From: Streptococcus chenjunshii | Lineage (GTDB): Bacteria > Bacillota > Bacilli > Lactobacillales > Streptococcaceae | Reading direction: 5' to 3' | Length of the DNA stretch: 64,000 bases | Assembly: GCF_003086355.1 (NCBI RefSeq) | Contig: NZ_CP031733.1 | Location: forward strand, 1 to 64,000 | Shown here: positions 1-64,000 of the stretch, in pieces | Layout: each line of letters starts with the position of its first letter | Numbering within the stretch: the stretch's first letter is position 1 | Notes under the pieces: model-generated | Told to the model about the DNA's origin: nothing | Seen by the model: only the letters and a program-made list of their open reading frames with translations | Databases searched by the model: none | Translations under genes and position numbers: made by a program

Positions 1-1362
1 ATGACTGAAAATGAACAAATTTTTTGGAATAGGATCTTGGAACTGGCTAAAGGCCAATTAAAACAGGCAACTTATGAATTTTTTGTTTTAGATGCTAAAT
101 TGATTAAAGTTGAAAATCAGGTTGCTATTATCTATCTTGATCGCATGAAAGAGTTATTTTGGGAGAAAAACCTCAAACCTGTTATTTTGACAGCAGGTTT
201 TGAAATATTTAATGCCGAAATTTCAGTAGAGTATGTTTATGATGAACAGGCTGCCTTCCAGGAAGAACAAACAGCATCAGGACAAAGTTTCAATACTGCA
301 CCTGTTACAGCTCCTTTAGCACCTATCCAATCAGACTTAAATCCAAAATACACTTTTGATAACTTTATTCAAGGGGATGAGAACCGCTGGGCCGTTGCCG
401 CTTCAATTGCTGTAGCAAACACACCTGGAACTACCTATAATCCTTTATTTATATGGGGAGGACCTGGTCTTGGAAAAACTCACCTTCTTAATGCCATTGG
501 AAATTCTGTTTTGCAGGATAAGCCTAACGCCCGTATAAAATATATTACAGCTGAAAATTTTATCAATGAATTTGTTGTCCATATCCGCTTAGATACGATG
601 GATGAATTGAAAGAAAAATTTCGCAATCTTGATATCCTTCTTATAGACGATATCCAGTCTTTAGCTAAAAAAACGTTATCAGGTACACAGGAAGAATTCT
701 TTAATACATTTAATGCTCTCCATAATAACAATAAACAGATTGTTTTGACCAGCGACCGCACTCCTGATCATCTTAATGATTTAGAGCAGAGGCTGGTCAC
801 GCGCTTCAAATGGGGACTGACAGTTAACATCACGCCTCCTGATTTTGAAACACGTGTCGCGATTTTAACAAATAAGATTCAGGAATACAGTTTCGTTTTC
901 CCTCAGGATACTATTGAGTATCTGGCGGGGCAGTTTGACTCAAATGTCCGTGATTTGGAAGGGGCTTTAAAGGATATCAGTCTCGTAGCCAATTTTAAAC
1001 AAATTGAAACAGTTACAGTGGATATTGCAGCAGAAGCTATTCGTGCTCGTAAGCAGGACAGTCCCAATAGAATTACAGTAATTCCAATTGAAGAAATCCA
1101 AAGTCAGGTTGGGAAATTCTATGGAGTCACTGTAAAAGAAATAAAAGCGACTAAACGAACGCAAGATATTGTCTTAGCCAGACAAGTTGCTATGTTTCTT
1201 GCGCGTGAAATGACGGATAACAGCCTTCCAAAAATCGGTAAAGAATTTGGCGGACGTGATCATTCAACTGTTCTCCATGCTTATAATAAAATAAAAAATA
1301 TGATTTCTCAGGATGACGGACTGCGTATTGAAATCGAAACGATAAAAAATAAAATTAAATAG
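1..1362 (+). CDS. dnaA: Chromosomal replication initiator protein DnaA
   Basis: DnaA (453 aa) binds DnaA boxes at the origin, melts DNA and loads the helicase. Domain I covers about residues 1-85, followed by a Gln/Ala/Pro-rich linker to about 115. The AAA+ domain carries Walker [10 protein letters not shown] (about 153-161) and Walker B LLIDD (about 213-217). The C-terminal domain IV holds the DNA-binding signature [11 protein letters not shown]. Length is normal for the family. The window begins exactly at the ATG, so its promoter and any upstream origin half are outside. DnaA boxes follow the stop codon directly and dnaN is next, the standard Firmicute arrangement. Confidence 0.99.
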
Positions 1363-1365
1363 TAC

Positions 1366-1467
1366 AGTGGATAAAAGGGGATTTTAGGCTAAAGTTTTCC
1401 ACAGCTTGTGAACAAGTCTCAGCCTTAGAGACAGTTCTAATCAGCTTATTTATACACTGTATACACA
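1366..1467. other. oriC DnaA-box cluster in the dnaA-dnaN intergenic region
   Basis: Several 9-mers match or nearly match the DnaA box TTATCCACA: AGTGGATAA at 1366-1374 (reverse), TTTTCCACA at 1395-1403, TGTGAACAA at 1407-1415 (reverse), TTATACACT at 1450-1458 and GTATACACA at 1459-1467. The last two abut and sit just before the trinucleotide tract at 1472-1486. Position between dnaA and dnaN agrees with a Firmicute origin. The part of the origin upstream of dnaA, if present, is not in the window. Confidence 0.85.
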
Positions 1468-1471
1468 AGAC

Positions 1472-1486
1472 CTACTATTACTACTA
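1472..1486 (+). other. DnaA-trio / duplex unwinding element
   Basis: The tract reads CTA CTA TTA CTA CTA, so the complementary strand reads 3'-GAT/AAT-5' repeats. This is the DnaA-trio motif known from the Bacillus subtilis basal unwinding system, where DnaA spreads onto single-stranded DNA. It lies five bases after the last DnaA box and is followed by an A/T-rich stretch to 1507, as expected for the melting site. Function is inferred from sequence and position. Confidence 0.8.
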
Positions 1487-1516
1487 AACTAATACTAATA
1501 AAATAAAGGAGCTCCC

Positions 1517-2650
1517 ATGATTAATTTTTCAATAAATAAAACTTATTTTCTTCAAGCTTTAAATGCTACAAAGAGAGCTATATCTTCGAAAAACGCGATT
1601 CCTATCCTTTCTGCTTTAAAGATTGAAGTCAGTTCACAAGATATCACCTTAACAGGTTCTAATGGACAAATTTCTATTGAAAATACTATTCCAGCTTCAG
1701 ATGAAAATGCTGGTTTATTAATTACCTCTACTGGATCTATTCTCTTAGAAGCCAATTTTTTTATTAATATCGTATCCAGTCTTCCAGATATTACTTTAGA
1801 TTTTTCAGAAATTGATCATCATCAAGTTGTCCTGACAAGCGGAAAGTCAGAAATTACGCTAAAAGGTAAAGATGTTGAACAATATCCGCGCCTGCAGGAA
1901 ATTGAAACAGATAGCCCGCTTGTATTGGAAACAAAATTATTAAAATCAATTATTTCTGAAACAGCTTTTGCAGCCAGTTTACAGGAAAGCAGACCTATTT
2001 TAACCGGTGTTCATATGACGCTTAATAATAAAGAATTTAAAGCAGTCGCAACTGATTCACATCGTATGAGCCAGCGTCAGGTAACCTTAGATCATGCTGC
2101 CAATGACTTTGATGTTGTTATTCCAAGCAAGTCTTTACGGGAATTTGCTGGCGTTTTTACAGATGATATTGAAACTGTAGAAGTTTTCTTTTCAGCAAGT
2201 CAGATGCTTTTTAGAAGTGAACATATCAGTTTTTACACTCGTTTACTTGAAGGAAATTATCCTGATACTGACCGTCTGCTCGTAAAAACATTTGAAACAG
2301 AAGTCACTTTTAATACTGCTGTTTTACGTTCTGCTATGGAGCGAGCTCATCTGATTTCAAACGCTACTCAAAATGGGACAGTTAAACTTGAAATTGTGAA
2401 TAACGGTGTTTCAGCACATGTTAATTCACCTGAAGTTGGGAAGGTTAATGAGGAATTGGATACAGTTGGCCAGTCAGGCGAAGACTTAACAATCAGCTTT
2501 AATCCAACGTACTTAATTGACGCTTTGAAAGCACTTAAAAGTGAGGAAGTTCTCATCCGCTTTATTTCTCCGGTTCGTCCGTTTACTCTAACACCTAAAG
2601 ATGATAAAGAAGATTTTATTCAGCTGATTACCCCTGTGCGTACCAATTGA
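1517..2650 (+). CDS. dnaN: DNA polymerase III beta sliding clamp
   Basis: The beta clamp (377 aa) forms a dimeric ring that tethers polymerase III to DNA. The protein shows the family's three repeated clamp folds, begins MINFSINKTYFLQALNATKR and ends in the conserved C-terminal LITPVRTN, close to the usual LxxPxR ending. Length is normal. A good ribosome binding site, AAGGAG at 1507-1512, precedes the ATG. It follows dnaA through the origin segment and has its own terminator at 2686-2725. Confidence 0.98.
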   Translation: MINFSINKTYFLQALNATKRAISSKNAIPILSALKIEVSSQDITLTGSNGQISIENTIPASDENAGLLITSTGSILLEANFFINIVSSLPDITLDFSEIDHHQVVLTSGKSEITLKGKDVEQYPRLQEIETDSPLVLETKLLKSIISETAFAASLQESRPILTGVHMTLNNKEFKAVATDSHRMSQRQVTLDHAANDFDVVIPSKSLREFAGVFTDDIETVEVFFSASQMLFRSEHISFYTRLLEGNYPDTDRLLVKTFETEVTFNTAVLRSAMERAHLISNATQNGTVKLEIVNNGVSAHVNSPEVGKVNEELDTVGQSGEDLTISFNPTYLIDALKALKSEEVLIRFISPVRPFTLTPKDDKEDFIQLITPVRTN

Positions 2651-2685
2651 TAGCTAGTACAATTCAAGACAAATTAAACAATCTG

Positions 2686-2725
2686 GAGGCAGGGACAAAA
2701 GTCCTGCCTCGTTTTACTTTTTTTA
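2686..2725 (+). terminator. Rho-independent terminator of dnaN
   Basis: GAGGCAGGGAC (2686-2696) pairs with GTCCTGCCTC (2701-2710) with one bulged G and an AAAA loop, followed by a T-rich tail. Confidence 0.85.
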
Positions 2726-2735
2726 ACAGTTGAGT

Positions 2736-2875
2736 TGCAGTAGTTGATTGGAAGTTTTTAACCCTTATTACTCATGGGATAGCAGCCTCCCTAATCAACT
2801 GTGCGGGGATGGGACAACAAAATCAAAATCGTCACTTTATGACAATTTACCAATTTTTGCCCCACTCTCTCTTAA
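2736..2875. repeat. Possible intergenic repeat with inverted arms
   Basis: In the 358-base dnaN-kinase gap, AGTTGATT (2742-2749) is inverted as AATCAACT (2793-2800). It is followed by a GGGGATGGGACAA...TTGCCCCACTC segment that resembles the GTGGGAC-type intergenic elements common in streptococci. No coding potential is seen. Repeat status is an inference, because no second copy lies in this window. Confidence 0.35.
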
Positions 2876-2967
2876 CTATTATTGGGAGACAAATCTCACA
2901 GACTGTTAAATAGTTTTCTTTCAGTAAAGCAGGTTAATATTTGCTAATATTATATATTGTTGAAGGG

Positions 2968-2998
2968 TTGTCCTTCTATTAGAATTTTTTGTTATAAT
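2968..2998 (+). promoter_or_regulatory. Promoter of the lipid kinase gene, possibly giving a leaderless mRNA
   Basis: A perfect -10 TATAAT (2993-2998) preceded by TTGTCC (2968-2973, 19-bp spacer). The ATG at 3009 lies only 10 bases after the -10, and no ribosome binding site is visible between. Confidence 0.55.
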
Positions 2999-3008
2999 AA
3001 CAGTTATT

Positions 3009-3890
3009 ATGACACTTTATATTATTGCTAACCCTCATGCCGGCCGTCATCAGGCCAGATTAATTGTTAAACAGATTAAGGAGCTGTCATCAGCGCAAGA
3101 TGTAAAAAGTTTTTATACACGCTATAAAGATGATGAGCGCAGACAGGTAAACACAATTCTTCAAGAATTTCAGGAAAAAGACTTTCTTTTGATTATTGGG
3201 GGAGATGGGACACTTTCAAAGGTGCTTTACTATTTGCCGCAGCATATTCCTTTTGCTTACTATCCGTCTGGTTCAGGTAATGATTTTGCGCGTGCCCTGT
3301 CTTTGCCCGATTTAAAAACAACACTTGCTTTATGTCAAAAAAGAAGTGTGAGAGAAATTACAGTATTTACATATGAAAACGGCTTGCTTTTAAACAGTTT
3401 AGATGCAGGTTTTGCAGCCTGGGTCATCCAAAAAGCCGAAAACTCTTCCTTAAAAACGTTTCTCAATAAATGTCATCTAGGCAGCTTAACCTATCTTGTT
3501 ATTGCTGTTAAATTGCTGTTAAGCAAGCCTACAGCTGATATAACAGTTACGAATAGAGATGGGAGCATCAGGCATTTTCAAAAAGCTTTTTTCTTTTCAC
3601 TAGCCAATAATACCTATTTTGGCGGGGGAATTATGATTTGGCCAACAGCCAGCGCTTTTAACAGGAATTTAGATTTTGTCTATGCTGCTGGAAAAACTTT
3701 TCCTCAACGTATCAGTATTTTACTAGCCCTTGTTTTTAAAAAGCATGATATTTCTCCCTATTTTTATCATGAAGAAATGGAGAAAGTATCTCTGGAATTT
3801 CCTAAAAATACTTTAGTCGAAATCGACGGAGAAATTGTCAATGCTAACAGGATTACTTTGAAAGCTCAGAAACGCTATATTTATCTGTAA
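3009..3890 (+). CDS. Diacylglycerol kinase family lipid kinase (YegS/DagK-like)
   Basis: Cytosolic lipid kinase of the diacylglycerol/sphingosine kinase superfamily (293 aa), probably phosphorylating diacylglycerol or a related lipid. The signature GGDGTL is at residues 64-69 and GSGNDFAR at about 88-95; the C-terminal beta-sandwich domain ends with NGEI-like EIDGEIVNANR. Length is normal for the family. The gene stands alone between dnaN and the DUF951 gene. Its start is unusual because the ATG lies about 10 bases after a TATAAT with no Shine-Dalgarno sequence. Substrate cannot be told from sequence. Confidence 0.88.
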   Translation: MTLYIIANPHAGRHQARLIVKQIKELSSAQDVKSFYTRYKDDERRQVNTILQEFQEKDFLLIIGGDGTLSKVLYYLPQHIPFAYYPSGSGNDFARALSLPDLKTTLALCQKRSVREITVFTYENGLLLNSLDAGFAAWVIQKAENSSLKTFLNKCHLGSLTYLVIAVKLLLSKPTADITVTNRDGSIRHFQKAFFFSLANNTYFGGGIMIWPTASAFNRNLDFVYAAGKTFPQRISILLALVFKKHDISPYFYHEEMEKVSLEFPKNTLVEIDGEIVNANRITLKAQKRYIYL

Positions 3891-3972
3891 TTCATATAAA
3901 AAACAGTTAAATGCTTGAGCAAAAATGCAAATTTTTGGCAATCTTTGTATCTTAGTAAGGAGTAAGAAATAA

Positions 3973-4179
3973 ATGCATAAATATGAAATCGGAAGTTTCA
4001 TTGAAATGAAAAAACCTCATGCCTGTGTTGTTAAAAAAACTGGTAAAAAAGCAAATAGGTGGGAAGTTATACGTATTGGTGCAGATATTAAAATTCAATG
4101 CACTAATTGCGATCATATTGTTATGATGAGCCGATATGATTTTGAACGCAAAATAAAAAAGATTTTTTCGCAACCGTAA
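3973..4179 (+). CDS. DUF951 family protein
   Basis: Small conserved protein (68 aa) found near dnaN in many Firmicutes; its function is not known. Features seen are the opening YEIGSFIEMKKPHAC, the central W-E-V-I-R-I-G-A-D-I-K-I-QC motif, and a CTNC pair of cysteines that could bind metal, followed by a basic tail. The ribosome binding site AAGGAG lies just upstream of the ATG. A terminator overlaps its stop codon at 4178-4204. Confidence 0.9.
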   Translation: MHKYEIGSFIEMKKPHACVVKKTGKKANRWEVIRIGADIKIQCTNCDHIVMMSRYDFERKIKKIFSQP

Positions 4180-4204
4180 AAATCCTATTAATTTAGGATT
4201 TTTA
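4178..4204 (+). terminator. Rho-independent terminator after the DUF951 gene
   Basis: AAAAATCCTA and its inverse TAGGATTTTT flank a short A/T loop and end in Ts. The symmetric A/T arms could work on both strands. Confidence 0.8.
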
Positions 4205-4314
4205 TGCTGATGTGCAACTTAGAGTAGCCAATATTTTACTTGTTTAGCTTTATCTTTGCTGTTAAATGTTCAGGTTTTTTCGTAAACTGGTATTAAGAAA
4301 GAGAGGAAAACACA

Positions 4315-4632
4315 ATGTTACTATTTCCAAATCAGTTAAAAAAATATCGAACTGAGCGCGGTATGTCGCAAGAAGAATTGGCAAATAAACTCTTTATTTC
4401 ACGGCAGGCTGTTTCAAAATGGGAAAAAGATGAGGCAAAGCCTGATTTAGATAATGTTGTAAAATTATCTGAGATTTTTGATATCAGCTTAGATGAGCTT
4501 ATTTTGGGAAAAGAAAGTACAGTTCAGCCAGTTTATGAGTCTGAATTTCTCTCTAATCCTAATACTGGTACTTATGAAAAACAAAGAAAGCCAAAAATAG
4601 AAAATTTTTATGACTTTGTGGCTCACTTTTGA
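4315..4632 (+). CDS. XRE-family HTH regulator, truncated before its membrane tail
   Basis: Probable DNA-binding regulator (105 aa). An XRE/Cro helix-turn-helix fills about residues 8-62 (MSQEELANKLFISRQAVSKW, then DISLDELI). A polar linker follows and the frame stops at TGA after VAHF. In the same frame the sequence continues as PLLLIVFWGVSYFIYKII..., a convincing transmembrane helix, to a TAG at 4708-4710 just before the next gene. A TGG-to-TGA change at a Trp codon would explain this. As written the protein is soluble; an intact form would be membrane anchored. The ribosome binding site GAGAGGAAAA precedes the ATG. Confidence 0.8.
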   Translation: MLLFPNQLKKYRTERGMSQEELANKLFISRQAVSKWEKDEAKPDLDNVVKLSEIFDISLDELILGKESTVQPVYESEFLSNPNTGTYEKQRKPKIENFYDFVAHF

Positions 4633-4710
4633 CCGCTGTTGCTGATTGTTTTTTGGGGAGTGTCTTACTTTATCTATAAAATTATTGAATTGTTTATGGT
4701 GAGGAAATAG
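4633..4710 (+). pseudogene. Orphaned transmembrane tail of the upstream HTH gene
   Basis: Twenty-five in-frame codons after the TGA at 4630-4632 encode a hydrophobic helix (about PLLLIVFWGVSYFIY) and a short basic tail, ending in TAG two bases before the RDD gene. This would be read only by readthrough or if the TGA is a recent change or sequencing error. Confidence 0.65.
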
Positions 4711-4712
4711 CT

Positions 4713-5228
4713 ATGGTAACAGCAAATAATGATATCTCATTAAAATCCCGTATCAAAGAGCTGTTCGTTGACTATCTGCTGATTATTGCTTATCTCATTA
4801 TTTTACTTCTACTGTCGCTTAGTTTCTATATTTTTATTTTCGGCAAAATTCCCTACCTCACTTTGCTTCAGTCGCAGCTAATAGCTGGGTTAACTTCTGT
4901 TGTACCAGTTGTTATAGGTTTTTCATGGATGGATTATTGTGGTGGCAGTTTCGGGAAAAGAAAGGCAGGACTCAGACTTTCCTATCAGAAAAAGACATTT
5001 TTGGCTGCTTTAATTCGTAACATCATTAAATTTCTCCCTTGGCAGTTAGGGCATATGGGAACGATTGATGGTATTTATACAGATTATACCAGTTTATTTG
5101 GCCATATTTGCACTTCTGCTAGTTTGATTTTACTGTTTATTTTGCTATGGATGGGACTTTTTAGGAAGGATAAGCGCCATTTAGGAGATTTGTTAGCAGG
5201 AACTCAAGTTGTAAAAAAAAGAGTCTGA
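4713..5228 (+). CDS. RDD family membrane protein
   Basis: Integral membrane protein (171 aa) of the RDD family, whose role is unclear. Three or four hydrophobic helices are visible: about 19-42 (YLLIIAYLIILLLLSLSFYI), 51-70, and 128-145 (LILLFILLWMGLF). The first helix is preceded by SRIKELFVDY with the family's Arg-Asp spacing, and the C-terminal part has DKRHLGDLLAGTQVV, a typical RDD ending. It starts two bases after the remnant of the HTH gene's tail, which points to an HTH-RDD operon with coupled translation. Confidence 0.8.
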   Translation: MVTANNDISLKSRIKELFVDYLLIIAYLIILLLLSLSFYIFIFGKIPYLTLLQSQLIAGLTSVVPVVIGFSWMDYCGGSFGKRKAGLRLSYQKKTFLAALIRNIIKFLPWQLGHMGTIDGIYTDYTSLFGHICTSASLILLFILLWMGLFRKDKRHLGDLLAGTQVVKKRV

Positions 5229-5249
5229 AACAAGAACGTTCAAACTCTT
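5213..5249 (-). terminator. Terminator for the minus-strand membrane gene at 5271-5489
   Basis: AAGAGTCTGAA (5219-5229) and TTCAAACTCTT (5239-5249) form an 11-bp stem with one mismatch. Read on the minus strand, the stem is followed by a run of eight Ts (5213-5220). It overlaps the end of the RDD gene. Confidence 0.7.
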
Positions 5250-5270
5250 ATATAGTGTGACAGACTGAGC

Positions 5271-5489
5271 TTATCCTTTTTGTACTAGCCCATTTAATTT
5301 CAGTGATTTTTTTATTTTAAACCAAAAACGAATTTGATAAAATAAGGCAAATAAGGTGGAAATTAAAAATCCCAGCATAAAAATTTTTTCTCTCCAAGCA
5401 AAAAAAGCAATATAAATAAGTATAGCTAAGAGATAAAAAACAATTAAATAATGCTGTTTTTGGATTTGTTTATTAACATAGTCTGACAT
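5271..5489 (-). CDS. Small two-helix membrane protein, HTH-less relative of the divergent regulator
   Basis: Protein of 72 aa starting MSDYVNKQIQKQ. The start was chosen because AAGGAGG lies eight bases before this ATG; a longer open frame upstream (to 5597) has no such site. Two hydrophobic helices, about LIVFYLLAILIYIAFF and KIFMLGFLISTLFALFY, are followed by a basic tail. Both align with the C-terminal membrane part of the divergently transcribed HTH protein at 5687-6136 (HLLVIIYLLAVVIYIIV and RMFMVGLLIATVFMLFY). It is therefore either a membrane-only partner or a copy that lost its DNA-binding half. Function unknown. Confidence 0.72.
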   Translation of the reverse strand: MSDYVNKQIQKQHYLIVFYLLAILIYIAFFAWREKIFMLGFLISTLFALFYQIRFWFKIKKSLKLNGLVQKG

Positions 5490-5627
5490 CAGCAACTCCT
5501 CCTTTTTTATTTTTTTATTTATTATAACTTTTGATATTTCGTCTGAAAAGAAATATGGAGTGGCATTAAGGTTATTTAACGTAGCATAGGCTGACACAAA
5601 GAATGATTTATTTTAAAATAAAAGCAG

Positions 5628-5668
5628 GTTGACAGTCTTGTAGATATTTTGTCAATATTTATGTCAAC
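5628..5668 (+). promoter_or_regulatory. Candidate promoter/operator of the HTH-membrane gene
   Basis: TTGACA (5629-5634) is a good -35, followed after about 18 bp by a weak -10 (CAATAT, 5653-5658). The same hexamer is inverted as TGTCAA at 5650-5655 and 5662-5667, and GTTGACA/TGTCAAC form matched arms at 5628-5634 and 5662-5668. Autoregulation by the HTH protein is an inference. Confidence 0.45.
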
Positions 5669-5686
5669 AGCACAGAAAAGGAGAAT

Positions 5687-6136
5687 ATGATGCAAAAAAG
5701 CAGAACAACTGTTCCAGTTCACAGCTTAGGTGAAAAAATAAAAACTCAGCGTAAATATTTGGGCTTATCTCAGGAAGAATTGGCAGAGAAACTTCATGTA
5801 TCTCGTCAAGCAATAACGAAGTGGGAAAATAACAGAGGTATTCCAGAAATCGGAAATCTGATAGCTATCTGTGATTTTTTTAATTGGGAGTTGGATAGCC
5901 TTATTAAGGATAATCAGCTGGTCAAAGAAAAATTAATCGCAGACAGTGCTTCAAAAAAGTGGCACTTACTGGTCATTATATATTTACTTGCTGTCGTCAT
6001 TTATATTATAGTATTGACCTTTACAGCAAGAATGTTCATGGTTGGTCTCTTAATTGCAACAGTCTTTATGCTTTTTTATGAATTAAGAATTTTTGTCAAA
6101 GAGAAAATTTATCAGCAACGTCTCCCTAAGAAATAA
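5687..6136 (+). CDS. XRE-family HTH regulator with C-terminal membrane domain
   Basis: Regulator of 149 aa with an N-terminal XRE helix-turn-helix (about residues 13-67: LGLSQEELAEKLHVSRQAIT, then KWENNRGIPEIGNL) and two C-terminal transmembrane helices (about 95-113 and 115-133). A membrane-tethered transcription factor that may sense envelope conditions fits this layout, but no ligand can be named. The ribosome binding site AAAGGAGA lies before two adjacent ATGs; the first is used here. It is transcribed away from a small gene encoding a near copy of its membrane half. Confidence 0.85.
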   Translation: MMQKSRTTVPVHSLGEKIKTQRKYLGLSQEELAEKLHVSRQAITKWENNRGIPEIGNLIAICDFFNWELDSLIKDNQLVKEKLIADSASKKWHLLVIIYLLAVVIYIIVLTFTARMFMVGLLIATVFMLFYELRIFVKEKIYQQRLPKK

Positions 6137-6300
6137 ATATTATAAAGTAACCAGAAGCTGCAGCTGGAAATACTGATTTTTATGGAAAAAGACTCATGGT
6201 TGATTTAGAGAATTCATAATTGATTACTAATAGATTGCTCCTCTGATGATATTGATACATCAGAACGGCTCTACAAATATTTGGAGAATTGCTGAGCTTT

Positions 6301-6345
6301 TTTCTCTAGTTTTTGTTATAATAAACAGTGTTAAAATTTTAATGA
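6301..6345 (+). promoter_or_regulatory. Probable ychF promoter (-10 region)
   Basis: The 224-base gap before ychF holds no gene. TATAAT at 6317-6322 is a perfect -10 about 40 bases before the start codon; no good -35 at proper spacing is visible. GGAG at about 6347-6350 is the ribosome binding site. Confidence 0.45.
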
Positions 6346-6360
6346 CGGAGAAATAAAAAA

Positions 6361-7476
6361 ATGGCTTTAACAGCAGGTATTGTTGGTTTACCAAATGTTG
6401 GTAAATCAACTTTATTTAATGCAATTACAAAGGCAGGAGCAGAAGCTGCCAACTATCCTTTTGCGACTATTGATCCAAATGTCGGAATGGTAGAAGTTCC
6501 GGATGAACGTTTACAGAAACTGACAGAACTTATTAAGCCGAAAAAAACAATTCCGACAACTTTTGAATTTACAGACATCGCCGGTATTGTTAAAGGAGCA
6601 TCACAGGGAGAAGGGCTTGGAAATAAATTTCTTGCCAATATCCGTGAAGTTGATGCAGTTATTCATGTAGTGAGAGCTTTTGATGATGAGAATGTTATGC
6701 GGGAACAAGGCCGCGAGTCCGATTTTGTTGATCCGATTGCTGATATTGAGACGATAAATTTGGAGCTGATTTTAGCTGATTTAGAGTCAATCAATAAACG
6801 TTATGCACGTGTTGAGAAAGTAGCCCGTACACAAAAAGATAAGGATTCTGTAGCCGAATTCCATATTCTACAAAAAATAAAACCTGTCCTTGAAGATGGA
6901 AAATCAGTCCGGACCATTGAATTTACAGATGATGAACAGAAAATTGTTAAGCAACTGTTTTTATTGACAGCGAAACCAGTTCTTTATGTTGCAAATGTTG
7001 ATGAAGATAAGGTTGCTGATCCGGATAAGATAGCATATGTTCAGGAAATTAAGAAGTTTGCACAAACTGAAAATGCTGAAGTTGTTGTTATTTCAGCACG
7101 TGCTGAGGAAGAAATTTCAGAATTAGATGATGAAGATAAAGAACTTTTTCTTGAGGACTTAGGCTTGCATGAATCCGGTATCGATAAATTAACACATGCC
7201 GCCTATTATTTGCTGGGACTTGGGACTTACTTTACAGCAGGTGAGAAAGAAGTGCGTGCTTGGACCTTTAAACGGGGAATTAAAGCTCCTCAAGCTGCAG
7301 GAATTATCCATTCAGATTTTGAAAAAGGTTTTATTCGTGCAGTGACAATGTCTTATGATGATTTAATCAAGTATGGCAGTGAAAAAGCGGTAAGAGAAGC
7401 CGGACGTCTTCGTGAAGAAGGCAAAGACTATGTTGTTCAGGATGGCGATATTATGGAATTTAGGTTCAATGTATAG
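6361..7476 (+). CDS. ychF: Redox-regulated ATPase YchF (Obg-like)
   Basis: Conserved P-loop NTPase (371 aa) of the Obg/HflX group that prefers ATP and binds ribosomes. G1 motif GLPNVGKST is at residues 9-17, the G3 motif is DIAGIVKGAS, and the G4 position reads NVDE instead of the GTP-specific NKxD, as is typical for YchF. The C-terminal TGS-like domain covers about 285-370. Length is normal. It is followed by its own terminator and then pth, the usual streptococcal order. Confidence 0.97.
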   Translation: MALTAGIVGLPNVGKSTLFNAITKAGAEAANYPFATIDPNVGMVEVPDERLQKLTELIKPKKTIPTTFEFTDIAGIVKGASQGEGLGNKFLANIREVDAVIHVVRAFDDENVMREQGRESDFVDPIADIETINLELILADLESINKRYARVEKVARTQKDKDSVAEFHILQKIKPVLEDGKSVRTIEFTDDEQKIVKQLFLLTAKPVLYVANVDEDKVADPDKIAYVQEIKKFAQTENAEVVVISARAEEEISELDDEDKELFLEDLGLHESGIDKLTHAAYYLLGLGTYFTAGEKEVRAWTFKRGIKAPQAAGIIHSDFEKGFIRAVTMSYDDLIKYGSEKAVREAGRLREEGKDYVVQDGDIMEFRFNV

Positions 7477-7551
7477 TCATACTAGCATTTTAACAGTTTA
7501 GAGGCTGAAATATGCTTGTCTGTCTTGCTGATTAAGCAAGCTTGATAAAAA

Positions 7552-7583
7552 GGAGCTGAGACGGCTGTCCCAGCTCCATTTTT
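7552..7583 (+). terminator. Rho-independent terminator after ychF
   Basis: GGAGCTGAGAC (7552-7562) pairs with GTCCCAGCTCC (7567-7577) with one mismatch and a GGCT loop, followed by ATTTTT. Confidence 0.85.
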
Positions 7584-7609
7584 GACATTCTAAGCAGAAA
7601 GGAAGATGA

Positions 7610-8179
7610 ATGGTAAAATTGATTGCAGGACTGGGAAATCCAGGTTCAAAATATAGGGAAACTCGCCATAATATTGGTTTTATGGCAATTGACAATATTG
7701 TAAAGGATTTTGACATTACATTTACAGAGAATAAAATTTTTAAAGCAGAAATAGGTAGTACTTGGGTAAACAATGAGAAAGTCTATTTTGTTAAACCAAC
7801 TACCTTTATGAATAATAGTGGGATTGCTGTTAAGGCTTTACTAACTTATTATAATATTGCAATAGAAGATTTTGTTGTGATTTATGATGATTTAGATATG
7901 GAAGTAGGGAAAATCCGTTTTCGTCTAAAAGGTTCTGCTGGCGGACATAATGGAATAAAGAGTATTATTGCCCATTTGAGAACACAAGAGTTTAAGCGAA
8001 TAAAAATTGGAATCGGCAGACCTAAAACAGAAACAAATGTTATCAATTATGTACTAGGAAATTTTGATACAAAAGATAAAACAATTATTATACAAACACT
8101 TGACAATGTTGACAAGGCTGTCAAGTTTTATCTAAACGGCAGCAATTTTGAGAAAACGATGCAGAAATTTAGTGGGTGA
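7610..8179 (+). CDS. pth: Peptidyl-tRNA hydrolase
   Basis: Cleaves peptidyl-tRNA released from stalled ribosomes, freeing the tRNA (189 aa, normal length). The family signature [15 protein letters not shown] sits at the N-terminus, giving Asn10 and the catalytic His20. The second signature, [16 protein letters not shown], and GSAGGHNG follow. The start has GGAAG upstream. Its stop codon adjoins mfd, so the two are one transcription unit. Confidence 0.98.
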
Positions 8180-8181
8180 AT

Positions 8182-11100
8182 ATGAATATTAGTGATTTAT
8201 TTAATAAAAATCAAGCAATCCAAAACTGGCATACTGGCTTATTAACACAAAAACGTCAGCTTCTTATGGGACTTTCAGGCTCAAGCAGAGCCGTTGCAAT
8301 CGCTTCAGCATATCAGAGTATGGAGGGGAAACTTGTAATCATTACTTCAACTCAAAATGAAGCTGAAAAACTCATTCATGATCTATCCTGCCTTGTTGAT
8401 GAAGAAAATATTTATCAATTTTTTGCTGATGATGCCGCAGCTGCAGAGTTTGTTTTTGCATCATTTGATAGATCGGCTTCTCGTTTAAGGGCACTGCGTT
8501 TTTTAAGTTCTGAAAAACAAGTAGGTATTTTAATTACCAATATATCTGGTATGAGAATTCTTTTGCCTGATCCAAAAACATATCAAGAAAGCTATCTAAA
8601 CTTTGAAATAGGAGCAGAATATCAGCTTGACAGTGTTGTAAAACAACTGTCAAATATGGGTTATAAAAAAGTAAGCCAAGTTTCTAATTCTGGTGAATTC
8701 AGCCAAAGAGGAGCTATTTTAGATATATATGATATTAATCAGAGTTCACCTTACCGTATTGAATTTTTTGGAGATGAGATTGATGGTATTCGGCAATTTG
8801 ATAGTGAAAGCCAGAAATCTTTGAATCATGTTAATAAAATTATTATTGGACCATCGGATGATGTCATCTTGACTGTTCAGGATTTTGAGCGTTCAGTATC
8901 TGCTTTAAAAAGGCATATGTCAGTTATAAAGGATAAAAATTTGTATGCTTATCTCAATGACTTGCTGTCAGCCAGTATGAATCATTTTAGGCATGAAGAT
9001 ATACGTAAATTTTTAAGCCTTTTCTATGAAAAAGAGTGGACTTTATTGGATTATATTCCTAAAAACACTCCAATATTTTTTGATGATTTTCAAAGAATCA
9101 CAGATTATAATAATCAATTCAGTTTGGAGGCTGCTAATATCTTGACAGATGATTTACAAAAGAGTAAAGCTTTGTCAAGTTTGAATTACTTTGCTGATAT
9201 TTACACTGAGTTACGAAACTATGCTCCTTCTACTTTCTTTTCAAATTTTCAAAAAGGTTTAGGAAATATAAAGTTTGATAAAATTTATCAGTTCACACAG
9301 TATGCTATGCAGGATTTTTTCAATCAATTTTCTATACTTGTTGATGAAATCAAACGTTATCAAAAAGCACAAAATACCATCTTAATACAAGCAAGTTCAC
9401 AGAATAATTTACAACGTTTACAGGAAACTTTACAAGAATATAACCTTGAAGTTCCTATTAGTTCAATGAATGCTGTTCAAAATAAGCAAACACAGATTGT
9501 TATGGGCAGCTTATCAAATGGTTTTTATTTCGCTGATGAAAAGATTGTTTTAATTACAGAGCATGAGATCTATCATAAACGCTTAAAAGGAAGGGTTCGC
9601 CGTTCAAAGAACATTAGCAATGCTGAACGTTTAAAAGACTATAATGAACTGGCAAAGGGAGACTATGTTGTTCATAATATTCATGGAATTGGTCGCTTTT
9701 TAGGAATTGAAACGATTGAAGTAGCTGGTGTGCATCGTGACTATGTCACAATTCAATATCAAAATTCAGATCGGGTTTCTATTCCTGTTGAACAAATTGA
9801 AATGCTGTCTAAATATGTGTCAGCTGATGGTAAAGAGCCAAAAATAAATAAACTCAATGACGGCCGTTTTCAAAAGACAAAACAAAAGGTTACCAGACAA
9901 GTAGAGGATATTGCAGATAATCTTTTGGATTTATATGCTGAGCGCAGCCGCTTAAAAGGCTTTCAATTTTCAGCGGATAATGATTTGCAGCAAGCATTTG
10001 AAGATGATTTCGCTTATGTAGAAACCGAGGATCAGTTGAGATCAATTAAAGAAGTGAAGTCGGATATGGAGAGTTCTCGGCCAATGGACCGTCTTTTGGT
10101 GGGAGATGTTGGTTTTGGTAAGACAGAAGTTGCGATGCGTGCAGCTTTTAAGGCTGTCAATGATCATAAACAAGTCGCTGTGCTCGTTCCAACAACTGTT
10201 CTTGCTCAGCAGCATTATAATAATTTTAGGGAACGTTTTGAAAATTATCCAGTTAATATTGATGTCCTTAGCCGTTTCAGAAGTAAAAAAGAACAGCTGA
10301 ATACGCTTGAACAGTTAAAAAAAGGGCAGATTGATATCATTATCGGTACCCATCGCTTATTATCAAAGGATGTTGTTTTTTCAGATTTAGGTCTTATTGT
10401 TATAGATGAAGAACAACGTTTTGGGGTGAGACATAAGGAAAGGCTGAAAGAATTAAAAACTAAGGTTGATGTGCTGACTTTAACAGCAACACCGATTCCA
10501 CGGACACTTCATATGTCTATGCTGGGAATTCGTGACTTATCTGTAATTGAAACACCTCCTACAAATCGTTATCCAGTACAAACTTATGTTTTAGAAAATA
10601 ATGCAGATTTGATTCGTGAAGCTATTATTCGAGAAATTGACAGAGAGGGTCAGGTTTTTTATGTTTACAATAGAGTTGACACAATTGACAAAAAGGTTTA
10701 CGAGCTGCAGAAACTGGTCCCAGAAGCTAATATAGGTTTTGTTCATGGTCAAATGAGTGAAATTCAGCTGGAGAATACTCTCATAGATTTTATCAATGGC
10801 AATTACGACATACTGGTTGCAACAACAATTATTGAAACAGGGGTAGATATTGCTAATGTCAATACACTATTCATTGAAGATGCTGACCGTATGGGACTGG
10901 CCACTTTATACCAGCTTCGCGGTCGTGTTGGACGTTCTAACCGAATTGCTTATGCATACCTGATGTATCATCCTGCTAAAATGCTGTCCGAAGTATCTGA
11001 AAAACGGCTAGATGCTGTCAAAGGTTTTTCAGAACTTGGATCAGGCTTTAAAATAGCTATGCGTGATTTGGCTATTCGAGGAGCTGGTAATATTTTAGGT

Positions 11101-11679
11101 GCTTCGCAAAGCGGCTTTATTGATTCAGTTGGATTTGAAATGTATTCACAGCTTTTGGAAGAAGCTCTTGCTGTTAAACAGGGAAAATCTAAAACAAGAC
11201 AAAGGGGCAGTGCTGAAATCAATTTACAGATTGATGCTTATCTGCCAACAGACTATATTGAAGATGAACGTCAAAAGATAGAAATTTATAAACGCATTCG
11301 GCAGATTGAAAGCCGCAGTGACTATGAAAATTTACAATCTGAGATAATTGATCGTTTTGGAGATTATCCGGATCAGGTGGCCTATTTGCTTGAAATCGGC
11401 TTGCTGAAAACGTATTTGGACATTGCTTTTGCAGAATTTCTTGAACGCAGACAAAACACAGTGAAGATACGATTTGAAAAAGCTTCTTTACAATTTTATT
11501 TGATACAGGATTATTTTGAAGCGTTAGCAAAAACCAGTTTAAAAGCTAGCATTGGTGAGCAAGACGGAAAAATAGAAATTGTCTTTGATGTAAGAAGAAA
11601 AAAAGATTATGAAATTTTAGAAGAGTTGATAAAATTTGGGGAGGTGCTGGAAATAATTAAAAACAGAAAAATAAATTAA
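8182..11679 (+). CDS. mfd: Transcription-repair coupling factor Mfd
   Basis: Mfd (1165 aa) pushes stalled RNA polymerase off damaged DNA and recruits UvrA. A UvrB-like N-terminal module is followed by the RNA polymerase-interacting (CarD-like) domain around GDYVVHNIHGIGRF (about residue 490). The RecG-like translocase carries GDVGFGKTE (about 640), DEEQ (about 739) and the TATPIPRTL motif, and the TRCF C-terminal domain ends the protein. The ATG at 8182 (MNISDLF) was chosen. A GTG at 8176 overlapping the pth stop is also in frame and would add two residues. Confidence 0.97.
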   Translation: MNISDLFNKNQAIQNWHTGLLTQKRQLLMGLSGSSRAVAIASAYQSMEGKLVIITSTQNEAEKLIHDLSCLVDEENIYQFFADDAAAAEFVFASFDRSASRLRALRFLSSEKQVGILITNISGMRILLPDPKTYQESYLNFEIGAEYQLDSVVKQLSNMGYKKVSQVSNSGEFSQRGAILDIYDINQSSPYRIEFFGDEIDGIRQFDSESQKSLNHVNKIIIGPSDDVILTVQDFERSVSALKRHMSVIKDKNLYAYLNDLLSASMNHFRHEDIRKFLSLFYEKEWTLLDYIPKNTPIFFDDFQRITDYNNQFSLEAANILTDDLQKSKALSSLNYFADIYTELRNYAPSTFFSNFQKGLGNIKFDKIYQFTQYAMQDFFNQFSILVDEIKRYQKAQNTILIQASSQNNLQRLQETLQEYNLEVPISSMNAVQNKQTQIVMGSLSNGFYFADEKIVLITEHEIYHKRLKGRVRRSKNISNAERLKDYNELAKGDYVVHNIHGIGRFLGIETIEVAGVHRDYVTIQYQNSDRVSIPVEQIEMLSKYVSADGKEPKINKLNDGRFQKTKQKVTRQVEDIADNLLDLYAERSRLKGFQFSADNDLQQAFEDDFAYVETEDQLRSIKEVKSDMESSRPMDRLLVGDVGFGKTEVAMRAAFKAVNDHKQVAVLVPTTVLAQQHYNNFRERFENYPVNIDVLSRFRSKKEQLNTLEQLKKGQIDIIIGTHRLLSKDVVFSDLGLIVIDEEQRFGVRHKERLKELKTKVDVLTLTATPIPRTLHMSMLGIRDLSVIETPPTNRYPVQTYVLENNADLIREAIIREIDREGQVFYVYNRVDTIDKKVYELQKLVPEANIGFVHGQMSEIQLENTLIDFINGNYDILVATTIIETGVDIANVNTLFIEDADRMGLATLYQLRGRVGRSNRIAYAYLMYHPAKMLSEVSEKRLDAVKGFSELGSGFKIAMRDLAIRGAGNILGASQSGFIDSVGFEMYSQLLEEALAVKQGKSKTRQRGSAEINLQIDAYLPTDYIEDERQKIEIYKRIRQIESRSDYENLQSEIIDRFGDYPDQVAYLLEIGLLKTYLDIAFAEFLERRQNTVKIRFEKASLQFYLIQDYFEALAKTSLKASIGEQDGKIEIVFDVRRKKDYEILEELIKFGEVLEIIKNRKIN

Positions 11680-11685
11680 AAGGTT

Positions 11686-11717
11686 GAAGACGGGAATCCC
11701 TGTTCTCAGTTTTTTTG
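11686..11717 (+). terminator. Possible terminator after mfd
   Basis: An imperfect stem between GAAGACGGG and CCCTGTTCTC is followed by a run of seven Ts (11711-11717). The rest of the gap to 11854 shows no gene. Confidence 0.5.
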
Positions 11718-11854
11718 AAATGGTAAGGGTTGGTTGCTGCGCAGTCTATTCATTGATGATGAGCAAATAAAAAATTTCTTTTACCGCTATTACAGCCTTT
11801 TTCTGTTATTTAAACCAGAAAAATGGTAGAATAAGAAGATAATAGGAGGGCTTT

Positions 11855-12127
11855 ATGCGACTTGACAAATTTTTAAAAGTATCCCGTATTATTAAGCGTC
11901 GCCCTGTAGCTAAAGAAGTTGCTGATAAAGGCCGTGTGAAAGTTAATGGTATTTTAGCTAAAAGTTCGACAGATTTGAAAATTAACGATGAGGTTGAAAT
12001 TCGCTTTGGTAATAAGTTTTTGACCGTACGTGTTTTGGAAATGAAAGACAGTACAAGAAAAGAAGACGCAGTTAAAATGTACGAAATAATAAGTGAAACA
12101 AGGATTGAAGACAATGGAAAAACCTAA
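11855..12127 (+). CDS. rqcP: S4-domain ribosome quality control protein RqcP (YabO)
   Basis: Small S4 RNA-binding protein (90 aa) very like Bacillus YabO/RqcP, which works with RqcH in adding C-terminal alanine tails to stalled nascent chains on 50S subunits. The S4 fold is visible from [20 protein letters not shown] through [20 protein letters not shown]. The position just before divIC also matches the Bacillus yabO-divIC neighbourhood. The ribosome binding site AGGAGGG precedes the ATG. The last 14 bases overlap divIC. Confidence 0.9.
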
Positions 12128-12485
12128 TGTTGTCCAATTGAACAATCAGTATATTCATGATGAAAATCTAAAAAAGCGTTATGAGGAAGAAGAAACACGC
12201 CGCCGTAATCGTTTTATGGGATGGATTTTGATTTTTATTATGCTGCTGTTCATCCTGCCGACTTATAATCTTGTAAAAAGTTATATGATTTTACAAGAAC
12301 GTAAAGAGCAGGTTGTAAAATTGGAAGAAGAATATGATGAACTGGCAGAAAAAACAGAAGCTGAAAAACTTTTAGCAGAACGTTTAAAAGATACTGAATA
12401 TGTTGAAAAGTATGCTCGCGCCAAATATTATCTTTCAAGAGAAGGAGAGACAATTTATCCAGTGCCAAGTTTATTGCCGAAATAG
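12114..12485 (+). CDS. divIC: Septum formation initiator DivIC (FtsB-like)
   Basis: Bitopic membrane division protein (123 aa) that forms a complex with FtsL and DivIB/FtsQ at the septum. A charged cytoplasmic N-terminus is followed by one transmembrane helix (about residues 35-56), a coiled coil (about 60-90) and a conserved ending [20 protein letters not shown] at 12114 has AAGGA nine bases upstream; an upstream in-frame GTG at 12093 lacks such a site. It overlaps rqcP and is probably translated in a coupled way. Confidence 0.93.
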
Positions 12486-12489
12486 AATT

Positions 12490-12618
12490 ATGGAAGATTT
12501 AGTTGAAACAATTGAAAAATTTTTAATTTACTCTGATGATAAATTAGAGGAATTATCAGAAAAAAATCAAACATTGAGAGAAGAGAGTGTGTTAAAATCG
12601 ATTGAAAGGAAGAGTTGA
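12490..12618 (+). CDS. SP_0009-like small conserved protein
   Basis: Forty-two codons starting MEDLVETIEKFLIYSDDKLE, an acidic helical peptide with heptad-like leucines. It matches the small conserved ORF that streptococci carry between divIC and the next gene (annotated as SP_0009 family, as I recall). It starts four bases after the divIC stop and its TGA overlaps the next ATG, so translation is coupled in both directions. Function unknown; a division or envelope link is suggested only by its place. Confidence 0.75.
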   Translation: MEDLVETIEKFLIYSDDKLEELSEKNQTLREESVLKSIERKS

Positions 12619-13904
12619 TGAAACAGTTGTTAGCTTTTATGTTAATGCCCTTTTGTATGACTCCTCTTCATCTATTTAGTTCGGAAAAAAATGTAGAATG
12701 GCCGAATGAAATGCAGTATGAGCTGTCATCTAATGCTGCAACAGCTGCCTTTTATTTTGATACCATTCCAAATAATCCTAATCTTTACAGTTCCACTCCT
12801 GTTTACAAAAACAGCAGTCTGACAGTAGTTTCAAAAACGATTAAGCCAAACAGCAAAATCACGATTACCGATTTTCTTATCAATGACGATTTGATTCCGG
12901 TCTTTATGCTGGCAGACGGGACATATATTGAGGCCAGCCATAGGCTGATTTATGATGATATCGTTTACAGCAAAGAAAATGTAGACTTGAATTACTGGCT
13001 TAAAGATAATTTTAAGGTTTACAATCAGCCTCTTGTTTACGGAAGCAAGGAAGTAAAGAGCTCTTTAACTGCGTATACTCAAATCCATCTGACAGAAAAA
13101 GCAGTGACTGAACAAGGAGTTTATTATAAAGTTTCTGGTAAGGGCTGGATTAGTGAAGAGGATTTGTCAGCTGAAGATAATCGTATGCAAAAAGTTCAAA
13201 ACTTGCTGACACAAAAGTATAATCAGTCTAATTACTCCATTTTTGTTAAGCAGTTAAAAACTCAAAAAAGTGCAGGGATTAATGAAAATACAAAAATGTA
13301 TGCAGCCAGTGTAGCTAAGTTAGCAACACTTTATTATACACAGGAACAGATTCAAAACGGCAACATTAAGCTAAGTGATAAATTAAAATATACCAGTGAT
13401 GTAAATAGTTTTAAGGAAGCCTACAATCCAAGCGGCAGCGGGAAGATCAGCAAAACTGCTGATAACAAAGAATATAGTGTTGAAACACTGCTAAAAGCTG
13501 TTGCACAGAATTCTGACAATGTCGCTACTAATATTTTAGGCTATTATGTAGCTAAACAGTATGACAATGATTTTCAGACTGAAATTGATAGTCTATCTGG
13601 AATGAAGTGGGACATGAAAGAAAGGAATATTTCTGCCAAAGCAGCTGCTAATATGATGGAGGCAGTTTATTATCAGGATGGAAAAATCATTGAATATCTG
13701 TCTGCAACAGATTACGATGACAGCAGGATAGCAAAAGATATTTCTGTACAGGTTTCTCATAAAATTGGAGATGCTTATGATTATAAACATGATGTTGCCA
13801 TTATTTATGCAGAAGAACCTTATATCGTTTCAGTCTTTACAGATAAAGCTACGTATGATGATATCACTAAAATCGCTGATGATATCTATGCTGTTTTAAA
13901 ATAA
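12618..13904 (+). CDS. Exported class A beta-lactamase-like serine hydrolase
   Basis: Protein of 428 aa with a short N-terminal hydrophobic export signal (LLAFMLMPFCMTPLHLF). The C-terminal half has the penicillin-recognising fold: SVAK (SxxK, Ser about 231), SDN (about 299-301) and KIG (about 382-384) in place of the usual KTG/KSG. The N-terminal half has no motif I recognise and is rich in beta-like SH3-type stretches. ATG at 12618 overlaps the previous stop (TGATG), with AAGGA upstream. Wall or cell-division work is more likely than drug resistance given its conserved place between divIC and tilS. Confidence 0.82.
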   Translation: MKQLLAFMLMPFCMTPLHLFSSEKNVEWPNEMQYELSSNAATAAFYFDTIPNNPNLYSSTPVYKNSSLTVVSKTIKPNSKITITDFLINDDLIPVFMLADGTYIEASHRLIYDDIVYSKENVDLNYWLKDNFKVYNQPLVYGSKEVKSSLTAYTQIHLTEKAVTEQGVYYKVSGKGWISEEDLSAEDNRMQKVQNLLTQKYNQSNYSIFVKQLKTQKSAGINENTKMYAASVAKLATLYYTQEQIQNGNIKLSDKLKYTSDVNSFKEAYNPSGSGKISKTADNKEYSVETLLKAVAQNSDNVATNILGYYVAKQYDNDFQTEIDSLSGMKWDMKERNISAKAAANMMEAVYYQDGKIIEYLSATDYDDSRIAKDISVQVSHKIGDAYDYKHDVAIIYAEEPYIVSVFTDKATYDDITKIADDIYAVLK

Positions 13905-13905
13905 A

Positions 13906-15183
13906 ATGTATCGTAAAATTTTAAATCATATCCGACAAAAAGCCTATTTTGATCGGCACCAAAATGTTTTAATTGCTGTATCAGGCGGGGCAGACTCAAT
14001 GAGTTTACTCTATTTCCTACATCTTTATCAAGAAGAATTGGCAGTTAAAATTGGTATTGCTCATATTAATTATAAACAACGTCCGGAAGCAGACGAGGAG
14101 GAAACTTATTTAAGACGGTGGGCCTCTGATCATAATGTCCCTATCTTTGTCAATCACTTTTCCGGAACTTTTTCAGAAAATACAGCACGCCAGTTTCGTT
14201 ATTCTTTTTTTAAAAAAATCATGTCTGGGCATAATTACACTGCTCTGGTTACAGCCCATCATGCTGATGATCAGGCTGAAACTGTTTTTATGCGTATACT
14301 TCGCGGTAGCCGTCTGCGCCACTTATCTGCTATTCCGGAATGTCAGGTTTTTGGGGACGGAGAACTTATCCGTCCTTTTTTGCCTTTTTCTAAGAAAGAA
14401 CTGCCAACTGTTTTTCATTTCGAAGACACTTCTAATTACAGGTCAACTTTTTTAAGAAATCGTATCCGCAATCACTATTTACCAGCTTTAGAAGCAGAAA
14501 ATCCACGATTGAAAGAGAGCCTTCAAAGCTTAGGCAGAGAAAGTCAGCTTGTTTTTCAAGCTTTAAAAGATTTAACCGAAAATATTAAAATAACGGACTG
14601 CTGTGAATTTCTACAGCAATCTGAACCGGTTCAGACTGTCTTATTGCAGCTGTATTTGGAAAAATTTCCAGATTTAAAAGTAAATAAACGGCAATTTAAT
14701 GAAATTTTGCATCTTATTCAAACACAAGCGAACTGCCGTTATCCTATAAAAAAAGGCTATTACCTTTTTAAAGATTATTCATCGTTTGAAATCAAAAAAA
14801 TCAGTCCTCAGACCTATGGGTCAAAAAAGAGAAAAGTGGTAGAATATGACAGTATAGTCAAATATGGTCAGTATCGTTTTTCTTATGAACAATGCACAAG
14901 TGAAAATAAAAAAACAGGTATCCCAATTTTTAGTTTAAGTCCAATCTTATTAAGAAGGAAGCAAGACGGAGACAGTATTAATTTTGGAAAGTTCACAAAG
15001 AAATTACATCGGCTTTTTATCGATGAAAAATTTTCTTTTCAGGAACGATCAGATGCTGTTGTAGGCGAACAAGATGGTGACATTATTTTTGTGGTAGTTG
15101 CCGGTAAAACTTATTTGAGAAAAGCATCTAATCGTGATATAATGAAAGCCAAATTGCATATTGAGAAATTAGAAAACAGGTGA
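13906..15183 (+). CDS. tilS: tRNA(Ile)-lysidine synthetase
   Basis: TilS (425 aa) ligates lysine to C34 of tRNA-Ile2(CAU), changing its identity from Met to Ile. The PP-loop SGGADS is at residues 26-31, the N-type ATP-pyrophosphatase domain is followed by HHADDQAET, and the C-terminal TilS domain includes RRKQDGDS. It starts one base after the preceding stop codon. A tRNA matching its substrate is encoded at 24040-24113. Confidence 0.96.
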
Positions 15184-15187
15184 AGTC

Positions 15188-15733
15188 ATGCTTGAACAGG
15201 ATATTGAGAGAGTCCTTTATTCAGAAAAGGAAATCATTGATAAAACAAAAGAGCTCGGGGCACAGCTGACAAAGGATTACCATGGAAAAAATCCGCTTTT
15301 AGTAGGGGTTTTAAAGGGTTCAGTCCCTTTTATGGCTGAATTGATGAAACATATTGACACTCAAATTGAAATTGATTTTATGGTTGTGTCAAGCTATCAT
15401 GGCAGAACAAGGAGCAGCGGCGAAGTAAAAATCCTTAAGGATGTGGATACTAATGTTGAAGGCCGTGATGTTGTCTTTATTGAAGATATTATTGATACCG
15501 GACGTACTTTAAAGTATCTGCGTGATATGTTTAAATATAGGCAAGCAAAATCTGTAAAAATTGCGACTTTATTTGATAAGCCGGAAGGCCGTGTGGTTGA
15601 TATTGATGCAGACTATATTTGTTATAATGTACCAAATGAATTTATTGTAGGTTTTGGTTTAGATTACGCTGAGAATTACCGTAATCTCCCTTATGTCGGT
15701 ATTTTAAAAGAAGAAGTATATTTAAATAATTAG
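15188..15733 (+). CDS. hpt: Hypoxanthine-guanine phosphoribosyltransferase
   Basis: Purine salvage enzyme (181 aa) making IMP or GMP from hypoxanthine or guanine and PRPP. The PRPP-binding loop [13 protein letters not shown] is at about 97-108, and the family motifs [11 protein letters not shown] and [10 protein letters not shown] precede it. Length is normal. The tilS-hpt-ftsH order is conserved in Firmicutes. It starts four bases after tilS. Confidence 0.97.
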
Positions 15734-15757
15734 GTAGAAAAAGGTCGTTTTCACTTT

Positions 15758-17719
15758 ATGAAAAATAATAATAATGGTTTTGTACGAAATTCTTTTGTTT
15801 ATATACTGCTAATTGTTCTGGTTATAACTGGACTGCAGTATTATTTGAGAGGAACAAGTACACAGAGTCAGCAAATTAGTTACTCAAAATTAATTAAACA
15901 AATAGAAGCTGGCAATATTAAGTCAATTACTTACCAGCCTAATGATAGTGTGATTGAAGTTACAGGGAAGTATAAGCAAGCTCAGAAAATTAAAACAGAT
16001 GCGAATCTGTCTTTTCTTGGGTCGCCAACAACTACCGTAACTAATTTTACCTCTATTGTGCTTGCTAATGACAGTTCAATTGAAAAAATTACAGCAGCCG
16101 CAGAAGAATCGGGGACAGCGCTCAGAGTTAAAAGGGAAAGTTCAAGCGGAGCTTGGATTTCACTTTTAGTCAGCTTTTTGCCTTTAGTTATAGTTATTGT
16201 CTTCTTTATGATGATGATGAATCAAAACGGCGGCGGCGCTCGCGGAGCGATGAGCTTTGGTAAGAATCGAGCAAAAACTCAAAGTCAGAGCCATATTAAA
16301 GTACGTTTTTCAGATGTTGCTGGTGCTGAAGAAGAAAAACAGGAACTGATTGAAGTTGTTGACTTCCTCAAAAACCCAAAAAGGTATAAAATGCTTGGGG
16401 CTCGAATTCCTGCCGGTGTCTTGCTTGAAGGCCCTCCGGGAACAGGTAAAACACTCCTTGCGAAAGCAGTTGCAGGTGAAGCGGGTGTGCCTTTCTTTAG
16501 TATTTCTGGTTCCGATTTTGTAGAAATGTTTGTTGGAGTCGGAGCAAGCCGTGTTCGCTCCCTTTTTGAAGATGCGAAAAAGGCAGAGCGCGCTATTATT
16601 TTTATTGATGAGATTGATGCAGTCGGTCGGCGCCGCGGAGCCGGCATGGGCGGCGGAAATGATGAACGTGAGCAGACCCTCAACCAATTGCTTATTGAAA
16701 TGGATGGTTTTGAAGGCAATGAAAACATTATCGTAATTGCTGCAACAAACCGCAGTGATGTTTTGGATCCAGCTCTTCTTCGTCCAGGACGCTTTGACCG
16801 AAAAGTATTGGTAGGAAGTCCTGATGTTAAAGGGCGCGAAGCAATTTTACGTGTTCATGCCAAAAATAAACCATTAGCGGATGATGTTGATCTTAAGGTT
16901 GTAGCTCAGCAAACACCAGGTTTTGTTGGTGCCGATCTTGAGAATGTCTTAAATGAAGCAGCTCTCGTTGCGGCTCGTCGTAACAAAAAGACAATTGATG
17001 CTAGTGATATTGATGAAGCTGAAGATCGTGTTATTGCTGGACCATCTAAAAAGGACAAGACGATTTCGCGGAAAGAACGTGAAATGGTTGCTTACCATGA
17101 AGCGGGTCATACTATCGTAGGTCTTGTGCTTTCCAATGCGCGTGTTGTACATAAGGTTACTATTGTACCGCGCGGCAGGGCAGGAGGTTATATGATTGCT
17201 CTTCCTAAGGAAGATCAAATGCTGCTGTCCAAAGATGATATGAAAGAACAATTGGCCGGACTTATGGGAGGCCGTGTTGCAGAGGAAATTATTTTTAATG
17301 CTCAGACAACAGGTGCTTCAAATGACTTTGAACAGGCCACACAAATGGCCCGTGCCATGGTTACAGAATATGGGATGAGTGATAAATTAGGTCCTGTACA
17401 GTATGAAGGAGATCACTCTGTTATGTTAGGACAAATGAGTCCAGAAAAATCCTATTCTGCACAGACTGCACAGATAATTGATGATGAAGTCCGTGATTTA
17501 CTGAATAATGCACGCAATAAAGCAGCTGAAATTATCCAAGAAAATCGTGAAACCCATAAACTGATTGCTGAAGCTCTCCTTAAATATGAAACATTAGATG
17601 CTTCACAAATTAAATCCATTTATGAGACTGGCAAAATGCCGCAGGAAACAGACAAGGAAGGGGAAGCCCATGCCTTATCTTATGACGAAATCAAAGAGAA
17701 GCTGTCTGAACAAGAATAA
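15758..17719 (+). CDS. ftsH: ATP-dependent zinc metalloprotease FtsH
   Basis: Membrane-anchored AAA+ protease (653 aa) that degrades misfolded membrane proteins and some regulators. Two transmembrane helices (about 12-30 and 134-154) flank an extracellular domain. A Gly/Met-rich linker leads to the AAA+ module with Walker A GPPGTGKT (225-232), Walker [12 protein letters not shown] and the SRH region. The zinc site HEAGH is at about 447-451. The C-terminus is a typical acidic tail. Confidence 0.98.
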
Positions 17720-17758
17720 GCTGCTGCAACAGTCAGTTGGTTAAGCCAACTATATTGT

Positions 17759-17783
17759 AGAGGACCGTCAGGTCCTCTTTTTC
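17759..17783 (+). terminator. Rho-independent terminator after ftsH
   Basis: AGAGGACC (17759-17766) and GGTCCTCT (17771-17778) enclose GTCA and end in a T-run. A smaller hairpin, AGTTGG/CCAACT (17735-17751), lies just upstream. Confidence 0.9.
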
Positions 17784-17829
17784 TAAAGGCTGCCGGAATA
17801 GAGATGAAGAACTTTCACCAAAAAACCTC

Positions 17830-17859
17830 TTGACAAGCAAGAAGGAGAGATGCTATACT
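17830..17859 (+). promoter_or_regulatory. rRNA operon promoter P1
   Basis: TTGACA (17830-17835), 18-bp spacer, TATACT (17854-17859). Confidence 0.75.
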
Positions 17860-17957
17860 AATGAAGCTGTCAGAGGGGGGAAGGGTTTCTGTAGGCCCAA
17901 TCTTTCTTTAAGAGGCTTTTGATATGTGATGAGCGTGAAAAAAAGTCCAAAAGGTTC

Positions 17958-17986
17958 TTGACAGCCGAGTCGGGATTTGCTAGAAT
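17958..17986 (+). promoter_or_regulatory. rRNA operon promoter P2
   Basis: TTGACA (17958-17963), 17-bp spacer, TAGAAT (17981-17986). Confidence 0.8.
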
Positions 17987-18010
17987 AAAGGAGTTGGTCT
18001 CGCAGGAGGA

Positions 18011-18038
18011 CATGACCTTTGAAAACTGAATAAAAACC
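18011..18038 (+). promoter_or_regulatory. rRNA leader: boxA-like site and 5' arm of the 16S processing stem
   Basis: The segment contains CCTTTGAAAACTG, similar to Gram-positive boxA antitermination sites. Its bases 18022-18038 are perfectly complementary to 19723-19739 after 16S, and the pairing extends with a few mismatches to 18011 and 19750. That is the expected RNase III processing stem. Confidence 0.8.
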
Positions 18039-18122
18039 AAGACGTGCGGGTTAAGGAATTAACCTGTCAAAAAAAAGAATCTGTCAGCGGACAGAAAAGA
18101 CGAGCAAGAACAAGCTCATATT

Positions 18123-19685
<1,563 letters not shown>

Positions 19686-19751
19686 AAAAGAAGTCGCAAG
19701 ACTTTAGAACGGATACGTCAGAGGTTTTTATTCAGTTTTGAGAGGTCATGT

Positions 19752-19824
19752 GGGGCCTTAGCTCAGCTGGGAGAGCGCCTGCTTTGCACGCAGGAGGTCA
19801 GCGGTTCGATCCCGCTAGGCTCCA
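19752..19824 (+). tRNA. tRNA-Ala (anticodon TGC)
   Basis: Acceptor GGGGCCT pairs with AGGCTCC; the anticodon loop in GCTTTGCACGC reads TGC. It sits in the 16S-23S spacer, as usual in streptococci. CCA is not encoded. Confidence 0.97.
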
Positions 19825-19913
19825 TTATCTAGGGGAACCTAGATAAAGAGATAGGACGTATGCCGCCTCATGCGCAAGTCGCAGGGGGGATGGTTCTATG
19901 CTTTAGTCCATTG

Positions 19914-19928
19914 AAAATTGAATACCTC
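19914..19928 (+). other. 5' arm of the 23S processing stem
   Basis: AAAATTGAATACCTC is perfectly complementary to GAGGTATTCAATTTT at 22946-22960 after 23S, giving the RNase III stem that brackets 23S rRNA. Confidence 0.75.
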
Positions 19929-20029
19929 AACCACATTTATGATGGCAGGTCAGAGAGAGGTCTGTGCCTGCCATGATAGAACATAAAAAGAAACCGAAAC
20001 GCTGAAAGAAGACCGAAGAGAGAAAATAA

Positions 20030-22930
<2,901 letters not shown>

Positions 22931-22988
22931 GCGTAAGGAGAGGGAGAGGTATTCAATTTTGAGTAGACTAGAGGTTTATTCATCGAGT

Positions 22989-23103
22989 TAAGTGACGCTA
23001 GCCTAGGGGATACACCTGTACCCATGCCGACCACAGCAGTTAAGCCCTAGAACGCCGGAAGTAGTTGGGGGATGCCCCCTGCGAGATAAGGAAGTCGCTT
23101 AGC
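22989..23103 (+). rRNA. rrf: 5S ribosomal RNA
   Basis: About 115 bases; the 5' end AAGTGACG pairs with the 3' end GTCGCTT, and the core CCCATGCCGACCACAGCAGT is typical of 5S. Ends are approximate. Confidence 0.93.
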
Positions 23104-23107
23104 AAGG

Positions 23108-23180
23108 GGGAGTTTAGCTCAGCTGGGAGAGCATCTGCCTTACAAGCAGAGGGTCAGCGGTTCGATCCCGTTAACTCCCA
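23108..23180 (+). tRNA. tRNA-Val (TAC)
   Basis: GGGAGTT/AACTCCC acceptor; anticodon TAC in CCTTACAAG. First of a dense post-rRNA tRNA cluster. Confidence 0.96.
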
Positions 23181-23259
23181 TAAAAAGTAACTAAGGGCGT
23201 TAAGAAAGGCGCATGCTTTTAGCCTGAGTACTATTTATTTGATTGTACAAGAGTTACCT

Positions 23260-23332
23260 GGTCCCGTGGTGTAGCGGTTATCACGTCGCCCTGTCACGGC
23301 GAAGATCGCGGGTTCAATTCCCGTCGGGACCG
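23260..23332 (+). tRNA. tRNA-Asp (GTC)
   Basis: GGTCCCG/CGGGACC acceptor with discriminator G; anticodon GTC in CCTGTCACG. Confidence 0.96.
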
Positions 23333-23345
23333 TTAGGCAGTAGAG

Positions 23346-23418
23346 GACTCGTTAGCTCAGTTGGTAGAGCATCTGACTTTTAATCAGAGGGTCACTGGTT
23401 CGAGCCCAGTACGGGTCA
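23346..23418 (+). tRNA. tRNA-Lys (TTT)
   Basis: GACTCGT/ACGGGTC acceptor; anticodon TTT in ACTTTTAAT. Confidence 0.96.
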
Positions 23419-23432
23419 TGAGGGGAGAAGAG

Positions 23433-23516
23433 GCGGGTGTGGCGGAATTGGCAGACGCACCAGATTTAGGATCTGGCGCTTAAGGAAGCGTGGGGGTTCA
23501 AGTCCCTTCACCCGCA
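23433..23516 (+). tRNA. tRNA-Leu (TAG)
   Basis: Class II tRNA with a long variable arm; GCGGGTG acceptor; anticodon TAG in GATTTAGGATC. Confidence 0.96.
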
Positions 23517-23526
23517 TAGAGGAAAG

Positions 23527-23599
23527 GCCGGCTTAGCTCAGTTGGTAGAGCATCTGATTTGTAATCAGAGGGTCGCGTGTTCAAGTCATGTAGCCGGCA
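23527..23599 (+). tRNA. tRNA-Thr (TGT)
   Basis: GCCGGCT/AGCCGGC acceptor; anticodon TGT in ATTTGTAAT. Confidence 0.96.
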
Positions 23600-23601
23600 T
23601 A

Positions 23602-23673
23602 GCGAACGTAGTTCAGTGGTAGAACATCACCTTGCCAAGGTGGGGGTCGCGGGTTCGAATCCCGTCGTTCGCT
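23602..23673 (+). tRNA. tRNA-Gly (GCC)
   Basis: GCGAACG/CGTTCGC acceptor; anticodon GCC in CTTGCCAAG. Confidence 0.96.
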
Positions 23674-23679
23674 TTTAGC

Positions 23680-23765
23680 GCCGGGGTGGCGGAACTGGCA
23701 GACGCACAGGACTTAAAATCCTGCGATGGTTTCACATCGTACCGGTTCGATTCCGGTCCTCGGCA
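23680..23765 (+). tRNA. tRNA-Leu (TAA)
   Basis: Class II tRNA; GCCGGGG/CCTCGGC acceptor; anticodon TAA in ACTTAAAAT. Confidence 0.96.
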
Positions 23766-23779
23766 TTAAAAGGTAATCA

Positions 23780-23853
23780 GCACCCTTGGCTCAACTGGAT
23801 AGAGTACCTGACTACGAATCAGGCGGTTGCAGGTTCGAATCCTGCAGGGTGCA
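23780..23853 (+). tRNA. tRNA-Arg (ACG)
   Basis: GCACCCT/AGGGTGC acceptor; anticodon ACG in ACTACGAAT (A34 is normally edited to inosine by TadA). Confidence 0.96.
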
Positions 23854-23858
23854 TAGAG

Positions 23859-23932
23859 CGGGAAGTAGCTCAGCTTGGTAGAGCACTTGGTTTGGGACCA
23901 AGGGGCCGCAGGTTCGAATCCTGTCTTCCCGA
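23859..23932 (+). tRNA. tRNA-Pro (TGG)
   Basis: CGGGAAG/CTTCCCG acceptor; anticodon TGG in GTTTGGGAC. Confidence 0.96.
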
Positions 23933-23939
23933 TGCGCAT

Positions 23940-24013
23940 GGCGGTGTAGCTCAGCTGGCTAGAGCGTCCGGTTCATACCCGGGAGGTCGGGGGTTCGATC
24001 CCCTTCGCCGCTA
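23940..24013 (+). tRNA. tRNA-Met, elongator (CAT)
   Basis: GGCGGTG acceptor and anticodon CAT in GTTCATACC; the body closely matches the Bacillus elongator tRNA-Met from memory. Confidence 0.9.
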
Positions 24014-24039
24014 TTGTATTTATATTGTTTGATGACTTG

Positions 24040-24113
24040 GGACCTTTAGCTCAGCTGGTTAGAGCACTCGGCTCATAACCGAGCGGTCGTAGGTTCGAGT
24101 CCTACAAGGTCCA
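24040..24113 (+). tRNA. tRNA-Ile2 (CAT, lysidine-modified)
   Basis: GGACCTT/AAGGTCC acceptor and CAT anticodon in CTCATAA. The body matches the Bacillus tRNA-Ile2 rather than a Met tRNA, so it should be the TilS substrate that reads AUA. The tilS gene is in this window at 13906-15183. Confidence 0.85.
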
Positions 24114-24123
24114 TAGTGCTATT

Positions 24124-24213
24124 GGAGGATTACCCAAGTCCGGCTGAAGGGAACGGTCTTGAAAACCGTCAGGCGTTTAACAGCGTGCGTGGGTTCGAAT
24201 CCCACATCCTCCT
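24124..24213 (+). tRNA. tRNA-Ser (TGA)
   Basis: Class II tRNA with long variable arm; GGAGGAT/ATCCTCC acceptor; anticodon TGA in TCTTGAAAA. Confidence 0.95.
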
Positions 24214-24290
24214 TTTTGGCGTCCTTGTTGTATGGACGCTTTAGGAATTGTCCCTATTGTTAGAGGGCAAACTCACTTTATTAATATTAT

Positions 24291-24364
<74 letters not shown>

Positions 24365-24378
24365 TTGGAAAAACATTT

Positions 24379-24451
24379 GGCTCGGTAGCTCAGTTGGTAG
24401 AGCAATGGATTGAAGCTCCATGTGTCGGCGGTTCGATTCCGTCCCGCGCCA
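24379..24451 (+). tRNA. tRNA-Phe (GAA)
   Basis: GGCTCGG/CCGCGCC acceptor with one wobble; anticodon GAA in ATTGAAGCT. Confidence 0.95.
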
Positions 24452-24458
24452 TCTTTCT

Positions 24459-24529
24459 GCGGGTGTAGTTTAGTGGTAAAACTACAGCCTTCCAAGCTGT
24501 TGTCGCGAGTTCGATTCTCGTCACCCGCT
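24459..24529 (+). tRNA. tRNA-Gly (TCC)
   Basis: GCGGGTG/CACCCGC acceptor; anticodon TCC in CTTCCAAG; 71 bases. Confidence 0.95.
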
Positions 24530-24558
24530 TTTTAATTTCTACTTCCCAAGTTTTTCTT

Positions 24559-24632
<74 letters not shown>

Positions 24633-24653
24633 TTAATAAATAATTTTATAGAT

Positions 24654-24741
24654 GGAGAATTACTCAAGAGGCTGAAGAGGACGGTTTGCTAAATCGTTAG
24701 GTCGGGTAACCGGCGCAAGGGTTCGAATCCCTTATTCTCCG
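24654..24741 (+). tRNA. tRNA-Ser (GCT)
   Basis: Class II tRNA; GGAGAAT/ATTCTCC acceptor with discriminator G; anticodon GCT in TTTGCTAAA. Last tRNA of the cluster. Confidence 0.95.
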
Positions 24742-24750
24742 TACTGTTTT

Positions 24751-24790
24751 AAACGAGATTATCTTTGAGATATCTCGTTTTATTGTTTTT
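24751..24790 (+). terminator. Terminator of the rRNA-tRNA transcription unit
   Basis: AAACGAGAT and ATCTCGTTT form a stem followed by TATTGTTTTTT. Confidence 0.8.
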
Positions 24791-24823
24791 TTGAGGCTGG
24801 TATATATCTATTTTGGGGGCGGA

Positions 24824-25651
24824 ATGAAAAAATTACGGGTGTCTCGTTTTATTCTTTTTTGTGTAGTTAGTACACTTATTTTTTTTACATTTATTTTTTT
24901 TATTTTAAGGCATTCTTCGGTTATATCTGCTATTGCTAAACCCGTTAATTCTGTTGTTTCAAGGGTCGACTTTGTCGTGTCAACGCCTTTCAGATACATT
25001 AATTCTATTGGTGAAGAGGTTTCTTCTTTACTAAATACTTATTCCGAAAATGAAAAATTGAAAAAGCAGATTGAAGAGCTGACTGCCCAGCAGAAACTGG
25101 TTGATGATTTGACAGAAGAAAATGCTGAGTTAAAGAAGTCATTAGGAAGTGCAGGCAACCGTTCTTCGGCGGTGGTTTCAGCACAGGTAATTGTCCGCAG
25201 TCCAGTGTCCTGGTATGATTCTTTGACTATTGATGCAGGGAAAAAAGATGGTGTAGAAAACGATATGCTGGTTGCGACTAATAATGCCTTAATCGGAAAA
25301 GTGGCTGGCGCAAATCAGACAACCGCAAGTATTAATCTATTTTCCAGCGGTTCAAATTTGGATATACCAGTAAAGATCACGACTTCAAACGGCAATATCT
25401 ACGGTATATTGATGTCGTACGATTCTGAGAAGAATCTGTTCCTAGTTTCTGAATTAAATTCTTCAGATAGCATTAATGCAGGTAATCAAGTTGTCACAAG
25501 TGGATTAGATGGTAAAAGCACAGCTAATATAACAGTGGGAACTGTTGGTAAAATAGAAGATTCAAAGGACAGTTTAAATCGAAAAGTCTACATTATTCCG
25601 GCAGCGGACTTCTCTGATATAACATATGTGACTGTTATAGGTGAGCAATAA
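24824..25651 (+). CDS. mreC: Rod shape-determining protein MreC
   Basis: Bitopic membrane protein (275 aa) of the peripheral wall synthesis machine. One transmembrane helix lies near residues 9-30, then a coiled coil (about 70-115: LLNTYSENEKLKKQIEEL...), and the MreC beta-barrel domain with SPVSWYDSLTIDAGKKDGVENDMLV. The ATG at 24824 with GGGGGCGGA upstream is preferred over an in-frame TTG at 24791. The stop overlaps mreD by one base (TAATG). As in other streptococci no mreB is next to it. Confidence 0.94.
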   Translation: MKKLRVSRFILFCVVSTLIFFTFIFFILRHSSVISAIAKPVNSVVSRVDFVVSTPFRYINSIGEEVSSLLNTYSENEKLKKQIEELTAQQKLVDDLTEENAELKKSLGSAGNRSSAVVSAQVIVRSPVSWYDSLTIDAGKKDGVENDMLVATNNALIGKVAGANQTTASINLFSSGSNLDIPVKITTSNGNIYGILMSYDSEKNLFLVSELNSSDSINAGNQVVTSGLDGKSTANITVGTVGKIEDSKDSLNRKVYIIPAADFSDITYVTVIGEQ

Positions 25652-26154
25652 TGTCTTGGGTGAAAAATAAATATATTTTACTGTTCTTAATCTTTTTGTT
25701 GTTCCTAATAGATGGTCAGATCTCTTATTTGCTTAATTCATTTTTAAATTATACTGTTATTATTTCCAGTCAACTTTTTTTGGCAGCTTTGCTCTTTATG
25801 CACCGCAGTAAAAGCTCTGCTTTTGTTATTTTTACATCAGTTGCCTTAGGTCTGCTGTTTGATTTTTACTATTTAAATCACATTGGTGTTGTGACGCTTG
25901 TTTTACCTTCTCTTTCTTTTTTTACAGCTAAGCTGGACAGTAGGTATTTCATAAATTTTTTCAGCAATTTGGTTGTTTATTTGATTTTTGTTTTCTTTTT
26001 CAATATTTTCAGCTACTTTCTTTCGTTTTTATATGGGTTTACTGCAGTCTCTTTGCCATTTTTCATCACTTTTAATTTGGCTCCAACTTTAGTATTCAAT
26101 ATTCTCGCTTTTTCTTTTTGCCGCAAGGCATTAAAAAGACTGTTTTTAAGCTGA
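25651..26154 (+). CDS. mreD: Rod shape-determining protein MreD
   Basis: Hydrophobic membrane protein (167 aa) with about five transmembrane helices and typical MreD spacing (GLLFDFYYLNHIGVVTLVLP). It partners MreC in wall elongation. Translation is coupled to mreC through the TAATG overlap. Sequence is poorly conserved in this family, so the call rests mostly on context and topology. Confidence 0.88.
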   Translation: MSWVKNKYILLFLIFLLFLIDGQISYLLNSFLNYTVIISSQLFLAALLFMHRSKSSAFVIFTSVALGLLFDFYYLNHIGVVTLVLPSLSFFTAKLDSRYFINFFSNLVVYLIFVFFFNIFSYFLSFLYGFTAVSLPFFITFNLAPTLVFNILAFSFCRKALKRLFLS

Positions 26155-26179
26155 ATTAAAATATAAATTTAAACATAAT

Positions 26180-26223
26180 TGTAACAATTGCGTAATATAA
26201 AGCGTCTGTTTTTTTGGTACAAT
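26180..26223 (+). promoter_or_regulatory. pcsB promoter with a WalR/VicR-type direct repeat
   Basis: TGTAAC-N5-CGTAAT (26180-26196) matches the WalR/VicR consensus TGTWAH-N5-TGTWAH with one mismatch. It is placed where the -35 would be relative to TACAAT (26218-26223). VicR control of pcsB/gbpB is established in S. pneumoniae and S. mutans. Confidence 0.75.
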
Positions 26224-26259
26224 AATAAGGTCTTATCAAAAAGGAGTAGTTTTTAAAAT

Positions 26260-27684
26260 ATGAAGAAAAGAATTTTATCTGCAGTTCTTGTCAGTGGTGT
26301 AACTCTTGGGACAGCTGCTACCCAAGTAAACGCTGAGGACTATGATTCACAGATAGCGGCACAAGATGCTGTCATCAGCAATCTTACAGCTGAACAAGCG
26401 GAGACACAAACTAAAGTAAGTGCACTTCAAGCTGAAGTAAGTACACTTCAAAGCCAGCAAGCTGAATTAGAAGCTCAGAATGCTGAACTTGAAACACAGT
26501 CTCAAACTTTAAATGACGAAATCCAAGCACTTTCAAGTAAAATTGTTGCTCGCAATGAAGCGTTAAGAAAACAAGCACGTAGTGCACAAAAAGGCAACAG
26601 TGTAACAAGTTATATTAACACTGTTTTAAATTCTAAGTCTATTTCAGATGCTATTAACCGTGTAGTTGCTATTCGTGAAGTTGTTTCTGCAAACGAAAAA
26701 ATGTTAGAGCAGCAAGAAGCTGATAAAGCTGAATTAGAAGCTAAACAAATCGAAAATCAAGAAGCTATCAATACTGTAGCAGCAAACAAAGCTGTTATTG
26801 AAGAAAATTCAGCTGCTTTGTCAACTCAACAAGCTCAATTGGAAGCAGCTCAATTAGATTTGGCATCTCAGTTAGCTACAGCTGAAGGTGAAAAAGCTAC
26901 TTTAGAAGCAGAAAAAGCTGCCGCTGAGCAAGCTGCTGCGGAAGCTGCTGCTGCTCAAGCCGCTGCAGAAGCTCAAGCCGCTGCAGAAGCCCAAGCACAG
27001 GCTGATTCAATTGCTGCCGCTCAGACAGCAATTGAAAACAATACAGCTACTACAGATACAGTAACAGAAACAACAGATTCAACAGAGTCGCTTGCTTCAT
27101 CAGAAGCGACTTCTGAAACCGTTGAGGAAACTGTAGCTGTTGAATCAGAAACAGCTGAGGTTGCAGAGGCACCTGCTGCCGCTTCATCAGAATCAGAAGC
27201 AGAAACTGTTCAGTCAGAAGAAGCTGCGGCTCCTCAATCTGAAGCACCAGCTCCTGCTGCAGAAGAAGCACCTGCAGAAGCACAGCCAGCAGAAACAGCT
27301 ACTACAGCAAGTTCAAATGCTGCGACAGCGGCAGCAAACGCTTCAGCAGCAAATACTTATCCTGTTGGACAATGTACTTGGGGAGCTAAATCTTTGGCAA
27401 GCTGGGTAGGCAATTATTGGGGTAATGCTAATCAATGGATTTCCAGTGCACAAGCTGCAGGATTTTCAGTTGGTACTACACCAGTTGCCGGCGCAGTAGC
27501 TGTATGGCCAAATGATGGTGGCGGCTACGGACACGTTGCTGTTGTTGTCTCAGCATCAGGTTCAAACTCTATTCAAGTTATGGAATCTAATTACGCTGGT
27601 AATTCAAGTATTGGTAATTACCGTGGAACTTTCGACCCTACTGCTTCGACATGGGGTGGTTCAGTTTACTACATTTACCCATAA
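26260..27684 (+). CDS. pcsB: Peptidoglycan hydrolase PcsB / glucan-binding protein GbpB
   Basis: Secreted division-associated wall protein (474 aa). The signal peptide ends after VNA (residue 25). A long coiled coil (about 30-235) is the part that contacts FtsX in S. pneumoniae. A low-complexity Ala/Glu/Ser/Thr linker (about 235-360) follows, then a C-terminal CHAP domain with catalytic Cys372 in GQCTW and His425 in GYGHVAV. Known as GbpB in S. mutans. The ribosome binding site AAGGAG precedes the start. Confidence 0.96.
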   Translation: MKKRILSAVLVSGVTLGTAATQVNAEDYDSQIAAQDAVISNLTAEQAETQTKVSALQAEVSTLQSQQAELEAQNAELETQSQTLNDEIQALSSKIVARNEALRKQARSAQKGNSVTSYINTVLNSKSISDAINRVVAIREVVSANEKMLEQQEADKAELEAKQIENQEAINTVAANKAVIEENSAALSTQQAQLEAAQLDLASQLATAEGEKATLEAEKAAAEQAAAEAAAAQAAAEAQAAAEAQAQADSIAAAQTAIENNTATTDTVTETTDSTESLASSEATSETVEETVAVESETAEVAEAPAAASSESEAETVQSEEAAAPQSEAPAPAAEEAPAEAQPAETATTASSNAATAAANASAANTYPVGQCTWGAKSLASWVGNYWGNANQWISSAQAAGFSVGTTPVAGAVAVWPNDGGGYGHVAVVVSASGSNSIQVMESNYAGNSSIGNYRGTFDPTASTWGGSVYYIYP

Positions 27685-27706
27685 ACACATTTATAATTAC
27701 AATTTG

Positions 27707-27733
27707 AGACAAGGTTTTTGGCCTTGTCTTTTT
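27707..27733 (+). terminator. Rho-independent terminator after pcsB
   Basis: AGACAAGG/CCTTGTCT stem with a TTTTTGG loop, followed by TTTT. Confidence 0.9.
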
Positions 27734-28056
27734 GCATGTTATCAGTACCCCTGTACATTGACAGCACACTTTTCGGTTATTTCTCTACCGGTGCACCGAT
27801 CAGTAATACCAAAGCCTAGTTATTGTGAGGACGAGAGAATGAGCAGCTCTCCTGTAGAACATATCATAAGAAGACTAAGATAAGAGCTTTACTTTACAAT
27901 TCAGTGGTCATCCTAGCCCGCTATGTGAGGCAAGAGTTAGCATGTAGCAGTTTTGACGACCTGAGTTTTTTGTTCAGCCAAAAATAACGGAAAACTTTTT
28001 TCGTTAAGCATCCCGTCCTGTTTTTGTTTTAAGAATTAGTTAATATAAGCTATATT
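27734..28056. other. Gene-free stretch between pcsB and the CPBP gene
   Basis: No coding region with a ribosome binding site is visible. AACGGAAAA and TTTTTTCGTT (about 27988-28007) form an A/T-rich inverted repeat that might end transcription from the minus-strand CPBP gene. Confidence 0.4.
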
Positions 28057-28689
28057 TTATAGGAACATCAGAGTAATAGCGACAAAATTGTTCAGAAAGT
28101 GAATCATAAGAGCATGTTCGATTTTCTTGCTGTGTTTATAAACCATTCCTAACACTAATCCCATACCTCCATAAATAATCCAACTGCCAAAATCCATCGG
28201 AGTATGTAAAAGAGCAAATAAGAAACTGCTCACAGCTATACCAGCATAGGAGAAATGAAAGGTTTTATTTAGGATCAATCCTCGAAATACCATTTCTTCT
28301 ACGATAGGGGCAGTTATAACGGTTATGATGAACAAGAGGATAGGAGTTACAGTGAGTTGCTCTAAAGCTGATTGGTTGGCTGTAGTTGCACCGTTCCCTT
28401 TTTCTATGACTAAGACAATACCGCCTGTAATTTTTAAAATAAATAGACTAAAGAAGCCTATTAAGCTGATTTTCCATGTTTGCCACTTTCCCAGAATGTT
28501 TTCTGAGCTAATTATAGCCAGTCGTTTGCCGATCCATAACGTTCCAAGACTGATAAACAGAAAAACAGTTATCAAAAGCCATACTTGCCATAAAGGTTGG
28601 TTCGCTTTTAAATAAAAAGTTGGATACTGCTCAACAGCAATGATTCCAATCGCTAGTAAGAAATATTTCATATCTTTTATTTTTTCCAT
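28057..28689 (-). CDS. CPBP family intramembrane metalloprotease (Abi/bacteriocin immunity type)
   Basis: Membrane protein (210 aa) with about six to seven helices and the CPBP glutamic-type protease motifs EEMVFRG (EExxxR), FALLHTP (FxxxH) and HFLNN (HxxxN/D). Relatives process membrane peptides or give immunity to bacteriocins; none of those partners is next to it. The ATG at 28689 (MEKIKDMKYF) has GAGGTG upstream; a longer frame to 28800 runs into repeat DNA. A copy of the dispersed repeat's terminal sequence lies directly before the ribosome binding site. Confidence 0.85.
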   Translation of the reverse strand: MEKIKDMKYFLLAIGIIAVEQYPTFYLKANQPLWQVWLLITVFLFISLGTLWIGKRLAIISSENILGKWQTWKISLIGFFSLFILKITGGIVLVIEKGNGATTANQSALEQLTVTPILLFIITVITAPIVEEMVFRGLILNKTFHFSYAGIAVSSFLFALLHTPMDFGSWIIYGGMGLVLGMVYKHSKKIEHALMIHFLNNFVAITLMFL

Positions 28690-28703
28690 TATTTTCACCT
28701 CTA

Positions 28704-28740
28704 TTAAGATACAAAGACCGTTAAAAAAGCTGTATGAAAT
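28704..28740 (-). repeat. Partial copy of dispersed repeat, terminal part
   Basis: On the minus strand this reads TTTCATACAG...AACGGTCTTTGTATCTTA, matching the 3' part of the full copies near 49.1 kb. It ends about 10 bases before the CPBP ribosome binding site. Confidence 0.75.
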
Positions 28741-28872
28741 AGGGCCTGACAAATGATGTTTGGGCATCACGCTGGCATCCGTACTTACAGAAGCAGCCAC
28801 ACTCGTATGTCAGCCTGCAGCTTCCAACGATTACGTCTCTTTTCAATAGGATTTTAGAGCGTGCTCAGTTCC

Positions 28873-28962
28873 ACCAAGATACAAAAGTCGTATAAAAATT
28901 CGCATGAAAATGACGGTAAGTTCGAAATCTGTGATTTCGCAGACACCCCCAGTTAAAACGAC
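28873..28962 (-). repeat. Dispersed repeat with GAAATC...GATTTC hairpin, copy A
   Basis: The minus strand reads GGTGTCTGCGAAATC, loop, GATTTCGAACTTACCGTC, then TTTCATGCG...TTGTATCTT. The hairpin CGAAATC/GATTTCG is at 28923-28939. Same family and layout as the copies at 49058-49166. Confidence 0.8.
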
Positions 28963-29112
28963 TAGAAGGGGATACAGAATCTTAATTTTAAAACGTTTTC
29001 AGCATGTTGTGCAAGATGCAGTATTGTATCTGTTTTTTAAGTTTCAAGGTGTCTGGAGCTAACTCATGGAGACCTTTAATCTTTTTTATACAGCTCCTGA
29101 CTTGTATTTGAT

Positions 29113-29574
29113 TTAGATTATTTTACCAATAAGCCAATGTAAGAATGCAAATCCATATGTTAGCAGATACGTTAACAGGATAAGTAAAAGATCATAAGTC
29201 AGTTTGATACCGGCAAAAGTTGATAACATAAGCAAGATAAAAATTGTTAAGATCAGCAGTGTCAAGGTCAGTTGGGCTGTAATACTGGTAATTTTCTTAT
29301 TACGCTCATCAATTAGATCAATATACATTTGATGAAGCTGTTTTGGATGGTGAAAGACCCATTGGAAATATAGACCTAAAATGAAACTGGTGACGACTAT
29401 TCCAACAGTCATGCCTCTGGCAAAACTATTGCTTAAATTGGACTGTCTGATAAAGATAATTCCTAAAAGGCCCAAGCTTAATAAGGACAGACTTAGCTTG
29501 AAAATTCTCTTTTTAAAGGCACTTTCAGTTGGTTTTTCTTTAAATCTGTTAATTATCTTCAGTTTTAACAACAT
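29113..29574 (-). CDS. Four-helix membrane protein paired with an HTH regulator
   Basis: Unrecognised membrane protein (153 aa). Four hydrophobic helices are visible (about 29-45, 54-75, 99-117 and 124-148), arranged as two hairpins around a cytosolic linker YIDLIDERNKKITS. AAGGAGAT lies before the ATG. The HTH gene at 29711-29905 is upstream on the same strand, and such HTH/membrane pairs are common in Firmicutes. The substrate or signal is unknown. Confidence 0.65.
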   Translation of the reverse strand: MLLKLKIINRFKEKPTESAFKKRIFKLSLSLLSLGLLGIIFIRQSNLSNSFARGMTVGIVVTSFILGLYFQWVFHHPKQLHQMYIDLIDERNKKITSITAQLTLTLLILTIFILLMLSTFAGIKLTYDLLLILLTYLLTYGFAFLHWLIGKII

Positions 29575-29710
29575 TATCGTATCTCCTTTTTATGATAACT
29601 TCTCACTCGTAAGAGTTAATGGAACTTAGGGATATGGATTTTTATGATTTCAATATTCCCCTCTTAACTCTTATATCCGATATTAAAAATATGTACAGCC
29701 GATCCTGTTC

Positions 29711-29905
29711 TCATTCTTCAAAAAGAAAAATTTCTTCAATTGTTTTTCCAAAAAAATGTGCAATTTTATGGGCTAACTCCAAAGAGGCATTGTAACGGCC
29801 TTTCTCCAAAGAGATGATAGTCTGCCTGGTGACCTCAACAGCATCGGCTAATTCTGCCTGACTAATTTTGTTAGCCTTACGGAATTCTTGAATTCTTGTC
29901 TTCAT
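29711..29905 (-). CDS. Short XRE-family HTH regulator
   Basis: A minimal Cro/CI-type regulator (64 aa): MKTRIQEFRKANKISQAELA, then VTRQTIISLEKGRYNASLEL and a C-terminal FGKTIEEIFLFEE. It belongs to the compact HTH group that often controls a membrane protein next door. The ATG at 29905 has AAAGGAGA five bases before it; the longer open frame to 30073 lies in repeat DNA. A strong promoter with three phased TGTAAAG boxes lies about 250 bases upstream. Confidence 0.85.
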   Translation of the reverse strand: MKTRIQEFRKANKISQAELADAVEVTRQTIISLEKGRYNASLELAHKIAHFFGKTIEEIFLFEE

Positions 29906-29915
29906 TTTTCTCCTT

Positions 29916-30030
29916 TCATCAAAATACAACGGCCATTGCTCACAGCAAAATAGGCGGTAAGTCTGAAATCTCTGATTTCGCAGACGCCTCCCTGTCAGGA
30001 CGACAAAGCTTTCAGGATGGCTGGCCAATG
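29916..30030 (-). repeat. Dispersed repeat with GAAATC...GATTTC hairpin, copy B
   Basis: On the minus strand the order is GAAAGCTTTGTCGTCCTGAC, GGCGTCTGCGAAATC, GATTTCAGACTTACCG and GGCCGTTGTATTTTGAT, ending just before the HTH gene's ribosome binding site. It therefore lies in that gene's 5' leader. The hairpin is at about 29963-29983. Confidence 0.78.
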
Positions 30031-30135
30031 CTTGATTTGAGTCAACACTGGATATATGTTCCTTTTTTTGCAAAGATCTTAGGCCGTATTCAGCGATACT
30101 ATCTAATATTGCTGGTTAGAAAAATGTCAGGTTTC

Positions 30136-30188
30136 CTTTACATTTTTAGTATAGCAAGCTTTACATTTTTTGTCAAGCTAACTTTACA
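30136..30188 (-). promoter_or_regulatory. Promoter with three TGTAAAG boxes at 23-bp spacing
   Basis: On the minus strand: TTGACA (30171-30176), 17-bp spacer, TATACT (30148-30153), a near-ideal promoter. TGTAAAG occurs at 30182-30188, 30159-30165 and 30136-30142, exactly 23 bp apart, bracketing and entering the promoter. Likely an operator array for the short HTH regulator. Confidence 0.7.
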
Positions 30189-30371
30189 AAAAAAATAAGC
30201 AGCTGGATCAAAATTAAAAAAACCTGAGCAGCAATTATTATGGTTTTGTTATTCAATTAATCGGCAGATCATAATTTTTCTATTTTCTTATGTTTTTCAT
30301 TTTTACTTTCATTTGAAAAAAAAGTTAAAAAAAGTTAGAATGATAAGGGATAAATTTTTTTGGAGGAAAAC

Positions 30372-31349
30372 ATGTCTTATTCTGATTTAAAGTTGTTTGC
30401 GCTGTCTTCGAACAAGGAATTGGCAGAAAAAGTTGCCTCGACAATCGGGATTGAACTTGGGAAATCAACCGTCCGGCAGTTTTCGGACGGGGAGATTCAG
30501 GTCAATATAGAAGAGTCTATTCGCGGCCATCATGTTTTTATTTTACAGTCAACAAGTTCTCCTGTTAATGATCATTTAATGGAAATTTTGATTATGGTAG
30601 ATGCTCTGAAGCGGGCCAGTGCAGAAACAATTAGTGTAGTTATGCCGTATTACGGATATGCACGTCAGGATCGTAAGGCACGTTCGCGTGAACCAATCAC
30701 ATCGAAATTAGTTGCTAATATGTTGGAAGTTGCGGGTGTTGATCGCCTGCTTACTGTTGACTTACATGCTGCACAGATTCAAGGTTTCTTTGATATTCCG
30801 GTTGATCACCTCATGGGAGCCCCTCTAATTGCTGACTATTTTGACCGCAATGGTTTGGTTGGGGATGAAGTTGTTGTCGTCAGTCCGGATCATGGCGGTG
30901 TAACGCGAGCACGTAAATTAGCTCAATTCCTCCAAACACCTATTGCCATTATTGATAAACGCCGCAGTGTGACAAAAATGAATACCAGCGAAGTTATGCA
31001 TATTATTGGAAAAGTCGCTGGGAAAACCTGTATTCTTATTGACGATATGATTGATACTGCTGGGACAATATGCCATGCAGCAGATGCATTGGCCGAAGCT
31101 GGGGCAACACATGTTTATGCTTCATGCACTCACCCAGTTTTGTCTGGGCCGGCACTTACTAATATCCAAAATTCAGCTATTGAAAAACTGGTAGTATTAG
31201 ATACTATTTATTTACCTCAAGAGCGTTTGATTGATAAAATTGAACAGATTTCGATTGCTGATTTGATTGCAGAAGCGATTATTCGTATCCACGAAAAACG
31301 GCCTCTCTCCCCTTTATTTGAAATGGATAATGCTAAAGCAGCTAAATAG
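30372..31349 (+). CDS. prs: Ribose-phosphate pyrophosphokinase
   Basis: Makes PRPP from ribose 5-phosphate and ATP (325 aa), feeding purine, pyrimidine and NAD synthesis. Seen are the N-terminal [27 protein letters not shown], the ATP-site [10 protein letters not shown], and the ribose-5-phosphate loop [15 protein letters not shown] at 30372 with GGAGG upstream is preferred over an in-frame TTG at 30360. A strong terminator follows. Confidence 0.97.
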
Positions 31350-31354
31350 ATCAA

Positions 31355-31384
31355 AAAAACAGCCTTCGCAGAGGCTGTTTTTTG
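31355..31384 (+). terminator. Rho-independent terminator after prs
   Basis: AAACAGCCT/AGGCTGTTT stem with a TCGCAG loop and long T-run. Confidence 0.92.
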
Positions 31385-31417
31385 TTTCATATATTATTAA
31401 ACCAATTAGAATCTAAA

Positions 31418-31491
31418 AGGAAAATAGGCCGCAAGTCCGAAATCTGTGATTTTGCAGACGTCTACGGCTGGAAGGAGACGTAAAGTCTTGG
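31418..31491 (-). repeat. Dispersed repeat, copy C
   Basis: The minus strand shows GACGTCTGCAAAATC, GATTTCGGACTTGCGGCC, a diverged copy with the hairpin at about 31439-31455. Unlike other copies it is not next to a start codon in the same orientation. The rest of the 319-base gap holds no gene. Confidence 0.65.
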
Positions 31492-31671
31492 ATTCTAAGA
31501 TTTTTGGCAAGCAGCAGTATAGCGGCAGATTACTCATTTCTAAAATTTTCAGGTCTTACGGGAATTGTTCATAGTTAACAAGCAGTCATTTTATTTTTTA
31601 GGCTGAGTTGTGAAGATAAGGAAAAGCTATTTCTCTTTTTTGCAGAGAATGCAAATATTCAGAATTTTTTG

Positions 31672-31677
31672 TATAAT
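31672..31677 (+). promoter_or_regulatory. -10 element of the araT promoter
   Basis: TATAAT preceded by TTTTTTG, about 30 bases before the GTG start; no clear -35. Confidence 0.5.
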
Positions 31678-31707
31678 AGAGTTACTTATATTGTTGAGGT
31701 GAGAAAT

Positions 31708-32883
31708 GTGGATTTAACAAAACGGATGAATAAGAATTTGGATAAGATAGAAGTTTCGTTGATTCGTCAATTTGATCAATCTATTTCTGATGTACCCGGA
31801 ATAATGAAATTAACCTTGGGAGAGCCTGATTTTGCAACACCCGAGCATGTCAAAGAAGCTGCAAAAAGAGCTATTGATGCTAATCAGTCTCATTATACGG
31901 GAATGAGCGGTTTGCTTGAGCTGCGTCAGGCTGCAGCAGATTTTGTAAAGGAAAAGTACGGTCTGACTTACCATCCTGAAGACGAAATTTTGGTTACTGT
32001 CGGAGCAACTGAAGCACTGTCTGCAACTCTGACAGCTATTTTAGAACCGGGAGATACTGTGCTGCTTCCTGCTCCGGCCTATCCGGGCTATGAGCCGATT
32101 GTTAATCTGGTAGGAGCTGAAATTGTTGAAATTGACACAACAGCTAATGATTTTGTTTTGACACCAGAAATGCTGGAAAAGGCAATCCTTGAGCAAGGAG
32201 AGAAACTTAAGGCTGTTTTGCTTAACTATCCTGCCAATCCTACCGGTGTGACATATTCACGTGAGCAGATTAAAGCTCTGGCAGAGGTATTGAAGAAATA
32301 TGAAATATTTGTAGTCAGCGACGAAGTCTATTCGGAATTAACCTATAATGAAGAAACGCATGTTTCAATTGCGGAATACCTGCCGGAACAAACCATTTTG
32401 ATTAACGGTCTGTCAAAATCTCATGCGATGACTGGATGGCGTATCGGCTTCATTTTTGCTTCGGCGGTTTTAACAGCACAATTAATTAAGAGCCATCAGT
32501 ATTTAGTGACAGCTGCGGCAACTTCGGCACAGTTTGCGGCGATTGAAGCCTTATCTGCCGGCAAAGATGATGCTTTTATTATGAAGCAGGAATATATAAA
32601 ACGCCGTGATTTTATTATTGAGAAAATGTCAGCGCTTGGATTTAAAATTATTAAACCTGATGGCGCTTTCTACATTTTTGCTAAAATTCCCGCAGGTTAT
32701 GAACAAGATTCCTTTAAATTCTGTCAGGCTTTTGCGCGTGAAAAGGCAGTTGCTTTTATCCCTGGAGTAGCTTTTGGCAAGTATGGGCAAGGATATGTGC
32801 GTCTGTCCTATGCGGCCAGTATAGAAACAATCAGCACTGCTATGAATCGTTTGGAAGAATTTATGGAAGAACATGCAGACTAA
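31708..32883 (+). CDS. araT: Aromatic amino acid aminotransferase (class I/II, AraT)
   Basis: PLP-dependent aminotransferase (391 aa). The N-terminus [20 protein letters not shown] and the substrate-binding region [20 protein letters not shown] match streptococcal AraT. The Schiff-base lysine is Lys237 in [16 protein letters not shown]. The GTG at 31708 was chosen because GAGGTGAG lies upstream and the homologous start is MDLTKR; the frame is open back to 31669. The end overlaps recO by 11 bases. Confidence 0.9.
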
Positions 32884-33637
32884 AGAAACTAAGGGGCTTG
32901 TCCTTTACAGCCGTAATTACCGCGAAGATGATAAGCTGGTTAAAATTTTTACTGAGACAGATGGGAAGCGCATGTTTTTTATAAGGCATGCTGGGCAATC
33001 AAAGATAACTTCTGTTATTCAGCCTTTAACGGCTGCAGATTTCATAGTGAAAATCAATGATAAGGGCTTGTCTTACATTGGAGATTATAAGGAAGCAGAA
33101 TTTTATAAAACTGTCAATGAGGATTTATTTATCCTTGCTTATGCTTCATATGTAGCTGCTCTGGCAGATGCAGCAATTGCCGACAATACTGCTGATCCGC
33201 AGCTCTTTACTTTTCTGAAAAAGACGCTAGAATTGATGGATAAAGGGCTTGATTATGAAATTTTAACTAATATTTTTGAACTTCAGGTTTTGGAGCGTTT
33301 TGGGGTCGGTCTGAATTTCCATGAATGTACTTTCTGCCACAGAGTCGGTCTGCCTTTTGACTTTTCTTATAAATTTTCCGGTTTGCTCTGTCCGGATCAT
33401 TATATAGAAGATGTTCACCGCAAACATCTGGATCCGAATGTTATTTATCTTTTAGACCGTTTTCAAAATGTTTCCTTTGAAGAACTGCAAAGTATTTCAG
33501 TTAAACCAGCAATGAAACAGCAAATTCGTCAATTCTTAGATGACATTTATGATAACTATGTGGGTATCCATCTTAAGAGCAAGAAATTTATTGATAACTT
33601 GGACAAATGGGGCGGTGTAATGAGAAACAAACCGTGA
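32873..33637 (+). CDS. recO: DNA repair protein RecO
   Basis: Recombination mediator (254 aa) that loads RecA with RecR. The N-terminal OB fold begins [21 protein letters not shown], and the helical C-terminal half contains the zinc-binding cysteines [13 protein letters not shown]...LLCPDH. The start lies inside the end of araT. Length is normal. Confidence 0.95.
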
Positions 33638-33741
33638 GTTAGATGACTGCTAGAGTTTATACAGCAAAATAAAAGAGGATTAGCGGTCTTTTATTCGCCT
33701 TCTTAAAACCGCTGTTTGTTCAAATTTTACATTTGCAGATG

Positions 33742-33773
33742 GCACTGAAATTTTTGCGAATTAGTGCTATAAT
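33742..33773 (+). promoter_or_regulatory. plsX promoter with inverted repeat
   Basis: TATAAT at 33768-33773. Just upstream GCACT...AATT (33742-33752) mirrors AATTAGTGC (33759-33767) with a GA bulge. It could be an operator; it does not match the FabT site I know. Confidence 0.4.
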
Positions 33774-33811
33774 AAGAAAACATTGAAACAGCATGTGAGA
33801 GGAATTTATTA

Positions 33812-34810
33812 ATGAAAAAGATAGCTGTAGATGCAATGGGCGGCGATAATGCGCCTCAAGCTATTGTTGAAGGTGTTAATCAGGCCTTAGCCGAATTTGA
33901 AGATATTGAGATTGAACTTTACGGGGATGAAACAAAAATAAGAGAATATTTGACAGTTTCTGAGCGCGTAACGATCAAGCATACAGATGAAAAAATTGAC
34001 TCTGATGATGAGCCTGCTAAAGCCGTTCGGCGCAAGAAAAAGGCCAGCATGGTGCTCGGCGCGCAGGCTGTTAAACAAAAGGAAGCTCAGGCACTGATTT
34101 CTGCAGGCAATACGGGTGCATTATTGGCAGCGGGGCTTTTTGTCGTAGGCCGTATCAAGGGGATTGACCGGCCGGGCTTAATGTCTACTCTGCCAACTGT
34201 TGACGGTAGTGGGTTTGATATGCTGGATCTTGGTGCCAATGCTGAAAATACAGCTCATCATCTGCATCAGTATGCTGTTCTAGGCTCTTTTTATGCAGAG
34301 AATGTGCGTGGTCTTGCTAGGCCTCGCGTCGGTCTGCTCAACAATGGAACAGAAGATACCAAGGGGGATCCTTTGCGCAAAGAGGCTTATAGTCTTTTAG
34401 CAGCTGACGCGTCCCTTAATTTTGTTGGAAATATTGAAGCACGGGAGTTAATGAACGGTGCAGCAGATGTCGTTGTGGCAGATGGTTTTACAGGGAATGC
34501 TGTTCTTAAAACGATGGAAGGAACCGGGATGAGCATCGTGGAAGTCCTCAAATCGGCGATTAAGACCGGCGGGGCTAAAGCAAAGTTAGGCGCTTTTTTC
34601 CTGAAAGACAGTCTTTATAATTTGCGCGATCTTATGGATTATTCAAGTGCGGGCGGCGCTGTTCTTTTTGGACTTAAAGCACCGGTGGTTAAATGCCATG
34701 GTTCAAGTGATGCTAAATCGGTCTATTATACAATCAAACAGGTACGCACCATGTTAGAAACGGATGTTATCAGCCAACTGACAGAAGTATTTGCATCAGA
34801 GGAAGAGTAG
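33812..34810 (+). CDS. plsX: Phosphate acyltransferase PlsX
   Basis: Converts acyl-ACP to acyl-phosphate for PlsY in phospholipid synthesis (332 aa). The family start [19 protein letters not shown], then [30 protein letters not shown] and [16 protein letters not shown] are all present. AGAGGAA precedes the ATG. It is followed 15 bases later by an acyl carrier protein gene. Confidence 0.97.
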
Positions 34811-34825
34811 AGGGAGATTGCGGCT

Positions 34826-35071
34826 GTGGTGACCAAAGAAGAAATTTTTGACAAAATAAGCAAGATGCTGGCAGAACAAATGCATCGAGGGGATTTAGAT
34901 ATCAGTCCAGAAACGTCTTTGCAGGACGATTTAGGGGTCGATTCAATCGGCTTGATGGAGTTTGTGATCAATCTGGAAGATGAGTTTCATTTAGATATCC
35001 CCGATGAGGCTATTGAAGAAATAGAATCCATGGGTGAGATGGCAGACTATCTTTATCAGAAACTTGCTTAA
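34826..35071 (+). CDS. acpP: Acyl carrier protein
   Basis: Carrier protein (81 aa) with the phosphopantetheine serine in GVDSIGLMEF (Ser40) and the acidic helices typical of ACPs. It starts at one of two adjacent GTGs (34826 or 34829) with AGGGAG upstream. This is the copy next to plsX; streptococci usually have a second one in the fab cluster, so a role with phospholipid synthesis is likely. Confidence 0.93.
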   Translation: MVTKEEIFDKISKMLAEQMHRGDLDISPETSLQDDLGVDSIGLMEFVINLEDEFHLDIPDEAIEEIESMGEMADYLYQKLA

Positions 35072-35076
35072 TCTAT

Positions 35077-35109
35077 AAAACGTTCGTTAAAAGCGGACGT
35101 TTTTATTTT
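35077..35109 (+). terminator. Rho-independent terminator after acpP
   Basis: AAAACGTTCG and CGGACGTTTT pair with one G-T and end in a T-run. Confidence 0.82.
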
Positions 35110-35135
35110 TGTTATGATTTAAAGTTTGTGAAGCG

Positions 35136-35164
35136 TTGAAATTTAAATTTTCTTGTGTTAAAAT
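35136..35164 (+). promoter_or_regulatory. purC promoter
   Basis: TTGAAA (35136-35141), 17-bp spacer, TAAAAT (35159-35164), about 30 bases before the purC start. I do not see a clear PurBox beside it. Confidence 0.6.
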
Positions 35165-35197
35165 TTAGTAAAACAAGGGTGAAAGGCGAACGAAAAA

Positions 35198-35908
35198 ATG
35201 TCACGCAAACTGATTTATACGGGAAAAGCTAAGGATATCTATATAAGTTCAGAAGATGAGGATATGATTGTCTCGGTCTATAAAGATCAGGCCACTATGC
35301 TAAATGGAGCTCGCAAAGAGACCGTTGCAGGAAAAGGGGCTTTAAATAATCAAATCTCATCTTTAATTTTTGAAAAACTGAATGCAGCGGGAATTCAGAC
35401 GCATTTCATCAAACAGCTGTCAAAAAACGAACAATTGAATAAAAAAGTGACTATTATCCCTTTGGAAGTTGTTTTGCGCAATGTAGCTGCAGGGTCGTTT
35501 TCTAAGCGTTTTGGTATAGAGGAGGGAATTGAGCTTGAGAGGCCGATTCTTGAATTTTACTACAAAAATGATGACCTTGATGATCCTTTTATCAACGATG
35601 AACACGTTCTGTTTTTAGATATTGCGGATACAGATGAAATTGCTTATCTAAAAAAAGAAACGCGCCGTATTAATAATTTGCTGAAAAAATGGTTCGAGCA
35701 AATCGGACTGACCTTGATTGATTTTAAGCTTGAGTTTGGGAAAGATGCTGACGGCCGCATCATTTTAGCCGATGAATTTTCACCTGACAACTGCCGGCTT
35801 TGGGATGCTCAGGGACATCATATGGATAAAGACGTTTTTCGCCGGGATCTTGGGAGTTTAACAGATGTCTATGAAACGGTATTGGAAAGGTTGCAAAAAT
35901 TAACCTAA
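35198..35908 (+). CDS. purC: SAICAR synthetase (phosphoribosylaminoimidazole-succinocarboxamide synthase)
   Basis: Joins CAIR and aspartate using ATP (236 aa). It shows [12 protein letters not shown] at the N-terminus, the family signature [34 protein letters not shown] and SPDNCRLWD. Length is normal. First gene of the pur series in this window. Confidence 0.97.
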
Positions 35909-36161
35909 TTGTCGGTAAATCTAAGAAAGATATGCCGGCAAAGTGCTACAGACAGCAGCACAGAAGTGGTACACAGGCAGCTGAGACACCTAAAAATGGC
36001 ACGATAGTAAGTTTTACTGTTTCTTGTTGCTAGTTTGTTTTTAGATTTTTAATTGAAAGGAGACAGAGTCTGCCCGGAAAGTATCAAAAGGCAGGAAATT
36101 TCTGGATTGTCAGAATTTCTTTACTGTCAGAAGCTTTCTGATTGGATTTAGTAGCTTAAGG
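35909..36161 (+). other. purC-purL intergenic leader
   Basis: No gene is seen. Directly after purC, GTCGG...ATCT pairs with AGAT...CCGGC (about 35911-35939), a weak hairpin without a T-run. A sequence like a ribosome binding site, GAAAGGAGA, at about 36055 is not followed by a start codon. Confidence 0.35.
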
Positions 36162-39100
36162 ATGGATAAACGGATTTTTGTTGAGAAAAAAAGAGATTTT
36201 CAGGTAAAAGCGCAGTCACTTAACAAAGAATTAACCCATAATCTGCAGTTGAAAACCCTGTCAGATCTGCGAATCGTGCAGATTTATGATGTCTTTGATT
36301 TAGCAGAAGAACTGTTTGAGCCTGCAGAGAAACATATTTTTTCTGAACAGGTCACAGATAATGTCTTGACTGAGAATGATATAGCTGATGAGTTGCCGCA
36401 TTATGCTTTTTTTGCGATTGAAGCTCTGCCCGGCCAGTTTGACCAGCGTGCGGCTTCAGCGCAGGAAGCCTTGCTGCTGCTTGGAAGTTCAAATAAGGTG
36501 AAGATACAGACGGCTCAGCTTTATTTGGTTAACAAAGATATCAACAGCGCAGAGCTGGAGACGGTGAAAAACTATTTGCTTAATCCTGTGGATTCTCGTT
36601 TTAAAGATATTACAGCAGGTATCGTTCATCATAACTTTTCAGAATCTGATAAGACGATTCCAACCCTAGATTTTTTTGAGACTTACACAGCCGAAGATTT
36701 TGCCGATTATAAAGTTGAGCAGGGCTTGGCTATGGAAGTGGACGATCTCCTTTTTATTCAGGATTATTTTAAATCAATCGGCCGCCCGCCAACCGAAACG
36801 GAGCTGAGAGTTTTGGATACCTATTGGTCAGATCACTGCCGCCATACAACTTTTGAAACAGAGCTCAGGCATATTGATTTTTCGGCTTCGTCTTTCAAGG
36901 AGCAGCTGCAGGCGACTTACGATAAGTATATCAGCATGCGGGATGAGCTGGGACGGTCTGATAAACCGCAGACTCTTATGGATATGGCGACTGTTTTTGG
37001 CCGTTATGAGCGTGCGAATGGACGCTTGGATGATATGGAAGTATCTGAAGAAATCAACGCCTGTTCAGTTGAAATTACAGTAGAAGTTGACGGTCAAAAA
37101 GAGCCCTGGCTTCTTATGTTTAAAAATGAAACACACAATCATCCAACAGAAATTGAGCCTTTTGGCGGAGCTGCGACCTGCATTGGCGGAGCTATTCGTG
37201 ACCCTTTATCCGGCCGTTCTTATGTTTATCAGGCTATGCGAATTTCTGGTGCCGGCAATATTACCGCTCCTATCGCTGCCACACGTGCTGGGAAATTACC
37301 TCAGCAGGTCATTTCAAAAGCCGCAGCACAGGGATATTCTTCATATGGAAACCAAATCGGTTTGGCGACAACCTATGTAAAGGAATATTTCCATCCGGGT
37401 TTTACGGCTAAACGTATGGAACTAGGGGCTGTTGTTGGTGCAGCTCCTAAAGATAATGTTGTCCGAGAAAAACCACAGCCAGGTGATTTTGTTATTCTTT
37501 TGGGCGGAAGAACCGGACGTGATGGTATCGGCGGGGCAACAGGCTCATCTAAGGTTCAGACAGTTGAAACTGTTGAAAAAGCAGGTGCTGAGGTTCAAAA
37601 AGGGAATGCTGCTGAAGAGCGCAAGATTCAGCGTCTTTTCCGTAAGAAGAGTGTTACCCGCCTCATAAAGAAATCGAATGATTTTGGTGCCGGCGGTGTT
37701 TGTGTAGCGATTGGAGAGCTTGCTGACGGCCTTGAAATCGATCTTAATAAGATTCCTCTTAAGTACCAAGGTCTCAATGGTACGGAAATTGCGATTTCAG
37801 AATCGCAAGAACGTATGTCAGTAGTGATTCGCCCTGAGGATACAGAGCAATTTATTGCAGAATGCAGGAAAGAGAGTATAGAGGCTGCAGCAGTAGCAAG
37901 GGTTACTGAAAAACCAAATCTTGTCATGACTTGGAACGGGCAGATAATTGTTGATATTGAACGGAGTTTTCTTGACAGCAACGGTGTCCGTGCAGCTGTT
38001 GATGCGAAGGTTGTTGACAGTATAGCGGATTTGCCAGGGCAGCGTACCACTGCAGCAGAAACACTTGAGTCGGATACCGTTAAACTTCTTTCCGATCTTA
38101 ACCACAGCAGCCAAAAGGGACTGCAAACGATTTTTGATTCTTCTGTCGGCCGATCCACGGTCAATCAGCCGATTGGCGGCCGTTATCAGATAACGCCGGC
38201 AGAAAGTTCTGTCCAAAAGTTACCTGTTCAGCATGGTGTAACAAATACCGCTTCAGTTATGGCACAGGGCTTCAACCCTTATATTGCCGAATGGTCTCCC
38301 TATCATGGTGCAGCTTATGCTATTGTTGAAGCCGCAGCACGTTTGGCAGCGACGGGAGCAGATTGGTCTAAGGCACGTTTTTCTTATCAGGAGTATTTCC
38401 AGCGGATGGATAAACAGCCTGATCGTTTCGGACAGCCAGTTTCGGCCCTTTTAGGGGCTATTGAGGCTCAAATCCAGCTCGGATTGCCTGCAATTGGCGG
38501 CAAGGATTCTATGTCCGGAACGTTTGAGGAACTGACAGTCCCACCGACTCTTGTCGCTTTTGGTGTGACGACAGCAGATATTCGTAAGGTTCTCTCACCT
38601 GAGTTTAAAGCGGCTGGTGAATATATTTATTATCTTCCAGGACAGGCTATTTCAGAAGTTATCGATTTTGACCTTATTAAGGCTAATTTTGCCAAATTTG
38701 AAGCTATTCAGGCGGCTCACAAAGTGACTTCTGCTTCAGCGGTCAAGTACGGGGGTGTTATTGAAAGTCTTGCTTTAGCAAGTTTTGGGAACCGTATCGG
38801 TGTTTTTGTTGAGATAGAAGACTTGGAACACAGTTTAGCAGCACAGCTGGGCGGTTTTATCTTTACTTCCAGTGAAGAGATTGCTGATGCTGTTAAAATT
38901 GGGAAGACAAGTCAGGAGTTTGCGCTGACTGTCAATGGTGTCCATTTGGCTGGAAAAGTCTTACTTGATGCGTTTGAAAAAACTTTAGAGGGTATTTACC
39001 CTACAGAATTTGTCCAGAGCAGTGAATGTAAAGAAGTTCCGGCTGTTCTTAAAAATGTACCGATGCAGGCTAAAGAAAAAAAGAAGCGGCCGCTGGTCTA

Positions 39101-39887
39101 TATTCCAGTCTTTCCCGGGACTAACTCCGAGTATGATTCAGCTAAAGCTTTTGAACAAGAAGGCGCTGAGGTTCGCTTAGTGCCATTTGTAACACTTGAT
39201 GAGCAGGCTATTGAGCAATCAGTTGCTCTGATGGCAGATAATATTGAAGAAGCCGATATTATTTTCCTGGCCGGCGGTTTTTCAGCTGCTGATGAACCGG
39301 ATGGTTCAGCAAAATTTATTGTCACTATTTTACTTAATGAAAAAGTTCGTTCAGCGATTGAACGTTTCATTGATCGCGGCGGCCTCATTATCGGCATCTG
39401 CAACGGCTTCCAAGCCCTTGTTAAATCTGGCCTTTTACCTTATGGCAGCTTTGAAGCTGCGACTGAAAATTCGCCGACCCTCTTTTATAACGATGCCAAT
39501 CAGCACGTAGCTAAGATGGTGGAAACGCGGATTGTCAATACCAATTCACCTTGGCTGGCCGGTGTTGAGATTGGTGATATTCATGCTGTTCCGGTTTCTC
39601 ATGGTGAAGGTAAATTTGTGGTGACGGCGGAAGAATTTGAAGAGCTTCGGGATAACGGTCAAATCTGGAGCCAGTATGCTGACTTTGAAGGCAAGCCAAG
39701 TATGGATTCTAAGTACAATCCTAATGGTTCTTTATACGCTATTGAAGGCATCAGCAGCAAAAACGGCCAAATCATTGGGAAAATGGGACATTCTGAGCGT
39801 TATGAAGAGGGGCTTTTCCAAAATATTCCCGGCAATAAAGAGCAGAGCCTCTTTGCTTCTGCCGTTAAATATTTCACGGGGAAATAG
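36162..39887 (+). CDS. purL: Phosphoribosylformylglycinamidine synthase, single-chain
   Basis: One long chain (1241 aa) does the whole FGAR-to-FGAM step. Its N-terminal and central parts are the synthetase halves (DTYWSDHCRHTTFETE, FKNETHNHPTEIEPFGGAAT, GGKDSMSGTFEE). The C-terminus is a glutamine amidotransferase with Cys1080 in GICNGFQ and the SHGEG motif (His about 1147, Glu about 1149). This is the fused PurL-PurQ type, so no separate purQ or purS is needed. The ribosome binding site is weak (AAGG next to the ATG). Confidence 0.97.
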   Translation: MDKRIFVEKKRDFQVKAQSLNKELTHNLQLKTLSDLRIVQIYDVFDLAEELFEPAEKHIFSEQVTDNVLTENDIADELPHYAFFAIEALPGQFDQRAASAQEALLLLGSSNKVKIQTAQLYLVNKDINSAELETVKNYLLNPVDSRFKDITAGIVHHNFSESDKTIPTLDFFETYTAEDFADYKVEQGLAMEVDDLLFIQDYFKSIGRPPTETELRVLDTYWSDHCRHTTFETELRHIDFSASSFKEQLQATYDKYISMRDELGRSDKPQTLMDMATVFGRYERANGRLDDMEVSEEINACSVEITVEVDGQKEPWLLMFKNETHNHPTEIEPFGGAATCIGGAIRDPLSGRSYVYQAMRISGAGNITAPIAATRAGKLPQQVISKAAAQGYSSYGNQIGLATTYVKEYFHPGFTAKRMELGAVVGAAPKDNVVREKPQPGDFVILLGGRTGRDGIGGATGSSKVQTVETVEKAGAEVQKGNAAEERKIQRLFRKKSVTRLIKKSNDFGAGGVCVAIGELADGLEIDLNKIPLKYQGLNGTEIAISESQERMSVVIRPEDTEQFIAECRKESIEAAAVARVTEKPNLVMTWNGQIIVDIERSFLDSNGVRAAVDAKVVDSIADLPGQRTTAAETLESDTVKLLSDLNHSSQKGLQTIFDSSVGRSTVNQPIGGRYQITPAESSVQKLPVQHGVTNTASVMAQGFNPYIAEWSPYHGAAYAIVEAAARLAATGADWSKARFSYQEYFQRMDKQPDRFGQPVSALLGAIEAQIQLGLPAIGGKDSMSGTFEELTVPPTLVAFGVTTADIRKVLSPEFKAAGEYIYYLPGQAISEVIDFDLIKANFAKFEAIQAAHKVTSASAVKYGGVIESLALASFGNRIGVFVEIEDLEHSLAAQLGGFIFTSSEEIADAVKIGKTSQEFALTVNGVHLAGKVLLDAFEKTLEGIYPTEFVQSSECKEVPAVLKNVPMQAKEKKKRPLVYIPVFPGTNSEYDSAKAFEQEGAEVRLVPFVTLDEQAIEQSVALMADNIEEADIIFLAGGFSAADEPDGSAKFIVTILLNEKVRSAIERFIDRGGLIIGICNGFQALVKSGLLPYGSFEAATENSPTLFYNDANQHVAKMVETRIVNTNSPWLAGVEIGDIHAVPVSHGEGKFVVTAEEFEELRDNGQIWSQYADFEGKPSMDSKYNPNGSLYAIEGISSKNGQIIGKMGHSERYEEGLFQNIPGNKEQSLFASAVKYFTGK

Positions 39888-40100
39888 GCTTACAGGGAGA
39901 GTTTACAGGCGGTTTTGCCGCAGCAGCGCTTCCTTTGATTCACTACTGAGGGCTTGGAAACATCTTTTTGGCCTTTCAGTTTGTGAATGGAAAGTTTGAT
40001 GCCATGTGGTGAATCTTACAGCCTTTAGAACTGTCTCATTTCCTATCTCTCCTGTTTGGTTTTACAGCAGCAGAAGATGAAAACACGAAAAGGTAAAAAC

Positions 40101-41552
40101 ATGACATATGAAATAAAATCTCTTAATGAAGAATGCGGTATTTTTGGCATTTGGGGTCATCCTCAGGCTGCACAGATAACCTATTTCGGTCTTCATTCCC
40201 TGCAGCACAGAGGTCAGGAAGGAGCAGGCATACTGTCAAATAACCGAGGCAAATTAAATGGCCATCGGGACACTGGTTTACTGTCAGAAGTGTTTAAAAA
40301 TCCAGCTGATCTTGAAAAGCTGGAAGGGACGGCTGCAATTGGGCATGTTCGCTATGCAACGGCCGGGGAAGCTTCCATTGATAATATTCAGCCCTTCCAC
40401 TTTAAGTTTCATGATATGCAGTTTGGTCTTGCCCATAATGGTAATTTGACCAATGCAGTATCTCTTCGCAATGAATTGGAAGATAAGGGAGCGATCTTTT
40501 CTTCCACATCCGATACTGAAATTTTGGCTCACCTTATTCGCCATAGCAAGCAGAAAAACTTTATGGATAAGCTCAAAGAAGCACTTAATGCTGTCAAAGG
40601 CGGTTTTGCCTACCTGCTTATGCTTGAAGATAAGATGATTGCAGCTTTGGACCCGAATGGCTTTCGGCCTGTTTCTGTTGGGAAGATGAAAAACGGGGCC
40701 TGGATTATTTCTTCTGAGACGTGTGCTTTTGAGGTGGTTGGTGCAGAATGGATCCGTGATGTTAAACCGGGCGAAATTGTTGTTGTAGATAGTGACGGGA
40801 TTCGTACGGATTATTTTACAGCAGATACTCAGCTTGCAGTCTGTTCAATGGAATATATTTATTTTGCCCGTCCGGATTCAAATATTCACGGCGTTAATGT
40901 ACATACAGCCCGCAAACGTATGGGGGCTCAGCTAGCGCGTGAATGTAAATATGAGGCTGATATTGTTGTCGGCGTCCCCAACTCTTCTCTTTCAGCTGCT
41001 ATGGGCTTTGCTGAAGTTTCAGGGCTTCCTAATGAAATGGGTCTTATAAAAAATCAGTATACCCAAAGGACTTTTATCCAGCCAACACAGGAACTGCGTG
41101 AACAGGGAGTTCGTATGAAACTGTCTGCGGTGTCCGGTGTTGTCAAAGGGAAGCGTGTGGTCATGGTTGATGATTCTATCGTCCGAGGGACAACTTCACG
41201 CCGAATCGTACAGCTGTTAAAAGAAGCTGGAGCCAAAGAAGTCCATGTTGCCATCGGCAGTCCTCCGCTTGCTTATCCTTGTTTTTACGGAATTGATATT
41301 CAAAGCCGTCGTGAACTGATTGCGGCTAACCATACGGTAGAGGAGATACGGCATATTATTGGTGCAGACAGTTTGACTTATTTGTCCATTGAGGGGCTGA
41401 TTAAGTCTATCGGGCTGGATACCGATGCGCCTAACGGCGGGCTCTGCGTTGCCTACTTTGACGGCCGGTATCCGACACCGCTTTATGACTATGAAGAAAC
41501 TTATCTCAAAAGTCTAGAAGAGAAAACACGTTTCGATAAGGAAAAAGGTTAA
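40101..41552 (+). CDS. purF: Amidophosphoribosyltransferase
   Basis: Commits PRPP to purine synthesis using glutamine (483 aa). A propeptide of 11 residues (MTYEIKSLNEE) precedes Cys12, the nucleophile of the Ntn amidotransferase domain (CGIFGIWGH). The PRPP loop is VVMVDDSIVRGTTSRR. ATG at 40101 with AAAAGG was chosen, since only this start gives the usual short propeptide; the frame is open to 40056. The 213-base gap before it shows no gene. Confidence 0.97.
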   Translation: MTYEIKSLNEECGIFGIWGHPQAAQITYFGLHSLQHRGQEGAGILSNNRGKLNGHRDTGLLSEVFKNPADLEKLEGTAAIGHVRYATAGEASIDNIQPFHFKFHDMQFGLAHNGNLTNAVSLRNELEDKGAIFSSTSDTEILAHLIRHSKQKNFMDKLKEALNAVKGGFAYLLMLEDKMIAALDPNGFRPVSVGKMKNGAWIISSETCAFEVVGAEWIRDVKPGEIVVVDSDGIRTDYFTADTQLAVCSMEYIYFARPDSNIHGVNVHTARKRMGAQLARECKYEADIVVGVPNSSLSAAMGFAEVSGLPNEMGLIKNQYTQRTFIQPTQELREQGVRMKLSAVSGVVKGKRVVMVDDSIVRGTTSRRIVQLLKEAGAKEVHVAIGSPPLAYPCFYGIDIQSRRELIAANHTVEEIRHIIGADSLTYLSIEGLIKSIGLDTDAPNGGLCVAYFDGRYPTPLYDYEETYLKSLEEKTRFDKEKG

Positions 41553-41615
41553 ATGTTTCAGTCTGTTTATTGTTTTCTGCTGAAAGAAAGGGATATTTGG
41601 CAGCAAAGCTTATGC

Positions 41616-41650
41616 TCGGCGGTTAAATGCTGACCGAGAAGCCGCTTTTT
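41616..41650 (+). terminator. Possible attenuator or terminator between purF and purM
   Basis: GGCGG (41618-41622) may pair with CCGC (41642-41645) just before five Ts, and CTCGG/CCGAG form an alternative stem. Weak evidence in a 170-base gap that holds no gene. Confidence 0.3.
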
Positions 41651-41722
41651 GTCCGGCGGGATAAAAACTGAAATTTTGAAAAAGGCAGCAATTCTTTATT
41701 GACACTAAAAAAGGAAAATACT

Positions 41723-42751
41723 ATGACAGAAAAGAATGCATATGCAAAATCAGGTGTAGATGTTGAAGCAGGTTATGAAGTTGTTGAACGTATAAAGAAA
41801 CATGCGGCCCGCACACAACGTGCAGGTGCCACGGGAGCTCTCGGCGGATTTGGCGGTATGTTTGATCTATCACAGTTCAGTGTGAAAGAGCCTGTTCTTA
41901 TTTCGGGGACGGATGGTGTTGGGACAAAGCTAATGCTGGCGATCAAATATAATAAGCATGATACAATCGGTCAAGACTGTGTGGCTATGTGTGTCAATGA
42001 TATCATTGCTGCGGGGGCTGAGCCGCTTTATTTTCTGGATTATATCGCAACTGGTAAAAATAAACCAGAGCAGCTGGAACAAGTTATTGCCGGAGTAGCG
42101 GAAGGCTGCCTGCAGGCGGGCAGTGCTCTCATCGGCGGCGAAACGGCTGAAATGCCTGGTATGTATGGCGAAGATGATTATGATTTAGCCGGTTTTGCAG
42201 TCGGTGTTGCTGAAAAATCGCAAATTATTGACGGCTCTAAAGTTGCTGAAGGTGATGTACTTCTTGGCCTCGCTTCAAGCGGTATCCATTCAAACGGCTA
42301 CTCGCTGGTTCGCCGTGTCTTTGCCGATTATACAGGTGAAGAAGTACTGCCCGAACTTAAAGGAAAAAAACTCAAAGAAGTTCTCCTTGAACCTACCCGT
42401 ATCTATGTGAAAGCGGTGCTGCCGCTTATCAAAGAGGGTCTGGTTAACGGGATTGCCCATATCACAGGCGGCGGTTTCATTGAAAATGTACCGCGTATGT
42501 TTTCGAATGACTTAGCTGCTGAAATCGAAGAAGATAAAATACCGGTTCTTCCAATCTTCGAGGTTCTTGAAAAATACGGTCAAATTAAACATGAAGAAAT
42601 GTTTGAAATTTTCAATATGGGAATCGGTCTTATGCTGGCAGTCAGTCCCAAAAAGGCTGACCGTGTTAAGGAGCTGCTTGACGAACCGGTTTATGAACTT
42701 GGTCGTATTGTCAAAAAAACAGGGACAAGTGTGGTGATTTCTAATGGCTAA
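41723..42751 (+). CDS. purM: Phosphoribosylformylglycinamidine cyclo-ligase (AIR synthetase)
   Basis: Closes the imidazole ring of AIR with ATP (342 aa). Motifs seen are [52 protein letters not shown] and [16 protein letters not shown] at 41723 follows AAAAAGGAAA; an in-frame TTG at 41699 is less likely. It overlaps purN by eight bases. Confidence 0.96.
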
Positions 42752-43286
42752 AAAGATTGCCGTTTTTGCTTCAGGCAATGGATCAAATTTTCAGGTCATC
42801 GCAGAAGCTTTTCCGGTAGCATTTGTCTTTTCTGATCATCGTGATGCCTATGTACTTAAGCGCGCTCAAGTGCTGGACGTCAAAGCTTACGCTTTTGAAC
42901 TTAAAGAGTTTGCCAATAAGGCAGCCTATGAACAGGCTATCGTTGAACTATTAGAACAGCACCAAATTGACTTGGTCTGTCTGGCAGGCTATATGAAAAT
43001 CGTAGGGCCGACTCTTTTAGCTGCTTATGAAGGCCGCATGATCAACATTCACCCCGCTTATCTGCCGGATTTTCCCGGGGCTCATGGCATAGAAGATGCT
43101 TGGGAAGCAGGAGTTGACCAGTCTGGAGTTACAGTTCACTGGGTGGACAGCGGTGTTGATACAGGACAAATCATTGCACAAGTGCGCGTGCCGCGCTTGG
43201 CAGATGATACCATCGAAAGTTTTGAAGCACGGATACACGAGGCAGAGTATCAGCTGTATCCTAAAGTAATTAAAGACTTACTGTAG
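42744..43286 (+). CDS. purN: Phosphoribosylglycinamide formyltransferase
   Basis: Transfers formyl from 10-formyl-THF to GAR (180 aa). GNGSNFQ is at 11-17, the catalytic Asn101-x-His103 in [15 protein letters not shown], and Asp139 in [10 protein letters not shown]. The start lies inside the end of purM, so translation is coupled. Confidence 0.96.
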
Positions 43287-43316
43287 AGTGCAGCACAAAT
43301 ATTAGAGGGAGATAAG

Positions 43317-44015
43317 ATGGCGATAAATGAATTTGGCCAAGAGATAGGAGAGCAGCTGAATAATGTTCAAAAAGGGATACTTCCTCAAGTGACAGCATTA
43401 GAAGGCCAGACGGTAAAAGTTGTTAAGTTAGAACAAGAACATATCGAAGGACTTTATGATGTTTACGGTCCTAGCTCTCCTCTGGAAAACTGGACTTATC
43501 TCCCCATTGAGCCGTTTACTGATTTTACGGCTTATCAACAGTTTATGGAAGATAATGTAAAGTCACAGGATCCTTATTATCTAGTTATATTAGACAATAA
43601 AACCGGGGAGGCTTTAGGAACCTTTTCACTAATGAGGATTGATCTGCAAAATCGTGTAGCCGAAATGGGTTGGGTCGTTTACTCAGAACGATTAAAAAGG
43701 ACACGGATGGCTACAGAAGCTCAGTTTCTGGTGATGGAATATGTATTTGAAGACATGCACTGTCGCCGCTATGAATGGAAATGTGACCATTTGAATCAGC
43801 CTTCCCGGCAAGCAGCCCTGCGCTTGGGTTTCAAATACGAAGGAACTTTCAGACAAGCAGCAATTTATAAAGGGCGCAATCGTGATACGGACTGGTTTTC
43901 GATGTTAGACCAAGAGTGGCCTGAAAATAAGAAACGCTTCACAAAGTGGCTCTCCGATGATAATTTCACTGCCTCTGGTGAACAAAAAGTGGCTTTGCAA
44001 AAAATAAACGTCTAA
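43317..44015 (+). CDS. GNAT family N-acetyltransferase
   Basis: RimJ/RimL-like acetyltransferase (232 aa). It has an N-terminal extension of about 50 residues before the GNAT core, with LVILDNKTGEALGTFSLM, AEMGWVVYSERLKRTRMATE (acetyl-CoA loop region) and AALRLGFKYEGTFRQAAIYKGRNRDTDWF in the expected order. It lies between purN and purH and is probably co-transcribed with them (AGAGGGAGAT upstream of the ATG). The substrate is unknown; nothing links it to purine chemistry except its place. Confidence 0.86.
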   Translation: MAINEFGQEIGEQLNNVQKGILPQVTALEGQTVKVVKLEQEHIEGLYDVYGPSSPLENWTYLPIEPFTDFTAYQQFMEDNVKSQDPYYLVILDNKTGEALGTFSLMRIDLQNRVAEMGWVVYSERLKRTRMATEAQFLVMEYVFEDMHCRRYEWKCDHLNQPSRQAALRLGFKYEGTFRQAAIYKGRNRDTDWFSMLDQEWPENKKRFTKWLSDDNFTASGEQKVALQKINV

Positions 44016-44059
44016 TTAAAGTATCTCAATAAGAAAAAAATAAGTGAGGAAAATAGGAC

Positions 44060-45607
44060 ATGACAAAACGCGCATTAATCAGTGTATCTAATAAGGAAGG
44101 CATCGTAGAGTTTGCTCAAGAATTAAGGAAACTGGGCTGGGATATCATCTCAACCGGCGGCACCAAAGCTGCTCTTGACAGTGCTGGTATAGACAGTACT
44201 TCTATTGACGATGTGACAGGTTTTCCTGAAATGATGGATGGCCGGGTTAAGACGCTCCATCCCAATATTCATGGTGCCCTTCTGGCACGCCGTGATCTAA
44301 AGAGCCATCTGCAGGCAGCCGCTGACAATAAGATTGAACTGATTGACTTGGTTGCGGTTAATCTTTATCCTTTTAAAGAAACGGTTCTCAAGCCGGATGT
44401 TACCTACGCGGATGCGGTGGAAAATATTGATATCGGCGGTCCATCAATGCTGCGCTCTGCAGCAAAAAATCATGCCAGCGTCACAGTCATAGTTGATCCG
44501 GCAGACTATGCAGCAGTTTTAGAAGAATTAGCAAATGCAGGCGAAACAACCCTTGCAACCCGTCAGCGCTTAGCTGCCAAAGTTTTCCGCCACACGGCAG
44601 CCTATGATGCTTTGATTGCAGAATACTTCACAGCCCAAGTCGGAGAAAGCAAGCCTGAAAAGCTGACCCTCACTTATGACCTTAAACAGTCCATGCGCTA
44701 TGGTGAAAATCCACAGCAAGACGCAGATTTCTACCAAACAGCCCTTCCGACAGCTTACTCTGTTGCTTCAGCTAAACAGCTTAACGGTAAAGAATTATCC
44801 TTCAATAATATTAGGGATAGCGATGCTGCTATTCGTATTATCCGTGATTTCAGGGACCGTCCGACCGTTGTAGCTCTCAAACATATGAACCCTTGCGGTA
44901 TCGGACAGGCTGATGATATCGAAACAGCTTGGGATTACGCTTATGAGGCTGATGCTGTCTCAATCTTTGGCGGAATTGTTGTTCTTAACCGAGAGGTTGA
45001 CGCTGCGACAGCAGAGAAGATGCATGATATTTTCCTCGAAATTATCATTGCTCCAAGTTACTCAGAAGAAGCGCTGACTATTTTAACCAATAAAAAGAAA
45101 AATCTGCGTCTTCTGGAACTGCCGTTTGATGCACAGGAAGCCAGCAAAACTGAAAAAGAATACACAGGTGTTGTTGGCGGCCTTCTTGTGCAAAATCAGG
45201 ATGTCGTTGCAGAAAACCCAGAAGACTGGCGGGTAGTGACAGAACGCCAGCCGAACGATAAAGAGACAGCAGCTCTTGAGTTCGCCTGGAAAGCTATCAA
45301 GTATGTTAAATCTAATGGAATTTTAATAGCCAATGACCGTATGACCTTAGGTGTCGGTCCTGGTCAGACCAATCGAGTCGGTGCAGTGCGTATTGCCATT
45401 GAGCAAGCCAAAGACCGCCTTGACGGTGCTGTTCTTGCCAGTGATGCTTTCTTTCCTTTTGCTGACAATATTGAAGAAATTGCCTCTGCAGGCATCAGAG
45501 CTATTATACAGCCTGGCGGCTCGGTCCGCGATCAGGATTCTATTGATGCTGCGAATAAGCACGGCATTGCAATGGTGTTCACGGGCGTAAGACATTTTAG
45601 GCATTAA
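44060..45607 (+). CDS. purH: Bifunctional AICAR transformylase / IMP cyclohydrolase
   Basis: Catalyses the last two steps to IMP (515 aa). The N-terminal cyclohydrolase (MGS-like) domain shows [20 protein letters not shown] and [16 protein letters not shown]; the C-terminal transformylase shows [11 protein letters not shown] and the ending [14 protein letters not shown]. Length is normal. No terminator is visible before the next gene 39 bases on. Confidence 0.97.
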
Positions 45608-45646
45608 GTATTTAAATAAGGAAAATAAGGAGCAAAGAGGAGATTT

Positions 45647-46399
45647 ATGGGAAAATATGTTAAAGAAAATTGGAAAATTTTATTATTAATTATTACAATG
45701 GTGATAGTATCAGGCCCTGTTTTTTCAGTTGTAATCTCTTCTTTTTCAAAGTATTTGAACCATGACTTAGGAGATTGGCTCAGCTTTTATGGAGCAATAA
45801 CAGGAATTGTCATCTCTCTGGTCATTATTCATTTGCAGTTAGCTCTTGATAAGGAAAAAGAAAAAAAGCTAAATCGACCAGTTCTTTTTCTGGAGAATGA
45901 TTATCAAGTTATTAAAAGTAACAGTCTTGTTTATTATCACGATAAATACTGGTTTAGTTTAATTCAAAGAAATAATAAGACAAAAAAGTTAACCGCTCAA
46001 TCATTGAGAAATTCTTACGCCGAGAAAGGTAAAAGGGATAAGACCTTATCTTTGGAGATTGTCAATAATCAGAGGATATTTAATCTCCATATCCAGTTTG
46101 GTGATAAAGGAAGTATCGCCGTTATTCCACAATTATCAGAAAACCAAAAAATTTATGTCATTTCAAAGGAGCACCAAAACGCTATAGCTGCCTATTTACT
46201 AAATAATGACTCTTCGGCCTTTGATCATGTGCCGGAAGTCATAAAAATTTATTTTACGACTTTATCTGGTGAGAAAATCTATCAAAAGTATCAAGTTGAT
46301 GCAAAAGGTTACTGTCAACTGACAAAAGAAAAATACGATGTGATTTACCCTCATCTACCTATGGGGTATTATATTTGTGATTATTTCATCAAAAGCTGA
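45647..46399 (+). CDS. Unknown protein with two N-terminal membrane helices
   Basis: Unrecognised (250 aa). Two hydrophobic segments (about 11-33 and 45-67) are followed by a Lys/Glu-rich turn (LDKEKEKKLNRP) and a mostly beta-like soluble C-terminal part of about 180 residues. A small anchored protein with a cytosolic domain is likely. The start context AGAGGAGATTTATGG is strong. Bases 45638-45654, which hold the ribosome binding site and start codon, are complementary to the small RNA encoded 150 bases downstream of the gene. Confidence 0.7.
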   Translation: MGKYVKENWKILLLIITMVIVSGPVFSVVISSFSKYLNHDLGDWLSFYGAITGIVISLVIIHLQLALDKEKEKKLNRPVLFLENDYQVIKSNSLVYYHDKYWFSLIQRNNKTKKLTAQSLRNSYAEKGKRDKTLSLEIVNNQRIFNLHIQFGDKGSIAVIPQLSENQKIYVISKEHQNAIAAYLLNNDSSAFDHVPEVIKIYFTTLSGEKIYQKYQVDAKGYCQLTKEKYDVIYPHLPMGYYICDYFIKS

Positions 46400-46512
46400 C
46401 TTAAGCCATAACTTGTTTTTCTACTATATGATTGGCATTCTCTCGGTCTTTCAATTACTGACTAGTTTGTTGGTCCTGTATCTCTTATCATTTAAGTTTT
46501 CTGCAAGGAAAC

Positions 46513-46545
46513 GTTAAGCTTCAATTAAGCTGTTCTCTGTATACT
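46513..46545 (+). promoter_or_regulatory. CiaR-type direct repeat and promoter
   Basis: GTTAAG-N5-ATTAAG (46513-46518 and 46524-46529) matches the CiaR consensus NTTAAG-N5-WTTAAG. Ten bases later comes TATACT (46540-46545), the spacing I know for CiaR-activated promoters in streptococci. Confidence 0.82.
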
Positions 46546-46551
46546 ATAACC

Positions 46552-46618
46552 ATCCTAAAACTTTTCTTTTTCATAAATCTCCTAGGAACTCCCAGTCTAA
46601 AGGTTGGGAGTTTTTTTT
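46552..46618 (+). ncRNA. CiaR-controlled small RNA (csRNA-like)
   Basis: A transcript from the CiaR-type promoter would start near 46552 and end at a strong terminator, about 65 bases long, with no ORF. It has an unpaired CTCCT-containing stretch (46572-46583, CATAAATCTCCT) before the terminator hairpin, the layout of streptococcal csRNAs that block ribosome binding sites. That stretch is perfectly complementary to 12 bases around the start codon at 45647. The 5' end is inferred. Confidence 0.75.
46587..46618 (+). terminator. Terminator hairpin of the small RNA
   Basis: AACTCCCA (46587-46594) and TGGGAGTT (46605-46612) with a run of eight Ts. Confidence 0.92.
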
Positions 46619-46934
46619 GAAATCGACAAGTTTTTTAATAGCCTTCATTTTGCTTTGATTCCAACTTTTTAAAAATTCTGTCAGAAGGGAAGATAGAAGC
46701 CCAAGCCAGAAAGTTTATGCTTTTATCCCGCATCATTAAGAAGAATATGCATCTGTATTTATTGTCATCAATTAGTGCCATCAGGACCTATCTAAAAATG
46801 AAAAATCAGCTAGAAAACTGCTAGCACACAATTGACATTACTAGAAGGGCTATGTTTGATGACTATCAATAAAATCATGGAAGAAGCAGACAGGTTAACT
46901 GTTTATAATCACATTAGTGATTGATTCACAACAA
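46619..46934. other. Gene-free stretch before the SorC-family regulator
   Basis: No gene with a start and ribosome binding site. One short frame near 46816-46923 (ending MTINKIMEEADRLTVYNHISD) is open but unsupported; it could be a decayed gene remnant. Confidence 0.35.
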
Positions 46935-46971
46935 TTGAAATAATTCTGTTTTATGCTAAAATACTAGCATA
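46935..46971 (+). promoter_or_regulatory. Promoter and operator-like palindrome of the SorC-family regulator gene
   Basis: TTGAAA (46935-46940), 16-bp spacer, TAAAAT (46957-46962). TATGCTA (46952-46958) and TAGCATA (46965-46971) form a perfect 7-bp inverted repeat over the -10, suggesting repression, possibly by the gene's own product. Confidence 0.6.
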
Positions 46972-46995
46972 GATTAGAGATTTAGAGGTAAAAGC

Positions 46996-47943
46996 ATGTT
47001 TGCTGAAGATAAGCTACTTGTTAAAATTGCAGAAATGTACTATCAGGAAAACAAAACACAGAATCAGATTGCCAAAGAGTTGGGAATTCATCGAACCACA
47101 ATCAGCCGCCTGTTAAAGCAATCCAGAGAAGAAGGGATTGTTCAGATTAGTATTAAATATGATAAAGCTGGGACTTATAATACTGAAAAGCAGCTGGAGA
47201 GAGCTTTCAACTTGCAAAAAGCTATTGTGGTGCCGGTGGCTCATGATTTGGATCGCAGGCAGAAAGATATTTTATTAGCCGAGGCGTTAGCGATTTATTT
47301 AAAAAATATTCTGCATGATGGCATGACGATTGGTTTTTCATGGGGAGCAACCATGTCAGCTGTTGCCAGCTGTATGCCGGAACTTAATTTGTCAGATATT
47401 GTCTGTGTTCCGATGATTGGTGGCCCATCAGGCCGTCTGATAAGTGATTACCATGTTAATACCATTACCTATGAAGCGGCTAAAAAACTGCATGGCATTG
47501 CACTTTTAATTGATTCTCCGGCAATCCCTGAAACAAAATCTTTGAAAGAAGAACTGTTAAAAAATGTTTTTAATCAAGAACTGATAAGGCTCTGGGATCA
47601 TCTTGATATGGCTGTGATGGGTGTAGGAAGCCCTGTCCTTAAGAATAACCAGACATGGCAGGATTTTTATGGGGTAGATATCATTGAGAGCATTAAAGGG
47701 CAAGATGTTGTCGGCGATGTCGTATCAAGGTTTTACAATATTCATGGTGAGCATATAATAAACGAGCTTGATGACCGGCTTATCGGAATCGAAGCAGATA
47801 AGCTGCGTGAATGCCCCTACCGTATCGGTGTCGCAGAGTCTAGGGACAAAGTTTCGGCACTTATCGGAGCCCTCAGGGGAAACTATATTAATATTTTAGT
47901 AACTACAGAAGAAACTGCCAGAGGAATTTTGGATTCTATTTGA
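46996..47943 (+). CDS. SorC/DeoR-type sugar-binding transcriptional regulator
   Basis: Regulator of 315 aa with an N-terminal helix-turn-helix (about 19-42: KTQNQIAKELGIHRTTISRL) and a sugar-phosphate-binding domain of the SorC family (about 60-315: GMTIGFSWGATMSAVA, VPMIGGPSG, AVMGVGSPVL, and a final GNYINILVTTEETARGIL). It stands first in a gene set for L-sorbose uptake and catabolism, so sorbose 1-phosphate is the likely effector. It has its own promoter with a palindrome over the -10 and its own terminator. Confidence 0.88.
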   Translation: MFAEDKLLVKIAEMYYQENKTQNQIAKELGIHRTTISRLLKQSREEGIVQISIKYDKAGTYNTEKQLERAFNLQKAIVVPVAHDLDRRQKDILLAEALAIYLKNILHDGMTIGFSWGATMSAVASCMPELNLSDIVCVPMIGGPSGRLISDYHVNTITYEAAKKLHGIALLIDSPAIPETKSLKEELLKNVFNQELIRLWDHLDMAVMGVGSPVLKNNQTWQDFYGVDIIESIKGQDVVGDVVSRFYNIHGEHIINELDDRLIGIEADKLRECPYRIGVAESRDKVSALIGALRGNYINILVTTEETARGILDSI

Positions 47944-47949
47944 AGAATA

Positions 47950-47977
47950 GCTGAGAGTAAAAGTCTCAGCTGTTTTT
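47950..47977 (+). terminator. Rho-independent terminator after the SorC-family regulator
   Basis: GCTGAGA/TCTCAGC stem with GTAAAAG loop, followed by TGTTTTTTT. Confidence 0.88.
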
Positions 47978-47997
47978 TTATGCTCTATAAAAAAACC

Positions 47998-48089
47998 ACA
48001 AATGTTATTGTTGTTTAAAAAACGTGAAAAACCGTTGACAACCAAAACATATGGTGTTATAGTTAGTTTGTAACAAATGTTATACAAAA
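47998..48089 (+). promoter_or_regulatory. Promoter and operator region of the sorbose genes
   Basis: TTGACA (48035-48040), 17-bp spacer, TATAGT (48058-48063). The 11-mer ACAAATGTTAT occurs at 47998-48008 and 48073-48083, 75 bp apart, on both sides of the promoter. TTTGTA/TACAAA (48068-48089) flank the second copy. These are candidate binding sites for the SorC-family regulator. Confidence 0.65.
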
Positions 48090-48116
48090 ATCACAATTGA
48101 TAAAAAGGAGGAGGTT

Positions 48117-48914
48117 ATGTCTTGGTTGGGGATTGAAAACAAGATAGCTGTGGTTACCGGCGGTTCATCTGGGATTGGAGAGGCTATTATTAAAGAACTG
48201 CTGGTTAATGGTGCAAAAGTAGCTAATTTTGATATTGCTGAGCAGACCTATACAGATGACAATTTACTTTTTATCCAGACGGATATCAGTTCACGGCCTG
48301 CGGTGGAAGAAGCAGTAGAAAAAGTTGTTGAGCAATGGGGGACAATTGACGGTCTTGTTAATAATGCAGGTATCAATATCCCTTGTTTATTAGTGGATAA
48401 ACGGCAGCCTCACAGTAAATATGAGCTGAATGATGATATTTTTGACCGCTTAGTTGCTGTTAACCAAAAAGGTCTTTATTTAGTCAGTCAGGCAGTTGGG
48501 CGTATTTTAGTCTCTAAAGGAAGCGGTGTTATTGTCAATATGGCTTCTGAAGCAGGACTTGAAGGGTCAGAAGGGCAAAGCATATATGCTGCCACTAAAG
48601 CTGCCGTTTACAGTTTCACTCGGTCTTGGGCCAAAGAACTTGGCAGATATGGTATCCGTGTAGTTGGAGTAGCTCCGGGAATTATGGAAGCCACAGCTCT
48701 TAGAAGCTTGGCTTACGAAGAAGCTCTAGCTTATACGCGTGGCAAAACAGCTGAGGATATCCGAAAAGGCTACTCCTCTGTCAGCACAATACCTTTAGGC
48801 CGAAGCGGGAAATTAAATGAGGTGGCTGATTTGGTTCTTTATTATCTGTCAGATCGTTCTGCCTATATCAGCGGTGTTACAACCAATATTTCTGGTGGGA
48901 AGACACGGGGATAA
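48117..48914 (+). CDS. Sorbitol-6-phosphate 2-dehydrogenase (SDR family)
   Basis: Short-chain dehydrogenase (265 aa) expected to interconvert sorbitol 6-phosphate and fructose 6-phosphate with NAD(H). TGGSSGIG is at 14-21, NNAG at about 82-85, and the catalytic Ser144, Tyr157 and Lys161 (YxxxK) are present. The sequence resembles the sorbose-operon enzyme (sorF of Lacticaseibacillus, sorD of Klebsiella). GGAGGAGG precedes the ATG. In the pathway it acts after SorE. Confidence 0.85.
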   Translation: MSWLGIENKIAVVTGGSSGIGEAIIKELLVNGAKVANFDIAEQTYTDDNLLFIQTDISSRPAVEEAVEKVVEQWGTIDGLVNNAGINIPCLLVDKRQPHSKYELNDDIFDRLVAVNQKGLYLVSQAVGRILVSKGSGVIVNMASEAGLEGSEGQSIYAATKAAVYSFTRSWAKELGRYGIRVVGVAPGIMEATALRSLAYEEALAYTRGKTAEDIRKGYSSVSTIPLGRSGKLNEVADLVLYYLSDRSAYISGVTTNISGGKTRG

Positions 48915-48953
48915 AAGCTAAATCTGATTTGAAATTCTAAAGCTGACTTTGTT

Positions 48954-49026
48954 GACAGCCTGCCGCATCCTTCTAGCCGTCCTGTAGAGGTGCGCCTACG
49001 AAATCGGAGATTTCGGACTTACCGTC
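48954..49026 (+). repeat. Dispersed repeat, copy D (5' part)
   Basis: GACAGCCTGCCGCATCCTTC, then the hairpin CGAAATC-GGA-GATTTCG (48999-49015) and GGACTTACCGTC. The 3' part seen in the next copy is missing here. Confidence 0.82.
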
Positions 49027-49056
49027 AGCCGTAGCCGTCTGAAGGCTTTGTCGTCT

Positions 49057-49166
49057 TGACAGCCGACCGCATCCTTCTAGTCGTCTTGGCAGAGGTGCGT
49101 CTGCGAAATCGAAGATTTCGGACTTACCGTCTTTCATACGGATTTTTAAACGACCTTTGTATCTTG
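49057..49166 (+). repeat. Dispersed repeat, copy E (full length)
   Basis: Same order as copy D (hairpin at 49104-49120) and then TTTCATACGG...AACGACCTTTGTATCTTG. Its end joins directly to the second repeat type. Confidence 0.85.
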
Positions 49167-49284
49167 TTGAAATTGAATATGGCCTAAACGCTGCGGGAAG
49201 AAGACTGCCCTCCCTTGAGTCTTTAGTGACTCAGCGGTTAGGCGCCTATTTTCCCATTGCGTTCTTAACGGCCTTTGTATCTTA
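49166..49284 (+). repeat. Second repeat type (cassette), copy 1
   Basis: GGCCTAAACGCTGCGGGAA, a CCCTCCCTTGAGTC/GACTCAGCG hairpin (TGAGTC 49215-49220 against GACTCA), GGCGCCTATTTTCCCATTGC and a closing AACGGCCTTTGTATCTTA. Nearly the same as 51341-51459. It is bounded on both sides by the TTTGTATCTT terminal sequence. Confidence 0.85.
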
Positions 49285-49359
49285 CAGAACTGAACACGGC
49301 CTAAAATCCTAGTGAAAAAGATGAAGTCCGTCGCGATGCGGGCATATTGCAAAACAACC

Positions 49360-49503
49360 CTAGCCGTAGACGTCTGAAAGCTTTGCAGTCTTAACAGCCT
49401 GCCGCAGCTTTCTAGTCGTCTTGGCAGAGGTGCGCCTACGAAATCGGAGATTTCTGGCTTACCGTCATTTTCACACGGATTTCTTAACGGCCTTTATATC
49501 TTA
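49360..49503 (+). repeat. Dispersed repeat, copy F (full length)
   Basis: TAGCCGTAGACGTCTGAAAG, the hairpin CGAAATC-GGA-GATTTC (49439-49454), CTTACCGTCATTTTCACACG and AACGGCCTTTATATCTTA, ending five bases before the EIIA ribosome binding site. Confidence 0.85.
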
Positions 49504-49524
49504 ATAAAAGGAGAGGTGAGGTTA

Positions 49525-49953
49525 ATGAATCAGGTTATTTTAATCGCCCATGGCCATTTGGCTGCAGAAATGAAGGCTTCGGCAGAAATGCTGTTTGGAG
49601 AATTGCCTCAGTTTCATACCATTGATTTTTTGGAAGAAGACGGTTTAGAAAGTCTGTCATCAAAAATTTACCAAAAAATGAAAACGCTTAACTGCCCGCT
49701 GCTTATTTTTACGGATCTATTTGGCGGCACACCGTTTAATGCAAGCTGCTCAGTTGCTTTGCGGCATCCTGATTTAGAGACTGAGATTGTTTCAGGGATG
49801 TCTCTGCCTCTCGTGTTAGAGTTAGCTGCAATCCTTAATAGCCGTCCGCTTAAGGAAATAGCTTCTGCTCTTCCTAGTTTAGTGGCCGGCAGTGTAAGGC
49901 TGTTCGATCGGCAGTTAAATCAGCCTGAAGCAGAAAGGGAGGACTTATTATGA
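49525..49953 (+). CDS. PTS mannose-family EIIA (probable sorbose)
   Basis: Cytosolic phosphocarrier (142 aa) that takes phosphate from HPr on His9 (LIAHGHLA) and passes it to EIIB. The EIIA-man fold is supported by IFTDLFGGTPFNA. The ATG at 49525 has AAGGAG about 11 bases upstream; a GTG at 49516 is in frame but too close to that site. It overlaps EIIB by four bases (ATGA). Confidence 0.9.
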   Translation: MNQVILIAHGHLAAEMKASAEMLFGELPQFHTIDFLEEDGLESLSSKIYQKMKTLNCPLLIFTDLFGGTPFNASCSVALRHPDLETEIVSGMSLPLVLELAAILNSRPLKEIASALPSLVAGSVRLFDRQLNQPEAEREDLL

Positions 49954-50441
49954 AAGTTAAACTGGCTAGAATTGATGACCGGTTGATTCACGGTCAAGTC
50001 ACAACAGTATGGGCTAAAGAAGCGGCCGCAGAGCGGATTATTATTCCAAGTGATGAGGTAGCTAGCGATGAAATCAGACGTACTTTAGTTAAACAGGCTG
50101 CCCCTCCAGGTATTAAAGTAAATGTTGTCACCCCAGAAAAAGCGGTTAAAGTTTATCATAATCCCAAATACAAAGATGAAACGGTTTTTTATTTATTTAC
50201 TAAACCTCAGGAAGTCGTCGATTTAGTGAAGGGAGGCGTTCCTATTGACAGTATCAATATTGGCGGTATGCAGTTTAAAGTCGGACGTGTTCAGCTGACA
50301 AAGGCAGTTTCGGTTTCTAAAGAGGATGTTGCTGCTTTTTATGAATTAATTGATTTAGGGGTTAAACTGGATTGTCGTGTGGTAGCAACAGACAGTCCTA
50401 AGGATTTTGAAATATTGCTTAAGCAGGCAGTTTTTAATTAA
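49950..50441 (+). CDS. PTS mannose/sorbose-family EIIB
   Basis: EIIB (163 aa) with the active His14 in RIDDRLIHGQVTTVW, IIPSDEVASDEI and the SINIGGMQFKVGRVQLTKAVS stretch typical of the family. Receives phosphate from EIIA and gives it to the incoming sugar. Translation is coupled to EIIA through ATGA. Confidence 0.94.
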   Translation: MKVKLARIDDRLIHGQVTTVWAKEAAAERIIIPSDEVASDEIRRTLVKQAAPPGIKVNVVTPEKAVKVYHNPKYKDETVFYLFTKPQEVVDLVKGGVPIDSINIGGMQFKVGRVQLTKAVSVSKEDVAAFYELIDLGVKLDCRVVATDSPKDFEILLKQAVFN

Positions 50442-50476
50442 TTTTTGCCTGGCAAAGCAGGAAAGAGGGGGATGAG

Positions 50477-51274
50477 ATGGCTCTATCAGTTTTGCAAATT
50501 ATACTTATATTTATTTGGTCAAGTATCACCGGTATGGGCAGTGTTTTAGATGAGTTTCAGACCCATAGACCGCTTATCGCTTGTACTGTAACCGGTCTTA
50601 TTTTAGGGGATATCACAACCGGTATTATCCTTGGGGGAACACTTGAATTAATTGCCTTAGGATGGATGAATATTGGGGCAGCTCAATCTCCGGATTCTGC
50701 CTTAGCAAGTGTGATTTCAACTATCTTAGTTGTTGTCGGGCATCAGGATATCCAAAAAGGGATTGCTATTGCCTTGCCGGTAGCGGTTGCCGGTCAAGTG
50801 CTTACTGTTTTGGTCAGAACAGCAACTGTTGCGATTCAGCATGCTGCGGATAGGGAGGCTCAGGAAGCACGCTTCAGCAAAATCATTTTTTTGCACTTCT
50901 TTGCTCTGGTATTTCAAGCTATGCGGGTAGCTATTCCCGCGACCCTGGTAGCTATATTTGTTGATGCATCTGCAGTAACCAGAATGCTTGATGCGATACC
51001 GGAAGTGATTACAGGCGGTCTTGCAGTAGCCGGAGGCATGATTGTTGTAGTCGGTTATGCGATGGTACTTAATATGATGTATATAAAATATTTGCTGCCC
51101 TTCTTTTTTGCAGGGTTTATTCTAGGCGGCTATCTGGATTTCAGCCTGCTGGCTTTTGGTGTTTTAGGCTTGGTTATTGCTTTGATATATGTGCAGTTAA
51201 ATCCTCATTTTGCTAAAACAGTTAATGCCGGAAATGAAAATACCGTTTTAGCCGACGATGAGTTAGAAGATTAG
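50477..51274 (+). CDS. PTS mannose/sorbose-family EIIC
   Basis: Membrane permease subunit (265 aa) with about seven or eight helices and the family motif GTLELIALGWMNIGAAQSPD. Works with EIID to bring in the sugar. GAGGGGG lies before the ATG. It is separated from EIID by about 200 bases that are filled by the second repeat type. Confidence 0.93.
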   Translation: MALSVLQIILIFIWSSITGMGSVLDEFQTHRPLIACTVTGLILGDITTGIILGGTLELIALGWMNIGAAQSPDSALASVISTILVVVGHQDIQKGIAIALPVAVAGQVLTVLVRTATVAIQHAADREAQEARFSKIIFLHFFALVFQAMRVAIPATLVAIFVDASAVTRMLDAIPEVITGGLAVAGGMIVVVGYAMVLNMMYIKYLLPFFFAGFILGGYLDFSLLAFGVLGLVIALIYVQLNPHFAKTVNAGNENTVLADDELED

Positions 51275-51318
51275 TTAAACAAAGGCTAAAAGCGAGGAAA
51301 ATAACAGTCTGCCTTGTT

Positions 51319-51459
51319 TTTTAAACGGTCTTTGTATCTTGATGAACTGAACACGGCCTAAACGCTGCGGGAAAAAGACCGCCCTCCCTTGAGTCTTTAG
51401 TGACTCAGCGATTGGGCGCCTATTTTCCCATTGCGTTCTTAACAGCCTTTGTATCTTGG
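51319..51459 (+). repeat. Second repeat type (cassette), copy 2
   Basis: Starts with AAACGGTCTTTGTATCTTG, continues GGCCTAAACGCTGCGGGAA and the TGAGTC/GACTCA hairpin (51390-51407), and ends AACAGCCTTTGTATCTTGG four bases before the EIID ribosome binding site. Both ends carry the same roughly 20-bp direct sequence. Confidence 0.87.
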
Positions 51460-51474
51460 TAAGGAGGGTTAATT

Positions 51475-52317
51475 ATGGCAAATCATAGCCTAACAGCAAA
51501 GAACAAAATAAATAAACAAGATTTATTTAAAGCATTTATCTATTCCAATTTTCAGCAGGCTTCATTTAACTATGAGCGAATTCATGCACTGGCTTTTTGT
51601 GTTGATATGATTCCGGCAATCAAGCGGATTTATAGCAGTAAGAAAGATCAGGCTGCTGCTTTGAAACGTCATCTGACTTTCTTTAATGTGACACCGGCTA
51701 TGTGCGGTCCGGTTATCGGAGTTACCATGGCTATGGAAGAAGCGCGTGCCAATGGCGCAGATCTGGATGATGGGACAATTAGCAGTTTGAAAATCGGCTT
51801 AATGGGACCTCTTTGCGGTGTGGGAGATCCTTTGATTTGGGGGACCTTACGTCCTGTTACTGCAGCGATTGGAGCATCGATGGCTTTAAGCGGGCAAGTG
51901 CTGGGGCCGATTGCTTTTTTCCTAGCCTTTAATATTATCAGATTAGCGATTAAGTGGTATGGCTTAAGTTATGGTTATAAACAGGGGCTGGGGATTGTTA
52001 AGAATTTATCTGGGAATATTCTTCCAAAGTTAACAGAAGGTGCAACTATTCTGGGGCTCTTTGTCATGGGAGTCTTGGTTACTAAATGGACCAGTATCAA
52101 TGTTTCCCTGGCGGCATATAAAACCACGGGAGCAGATGGTAAAACCGTGGTTACCACTATTCAAAATATCTTAGATGACTTGGTTCCTGGCTTGTTACCC
52201 TTGGCACTCACTTTTGCGATGATGTATTTTCTTCGAAAAAAAGTCAGTCCAATACTGCTGATTTTTGTCTTGTTTGCTGTCGGGATTGCTGGGTATGCGC
52301 TGGGAGTACTATCATAG
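51475..52317 (+). CDS. PTS mannose/sorbose-family EIID
   Basis: Membrane subunit (280 aa) of the mannose-family permease. It begins with a soluble region (QDLFKAFIYSNFQQASFNYE) and shows KRHLTFFNVTPAMCGPVIG, a GLMGPLCGVGDPLIWGTLRP motif and C-terminal helices. AAGGAGGG precedes the ATG, and a repeat cassette ends just before that site. Confidence 0.94.
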   Translation: MANHSLTAKNKINKQDLFKAFIYSNFQQASFNYERIHALAFCVDMIPAIKRIYSSKKDQAAALKRHLTFFNVTPAMCGPVIGVTMAMEEARANGADLDDGTISSLKIGLMGPLCGVGDPLIWGTLRPVTAAIGASMALSGQVLGPIAFFLAFNIIRLAIKWYGLSYGYKQGLGIVKNLSGNILPKLTEGATILGLFVMGVLVTKWTSINVSLAAYKTTGADGKTVVTTIQNILDDLVPGLLPLALTFAMMYFLRKKVSPILLIFVLFAVGIAGYALGVLS

Positions 52318-52343
52318 CTAAATGGAATTGCAGGAGGCAGACA

Positions 52344-53558
52344 ATGGAGAATTTTCGATTATGCATACCGACAGATATTCGTTTTGGCAAAGAGCGATTA
52401 AGTGAACTACCAGAAGCGCTTGAGACTTTTGGAAAACGTGTCTTATTTGTTTATGGCGGCGGTTCAATAAAAAAAATAGGCCTATATACCAAACTCATGG
52501 CCTTATTGAAAAAGAATGATTTTATAGTAGCTGAATTATCCGGCGTTGAGCCCAATCCACGTATCGAATCAGTTCGTGAAGGGATAGCTATCGCACGGCA
52601 GCAGCAAGTAGATGTCATTTTAGCTGTTGGCGGCGGTTCTGTTATCGACGCCAGCAAAGTGATTGCAGCTGGTGTCTATTATGATGGAGATGCCTGGGAT
52701 TTAATTACAAACAAAAATTTGGTGGGGGAAGCCCTCCCTCTTGTTACTATTTTGACACTGGCTGCGACCGGCACGGAGATGAACCGCAATGCGGTTATCT
52801 CAAATCTTGCGACTAAAGAGAAACGGGGGACCAGCGGCTGGGAATTGATTCCGCGTGTATCGTTTTTAGATCCAAGCTTGACTTATACTGTATCCAAGTG
52901 GCAGACAGCAGCAGGTTCAGCTGATATGATGAGCCATTTGTTTGAGCAGTATTTCAACAGAACTGAAGGAACCGATGTTCAGGACAGTATTGCCGAGGGT
53001 CTTTTAAAAACCATTATTACACATGCTCCAGTAGCTATTCGGGAGCCTGAAAATTATATCTCTCGTGCTAATTTGTTATGGGCATCAACCTTAGCTCTGA
53101 ACGGGTTGGTCGGTCAAGGCCGTTCGGGGGCATGGAGCTGCCATGCCATTGAACATGAACTGTCTGCATACTATGACATTACTCATGGTATAGGGTTGGC
53201 TGTTATCACGCCCCGATGGATGAAGTACTGTATAGACAGAGATGCCAGTACACATGCTAAGTTTGCAGATTATGCCCGCAATGTTTGGGGACTGACAGAT
53301 GGGACTGATAAAGAACTGGCACAAAAAGCCGTTCGGCAGACCTATCGCTTTTTCAAAGATCAGTTGGGTATTCCGATGACTCTGCCGGAAGTAGGGATTA
53401 AAACACAGGATATTCTTGCAGAAATGAGCCAAAAGGCTGTTGAACATGGAAATTTATCTGAAAACCGTTTTGTCAACTTAGAGGCAGAGGTTGTTGAGCA
53501 GATTTTAAGGGCTTCCTTTGAACCAATGGATAATAATGAACCTGAAAGTAAATCCTAA
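52344..53558 (+). CDS. Iron-containing alcohol dehydrogenase
   Basis: NAD(P)-dependent dehydrogenase (404 aa) of the group III (BDH/YqhD-like) family. The nucleotide motif VDVILAVGGGSVIDASKVIA, LTLAATGTEMNRNAVI, and the metal-binding His positions in MSHLFEQYF and CHAIEHELSAYYDITHG are visible. It lies inside the sorbose gene set, 26 bases after EIID. Known sorbose operons do not need it, so its substrate here is uncertain. Confidence 0.9.
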   Translation: MENFRLCIPTDIRFGKERLSELPEALETFGKRVLFVYGGGSIKKIGLYTKLMALLKKNDFIVAELSGVEPNPRIESVREGIAIARQQQVDVILAVGGGSVIDASKVIAAGVYYDGDAWDLITNKNLVGEALPLVTILTLAATGTEMNRNAVISNLATKEKRGTSGWELIPRVSFLDPSLTYTVSKWQTAAGSADMMSHLFEQYFNRTEGTDVQDSIAEGLLKTIITHAPVAIREPENYISRANLLWASTLALNGLVGQGRSGAWSCHAIEHELSAYYDITHGIGLAVITPRWMKYCIDRDASTHAKFADYARNVWGLTDGTDKELAQKAVRQTYRFFKDQLGIPMTLPEVGIKTQDILAEMSQKAVEHGNLSENRFVNLEAEVVEQILRASFEPMDNNEPESKS

Positions 53559-53629
53559 AACAAAAACTATTAACTGCAGAGGCTGTTTATGGAATCATGG
53601 CTAAAAAGCGAAGATGACAAAAATTAAAG

Positions 53630-53682
53630 ACACCATATTAAATGCTGCTTAATTGCATATAGCATCATTTAAAAAATGGTGT
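53630..53682 (+). other. Long hairpin between the iron dehydrogenase gene and sorE
   Basis: ACACCAT (53630-53636) pairs with ATGGTGT (53676-53682), and inside it AAATGCT (53640-53646) faces AGCATCATTT. No T-run follows, so a processing or stability element is more likely than a terminator. A partial TTTGTATTTTA terminal sequence of the repeat family lies at 53722-53735. Confidence 0.5.
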
Positions 53683-53756
53683 TTACAGCGGGGACCTTGC
53701 TCGTTCGATACTATTTAGCCTTTGTATTTTATTTTGGGAAGGAGTGAACTATTAGA

Positions 53757-54989
53757 ATGAAAACCAAAGCAGTACGTTTGTACGGAAAGAAAGATTTACG
53801 ATTGGAAGAATTTGAACTGCCTGCCCTCAAGGATAATGAAATTTTAGCATCAGTAGTTACTGACAGTATTTGTATGTCATCGTGGAAGCTGGCCAATCAA
53901 GGAGCTGATCATAAAAAAACACCGGACGATTTGGCTGCTAAACCCATTGTTATTGGTCATGAATTCTGCGGTGAAATTCTGGAAGTTGGGAAAAAATGGC
54001 AGAATAAATTTAAAAAAGGGCAGCGCTATGTTGTTCAGGCGAACCTCCAGTTGCCGGATCGTCCTGACTGTCCCGGTTATTCATACTCTTACACAGGGGG
54101 AGATGCGACCTATATTATCATCGATAAAGATGTGATGGAACAGGATTGTTTGATTATTTATCAGGGAGAAACTTTTTTTGAAGGCTCGCTGTTAGAACCT
54201 CTATCCTGTGTGATCGCGGCTTTCTCTGCTAATTATCATTTGATTGAAGGAAGTTATGATCATAAAATGGGAATCAAAGATGGCGGAAATTTACTTATTT
54301 TAGGCGGAACCGGACCGATGGGTTTGCTTGCGCTTGACTATGCTCTGCACGGACCGGTTAATCCTCGTCATCTTGTTGTGACGGATATTAATCAAGATAA
54401 ATTGGAACGGGCTGAAAAATTGTATACCTCAACAGAAAAAACACAATTAAGCTTTGTGAATACTAAAAAACTGGACAATCAGGCCGATGTTTTACGGAAA
54501 ACAGTCGGCAGACAGGGTTTTGATGATATCTTTGTACTCGTTCCTTCAGAGTCGCTTATTACAATGGCTTCCAATCTTTTAAATCCTGATGGCTGTTTAA
54601 ACTTTTTTGCCGGTCCTCAGTCCAAGGATTTCTCTGCTTCGGTTAATTTTTATGATATTCACTATGCATTCACTCATTATGTCGGTACATCGGGAGGCAG
54701 TGTTGCTGATATGCGCCGGGCAGTTGATGCTGTCGAAAAAAAGCAGGTGACTGCGGCTAATATTGTCACCCATGTACTTGGATTGAATGCTCTGGCAGAA
54801 ACAACTTTGTCACAGCCAGACATCGGCGGCGGCAAAAAATTAGTTTATACACATAAAAACTTTAATCGTTTAGAGTTAGCTGAAGTTTGTCAAAAAGATC
54901 CTGATTTGGCCCGTATTTTAGATAAAACAGCAGGTATCTGGAGTAAGGAAGCCGAGGATCATGTTTTAAGCACTTACCCTGATATCTAA
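53757..54989 (+). CDS. sorE: L-sorbose 1-phosphate reductase
   Basis: Zinc-type medium-chain dehydrogenase (410 aa) reducing sorbose 1-phosphate to sorbitol 6-phosphate. Length and many segments match Klebsiella SorE from memory: VTDSICMSSWKLANQGADHK, IGHEFCGEILEVGKKW, ANLQLPDRPDCPGYS, LGGTGPMGLLALDYALHGPV. Cys39, His68 and Glu69 fit the catalytic zinc site, and GGTGPMG at 183-189 is the Rossmann loop. With the SDR enzyme this completes sorbose to fructose 6-phosphate. Confidence 0.9.
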   Translation: MKTKAVRLYGKKDLRLEEFELPALKDNEILASVVTDSICMSSWKLANQGADHKKTPDDLAAKPIVIGHEFCGEILEVGKKWQNKFKKGQRYVVQANLQLPDRPDCPGYSYSYTGGDATYIIIDKDVMEQDCLIIYQGETFFEGSLLEPLSCVIAAFSANYHLIEGSYDHKMGIKDGGNLLILGGTGPMGLLALDYALHGPVNPRHLVVTDINQDKLERAEKLYTSTEKTQLSFVNTKKLDNQADVLRKTVGRQGFDDIFVLVPSESLITMASNLLNPDGCLNFFAGPQSKDFSASVNFYDIHYAFTHYVGTSGGSVADMRRAVDAVEKKQVTAANIVTHVLGLNALAETTLSQPDIGGGKKLVYTHKNFNRLELAEVCQKDPDLARILDKTAGIWSKEAEDHVLSTYPDI

Positions 54990-55003
54990 AAGTCTTGCAA
55001 ATC

Positions 55004-55032
55004 TTGAAATAACTGGTGCACTATCCTATAAT
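55004..55032 (+). promoter_or_regulatory. Promoter of the Gfo/Idh gene
   Basis: TTGAAA (55004-55009), 17-bp spacer, TATAAT (55027-55032). It gives the oxidoreductase gene its own transcript, about 105 bases before the start. Confidence 0.7.
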
Positions 55033-55136
55033 AAGAGCTGTAAACCAAAGGATGACAGCTGCAGTGGTCTTGTCTGTATCGGATATCAGGATAAGTTTGT
55101 GTTTTAGCAGCTATAGACTTAAGGGGGGATTATAAT

Positions 55137-56132
55137 TTGGATAAAAAGTATAATTGGGCGACGCTAGGAACCGGGGTGATTGCTAATGAATTGGCACAAA
55201 CTTTGGCCGTACAGGGGAGAAAACTTTATTCAGTGGCTAACCGGACCTATGATAAGGGGCTGGCTTTTGCCCAAAAATATGGCATTGAAAAAGTTTATGA
55301 AACGCTTGACGAAGTTTTCGATGATCCTGAGGTTGATATTATTTATATCTCAACTCCGCACAATACCCACATAGACTTTCTGCGAAAAGCCTTAAGCAAA
55401 GGGAAACATGTTCTATGCGAAAAATCGATTACACTCAACAGCGGGGAATTGGCAGAAGCGGTTCAATTGGCAGAAGAAAACCATGTCATCCTTGCAGAAG
55501 CAATGACAATTTTTCACATGCCGATTTACCGCAAGCTGTCAGCGATTGCAGATTCTGGAAAATTAGGAGAACTCAAGTTTATCCAGATGAACTTTGGCAG
55601 CTATAAGGATTATGACATGTCCAACCGCTTTTTCAGCCGCAGCCTTGCAGGCGGAGCTTTGCTGGATATCGGAGTATATGCCATTTCTTTTGTACGCTGG
55701 TTTATGCACTCAAAGCCGGATCAGCTTGCCTCGCAGGTAAAACTGGCTCCGTCAGGTGTTGATGAACAGGCAGGGATTCTCTTGACAAATGAAGCCGGTG
55801 AAATGGCCGCCATCGCTCTAAGTCTTCATGCTAAGCAGCCTAAACGGGGAACTGTCGCCTTTGATAAAGGCTATATTGAACTTTATGATTATCCGAGAGG
55901 CCAAAAAGCTGTTATCACATACACTGAAGACAGCAGCCAGGAAGTGATTGAAGCCGGTCAGACAGCAGATGCCCTTGCCTACGAAGTAGCTGATATGGAA
56001 AAGGCCGTTTCTGGGGAAGAGAACACAATGCATCTGGACTATACACAAGATGTTATGGGCATTATGACCCAGCTTCGCAGAGAATGGGGACTGATTTATC
56101 CCGAAGAAGAATCTCAGAACAATGTGCAGTAA
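55137..56132 (+). CDS. Gfo/Idh/MocA family oxidoreductase
   Basis: NAD(P)-dependent sugar or polyol dehydrogenase (331 aa). The N-terminal Rossmann fold begins NWATLGTGVIANELA, EKSITLNSGE carries the conserved EKP-type lysine (here EKS), and GGALLDIGVYAISF precedes the C-terminal sheet. The start is a TTG at 55137 with AAGGGGGG upstream; no ATG fits. It is transcribed separately from the sorbose genes, so its link to sorbose is only by position. Substrate unknown. Confidence 0.88.
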   Translation: MDKKYNWATLGTGVIANELAQTLAVQGRKLYSVANRTYDKGLAFAQKYGIEKVYETLDEVFDDPEVDIIYISTPHNTHIDFLRKALSKGKHVLCEKSITLNSGELAEAVQLAEENHVILAEAMTIFHMPIYRKLSAIADSGKLGELKFIQMNFGSYKDYDMSNRFFSRSLAGGALLDIGVYAISFVRWFMHSKPDQLASQVKLAPSGVDEQAGILLTNEAGEMAAIALSLHAKQPKRGTVAFDKGYIELYDYPRGQKAVITYTEDSSQEVIEAGQTADALAYEVADMEKAVSGEENTMHLDYTQDVMGIMTQLRREWGLIYPEEESQNNVQ

Positions 56133-56137
56133 ATCTA

Positions 56138-56175
56138 AACACCGCCAGTTTGTAAACAATTGGGCGGTGTTTTTC
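56138..56175 (+). terminator. Rho-independent terminator after the Gfo/Idh gene
   Basis: AACACCGCC (56138-56146) and GGCGGTGTT (56163-56171), followed by TTTT. Confidence 0.9.
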
Positions 56176-56277
56176 GTTTTTCTTTTATCCACCAGTTATC
56201 AATAACTAGTAATATGTTACAAAACAAAGGCGATATTACATGTAAAAGACAGTTTCTTTAAATCGTTTCAGATACTC

Positions 56278-56305
56278 TTGTACTGCCCAGAATTTATGTT
56301 AATAT
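56278..56305 (+). promoter_or_regulatory. Probable promoter of the LysM protein gene
   Basis: TTGTAC (56278-56283), 16-bp spacer, TAATAT (56300-56305). The 206-base gap otherwise holds only the upstream terminator. Confidence 0.5.
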
Positions 56306-56339
56306 ATAAAAACAAGAAAAAAAGAAAAGGTAAAGAGTA

Positions 56340-57500
56340 ATGAAAAAACATTATAAAATACTGTTAACATCTACCCTGCTTCTTTCAGCCTTTCCCAATT
56401 TGGCCGCACAGGCTCAGGAAACGGCAGTCGGGCGAAGCTGGACACCGCGAACTTTGGAAGAAGTAAAATCAGATGTCGTTCAGGCGGAAGATAACCGCAC
56501 TTACACCGTCAAATACGGCGATACGCTGAGCACTATTGCTGCAGCTCTGTCTGTGGATATAGCTGATTTAGCTAAAATTAACCAGATTGCAGATATCAAT
56601 CTGATTTTTCCGGATACTGTTTTAACCACAAGCTATGATGAACAGAATCAGGCAAAGGAAGTGACAATCGAAATTCCGGCTGCTGATGATGGTGCAGAAC
56701 CGGTTGTAGCTGAAGCCGATTTGGCGAATAATGAGCTGGTGATTGAAGACCAAGCTATTCCTCTGGAAGATAGCGGTGCTGAACCAACTGCGGAGGAAAC
56801 AGCTCCTGTGACCGAAATTCCGGAAACTGGCGAAGAATATTCAGAGCCTGCAGCTGATAACCAAGAGCAGGAGTTAGAGGGTGATACAGCAGACATCCAG
56901 GCTGATCAGCCCGCAGAGGAACTTCCTGCAGAGGAAGAATCTGCTCAGGAAGAACCGGCTGCTGAACCAGCTTTTGCAGAAGAGGAGACCACAGAGACTG
57001 CTGAAGCTTCAGAAGAAATTCCTGCGGCTGAAGACACAGCAGAAACGCCAGCTGAAGAGGCGGCAGAGCCTTCTGTAACTGAAATCACAGAAGACAGTCA
57101 AGAACTTGCGGCAGAAACAGCAGCAAGCACAGCTGCTGCTCTGACTAATCCTGAAAATGCAGGTTTGCAGCCGCAAGCTGTAGCCTTCAAGGAAGAAATC
57201 GCTTCTGTTTTTGGAATCAGCTCTTTCAGCCTCTTTCGGGAAGGTGCTGATGATGACCATGGGAAAGGCTTAGCTGTTGATTTTATGGTCCCTGAAAGTT
57301 CCGAATTAGGCGATCAGGTTGCGCAATACGCCATTGACAGTATCGGGGCCAATAACATTTCCTATATTATTTGGAAACAGCGTTTTTATTCACCGTATGA
57401 CAGCATCTATGGCCCCGCCTACACATGGAATGACATGCCTGACCGCGGCAGTGTCACTGAAAACCACTACGACCATGTTCATGTGTCGTTTAATGGATGA
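56340..57500 (+). CDS. Secreted LysM-domain cell wall protein
   Basis: Exported protein (386 aa). The signal peptide ends near AQA (residue 25). One LysM peptidoglycan-binding domain lies at about 55-97 (YTVKYGDTLSTIAAALSVDI). A long Glu/Ala/Pro-rich linker (about 105-275) follows. The C-terminal domain (about 280-386) shows SLFREGADDDHGKGLAVDFM and NHYDHVHVSFNG, a His/Asp pattern that looks like a metal-dependent peptidase fold (ARB_07466/VldE-like). It probably acts on peptidoglycan. S. pneumoniae has a similar LysM protein in the VicR regulon. Confidence 0.85.
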   Translation: MKKHYKILLTSTLLLSAFPNLAAQAQETAVGRSWTPRTLEEVKSDVVQAEDNRTYTVKYGDTLSTIAAALSVDIADLAKINQIADINLIFPDTVLTTSYDEQNQAKEVTIEIPAADDGAEPVVAEADLANNELVIEDQAIPLEDSGAEPTAEETAPVTEIPETGEEYSEPAADNQEQELEGDTADIQADQPAEELPAEEESAQEEPAAEPAFAEEETTETAEASEEIPAAEDTAETPAEEAAEPSVTEITEDSQELAAETAASTAAALTNPENAGLQPQAVAFKEEIASVFGISSFSLFREGADDDHGKGLAVDFMVPESSELGDQVAQYAIDSIGANNISYIIWKQRFYSPYDSIYGPAYTWNDMPDRGSVTENHYDHVHVSFNG

Positions 57501-57521
57501 TTATCATCAATTGTACAAATA

Positions 57522-57551
57522 TACCCAGCCATTTTTGGCTGGGTATTTTTT
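57522..57551 (+). terminator. Rho-independent terminator after the LysM gene
   Basis: TACCCAGCC/GGCTGGGTA stem with an ATTTTT loop and T-run. Confidence 0.92.
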
Positions 57552-58513
57552 CAACGCTTTTTATGTATTCTTTTCGGGAATTTATGCTCTTTGGATTTCA
57601 AAACAATATAGCCACGTTTAGGATTGGCAAAAAATTTTGATAAAGATTCTGTTATCGCAAAACTGGCCCCAACTCCCAACAAACTGCTAAAAGCTACCAT
57701 ATCTCTATAATCATTAAATTGATAAGGGTAGTGCACATCAATAAAAGGTATATATCATTATGTTCACCCCATTTAATAAAGAAATTTAGTAGAAAAATCG
57801 TTAAAAATAATGCAGTATTAAAACTATAAACCATAAATTTAAATTTTCGAGAGGGGGAAATAGCCCGTTTCAGTCTAAATTCTTGTACACTGAAAATTCC
57901 TTGGAGAAAAGTTAAACTGATTGCAGGGACAGCCCACATCAGAAGTTCAAGCGCATCGTCATCATTGGAATAAAGAAGAACAGCAGAAATGCTAATAACA
58001 GCTAGAAAGTAGGACAATCCTGTTACAAGATAAAAACTTAGTTCTTCTTTTGGAATAGCAAACTGTTTATAAAGCAAAGGATTGATATAAAGTAAAATTA
58101 TATACAGAAGAGGATAAAAGAGAATTGCTATTATCTTACCTACAAAATTTAGAGAAAGGTGTAAACTGTAATCGAAATTAACGAGAATAGAGAGAAAAGC
58201 TAGAAATGAAAAAATTTCACTGAATATATAATAGTTATCATTTAGTGTAAAAGAAAATTTCTTATTGTGTAAACTAACAATAATGATACATCTTAAACCA
58301 ATCAAAGTGATAATCAAAAATGTAGTTATTATATGTGGAACTTTTGGGAACCACGCAGCCAATAAGTATAATAATGGGACTGTTAAAATATCTGTAACAA
58401 CACGTATCCAAGGTTTACTGTTGATAAACCATTTACTAAAATAGAAAACAATCAGGATTAAGCATAAAATAAGACATTCAAATATTAGCTTATTTAACTC
58501 AAAATGATAGAAT
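57551..58513 (-). pseudogene. C-terminal part of a membrane protein gene broken by an IS30-family element
   Basis: Reading leftward from the IS edge, the frame runs FYHFELNKLIFECL... through several hydrophobic helices to a stop at 57694. A separate open start in this piece (58362) is a TTG without a ribosome binding site. Near 57740 a second frame takes over (IPFIDVHYPYQFNDYRDMVAF, on to IVLKSKEHKFPKR, ending at 57551), suggesting a frameshift as well. The N-terminal part is at 59575-59901, in the same frame when the 13-bp target repeat is collapsed. Family not recognised; about eight or more helices in the joined protein. Confidence 0.75.
58501..58513. repeat. Target-site direct repeat, left copy
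   Basis: AAAATGATAGAAT, identical to 59578-59590 on the other side of the IS element. Confidence 0.85.
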
Positions 58514-59577
58514 GCTAAATTTCAAGTTGAAGTTAGCCACTGAATACAATTTCTCTAGGTGTCTTGTAGTTTAATATTCGTTTGGGATAATTGTTTATCC
58601 ACCATTCAATCTGAGTGGCCAGTTTTCTGGTCGCTCTTGTTTTTCCCTTGGGTAGGAAACGTCGAATAAGACGGTTGTGATTCTCATTAGAGCCTCTTTC
58701 CCAAGAGCAATAAGGGTGAGCATAGTAGATCTTCTCTTCACTAAAAATCTCGCTTAGTCTAGCAAATTCTGCCCCATTATCAGCTGTGATTGACGTGATC
58801 TGATATTCCTGTAAAATGCTCGACAAGGCTTCGTTAACGGCTTGTGCTGTCTTACTGGGCAAGTAACGAATGATTTCATACCTGGTTTTTCGATCTGTTA
58901 ATGTCAGAAAGCAAGGCGCTTTAGCCCGTGTCTGAACAACCGTATCAATCTCATAATGCCCAGCCTCCAGTCGTTGAGTGATCGCTTCAGGCCGCTCCTC
59001 AATCGACTTTCCAACAGGCATGAAATTAGGACTGGCTGTTTTCTTAGGGGATTTGCCTTTTCTTGGATACAGCCTATCTGCCTTAGTCAGCCCCAGGTAC
59101 CCCTTGTCCATCCAGTAGTATATGGTGGATTGTGGGACGTTGACTTTACGTTTTGAAATCATCTCAGGTGACCACTTCAGCTTGATGTAGTGGACAATGG
59201 TTTCCTTGACTTTCTTCGTGAGACTAACAGCTTTACGGCTATTTTTTCGATTAATCTCATACACTTCCTGAGCTCTATCCGCCCTATAAAGCTTCTCAAA
59301 CTTCCCCTTACGCACCTGTTGGAGGACCAGTCCACGTTTCATCTCGTTGTTTATCGTTTGAGGAGCTTTGCCTAAGAGACCTGCAATCTCACGATTAGAT
59401 TTCCCTTCTTGCTTCCAGCGTTCAATCAAGCGGCGATCAGCTATTGTCAAGTGCTTGCCTGTTGGTGTATAATGGTCTTGCATCTCTATGTCCTTTACTT
59501 GTGTTTTCGTCAACTACAAGTGTAACATAGAGGTGTTTTTTTGCATCTAAGTGGCTAACTTCATTTTAGAACTTTCA
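58514..59577 (-). mobile_element. IS30-family insertion sequence (1064 bp)
   Basis: The element is bounded by a 13-bp direct repeat and by imperfect 27-bp inverted ends that share TGAAGTTAGCCAC as their inner 13 bases (left 58528-58540, right 59551-59563, inverted). One IS30 transposase gene fills it. Size fits the family; the 13-bp target duplication is longer than the 2-4 bp I know for IS30 relatives. Confidence 0.9.
58533..59483 (-). CDS. IS30-family transposase
   Basis: DDE transposase (316 aa). An N-terminal helix-turn-helix (HLTIADRRLIERWKQEGKSN, REIAGLLGKAPQTINNEMKR) binds the ends. The catalytic triad lies in EIDTVV, TADNGAEF and ERGSNENHNRLIRR. ATG at 59483 with AAAGGA upstream is preferred to an in-frame TTG at 59513. 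The frame is intact, so the element may be active. Confidence 0.94.
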   Translation of the reverse strand: MQDHYTPTGKHLTIADRRLIERWKQEGKSNREIAGLLGKAPQTINNEMKRGLVLQQVRKGKFEKLYRADRAQEVYEINRKNSRKAVSLTKKVKETIVHYIKLKWSPEMISKRKVNVPQSTIYYWMDKGYLGLTKADRLYPRKGKSPKKTASPNFMPVGKSIEERPEAITQRLEAGHYEIDTVVQTRAKAPCFLTLTDRKTRYEIIRYLPSKTAQAVNEALSSILQEYQITSITADNGAEFARLSEIFSEEKIYYAHPYCSWERGSNENHNRLIRRFLPKGKTRATRKLATQIEWWINNYPKRILNYKTPREIVFSG

Positions 59578-59901
59578 AAAATGATAGAATAAATAAAATT
59601 CTGCCAAGGTTAGTTCGCCGAAAATAAAAGAGTAGGCAGGAATTATCCATATCAAATCATTTTGTCTTATTTTAGATTGAAAGGCTTTTGGAAAAAACTT
59701 TAACAATAAGAAACATCTTAAAAGAGTGATTATCAAGATAGTAGCAAAGATTAAATAATAGTACGTAAAATGAGCTGCTATAGCACAAAGCGTATTAAGC
59801 AAGGAAATCAACAAAAAATAAATTATATATCGCCAATTATTTTTTAGAAAATCCACTATTAATTTCTTGTTACTAGCTATTTCACTTACGAAATTCTTCA
59901 A
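59575..59901 (-). pseudogene. N-terminal part of the membrane protein gene broken by the IS30-family element
   Basis: This piece encodes 108 residues (MKNFVSEIASNKKLIVDFLK..., then three hydrophobic helices and LAEFYLFYHF) before a stop created at the IS edge. Start is a TTG with AAGGAGG eight bases upstream, and an upstream TATAAT on this strand (59928-59933) gives a promoter. The reading frame joins that of the fragment left of the IS (FYHFELNKLIF). Confidence 0.78.
59578..59590. repeat. Target-site direct repeat, right copy
   Basis: AAAATGATAGAAT, the partner of 58501-58513. Confidence 0.85.
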
Positions 59902-60090
59902 TGACGGTTCCTCCTTTTTTAGTGTTCATTATAGCATACGTAGACGAATCACGACACTGTCTTGTAACTTGATATTTGTTGTGCTGGAATAAGGATTTCG
60001 TGAGTTGGAAAGTTTGCTTTTAATGAACAGGAGAAGTTTATAAGAAGTGATACCAATTTATTAATACCACAATGAATACTAAGTTTTTGG

Positions 60091-60096
60091 TATAAT
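60091..60096 (+). promoter_or_regulatory. -10 of the AIPR gene promoter
   Basis: TATAAT, with ATACCA repeats at 60049-60054 and 60064-60069 and the inverse TTGGTAT overlapping the -10. No good -35. Confidence 0.45.
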
Positions 60097-60135
60097 TAAC
60101 TAGAATAGAATTTGATAACTATAAGGAGGAAATTT

Positions 60136-61920
60136 ATGTCTAACATTTTAAATGATGAAATTTCAAAGATTATTTCAATCGCTGCTCAACATGGTGAAAA
60201 AATTGCTGAAGAAAAGGCATTTGATATTTTAATATGTTCACTTTATTGCTATAACTCTTTGGATTATGAAAAAAATTGGTTTGATATATATAATGAAAAT
60301 ATTACAGATGAAAAATCCGATGGAGGCATTGATTTTGTTTATTTTGATGAGGAAAATTCAAAGGTTATATTTGGACAAAATAAATATTCTCAGAATATAG
60401 ATGTTAATGAAGCAGTAGCTGAATTGAGGAAATTAGATGCAACAGTTAAAGATTTTCAAAATAACTCTACAAGTAAATTAAGCAAGGAAGTGAAAAAAAG
60501 GATTCTTAATGCCTTAGATAGGTTAACAGAAGAAAACGAAGGAAATTTTGATTATGTATTTGCCTCACTGTCTACTTTTAAAACAGAGAATGTAATCTCA
60601 AAAGTTGAATCAGATAGTCAATATGCTGATTTATATTTTTATAATTTAAAAACAATTGAGAAGACAATTATAGATTTGAAATCAAAGTTGAAAGTTGTCC
60701 GTGAATATAAATTTAATTTAGATAGGTCTAAGAATGCTTTAGAATATAGCTCAGATAGAAGTGAAGGGATTGTAGTTAATATTAGTGCCGGAAGTTTAAA
60801 GAAAGCCTTTGATCAGTATGAAAGTGAAGGGTTGTTTAATTTAAATATCAGAAGGTACATCAAATCTAAAAATGTGGATGAAGCAATAAGAAGTACTATT
60901 ACAAAAGACAGCGAGAACTTTTGGTTTAAGAATAATGGCTTAACAATTGCTTGTAAAGATTATATTTTAGATGGAAATAGTATAAAAATTTATGATTTTT
61001 CAATTGTCAATGGGGGGCAAACGAGTACTTTAATCGCTAAAGATTATAAATCAAATAAGGAAGATTTTTATGTAATGTGTAAAATTGTAAAAAGCAGTGA
61101 GGAATTAGATGAAGATGCAACAATGAGATTTTACAACGAAATTGCTGAAGCGACCAACTCACAAAAACCAATCCAGCCCAGAGATTTAAAATCTAATGCC
61201 CCAGAAATGCTAAAATTACAGCAATTACTAGAGGGCAAAGATTATTTTTTGGAGATAAAAAGAGGAGTTTACGCTCCACGAAAATATGGAGATAATAAGA
61301 TAAAAAACGAAGAACTGGCTCAACTGTACTTTTCGTTTGTTTTACAAAAACCTGGAACAGCTCGTTCAAATAAAAGATCACTATTTTCAAACAACGCTCA
61401 TTATAAACAAGTTTTTTTGCAAAAATTTGAAAAACAACCAGAAAAAATAGAATTTTTAGTTGATTTAATACAGCTGAGTAAGAGAATTGATAAAGTTATT
61501 TTGAGATATAAAGCAGAAGATTATAAGAAGTTGAACAATGATCAGATGAATGTACTCGCTAATTCTAAGCAAACCCTAATGGGATTACTTGGCTTCATCT
61601 ATTCTCTTGTAAATAAAGATTCTGATCTTTCACAAGTCAGAGATATCACCCAATATTTTGAATTTGGATCTTTTATCTCAAATTATAAGGAGGATGATAT
61701 TGATGAGAAAATCTCACAATTGATTTATGAATTAATTGATTGGTTAACAGAAATATATATAAATGAATTTGAGTTTGGAAGAGTAACAAGTGTAAGTAAT
61801 TTTTTGAAAACAGACAAAAAGTACAGTGAAGCAATCTTAGAGAAATATGCAAATCATTTGAATAAGAGGAAAAATAAAGAGGAATTAATAGACTACTATG
61901 GTAGCTTATTTAGAAGGTGA
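60136..61920 (+). CDS. AIPR family phage-resistance-type protein with PD-(D/E)XK-like N-terminus
   Basis: Protein of 594 aa. The AIPR (abortive infection) domain is shown by WFKNNGLTIACKDY (about 263-276) and FSIVNGGQTSTLI (about 288-300). The N-terminal part has SDGGIDFVYF...IFGQNKYSQN, giving Asp66 and Gln81-x-Lys83, the pattern of Mrr-like PD-(D/E)XK nucleases. A DNA-cleaving anti-phage effector is therefore likely. It stands alone with its own promoter and terminator beside an IS element, and is visibly more A/T-rich than purD, suggesting transfer. ATG at 60136 has AAGGAGG; a TTG at 60112 is less likely. Confidence 0.83.
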   Translation: MSNILNDEISKIISIAAQHGEKIAEEKAFDILICSLYCYNSLDYEKNWFDIYNENITDEKSDGGIDFVYFDEENSKVIFGQNKYSQNIDVNEAVAELRKLDATVKDFQNNSTSKLSKEVKKRILNALDRLTEENEGNFDYVFASLSTFKTENVISKVESDSQYADLYFYNLKTIEKTIIDLKSKLKVVREYKFNLDRSKNALEYSSDRSEGIVVNISAGSLKKAFDQYESEGLFNLNIRRYIKSKNVDEAIRSTITKDSENFWFKNNGLTIACKDYILDGNSIKIYDFSIVNGGQTSTLIAKDYKSNKEDFYVMCKIVKSSEELDEDATMRFYNEIAEATNSQKPIQPRDLKSNAPEMLKLQQLLEGKDYFLEIKRGVYAPRKYGDNKIKNEELAQLYFSFVLQKPGTARSNKRSLFSNNAHYKQVFLQKFEKQPEKIEFLVDLIQLSKRIDKVILRYKAEDYKKLNNDQMNVLANSKQTLMGLLGFIYSLVNKDSDLSQVRDITQYFEFGSFISNYKEDDIDEKISQLIYELIDWLTEIYINEFEFGRVTSVSNFLKTDKKYSEAILEKYANHLNKRKNKEELIDYYGSLFRR

Positions 61921-61983
61921 GAAGCCGGAGTCTTTTTTTACCTTTGTCTAATTCTATGAGATTGTTCATTAGCATTAAAAGTC

Positions 61984-62015
61984 AATCACAATTTATAACT
62001 ATAATTGTGGTTTTT
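61984..62015 (+). terminator. Rho-independent terminator after the AIPR gene
   Basis: CACAATT (61987-61993) and AATTGTG (62003-62009), followed by a T-run. Confidence 0.85.
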
Positions 62016-62046
62016 CTTTAATACGATTTATCCACAACCCCATATT

Positions 62047-62067
62047 CCCGAACAAATATGCTATAAT
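62047..62067 (+). promoter_or_regulatory. purD promoter with PurBox-like core
   Basis: TATAAT (62062-62067) with CCGAAC (62048-62053) just upstream. The surrounding ATTCCCGAACAAA differs from the lactococcal PurBox AWWWCCGAACWWT at two places. No good -35 is visible. Confidence 0.5.
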
Positions 62068-62161
62068 AATCCTATATAATTCGTGAAATGGGATTGTTTT
62101 GCGAAAGGATTTTAGTTTTTGGATAATGGTTGTCAGGATTTTCATGTGAGGTATCTGAGTT

Positions 62162-63427
62162 ATGAAACTTTTGGTTGTTGGGTCTGGCGGTCGTGAACAC
62201 GCGATTGCGAAGAAATTGTTGGAGTCTCCTCAGGTAGAGCAGGTCTTTGTGGCACCTGGGAATGATGGGATGGTGCTTGATGGTCTGGATGTGGTCGATA
62301 TCGGAATTTCCGAACATTCTGCCTTGATCGCTTTTGCTCAGGACAATGGTGTTGCCTGGACCTTCATCGGTCCGGATGATGCTTTGGCTGCGGGTATCGT
62401 TGATGATTTTAATAAGGCTGGGCTCAAAGCGTTTGGGCCAACCCGACTAGCGGCGGAGCTGGAATGGTCCAAAGATTTTGCTAAGGAAATCATGAGCAAA
62501 TACGGTATTCCCACAGCGGCTTACAGGACGTTCTCCGATTTCGAAAAAGCTAAGGCTTATATAGAAGAGCAGGGAGCTCCCATTGTGGTTAAGGCTGACG
62601 GTCTGGCGCTGGGTAAGGGCGTGGTTGTGGCTGAAACAGCTGAGCAGGCAGTTGATGCTGCGCGGGACATGCTGCTGGACAATAAATTTGGCGATGCAGG
62701 TGCACGTGTGGTGATTGAGGAATTTCTGGAAGGTGAGGAGTTTTCGCTTTTTGCCTTTGTCAATGGTGATACATTTTATGTTATGCCGCCGGCTCAGGAC
62801 CATAAGCGTGCTTATGACGGTGACAAGGGGCCTAATACAGGCGGTATGGGGGCTTACGCACCTGTGCCTCATCTGCCTCAAGATGTAGTAGATGCTGCGG
62901 TGAAAACTATTATTAAACCGGTTTTGGAAGGTATGCTGGCAGAAGGCCGTCCTTATCTTGGGGTGCTTTATGCCGGCCTTATCCTAACAGCTGATGGTCC
63001 TAAAGTTATCGAGTTCAATTCGCGTTTTGGCGATCCGGAGACGCAGGTGATTTTGCCGCGTCTGACTTCCGATTTTGCCCAAAATATTACGGCTCTTTTG
63101 GCAGGGGAAACACCCGATATCATCTGGACTGATAAAGGTGTAACGCTTGGTGTAGTTGTTGCCTCAGAAGGTTATCCGCTGGCTTATGAGAAAGGCGTAG
63201 CGCTGCCTGCCAAAACAGACGGCGATATTATCACCTACTATGCAGGAGCTAAGTTTGCTGAAAACAGCAGGACACTGCTGTCTAATGGAGGCCGGGTCTA
63301 TATGCTGGTCACCACAGCAGATACTGTTCAGGCTGCACAGGACAGCATATATAGTCAGCTGGACTATCAAAAGACCGCAGGCCTCTTCTACAGAACAGAT
63401 ATTGGGAGTAAAGCTCTTGGAAAATAA
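62162..63427 (+). CDS. purD: Phosphoribosylamine-glycine ligase
   Basis: Makes GAR from phosphoribosylamine and glycine (421 aa). Seen are [19 protein letters not shown], the ATP-grasp region [20 protein letters not shown], and the signature [14 protein letters not shown]. Length is normal. It heads a second pur unit, separated from purH by about 16.5 kb of accessory genes. The start codon follows GTGAGG. Confidence 0.97.
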
Positions 63428-63866
63428 ATCTTGTATCTTAGTCAGTGCCTGTCTGTTAGGTGAAAACTGCAAGTATAACGGCGGTAATAATTATAATCAG
63501 CAGGTTGTTGATTTTGTGTCCGATAAGGAAGTTATCGCAGTTTGTCCGGAGGTTGCTGGCGGTCTGCCAGTTCCCAGGAAGCCTGTGGAGCTCTCCGGCG
63601 GGCATGTTCTTGATGCTGAAGGCAAAGTCTATGATAAGCCGTTTCAGGACGGGATTGCTCGTACACTTGCTTGTCTGGAAGGAAAAAGGGTTGATTTAGC
63701 TGTCCTTCAGTCCAGAAGTCCATCCTGCGGTGTCCATCAGATTTATGATGGCTCCTTTTCCGGTAAGAAAAAAGCAGGGAGCGGCCTTTTTGCTCAAAAG
63801 CTTAAGGACCTTGGGTATCAGGTTCTCGATGCTGAAGATATGAATCAAATGAAAGGAAAACGATGA
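63417..63866 (+). CDS. DUF523 family protein
   Basis: Conserved protein (149 aa) of unknown function. DUF523 features are [34 protein letters not shown] and LQSRSPSCG, with cysteines that could hold metal or an Fe-S cluster. The start is a TTG at 63417 overlapping the end of purD, with GGGAG upstream; the open frame to 63240 only shadows purD. Its last codons overlap purE (ATGA), so all three genes are translationally coupled. Confidence 0.85.
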
Positions 63867-64000
63867 AACCAGTAATTTCCATTATTATGGGATCCAGCTC
63901 CGACTGGACTACCATGAAAAAAACAGCAGATATGCTGGATACATTCGGGGTCAGCTATGAGAAAAAGGTGGTCTCTGCTCACCGCACACCGGACCTTATG
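63863..64000 (+). CDS. purE: N5-carboxyaminoimidazole ribonucleotide mutase PurE (partial)
   Basis: The window ends after 46 codons. [20 protein letters not shown] and [10 protein letters not shown] are the PurE CAIR-binding motifs. GAAAGGAAAA lies upstream and the ATG overlaps the DUF523 stop. purK is expected next, outside the window. Confidence 0.95.

Follow-up and report, generated by a model that had tools for sequence, protein, structure and literature searches.

A predicted small RNA of 67 nt, encoded behind purH in the 64-kb window (the whole stretch of DNA that was analysed), appears to be a newly found member of the known csRNA family, as judged by the sequence criteria of the published definition (Marx et al., 2010; PMC3091779). 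It is presumably transcribed, and presumably under the control of CiaR. The account that we consider moderately probable is that this RNA, together with its sister csRNAs, blocks the translation start of the adjoining gene at 45647 in trans, and that this gene is one strong target among many. The pairing is notable for its position, on the anti-start region of the RNA and on the gene that adjoins it. The adjacency of gene and csRNA is most likely incidental to the shared trans network.

The predicted csRNA gene and its surroundings

The features are as follows:

44060..45607, plus strand: purH (NCBIfam TIGR00355, above cut-off)
45638..45654, plus strand: predicted target site, comprising the Shine-Dalgarno sequence, ATG and first codons of the 45647 gene (17 contiguous pairs)
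45647..46399, plus strand: gene for a 250-aa protein with two predicted N-terminal helices (from translation, model and homologue search)
46513..46529, plus strand: CiaR-type direct repeat GTTAAG-N5-ATTAAG, read from the sequence and passing the published search rule
46540..46545, plus strand: -10 box TATACT, ten bases 3' of the repeat
46552..46618, plus strand: predicted csRNA, 67 nt (from the +7 start to the U run)
46552..46560, plus strand: csRNA nonamer, here AUCCUAAAA (motif [A/C]UCCUAAA[A/C], PMC3091779)
46567..46583, plus strand: anti-start region UUUUUCAUAAAUCUCCU, unpaired in the MFE fold
46584..46618, plus strand: intrinsic terminator, 14-pair stem and U run in the MFE fold

The published search rule for CiaR repeats allows one mismatch per TTTAAG with the final G kept (PMC3091779). 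Here the half sites GTTAAG (46513-46518) and ATTAAG (46524-46529) are separated by the N5 spacer CTTCA, and over 46513-46545 both retain the final G and show the 10-nt spacing of repeat and -10 box that marks the csRNA class. The second half site starts with A; an A in place of the first T of the second repeat is a rare variant (PMC3091779). The RNA start was placed seven bases after the -10 box by the rule of Marx et al. (PMC3091779), and the nonamer opens at the first base of the RNA. The MFE fold leaves nt 1-32 unpaired, the anti-Shine-Dalgarno/anti-AUG sequence CAUAAAUCUCCU is unpaired, and the 14-pair terminator stem occupies 46584-46615 and is followed by U. The fold energy is -14.9 kcal/mol (z -1.5), and 15 of 200 shuffled sequences fold as well or better. 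The RNA is intergenic and its length is within the published range of 51-202 nt; a 46-codon open reading frame at 46377-46517 that extends into the CiaR repeat was not counted as a gene. Proteins named CiaR in S. mutans share 91% identity with a 224-aa open reading frame at ∼1298.8 kb, one of the PF00486 hits of the genome. A search of the 64-kb window against Rfam returned rRNA and tRNA only, and the csRNA terminator is absent from the output of the consensus terminator scan.

The sequence-only reading that preceded this analysis had described a small RNA of CiaR type, with a strong terminator and a promoter consisting of the GTTAAG-N5-ATTAAG repeat and TATACT ten bases on. These descriptions hold: promoter and terminator are as described, and the anti-start sequence, nonamer and ciaR gene are present as well.

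The ATG of the 45647 gene is 39 bases from the purH stop codon. Its 250-aa product has no Pfam match above the curated cut-off and no match in NCBIfam or PADLOC. The structural model, of low confidence (mean pLDDT 55), shows helices at residues 9-36 and 42-75 and a mixed C-terminal part. Homologues that bear source names are hypothetical proteins of Streptococcus. Clear orthologues are found in 17 of 284 Streptococcus genomes, this genome and 16 others; an eighteenth hit, 31% identical over 90 residues and with two stops, was dropped. A separate scan of named genomes for relatives of the protein found none. The gene lies after purH in five of the 16 loci read, this one included.

A repeat family was seen alongside these features. 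It is centred around TTTGTATCTT, has a unit of ∼116 nt and is often tandem. In the window it is found at 49156, 49274, 51331 and 51448 on the plus strand and at 28885 and 28715 on the minus strand, and the plus-strand site at 3944 has the core only. The core is present in 165 copies in 864 kb sampled, 12 of them within called genes even though the sample is 75% coding, and in 51 of 716 called genes a somewhat longer version stops 12-27 nt short of the start codon. S. pantholopis has 120 copies in 400 kb. The repeat had no match in the Rfam search of the window.

Predicted pairing with the start of the adjoining gene

CATAAATCTCCT at 46572-46583 and AGGAGATTTATG at 45638-45649 are exact reverse complements of each other. 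TTTTT at 46567-46571 pairs with GGAAA at 45650-45654 through two G-U and three other pairs, which makes 17 contiguous pairs in all. The helix ends there, the next base on either side being unpaired. The perfect 12-base complement and the 17-pair helix, both noticed earlier, were reproduced from the sequence.

In the 2,443,046-base genome, AGGAGATTTATG is found exactly seven times: five sites belong to csRNA genes, in antisense, and the other two are at the 45647 gene and at 431126. A 20-codon open reading frame with a strong ribosome-binding site runs from 431126 onward; it is the sole other exact match to the 12-nt seed outside csRNA genes. A mismatch-free search over 16 bases that admits G-U pairs gives two sites outside csRNA genes, the 45647 gene and 608326. 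The latter is a 97-codon open reading frame that is paired through more G-U than the 45647 gene.

Start regions were ranked with nt 1-35 of the RNA and with opening costs. The method is approximate, and the 715 starts sampled, ∼35% of the genome, are a non-random set, several stretches having been picked for csRNAs or candidate sites; genes were called by a simple rule of open reading frame plus Shine-Dalgarno sequence, with no gene finder. The earlier suggestion that the 45647 gene might rank first among starts is borne out within this sample of about a third of the genome, by this approximate method: the gene has the longest helix (17, with 14 for the runner-up) and the best accessibility-corrected energy (-17.1, against a mean of -2.6 and sd of 4.9). 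On hybrid energy alone it is fourth of 715. It is eighth when the full 67-nt RNA including the terminator is scored; this energy was discarded on account of pairing between the terminator and a repeated leader.

Among shuffled RNAs, 13 of 200 reach a helix of at least 17 at some sampled start, nine of 40 reach an equally good corrected energy at some start, and 46 of 60 equal or surpass the observed raw hybrid energy somewhere in the sample. Pairing strength alone is therefore unremarkable, since shuffled RNAs often match it somewhere. At the 45647 gene itself, no shuffled RNA attains the observed helix (0/200) or corrected energy (0/40), and two of 60 place this gene in the first four by raw hybrid energy.

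Perhaps the match is a by-product of chance and entails no meaningful regulation of the 45647 gene. As csRNAs carry a near-ideal anti-start sequence, some gene must match them best, and the frequency with which shuffled RNAs find an equal start somewhere, on corrected and on raw energy, is consistent with this, as is the lack of a significant pairing gradient near csRNA genes in the loci compared below. Yet the gene is first of 715 starts here and second of 347 in S. pantholopis, the bases of the RNA in the duplex are precisely those of its unpaired anti-start region, and no shuffled RNA reaches the observed helix or corrected energy at this particular gene. A chance origin is thus regarded as rather unlikely, though it deserves more weight than a dedicated pair or feedback within one messenger, both considered below.

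Sister csRNAs, orthologues and the purH locus

There are at least six csRNA genes in the genome, at ∼46.5, 166.7, 176.1, 289.6 (minus strand), 640.2 and 777.3 kb, and all six promoters pass the published rule. The 17-nt pairing stretch is identical in five of the six, which gives the same helix with the 45647 gene. By hybrid energy this gene ranks second with the stretches of three sisters and 11th with that of the 289.6-kb csRNA. The sixth csRNA is divergent; with it the gene ranks 56 and the helix is 8.

The pairing stretch sits within an 18-nt core that is found in at least 120 stretches of named genomes. Among the matches listed, and counting promoters within 260 nt of a core site, a CiaR-type promoter is found at 40 of 43 core sites in the 38 Streptococcus-titled loci, as against none of the 82 core sites in the 82 other loci. 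These counts point to the core as a csRNA signature across the genus. The three sites that lack a promoter are in L086, which is cut by the locus end, in L099, which has a weaker repeat, and in L153, where the core is at a gene start with no csRNA. This last site (Streptococcus zalophi, start 4357, plus strand) is the perfect antisense of the 18-nt core, lacks a csRNA promoter and may be a target.

The nearest orthologue of the 250-aa protein, with 74% identity, is that of S. pantholopis, and its gene has the same 12-mer and the same 17 pairs. No csRNA adjoins the orthologue in that species: it is at 2132587, and the csRNAs in the sampled part of the genome are at 1516648, 1991755 and 1897419. 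Its second place among 347 sampled starts was obtained with the RNA of the present genome. Over 136 orthologue pairs present in both samples, the 45647 gene comes first by combined rank, at 0.003 (runner-up 0.029). The combined rank supports a shared target, and is weakened as support by ordinary descent and by the partial, chosen sampling. The rank correlation between the two species (Spearman 0.50) probably reflects shared sequence, and the S. pantholopis match may be simple descent. The second-best shared csRNA candidate is a 315-aa protein that starts MMNQEEWLDYF (1817510, minus strand; S. pantholopis 393719), with 13 contiguous pairs in both species.

Further orthologue loci were scored with the RNA of the present genome rather than their own, 14 of 15 being scorable. 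They spread from percentile 0.6 to 76 of the background of this genome (3/14 in the best 2.5%, 5/14 in the best 10%, and the rest at 16-76%), and conservation of the match among the orthologues is hence incomplete. A search for the same gene-RNA pair in relatives was proposed in the sequence-only reading. In a genome taken as S. devriesei (L008) gene and csRNA are adjacent, but the start of the orthologue differs (AGGAGATTCGTTATG) and the pairing is weaker (-11.7 with the RNA of the present genome). The anti-start seed of the L008 csRNA is also interrupted: an insert of ∼100 nt, folding as two hairpins, divides it, and the flanking CUUUUUCAUA and AAUCUCCU are unpaired.

Conversely, a csRNA is found behind purH without the 250-aa gene in S. 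orisratti, S. caballi, a strain filed as S. mitis and S. porci. In a survey of 30 purH loci, fetched as the best matches of 274 genomes with purH, 11 have a CiaR-type promoter within 1.5 kb 3' of purH, this one included. None of the 10 others, S. orisratti among them, is from a genome with the 250-aa gene. CiaR-type promoters behind purH carry differing anti-start sequences. These loci are most simply explained by an ancient csRNA site downstream of purH, to which the membrane-protein gene came, or at which either gene or csRNA was lost.

Whether csRNA neighbours are better targets in general was assessed in 29 named loci, which hold 34 core sites. Of their 186 genes, the 45 that adjoin csRNAs are paired a little better on average (-3.7) than the remaining 141 (-2.7), a difference that is not significant (p = 0.15). 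Five of the nine best-paired genes are neighbours, compared with 45 of 186 overall (hypergeometric 0.039, at a cut chosen post hoc). Nine further loci do not repeat this lean (p = 0.64), and in all 38 loci the neighbour advantage has p = 0.19; five of the best nine genes are again neighbours (0.051). These five include the L153 gene, which was left in the count although its core site is a gene start and no csRNA. Among the 29 loci, the best-paired neighbour gene, in L108 (S. cuniculipharyngis, start 3777, minus strand), is lipoprotein-like and lies beside a csRNA, with a predicted pairing of -17.5.

These comparisons bear on the sequence-only interpretation of gene and RNA as a self-contained control unit, in which the csRNA would have evolved with, and mainly for, the adjoining gene. 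The csRNA of CiaR type and the first place of its neighbour among the 715 sampled starts are supported; the self-contained unit is not. Adjacency and first rank do speak for a dedicated pair. At most 12 genes flank the six csRNAs, so that an adjoining top target is unusual, a point noticed post hoc, and the five neighbours among the nine best-paired genes of the 29 loci lean the same way. Against this, the 17-nt stretch is shared by five of the six csRNAs, the match is kept in S. pantholopis with no csRNA beside it, other species carry a csRNA behind purH with no such gene, and neighbours overall are not significantly better paired. A private unit is therefore not supported, and is held to be quite improbable.

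The preferred reading remains that of a csRNA acting in trans with its sisters. When CiaR is active, the RNA at 46552-46618 would be transcribed from its own promoter and would act in trans alongside the sisters that share its anti-start stretch. By covering the ribosome-binding site and AUG of 45647-46399 it would exclude ribosomes, and output of the membrane protein, whose gene is probably the last on a purH transcript, would be lowered. Co-transcription with purH, the translation block and a physiological effect are all conditional parts of this scheme. The shared location would then represent the old csRNA slot behind purH, where the 45647 gene also came to lie.

A different arrangement might act besides the RNA made from the CiaR promoter. 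If read-through from purH ends at the csRNA terminator, the anti-start sequence would be in the 3' UTR of the purH-45647 messenger itself and could pair with the messenger's own start, in cis or in trans. Between the gene stop at 46399 and the csRNA, the scan output contains no terminator (the same scan missed the csRNA terminator), and S. pantholopis, which has no csRNA here, has a hairpin and T run directly after the gene, as seen by eye. There are precedents in icaR of S. aureus (PMC3868564) and OppZ of Vibrio (PMC7398697). On the other hand, the scan found a weak terminator-like site at 46349-46366, inside the 3' end of the 45647 gene, the csRNA has a promoter of its own, and cis pairing across ∼0.9 kb competes with translation. 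Such feedback within one messenger is accordingly seen as a slim prospect.

Membrane-protein starts and known systems

Read as antisense, the conserved core CUUUUUCAUAAAUCUCCU of the csRNAs corresponds to an ideal start, AGGAG-AUUU-AUG-AAA-AAG. One 18-nt anti-start core recurs behind CiaR-type promoters in many Streptococcus species, and this makes a question testable: are csRNAs gene-specific, or are they a broad brake on membrane-protein starts? A tentative proposal, on the doubtful side, is that csRNAs may serve as a class-wide brake on starts with Met-Lys-Lys or purine runs, often those of exported or membrane proteins, and so might work as a valve for envelope load and not as gene-by-gene switches. 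The 45647 gene would be the strongest client here, and the terminator could add feedback within the messenger.

In this genome, starts of proteins with a hydrophobic N-terminus pair better (p = 0.003, nt 1-35, raw hybrid energy), and the top 36 of 716 starts hold 39% such proteins, as against 21% overall. None of 60 shuffled RNAs gives a p below 0.01 for this effect. The effect is also found in S. pantholopis (p = 0.008; 65% in the top 17 of 347 starts vs 18%) and in 186 genes of the named loci (p = 0.009). With the 12-nt core alone p is 0.045, and there is no enrichment in the top 36 or 72 starts (17% and 19%). The effect is small, the gene sets share orthologues, and N-terminal hydrophobicity is a crude proxy.

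Work on csRNA targets has centred on S. pneumoniae, S. sanguinis and S. agalactiae (PMC8186281). The 45647 gene is a concrete and ranked target candidate in a genome close to S. pantholopis, whose orthologue has this match too. Among the papers listed, titles and abstract openings showed no csRNA acting on this gene, and no paper was found that joins any two among S. pantholopis, S. devriesei and csRNA.

Several known systems share parts of this arrangement. OppZ and CarZ likewise derive from an RNA gene behind coding genes and pair with a start site in the same operon (PMC7398697). They are processed from the messenger, whereas the 46552 RNA has its own promoter and sisters elsewhere. The CiaR-type promoter just upstream of the 46552 RNA sets it apart from the OppZ type, in which the RNA is cut out of a 3' UTR and has no such element. 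As to pairing within one operon, 17 pairs with the 45647 start are predicted, and they would be of that kind if transcripts read through into the csRNA. In the 5'-3' UTR pairing of icaR in S. aureus a C-rich anti-Shine-Dalgarno motif downstream similarly faces its own start (PMC3868564). In icaR the motif belongs to a long 3' UTR; at the present locus, transcription through to the csRNA is only a possibility.

Closer likenesses are found among the csRNAs. Srn024 of S. agalactiae has predicted pairing with the AUG region of sap, which was tested by translational fusion (PMC9603419); the target gene is a different one, and nt 2-24 of the RNA are used. Pneumococcal csRNA1-5 repress comC by pairing with its start region, with additive effect (PMC4507080). 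The redundancy of sisters on one start region is alike, and the predicted target here is instead a putative membrane protein. The CiaRH csRNAs as a class (PMC3091779) agree in promoter, -10 spacing, terminator, nonamer, unpaired anti-Shine-Dalgarno/anti-AUG sequence and several sisters per genome. Table 2 of that paper has no entry at these coordinates, and S. pantholopis, the closest relative with a name, is not in the table. The paper stresses variable location and action in trans, whereas here the strongest predicted target adjoins the csRNA gene.
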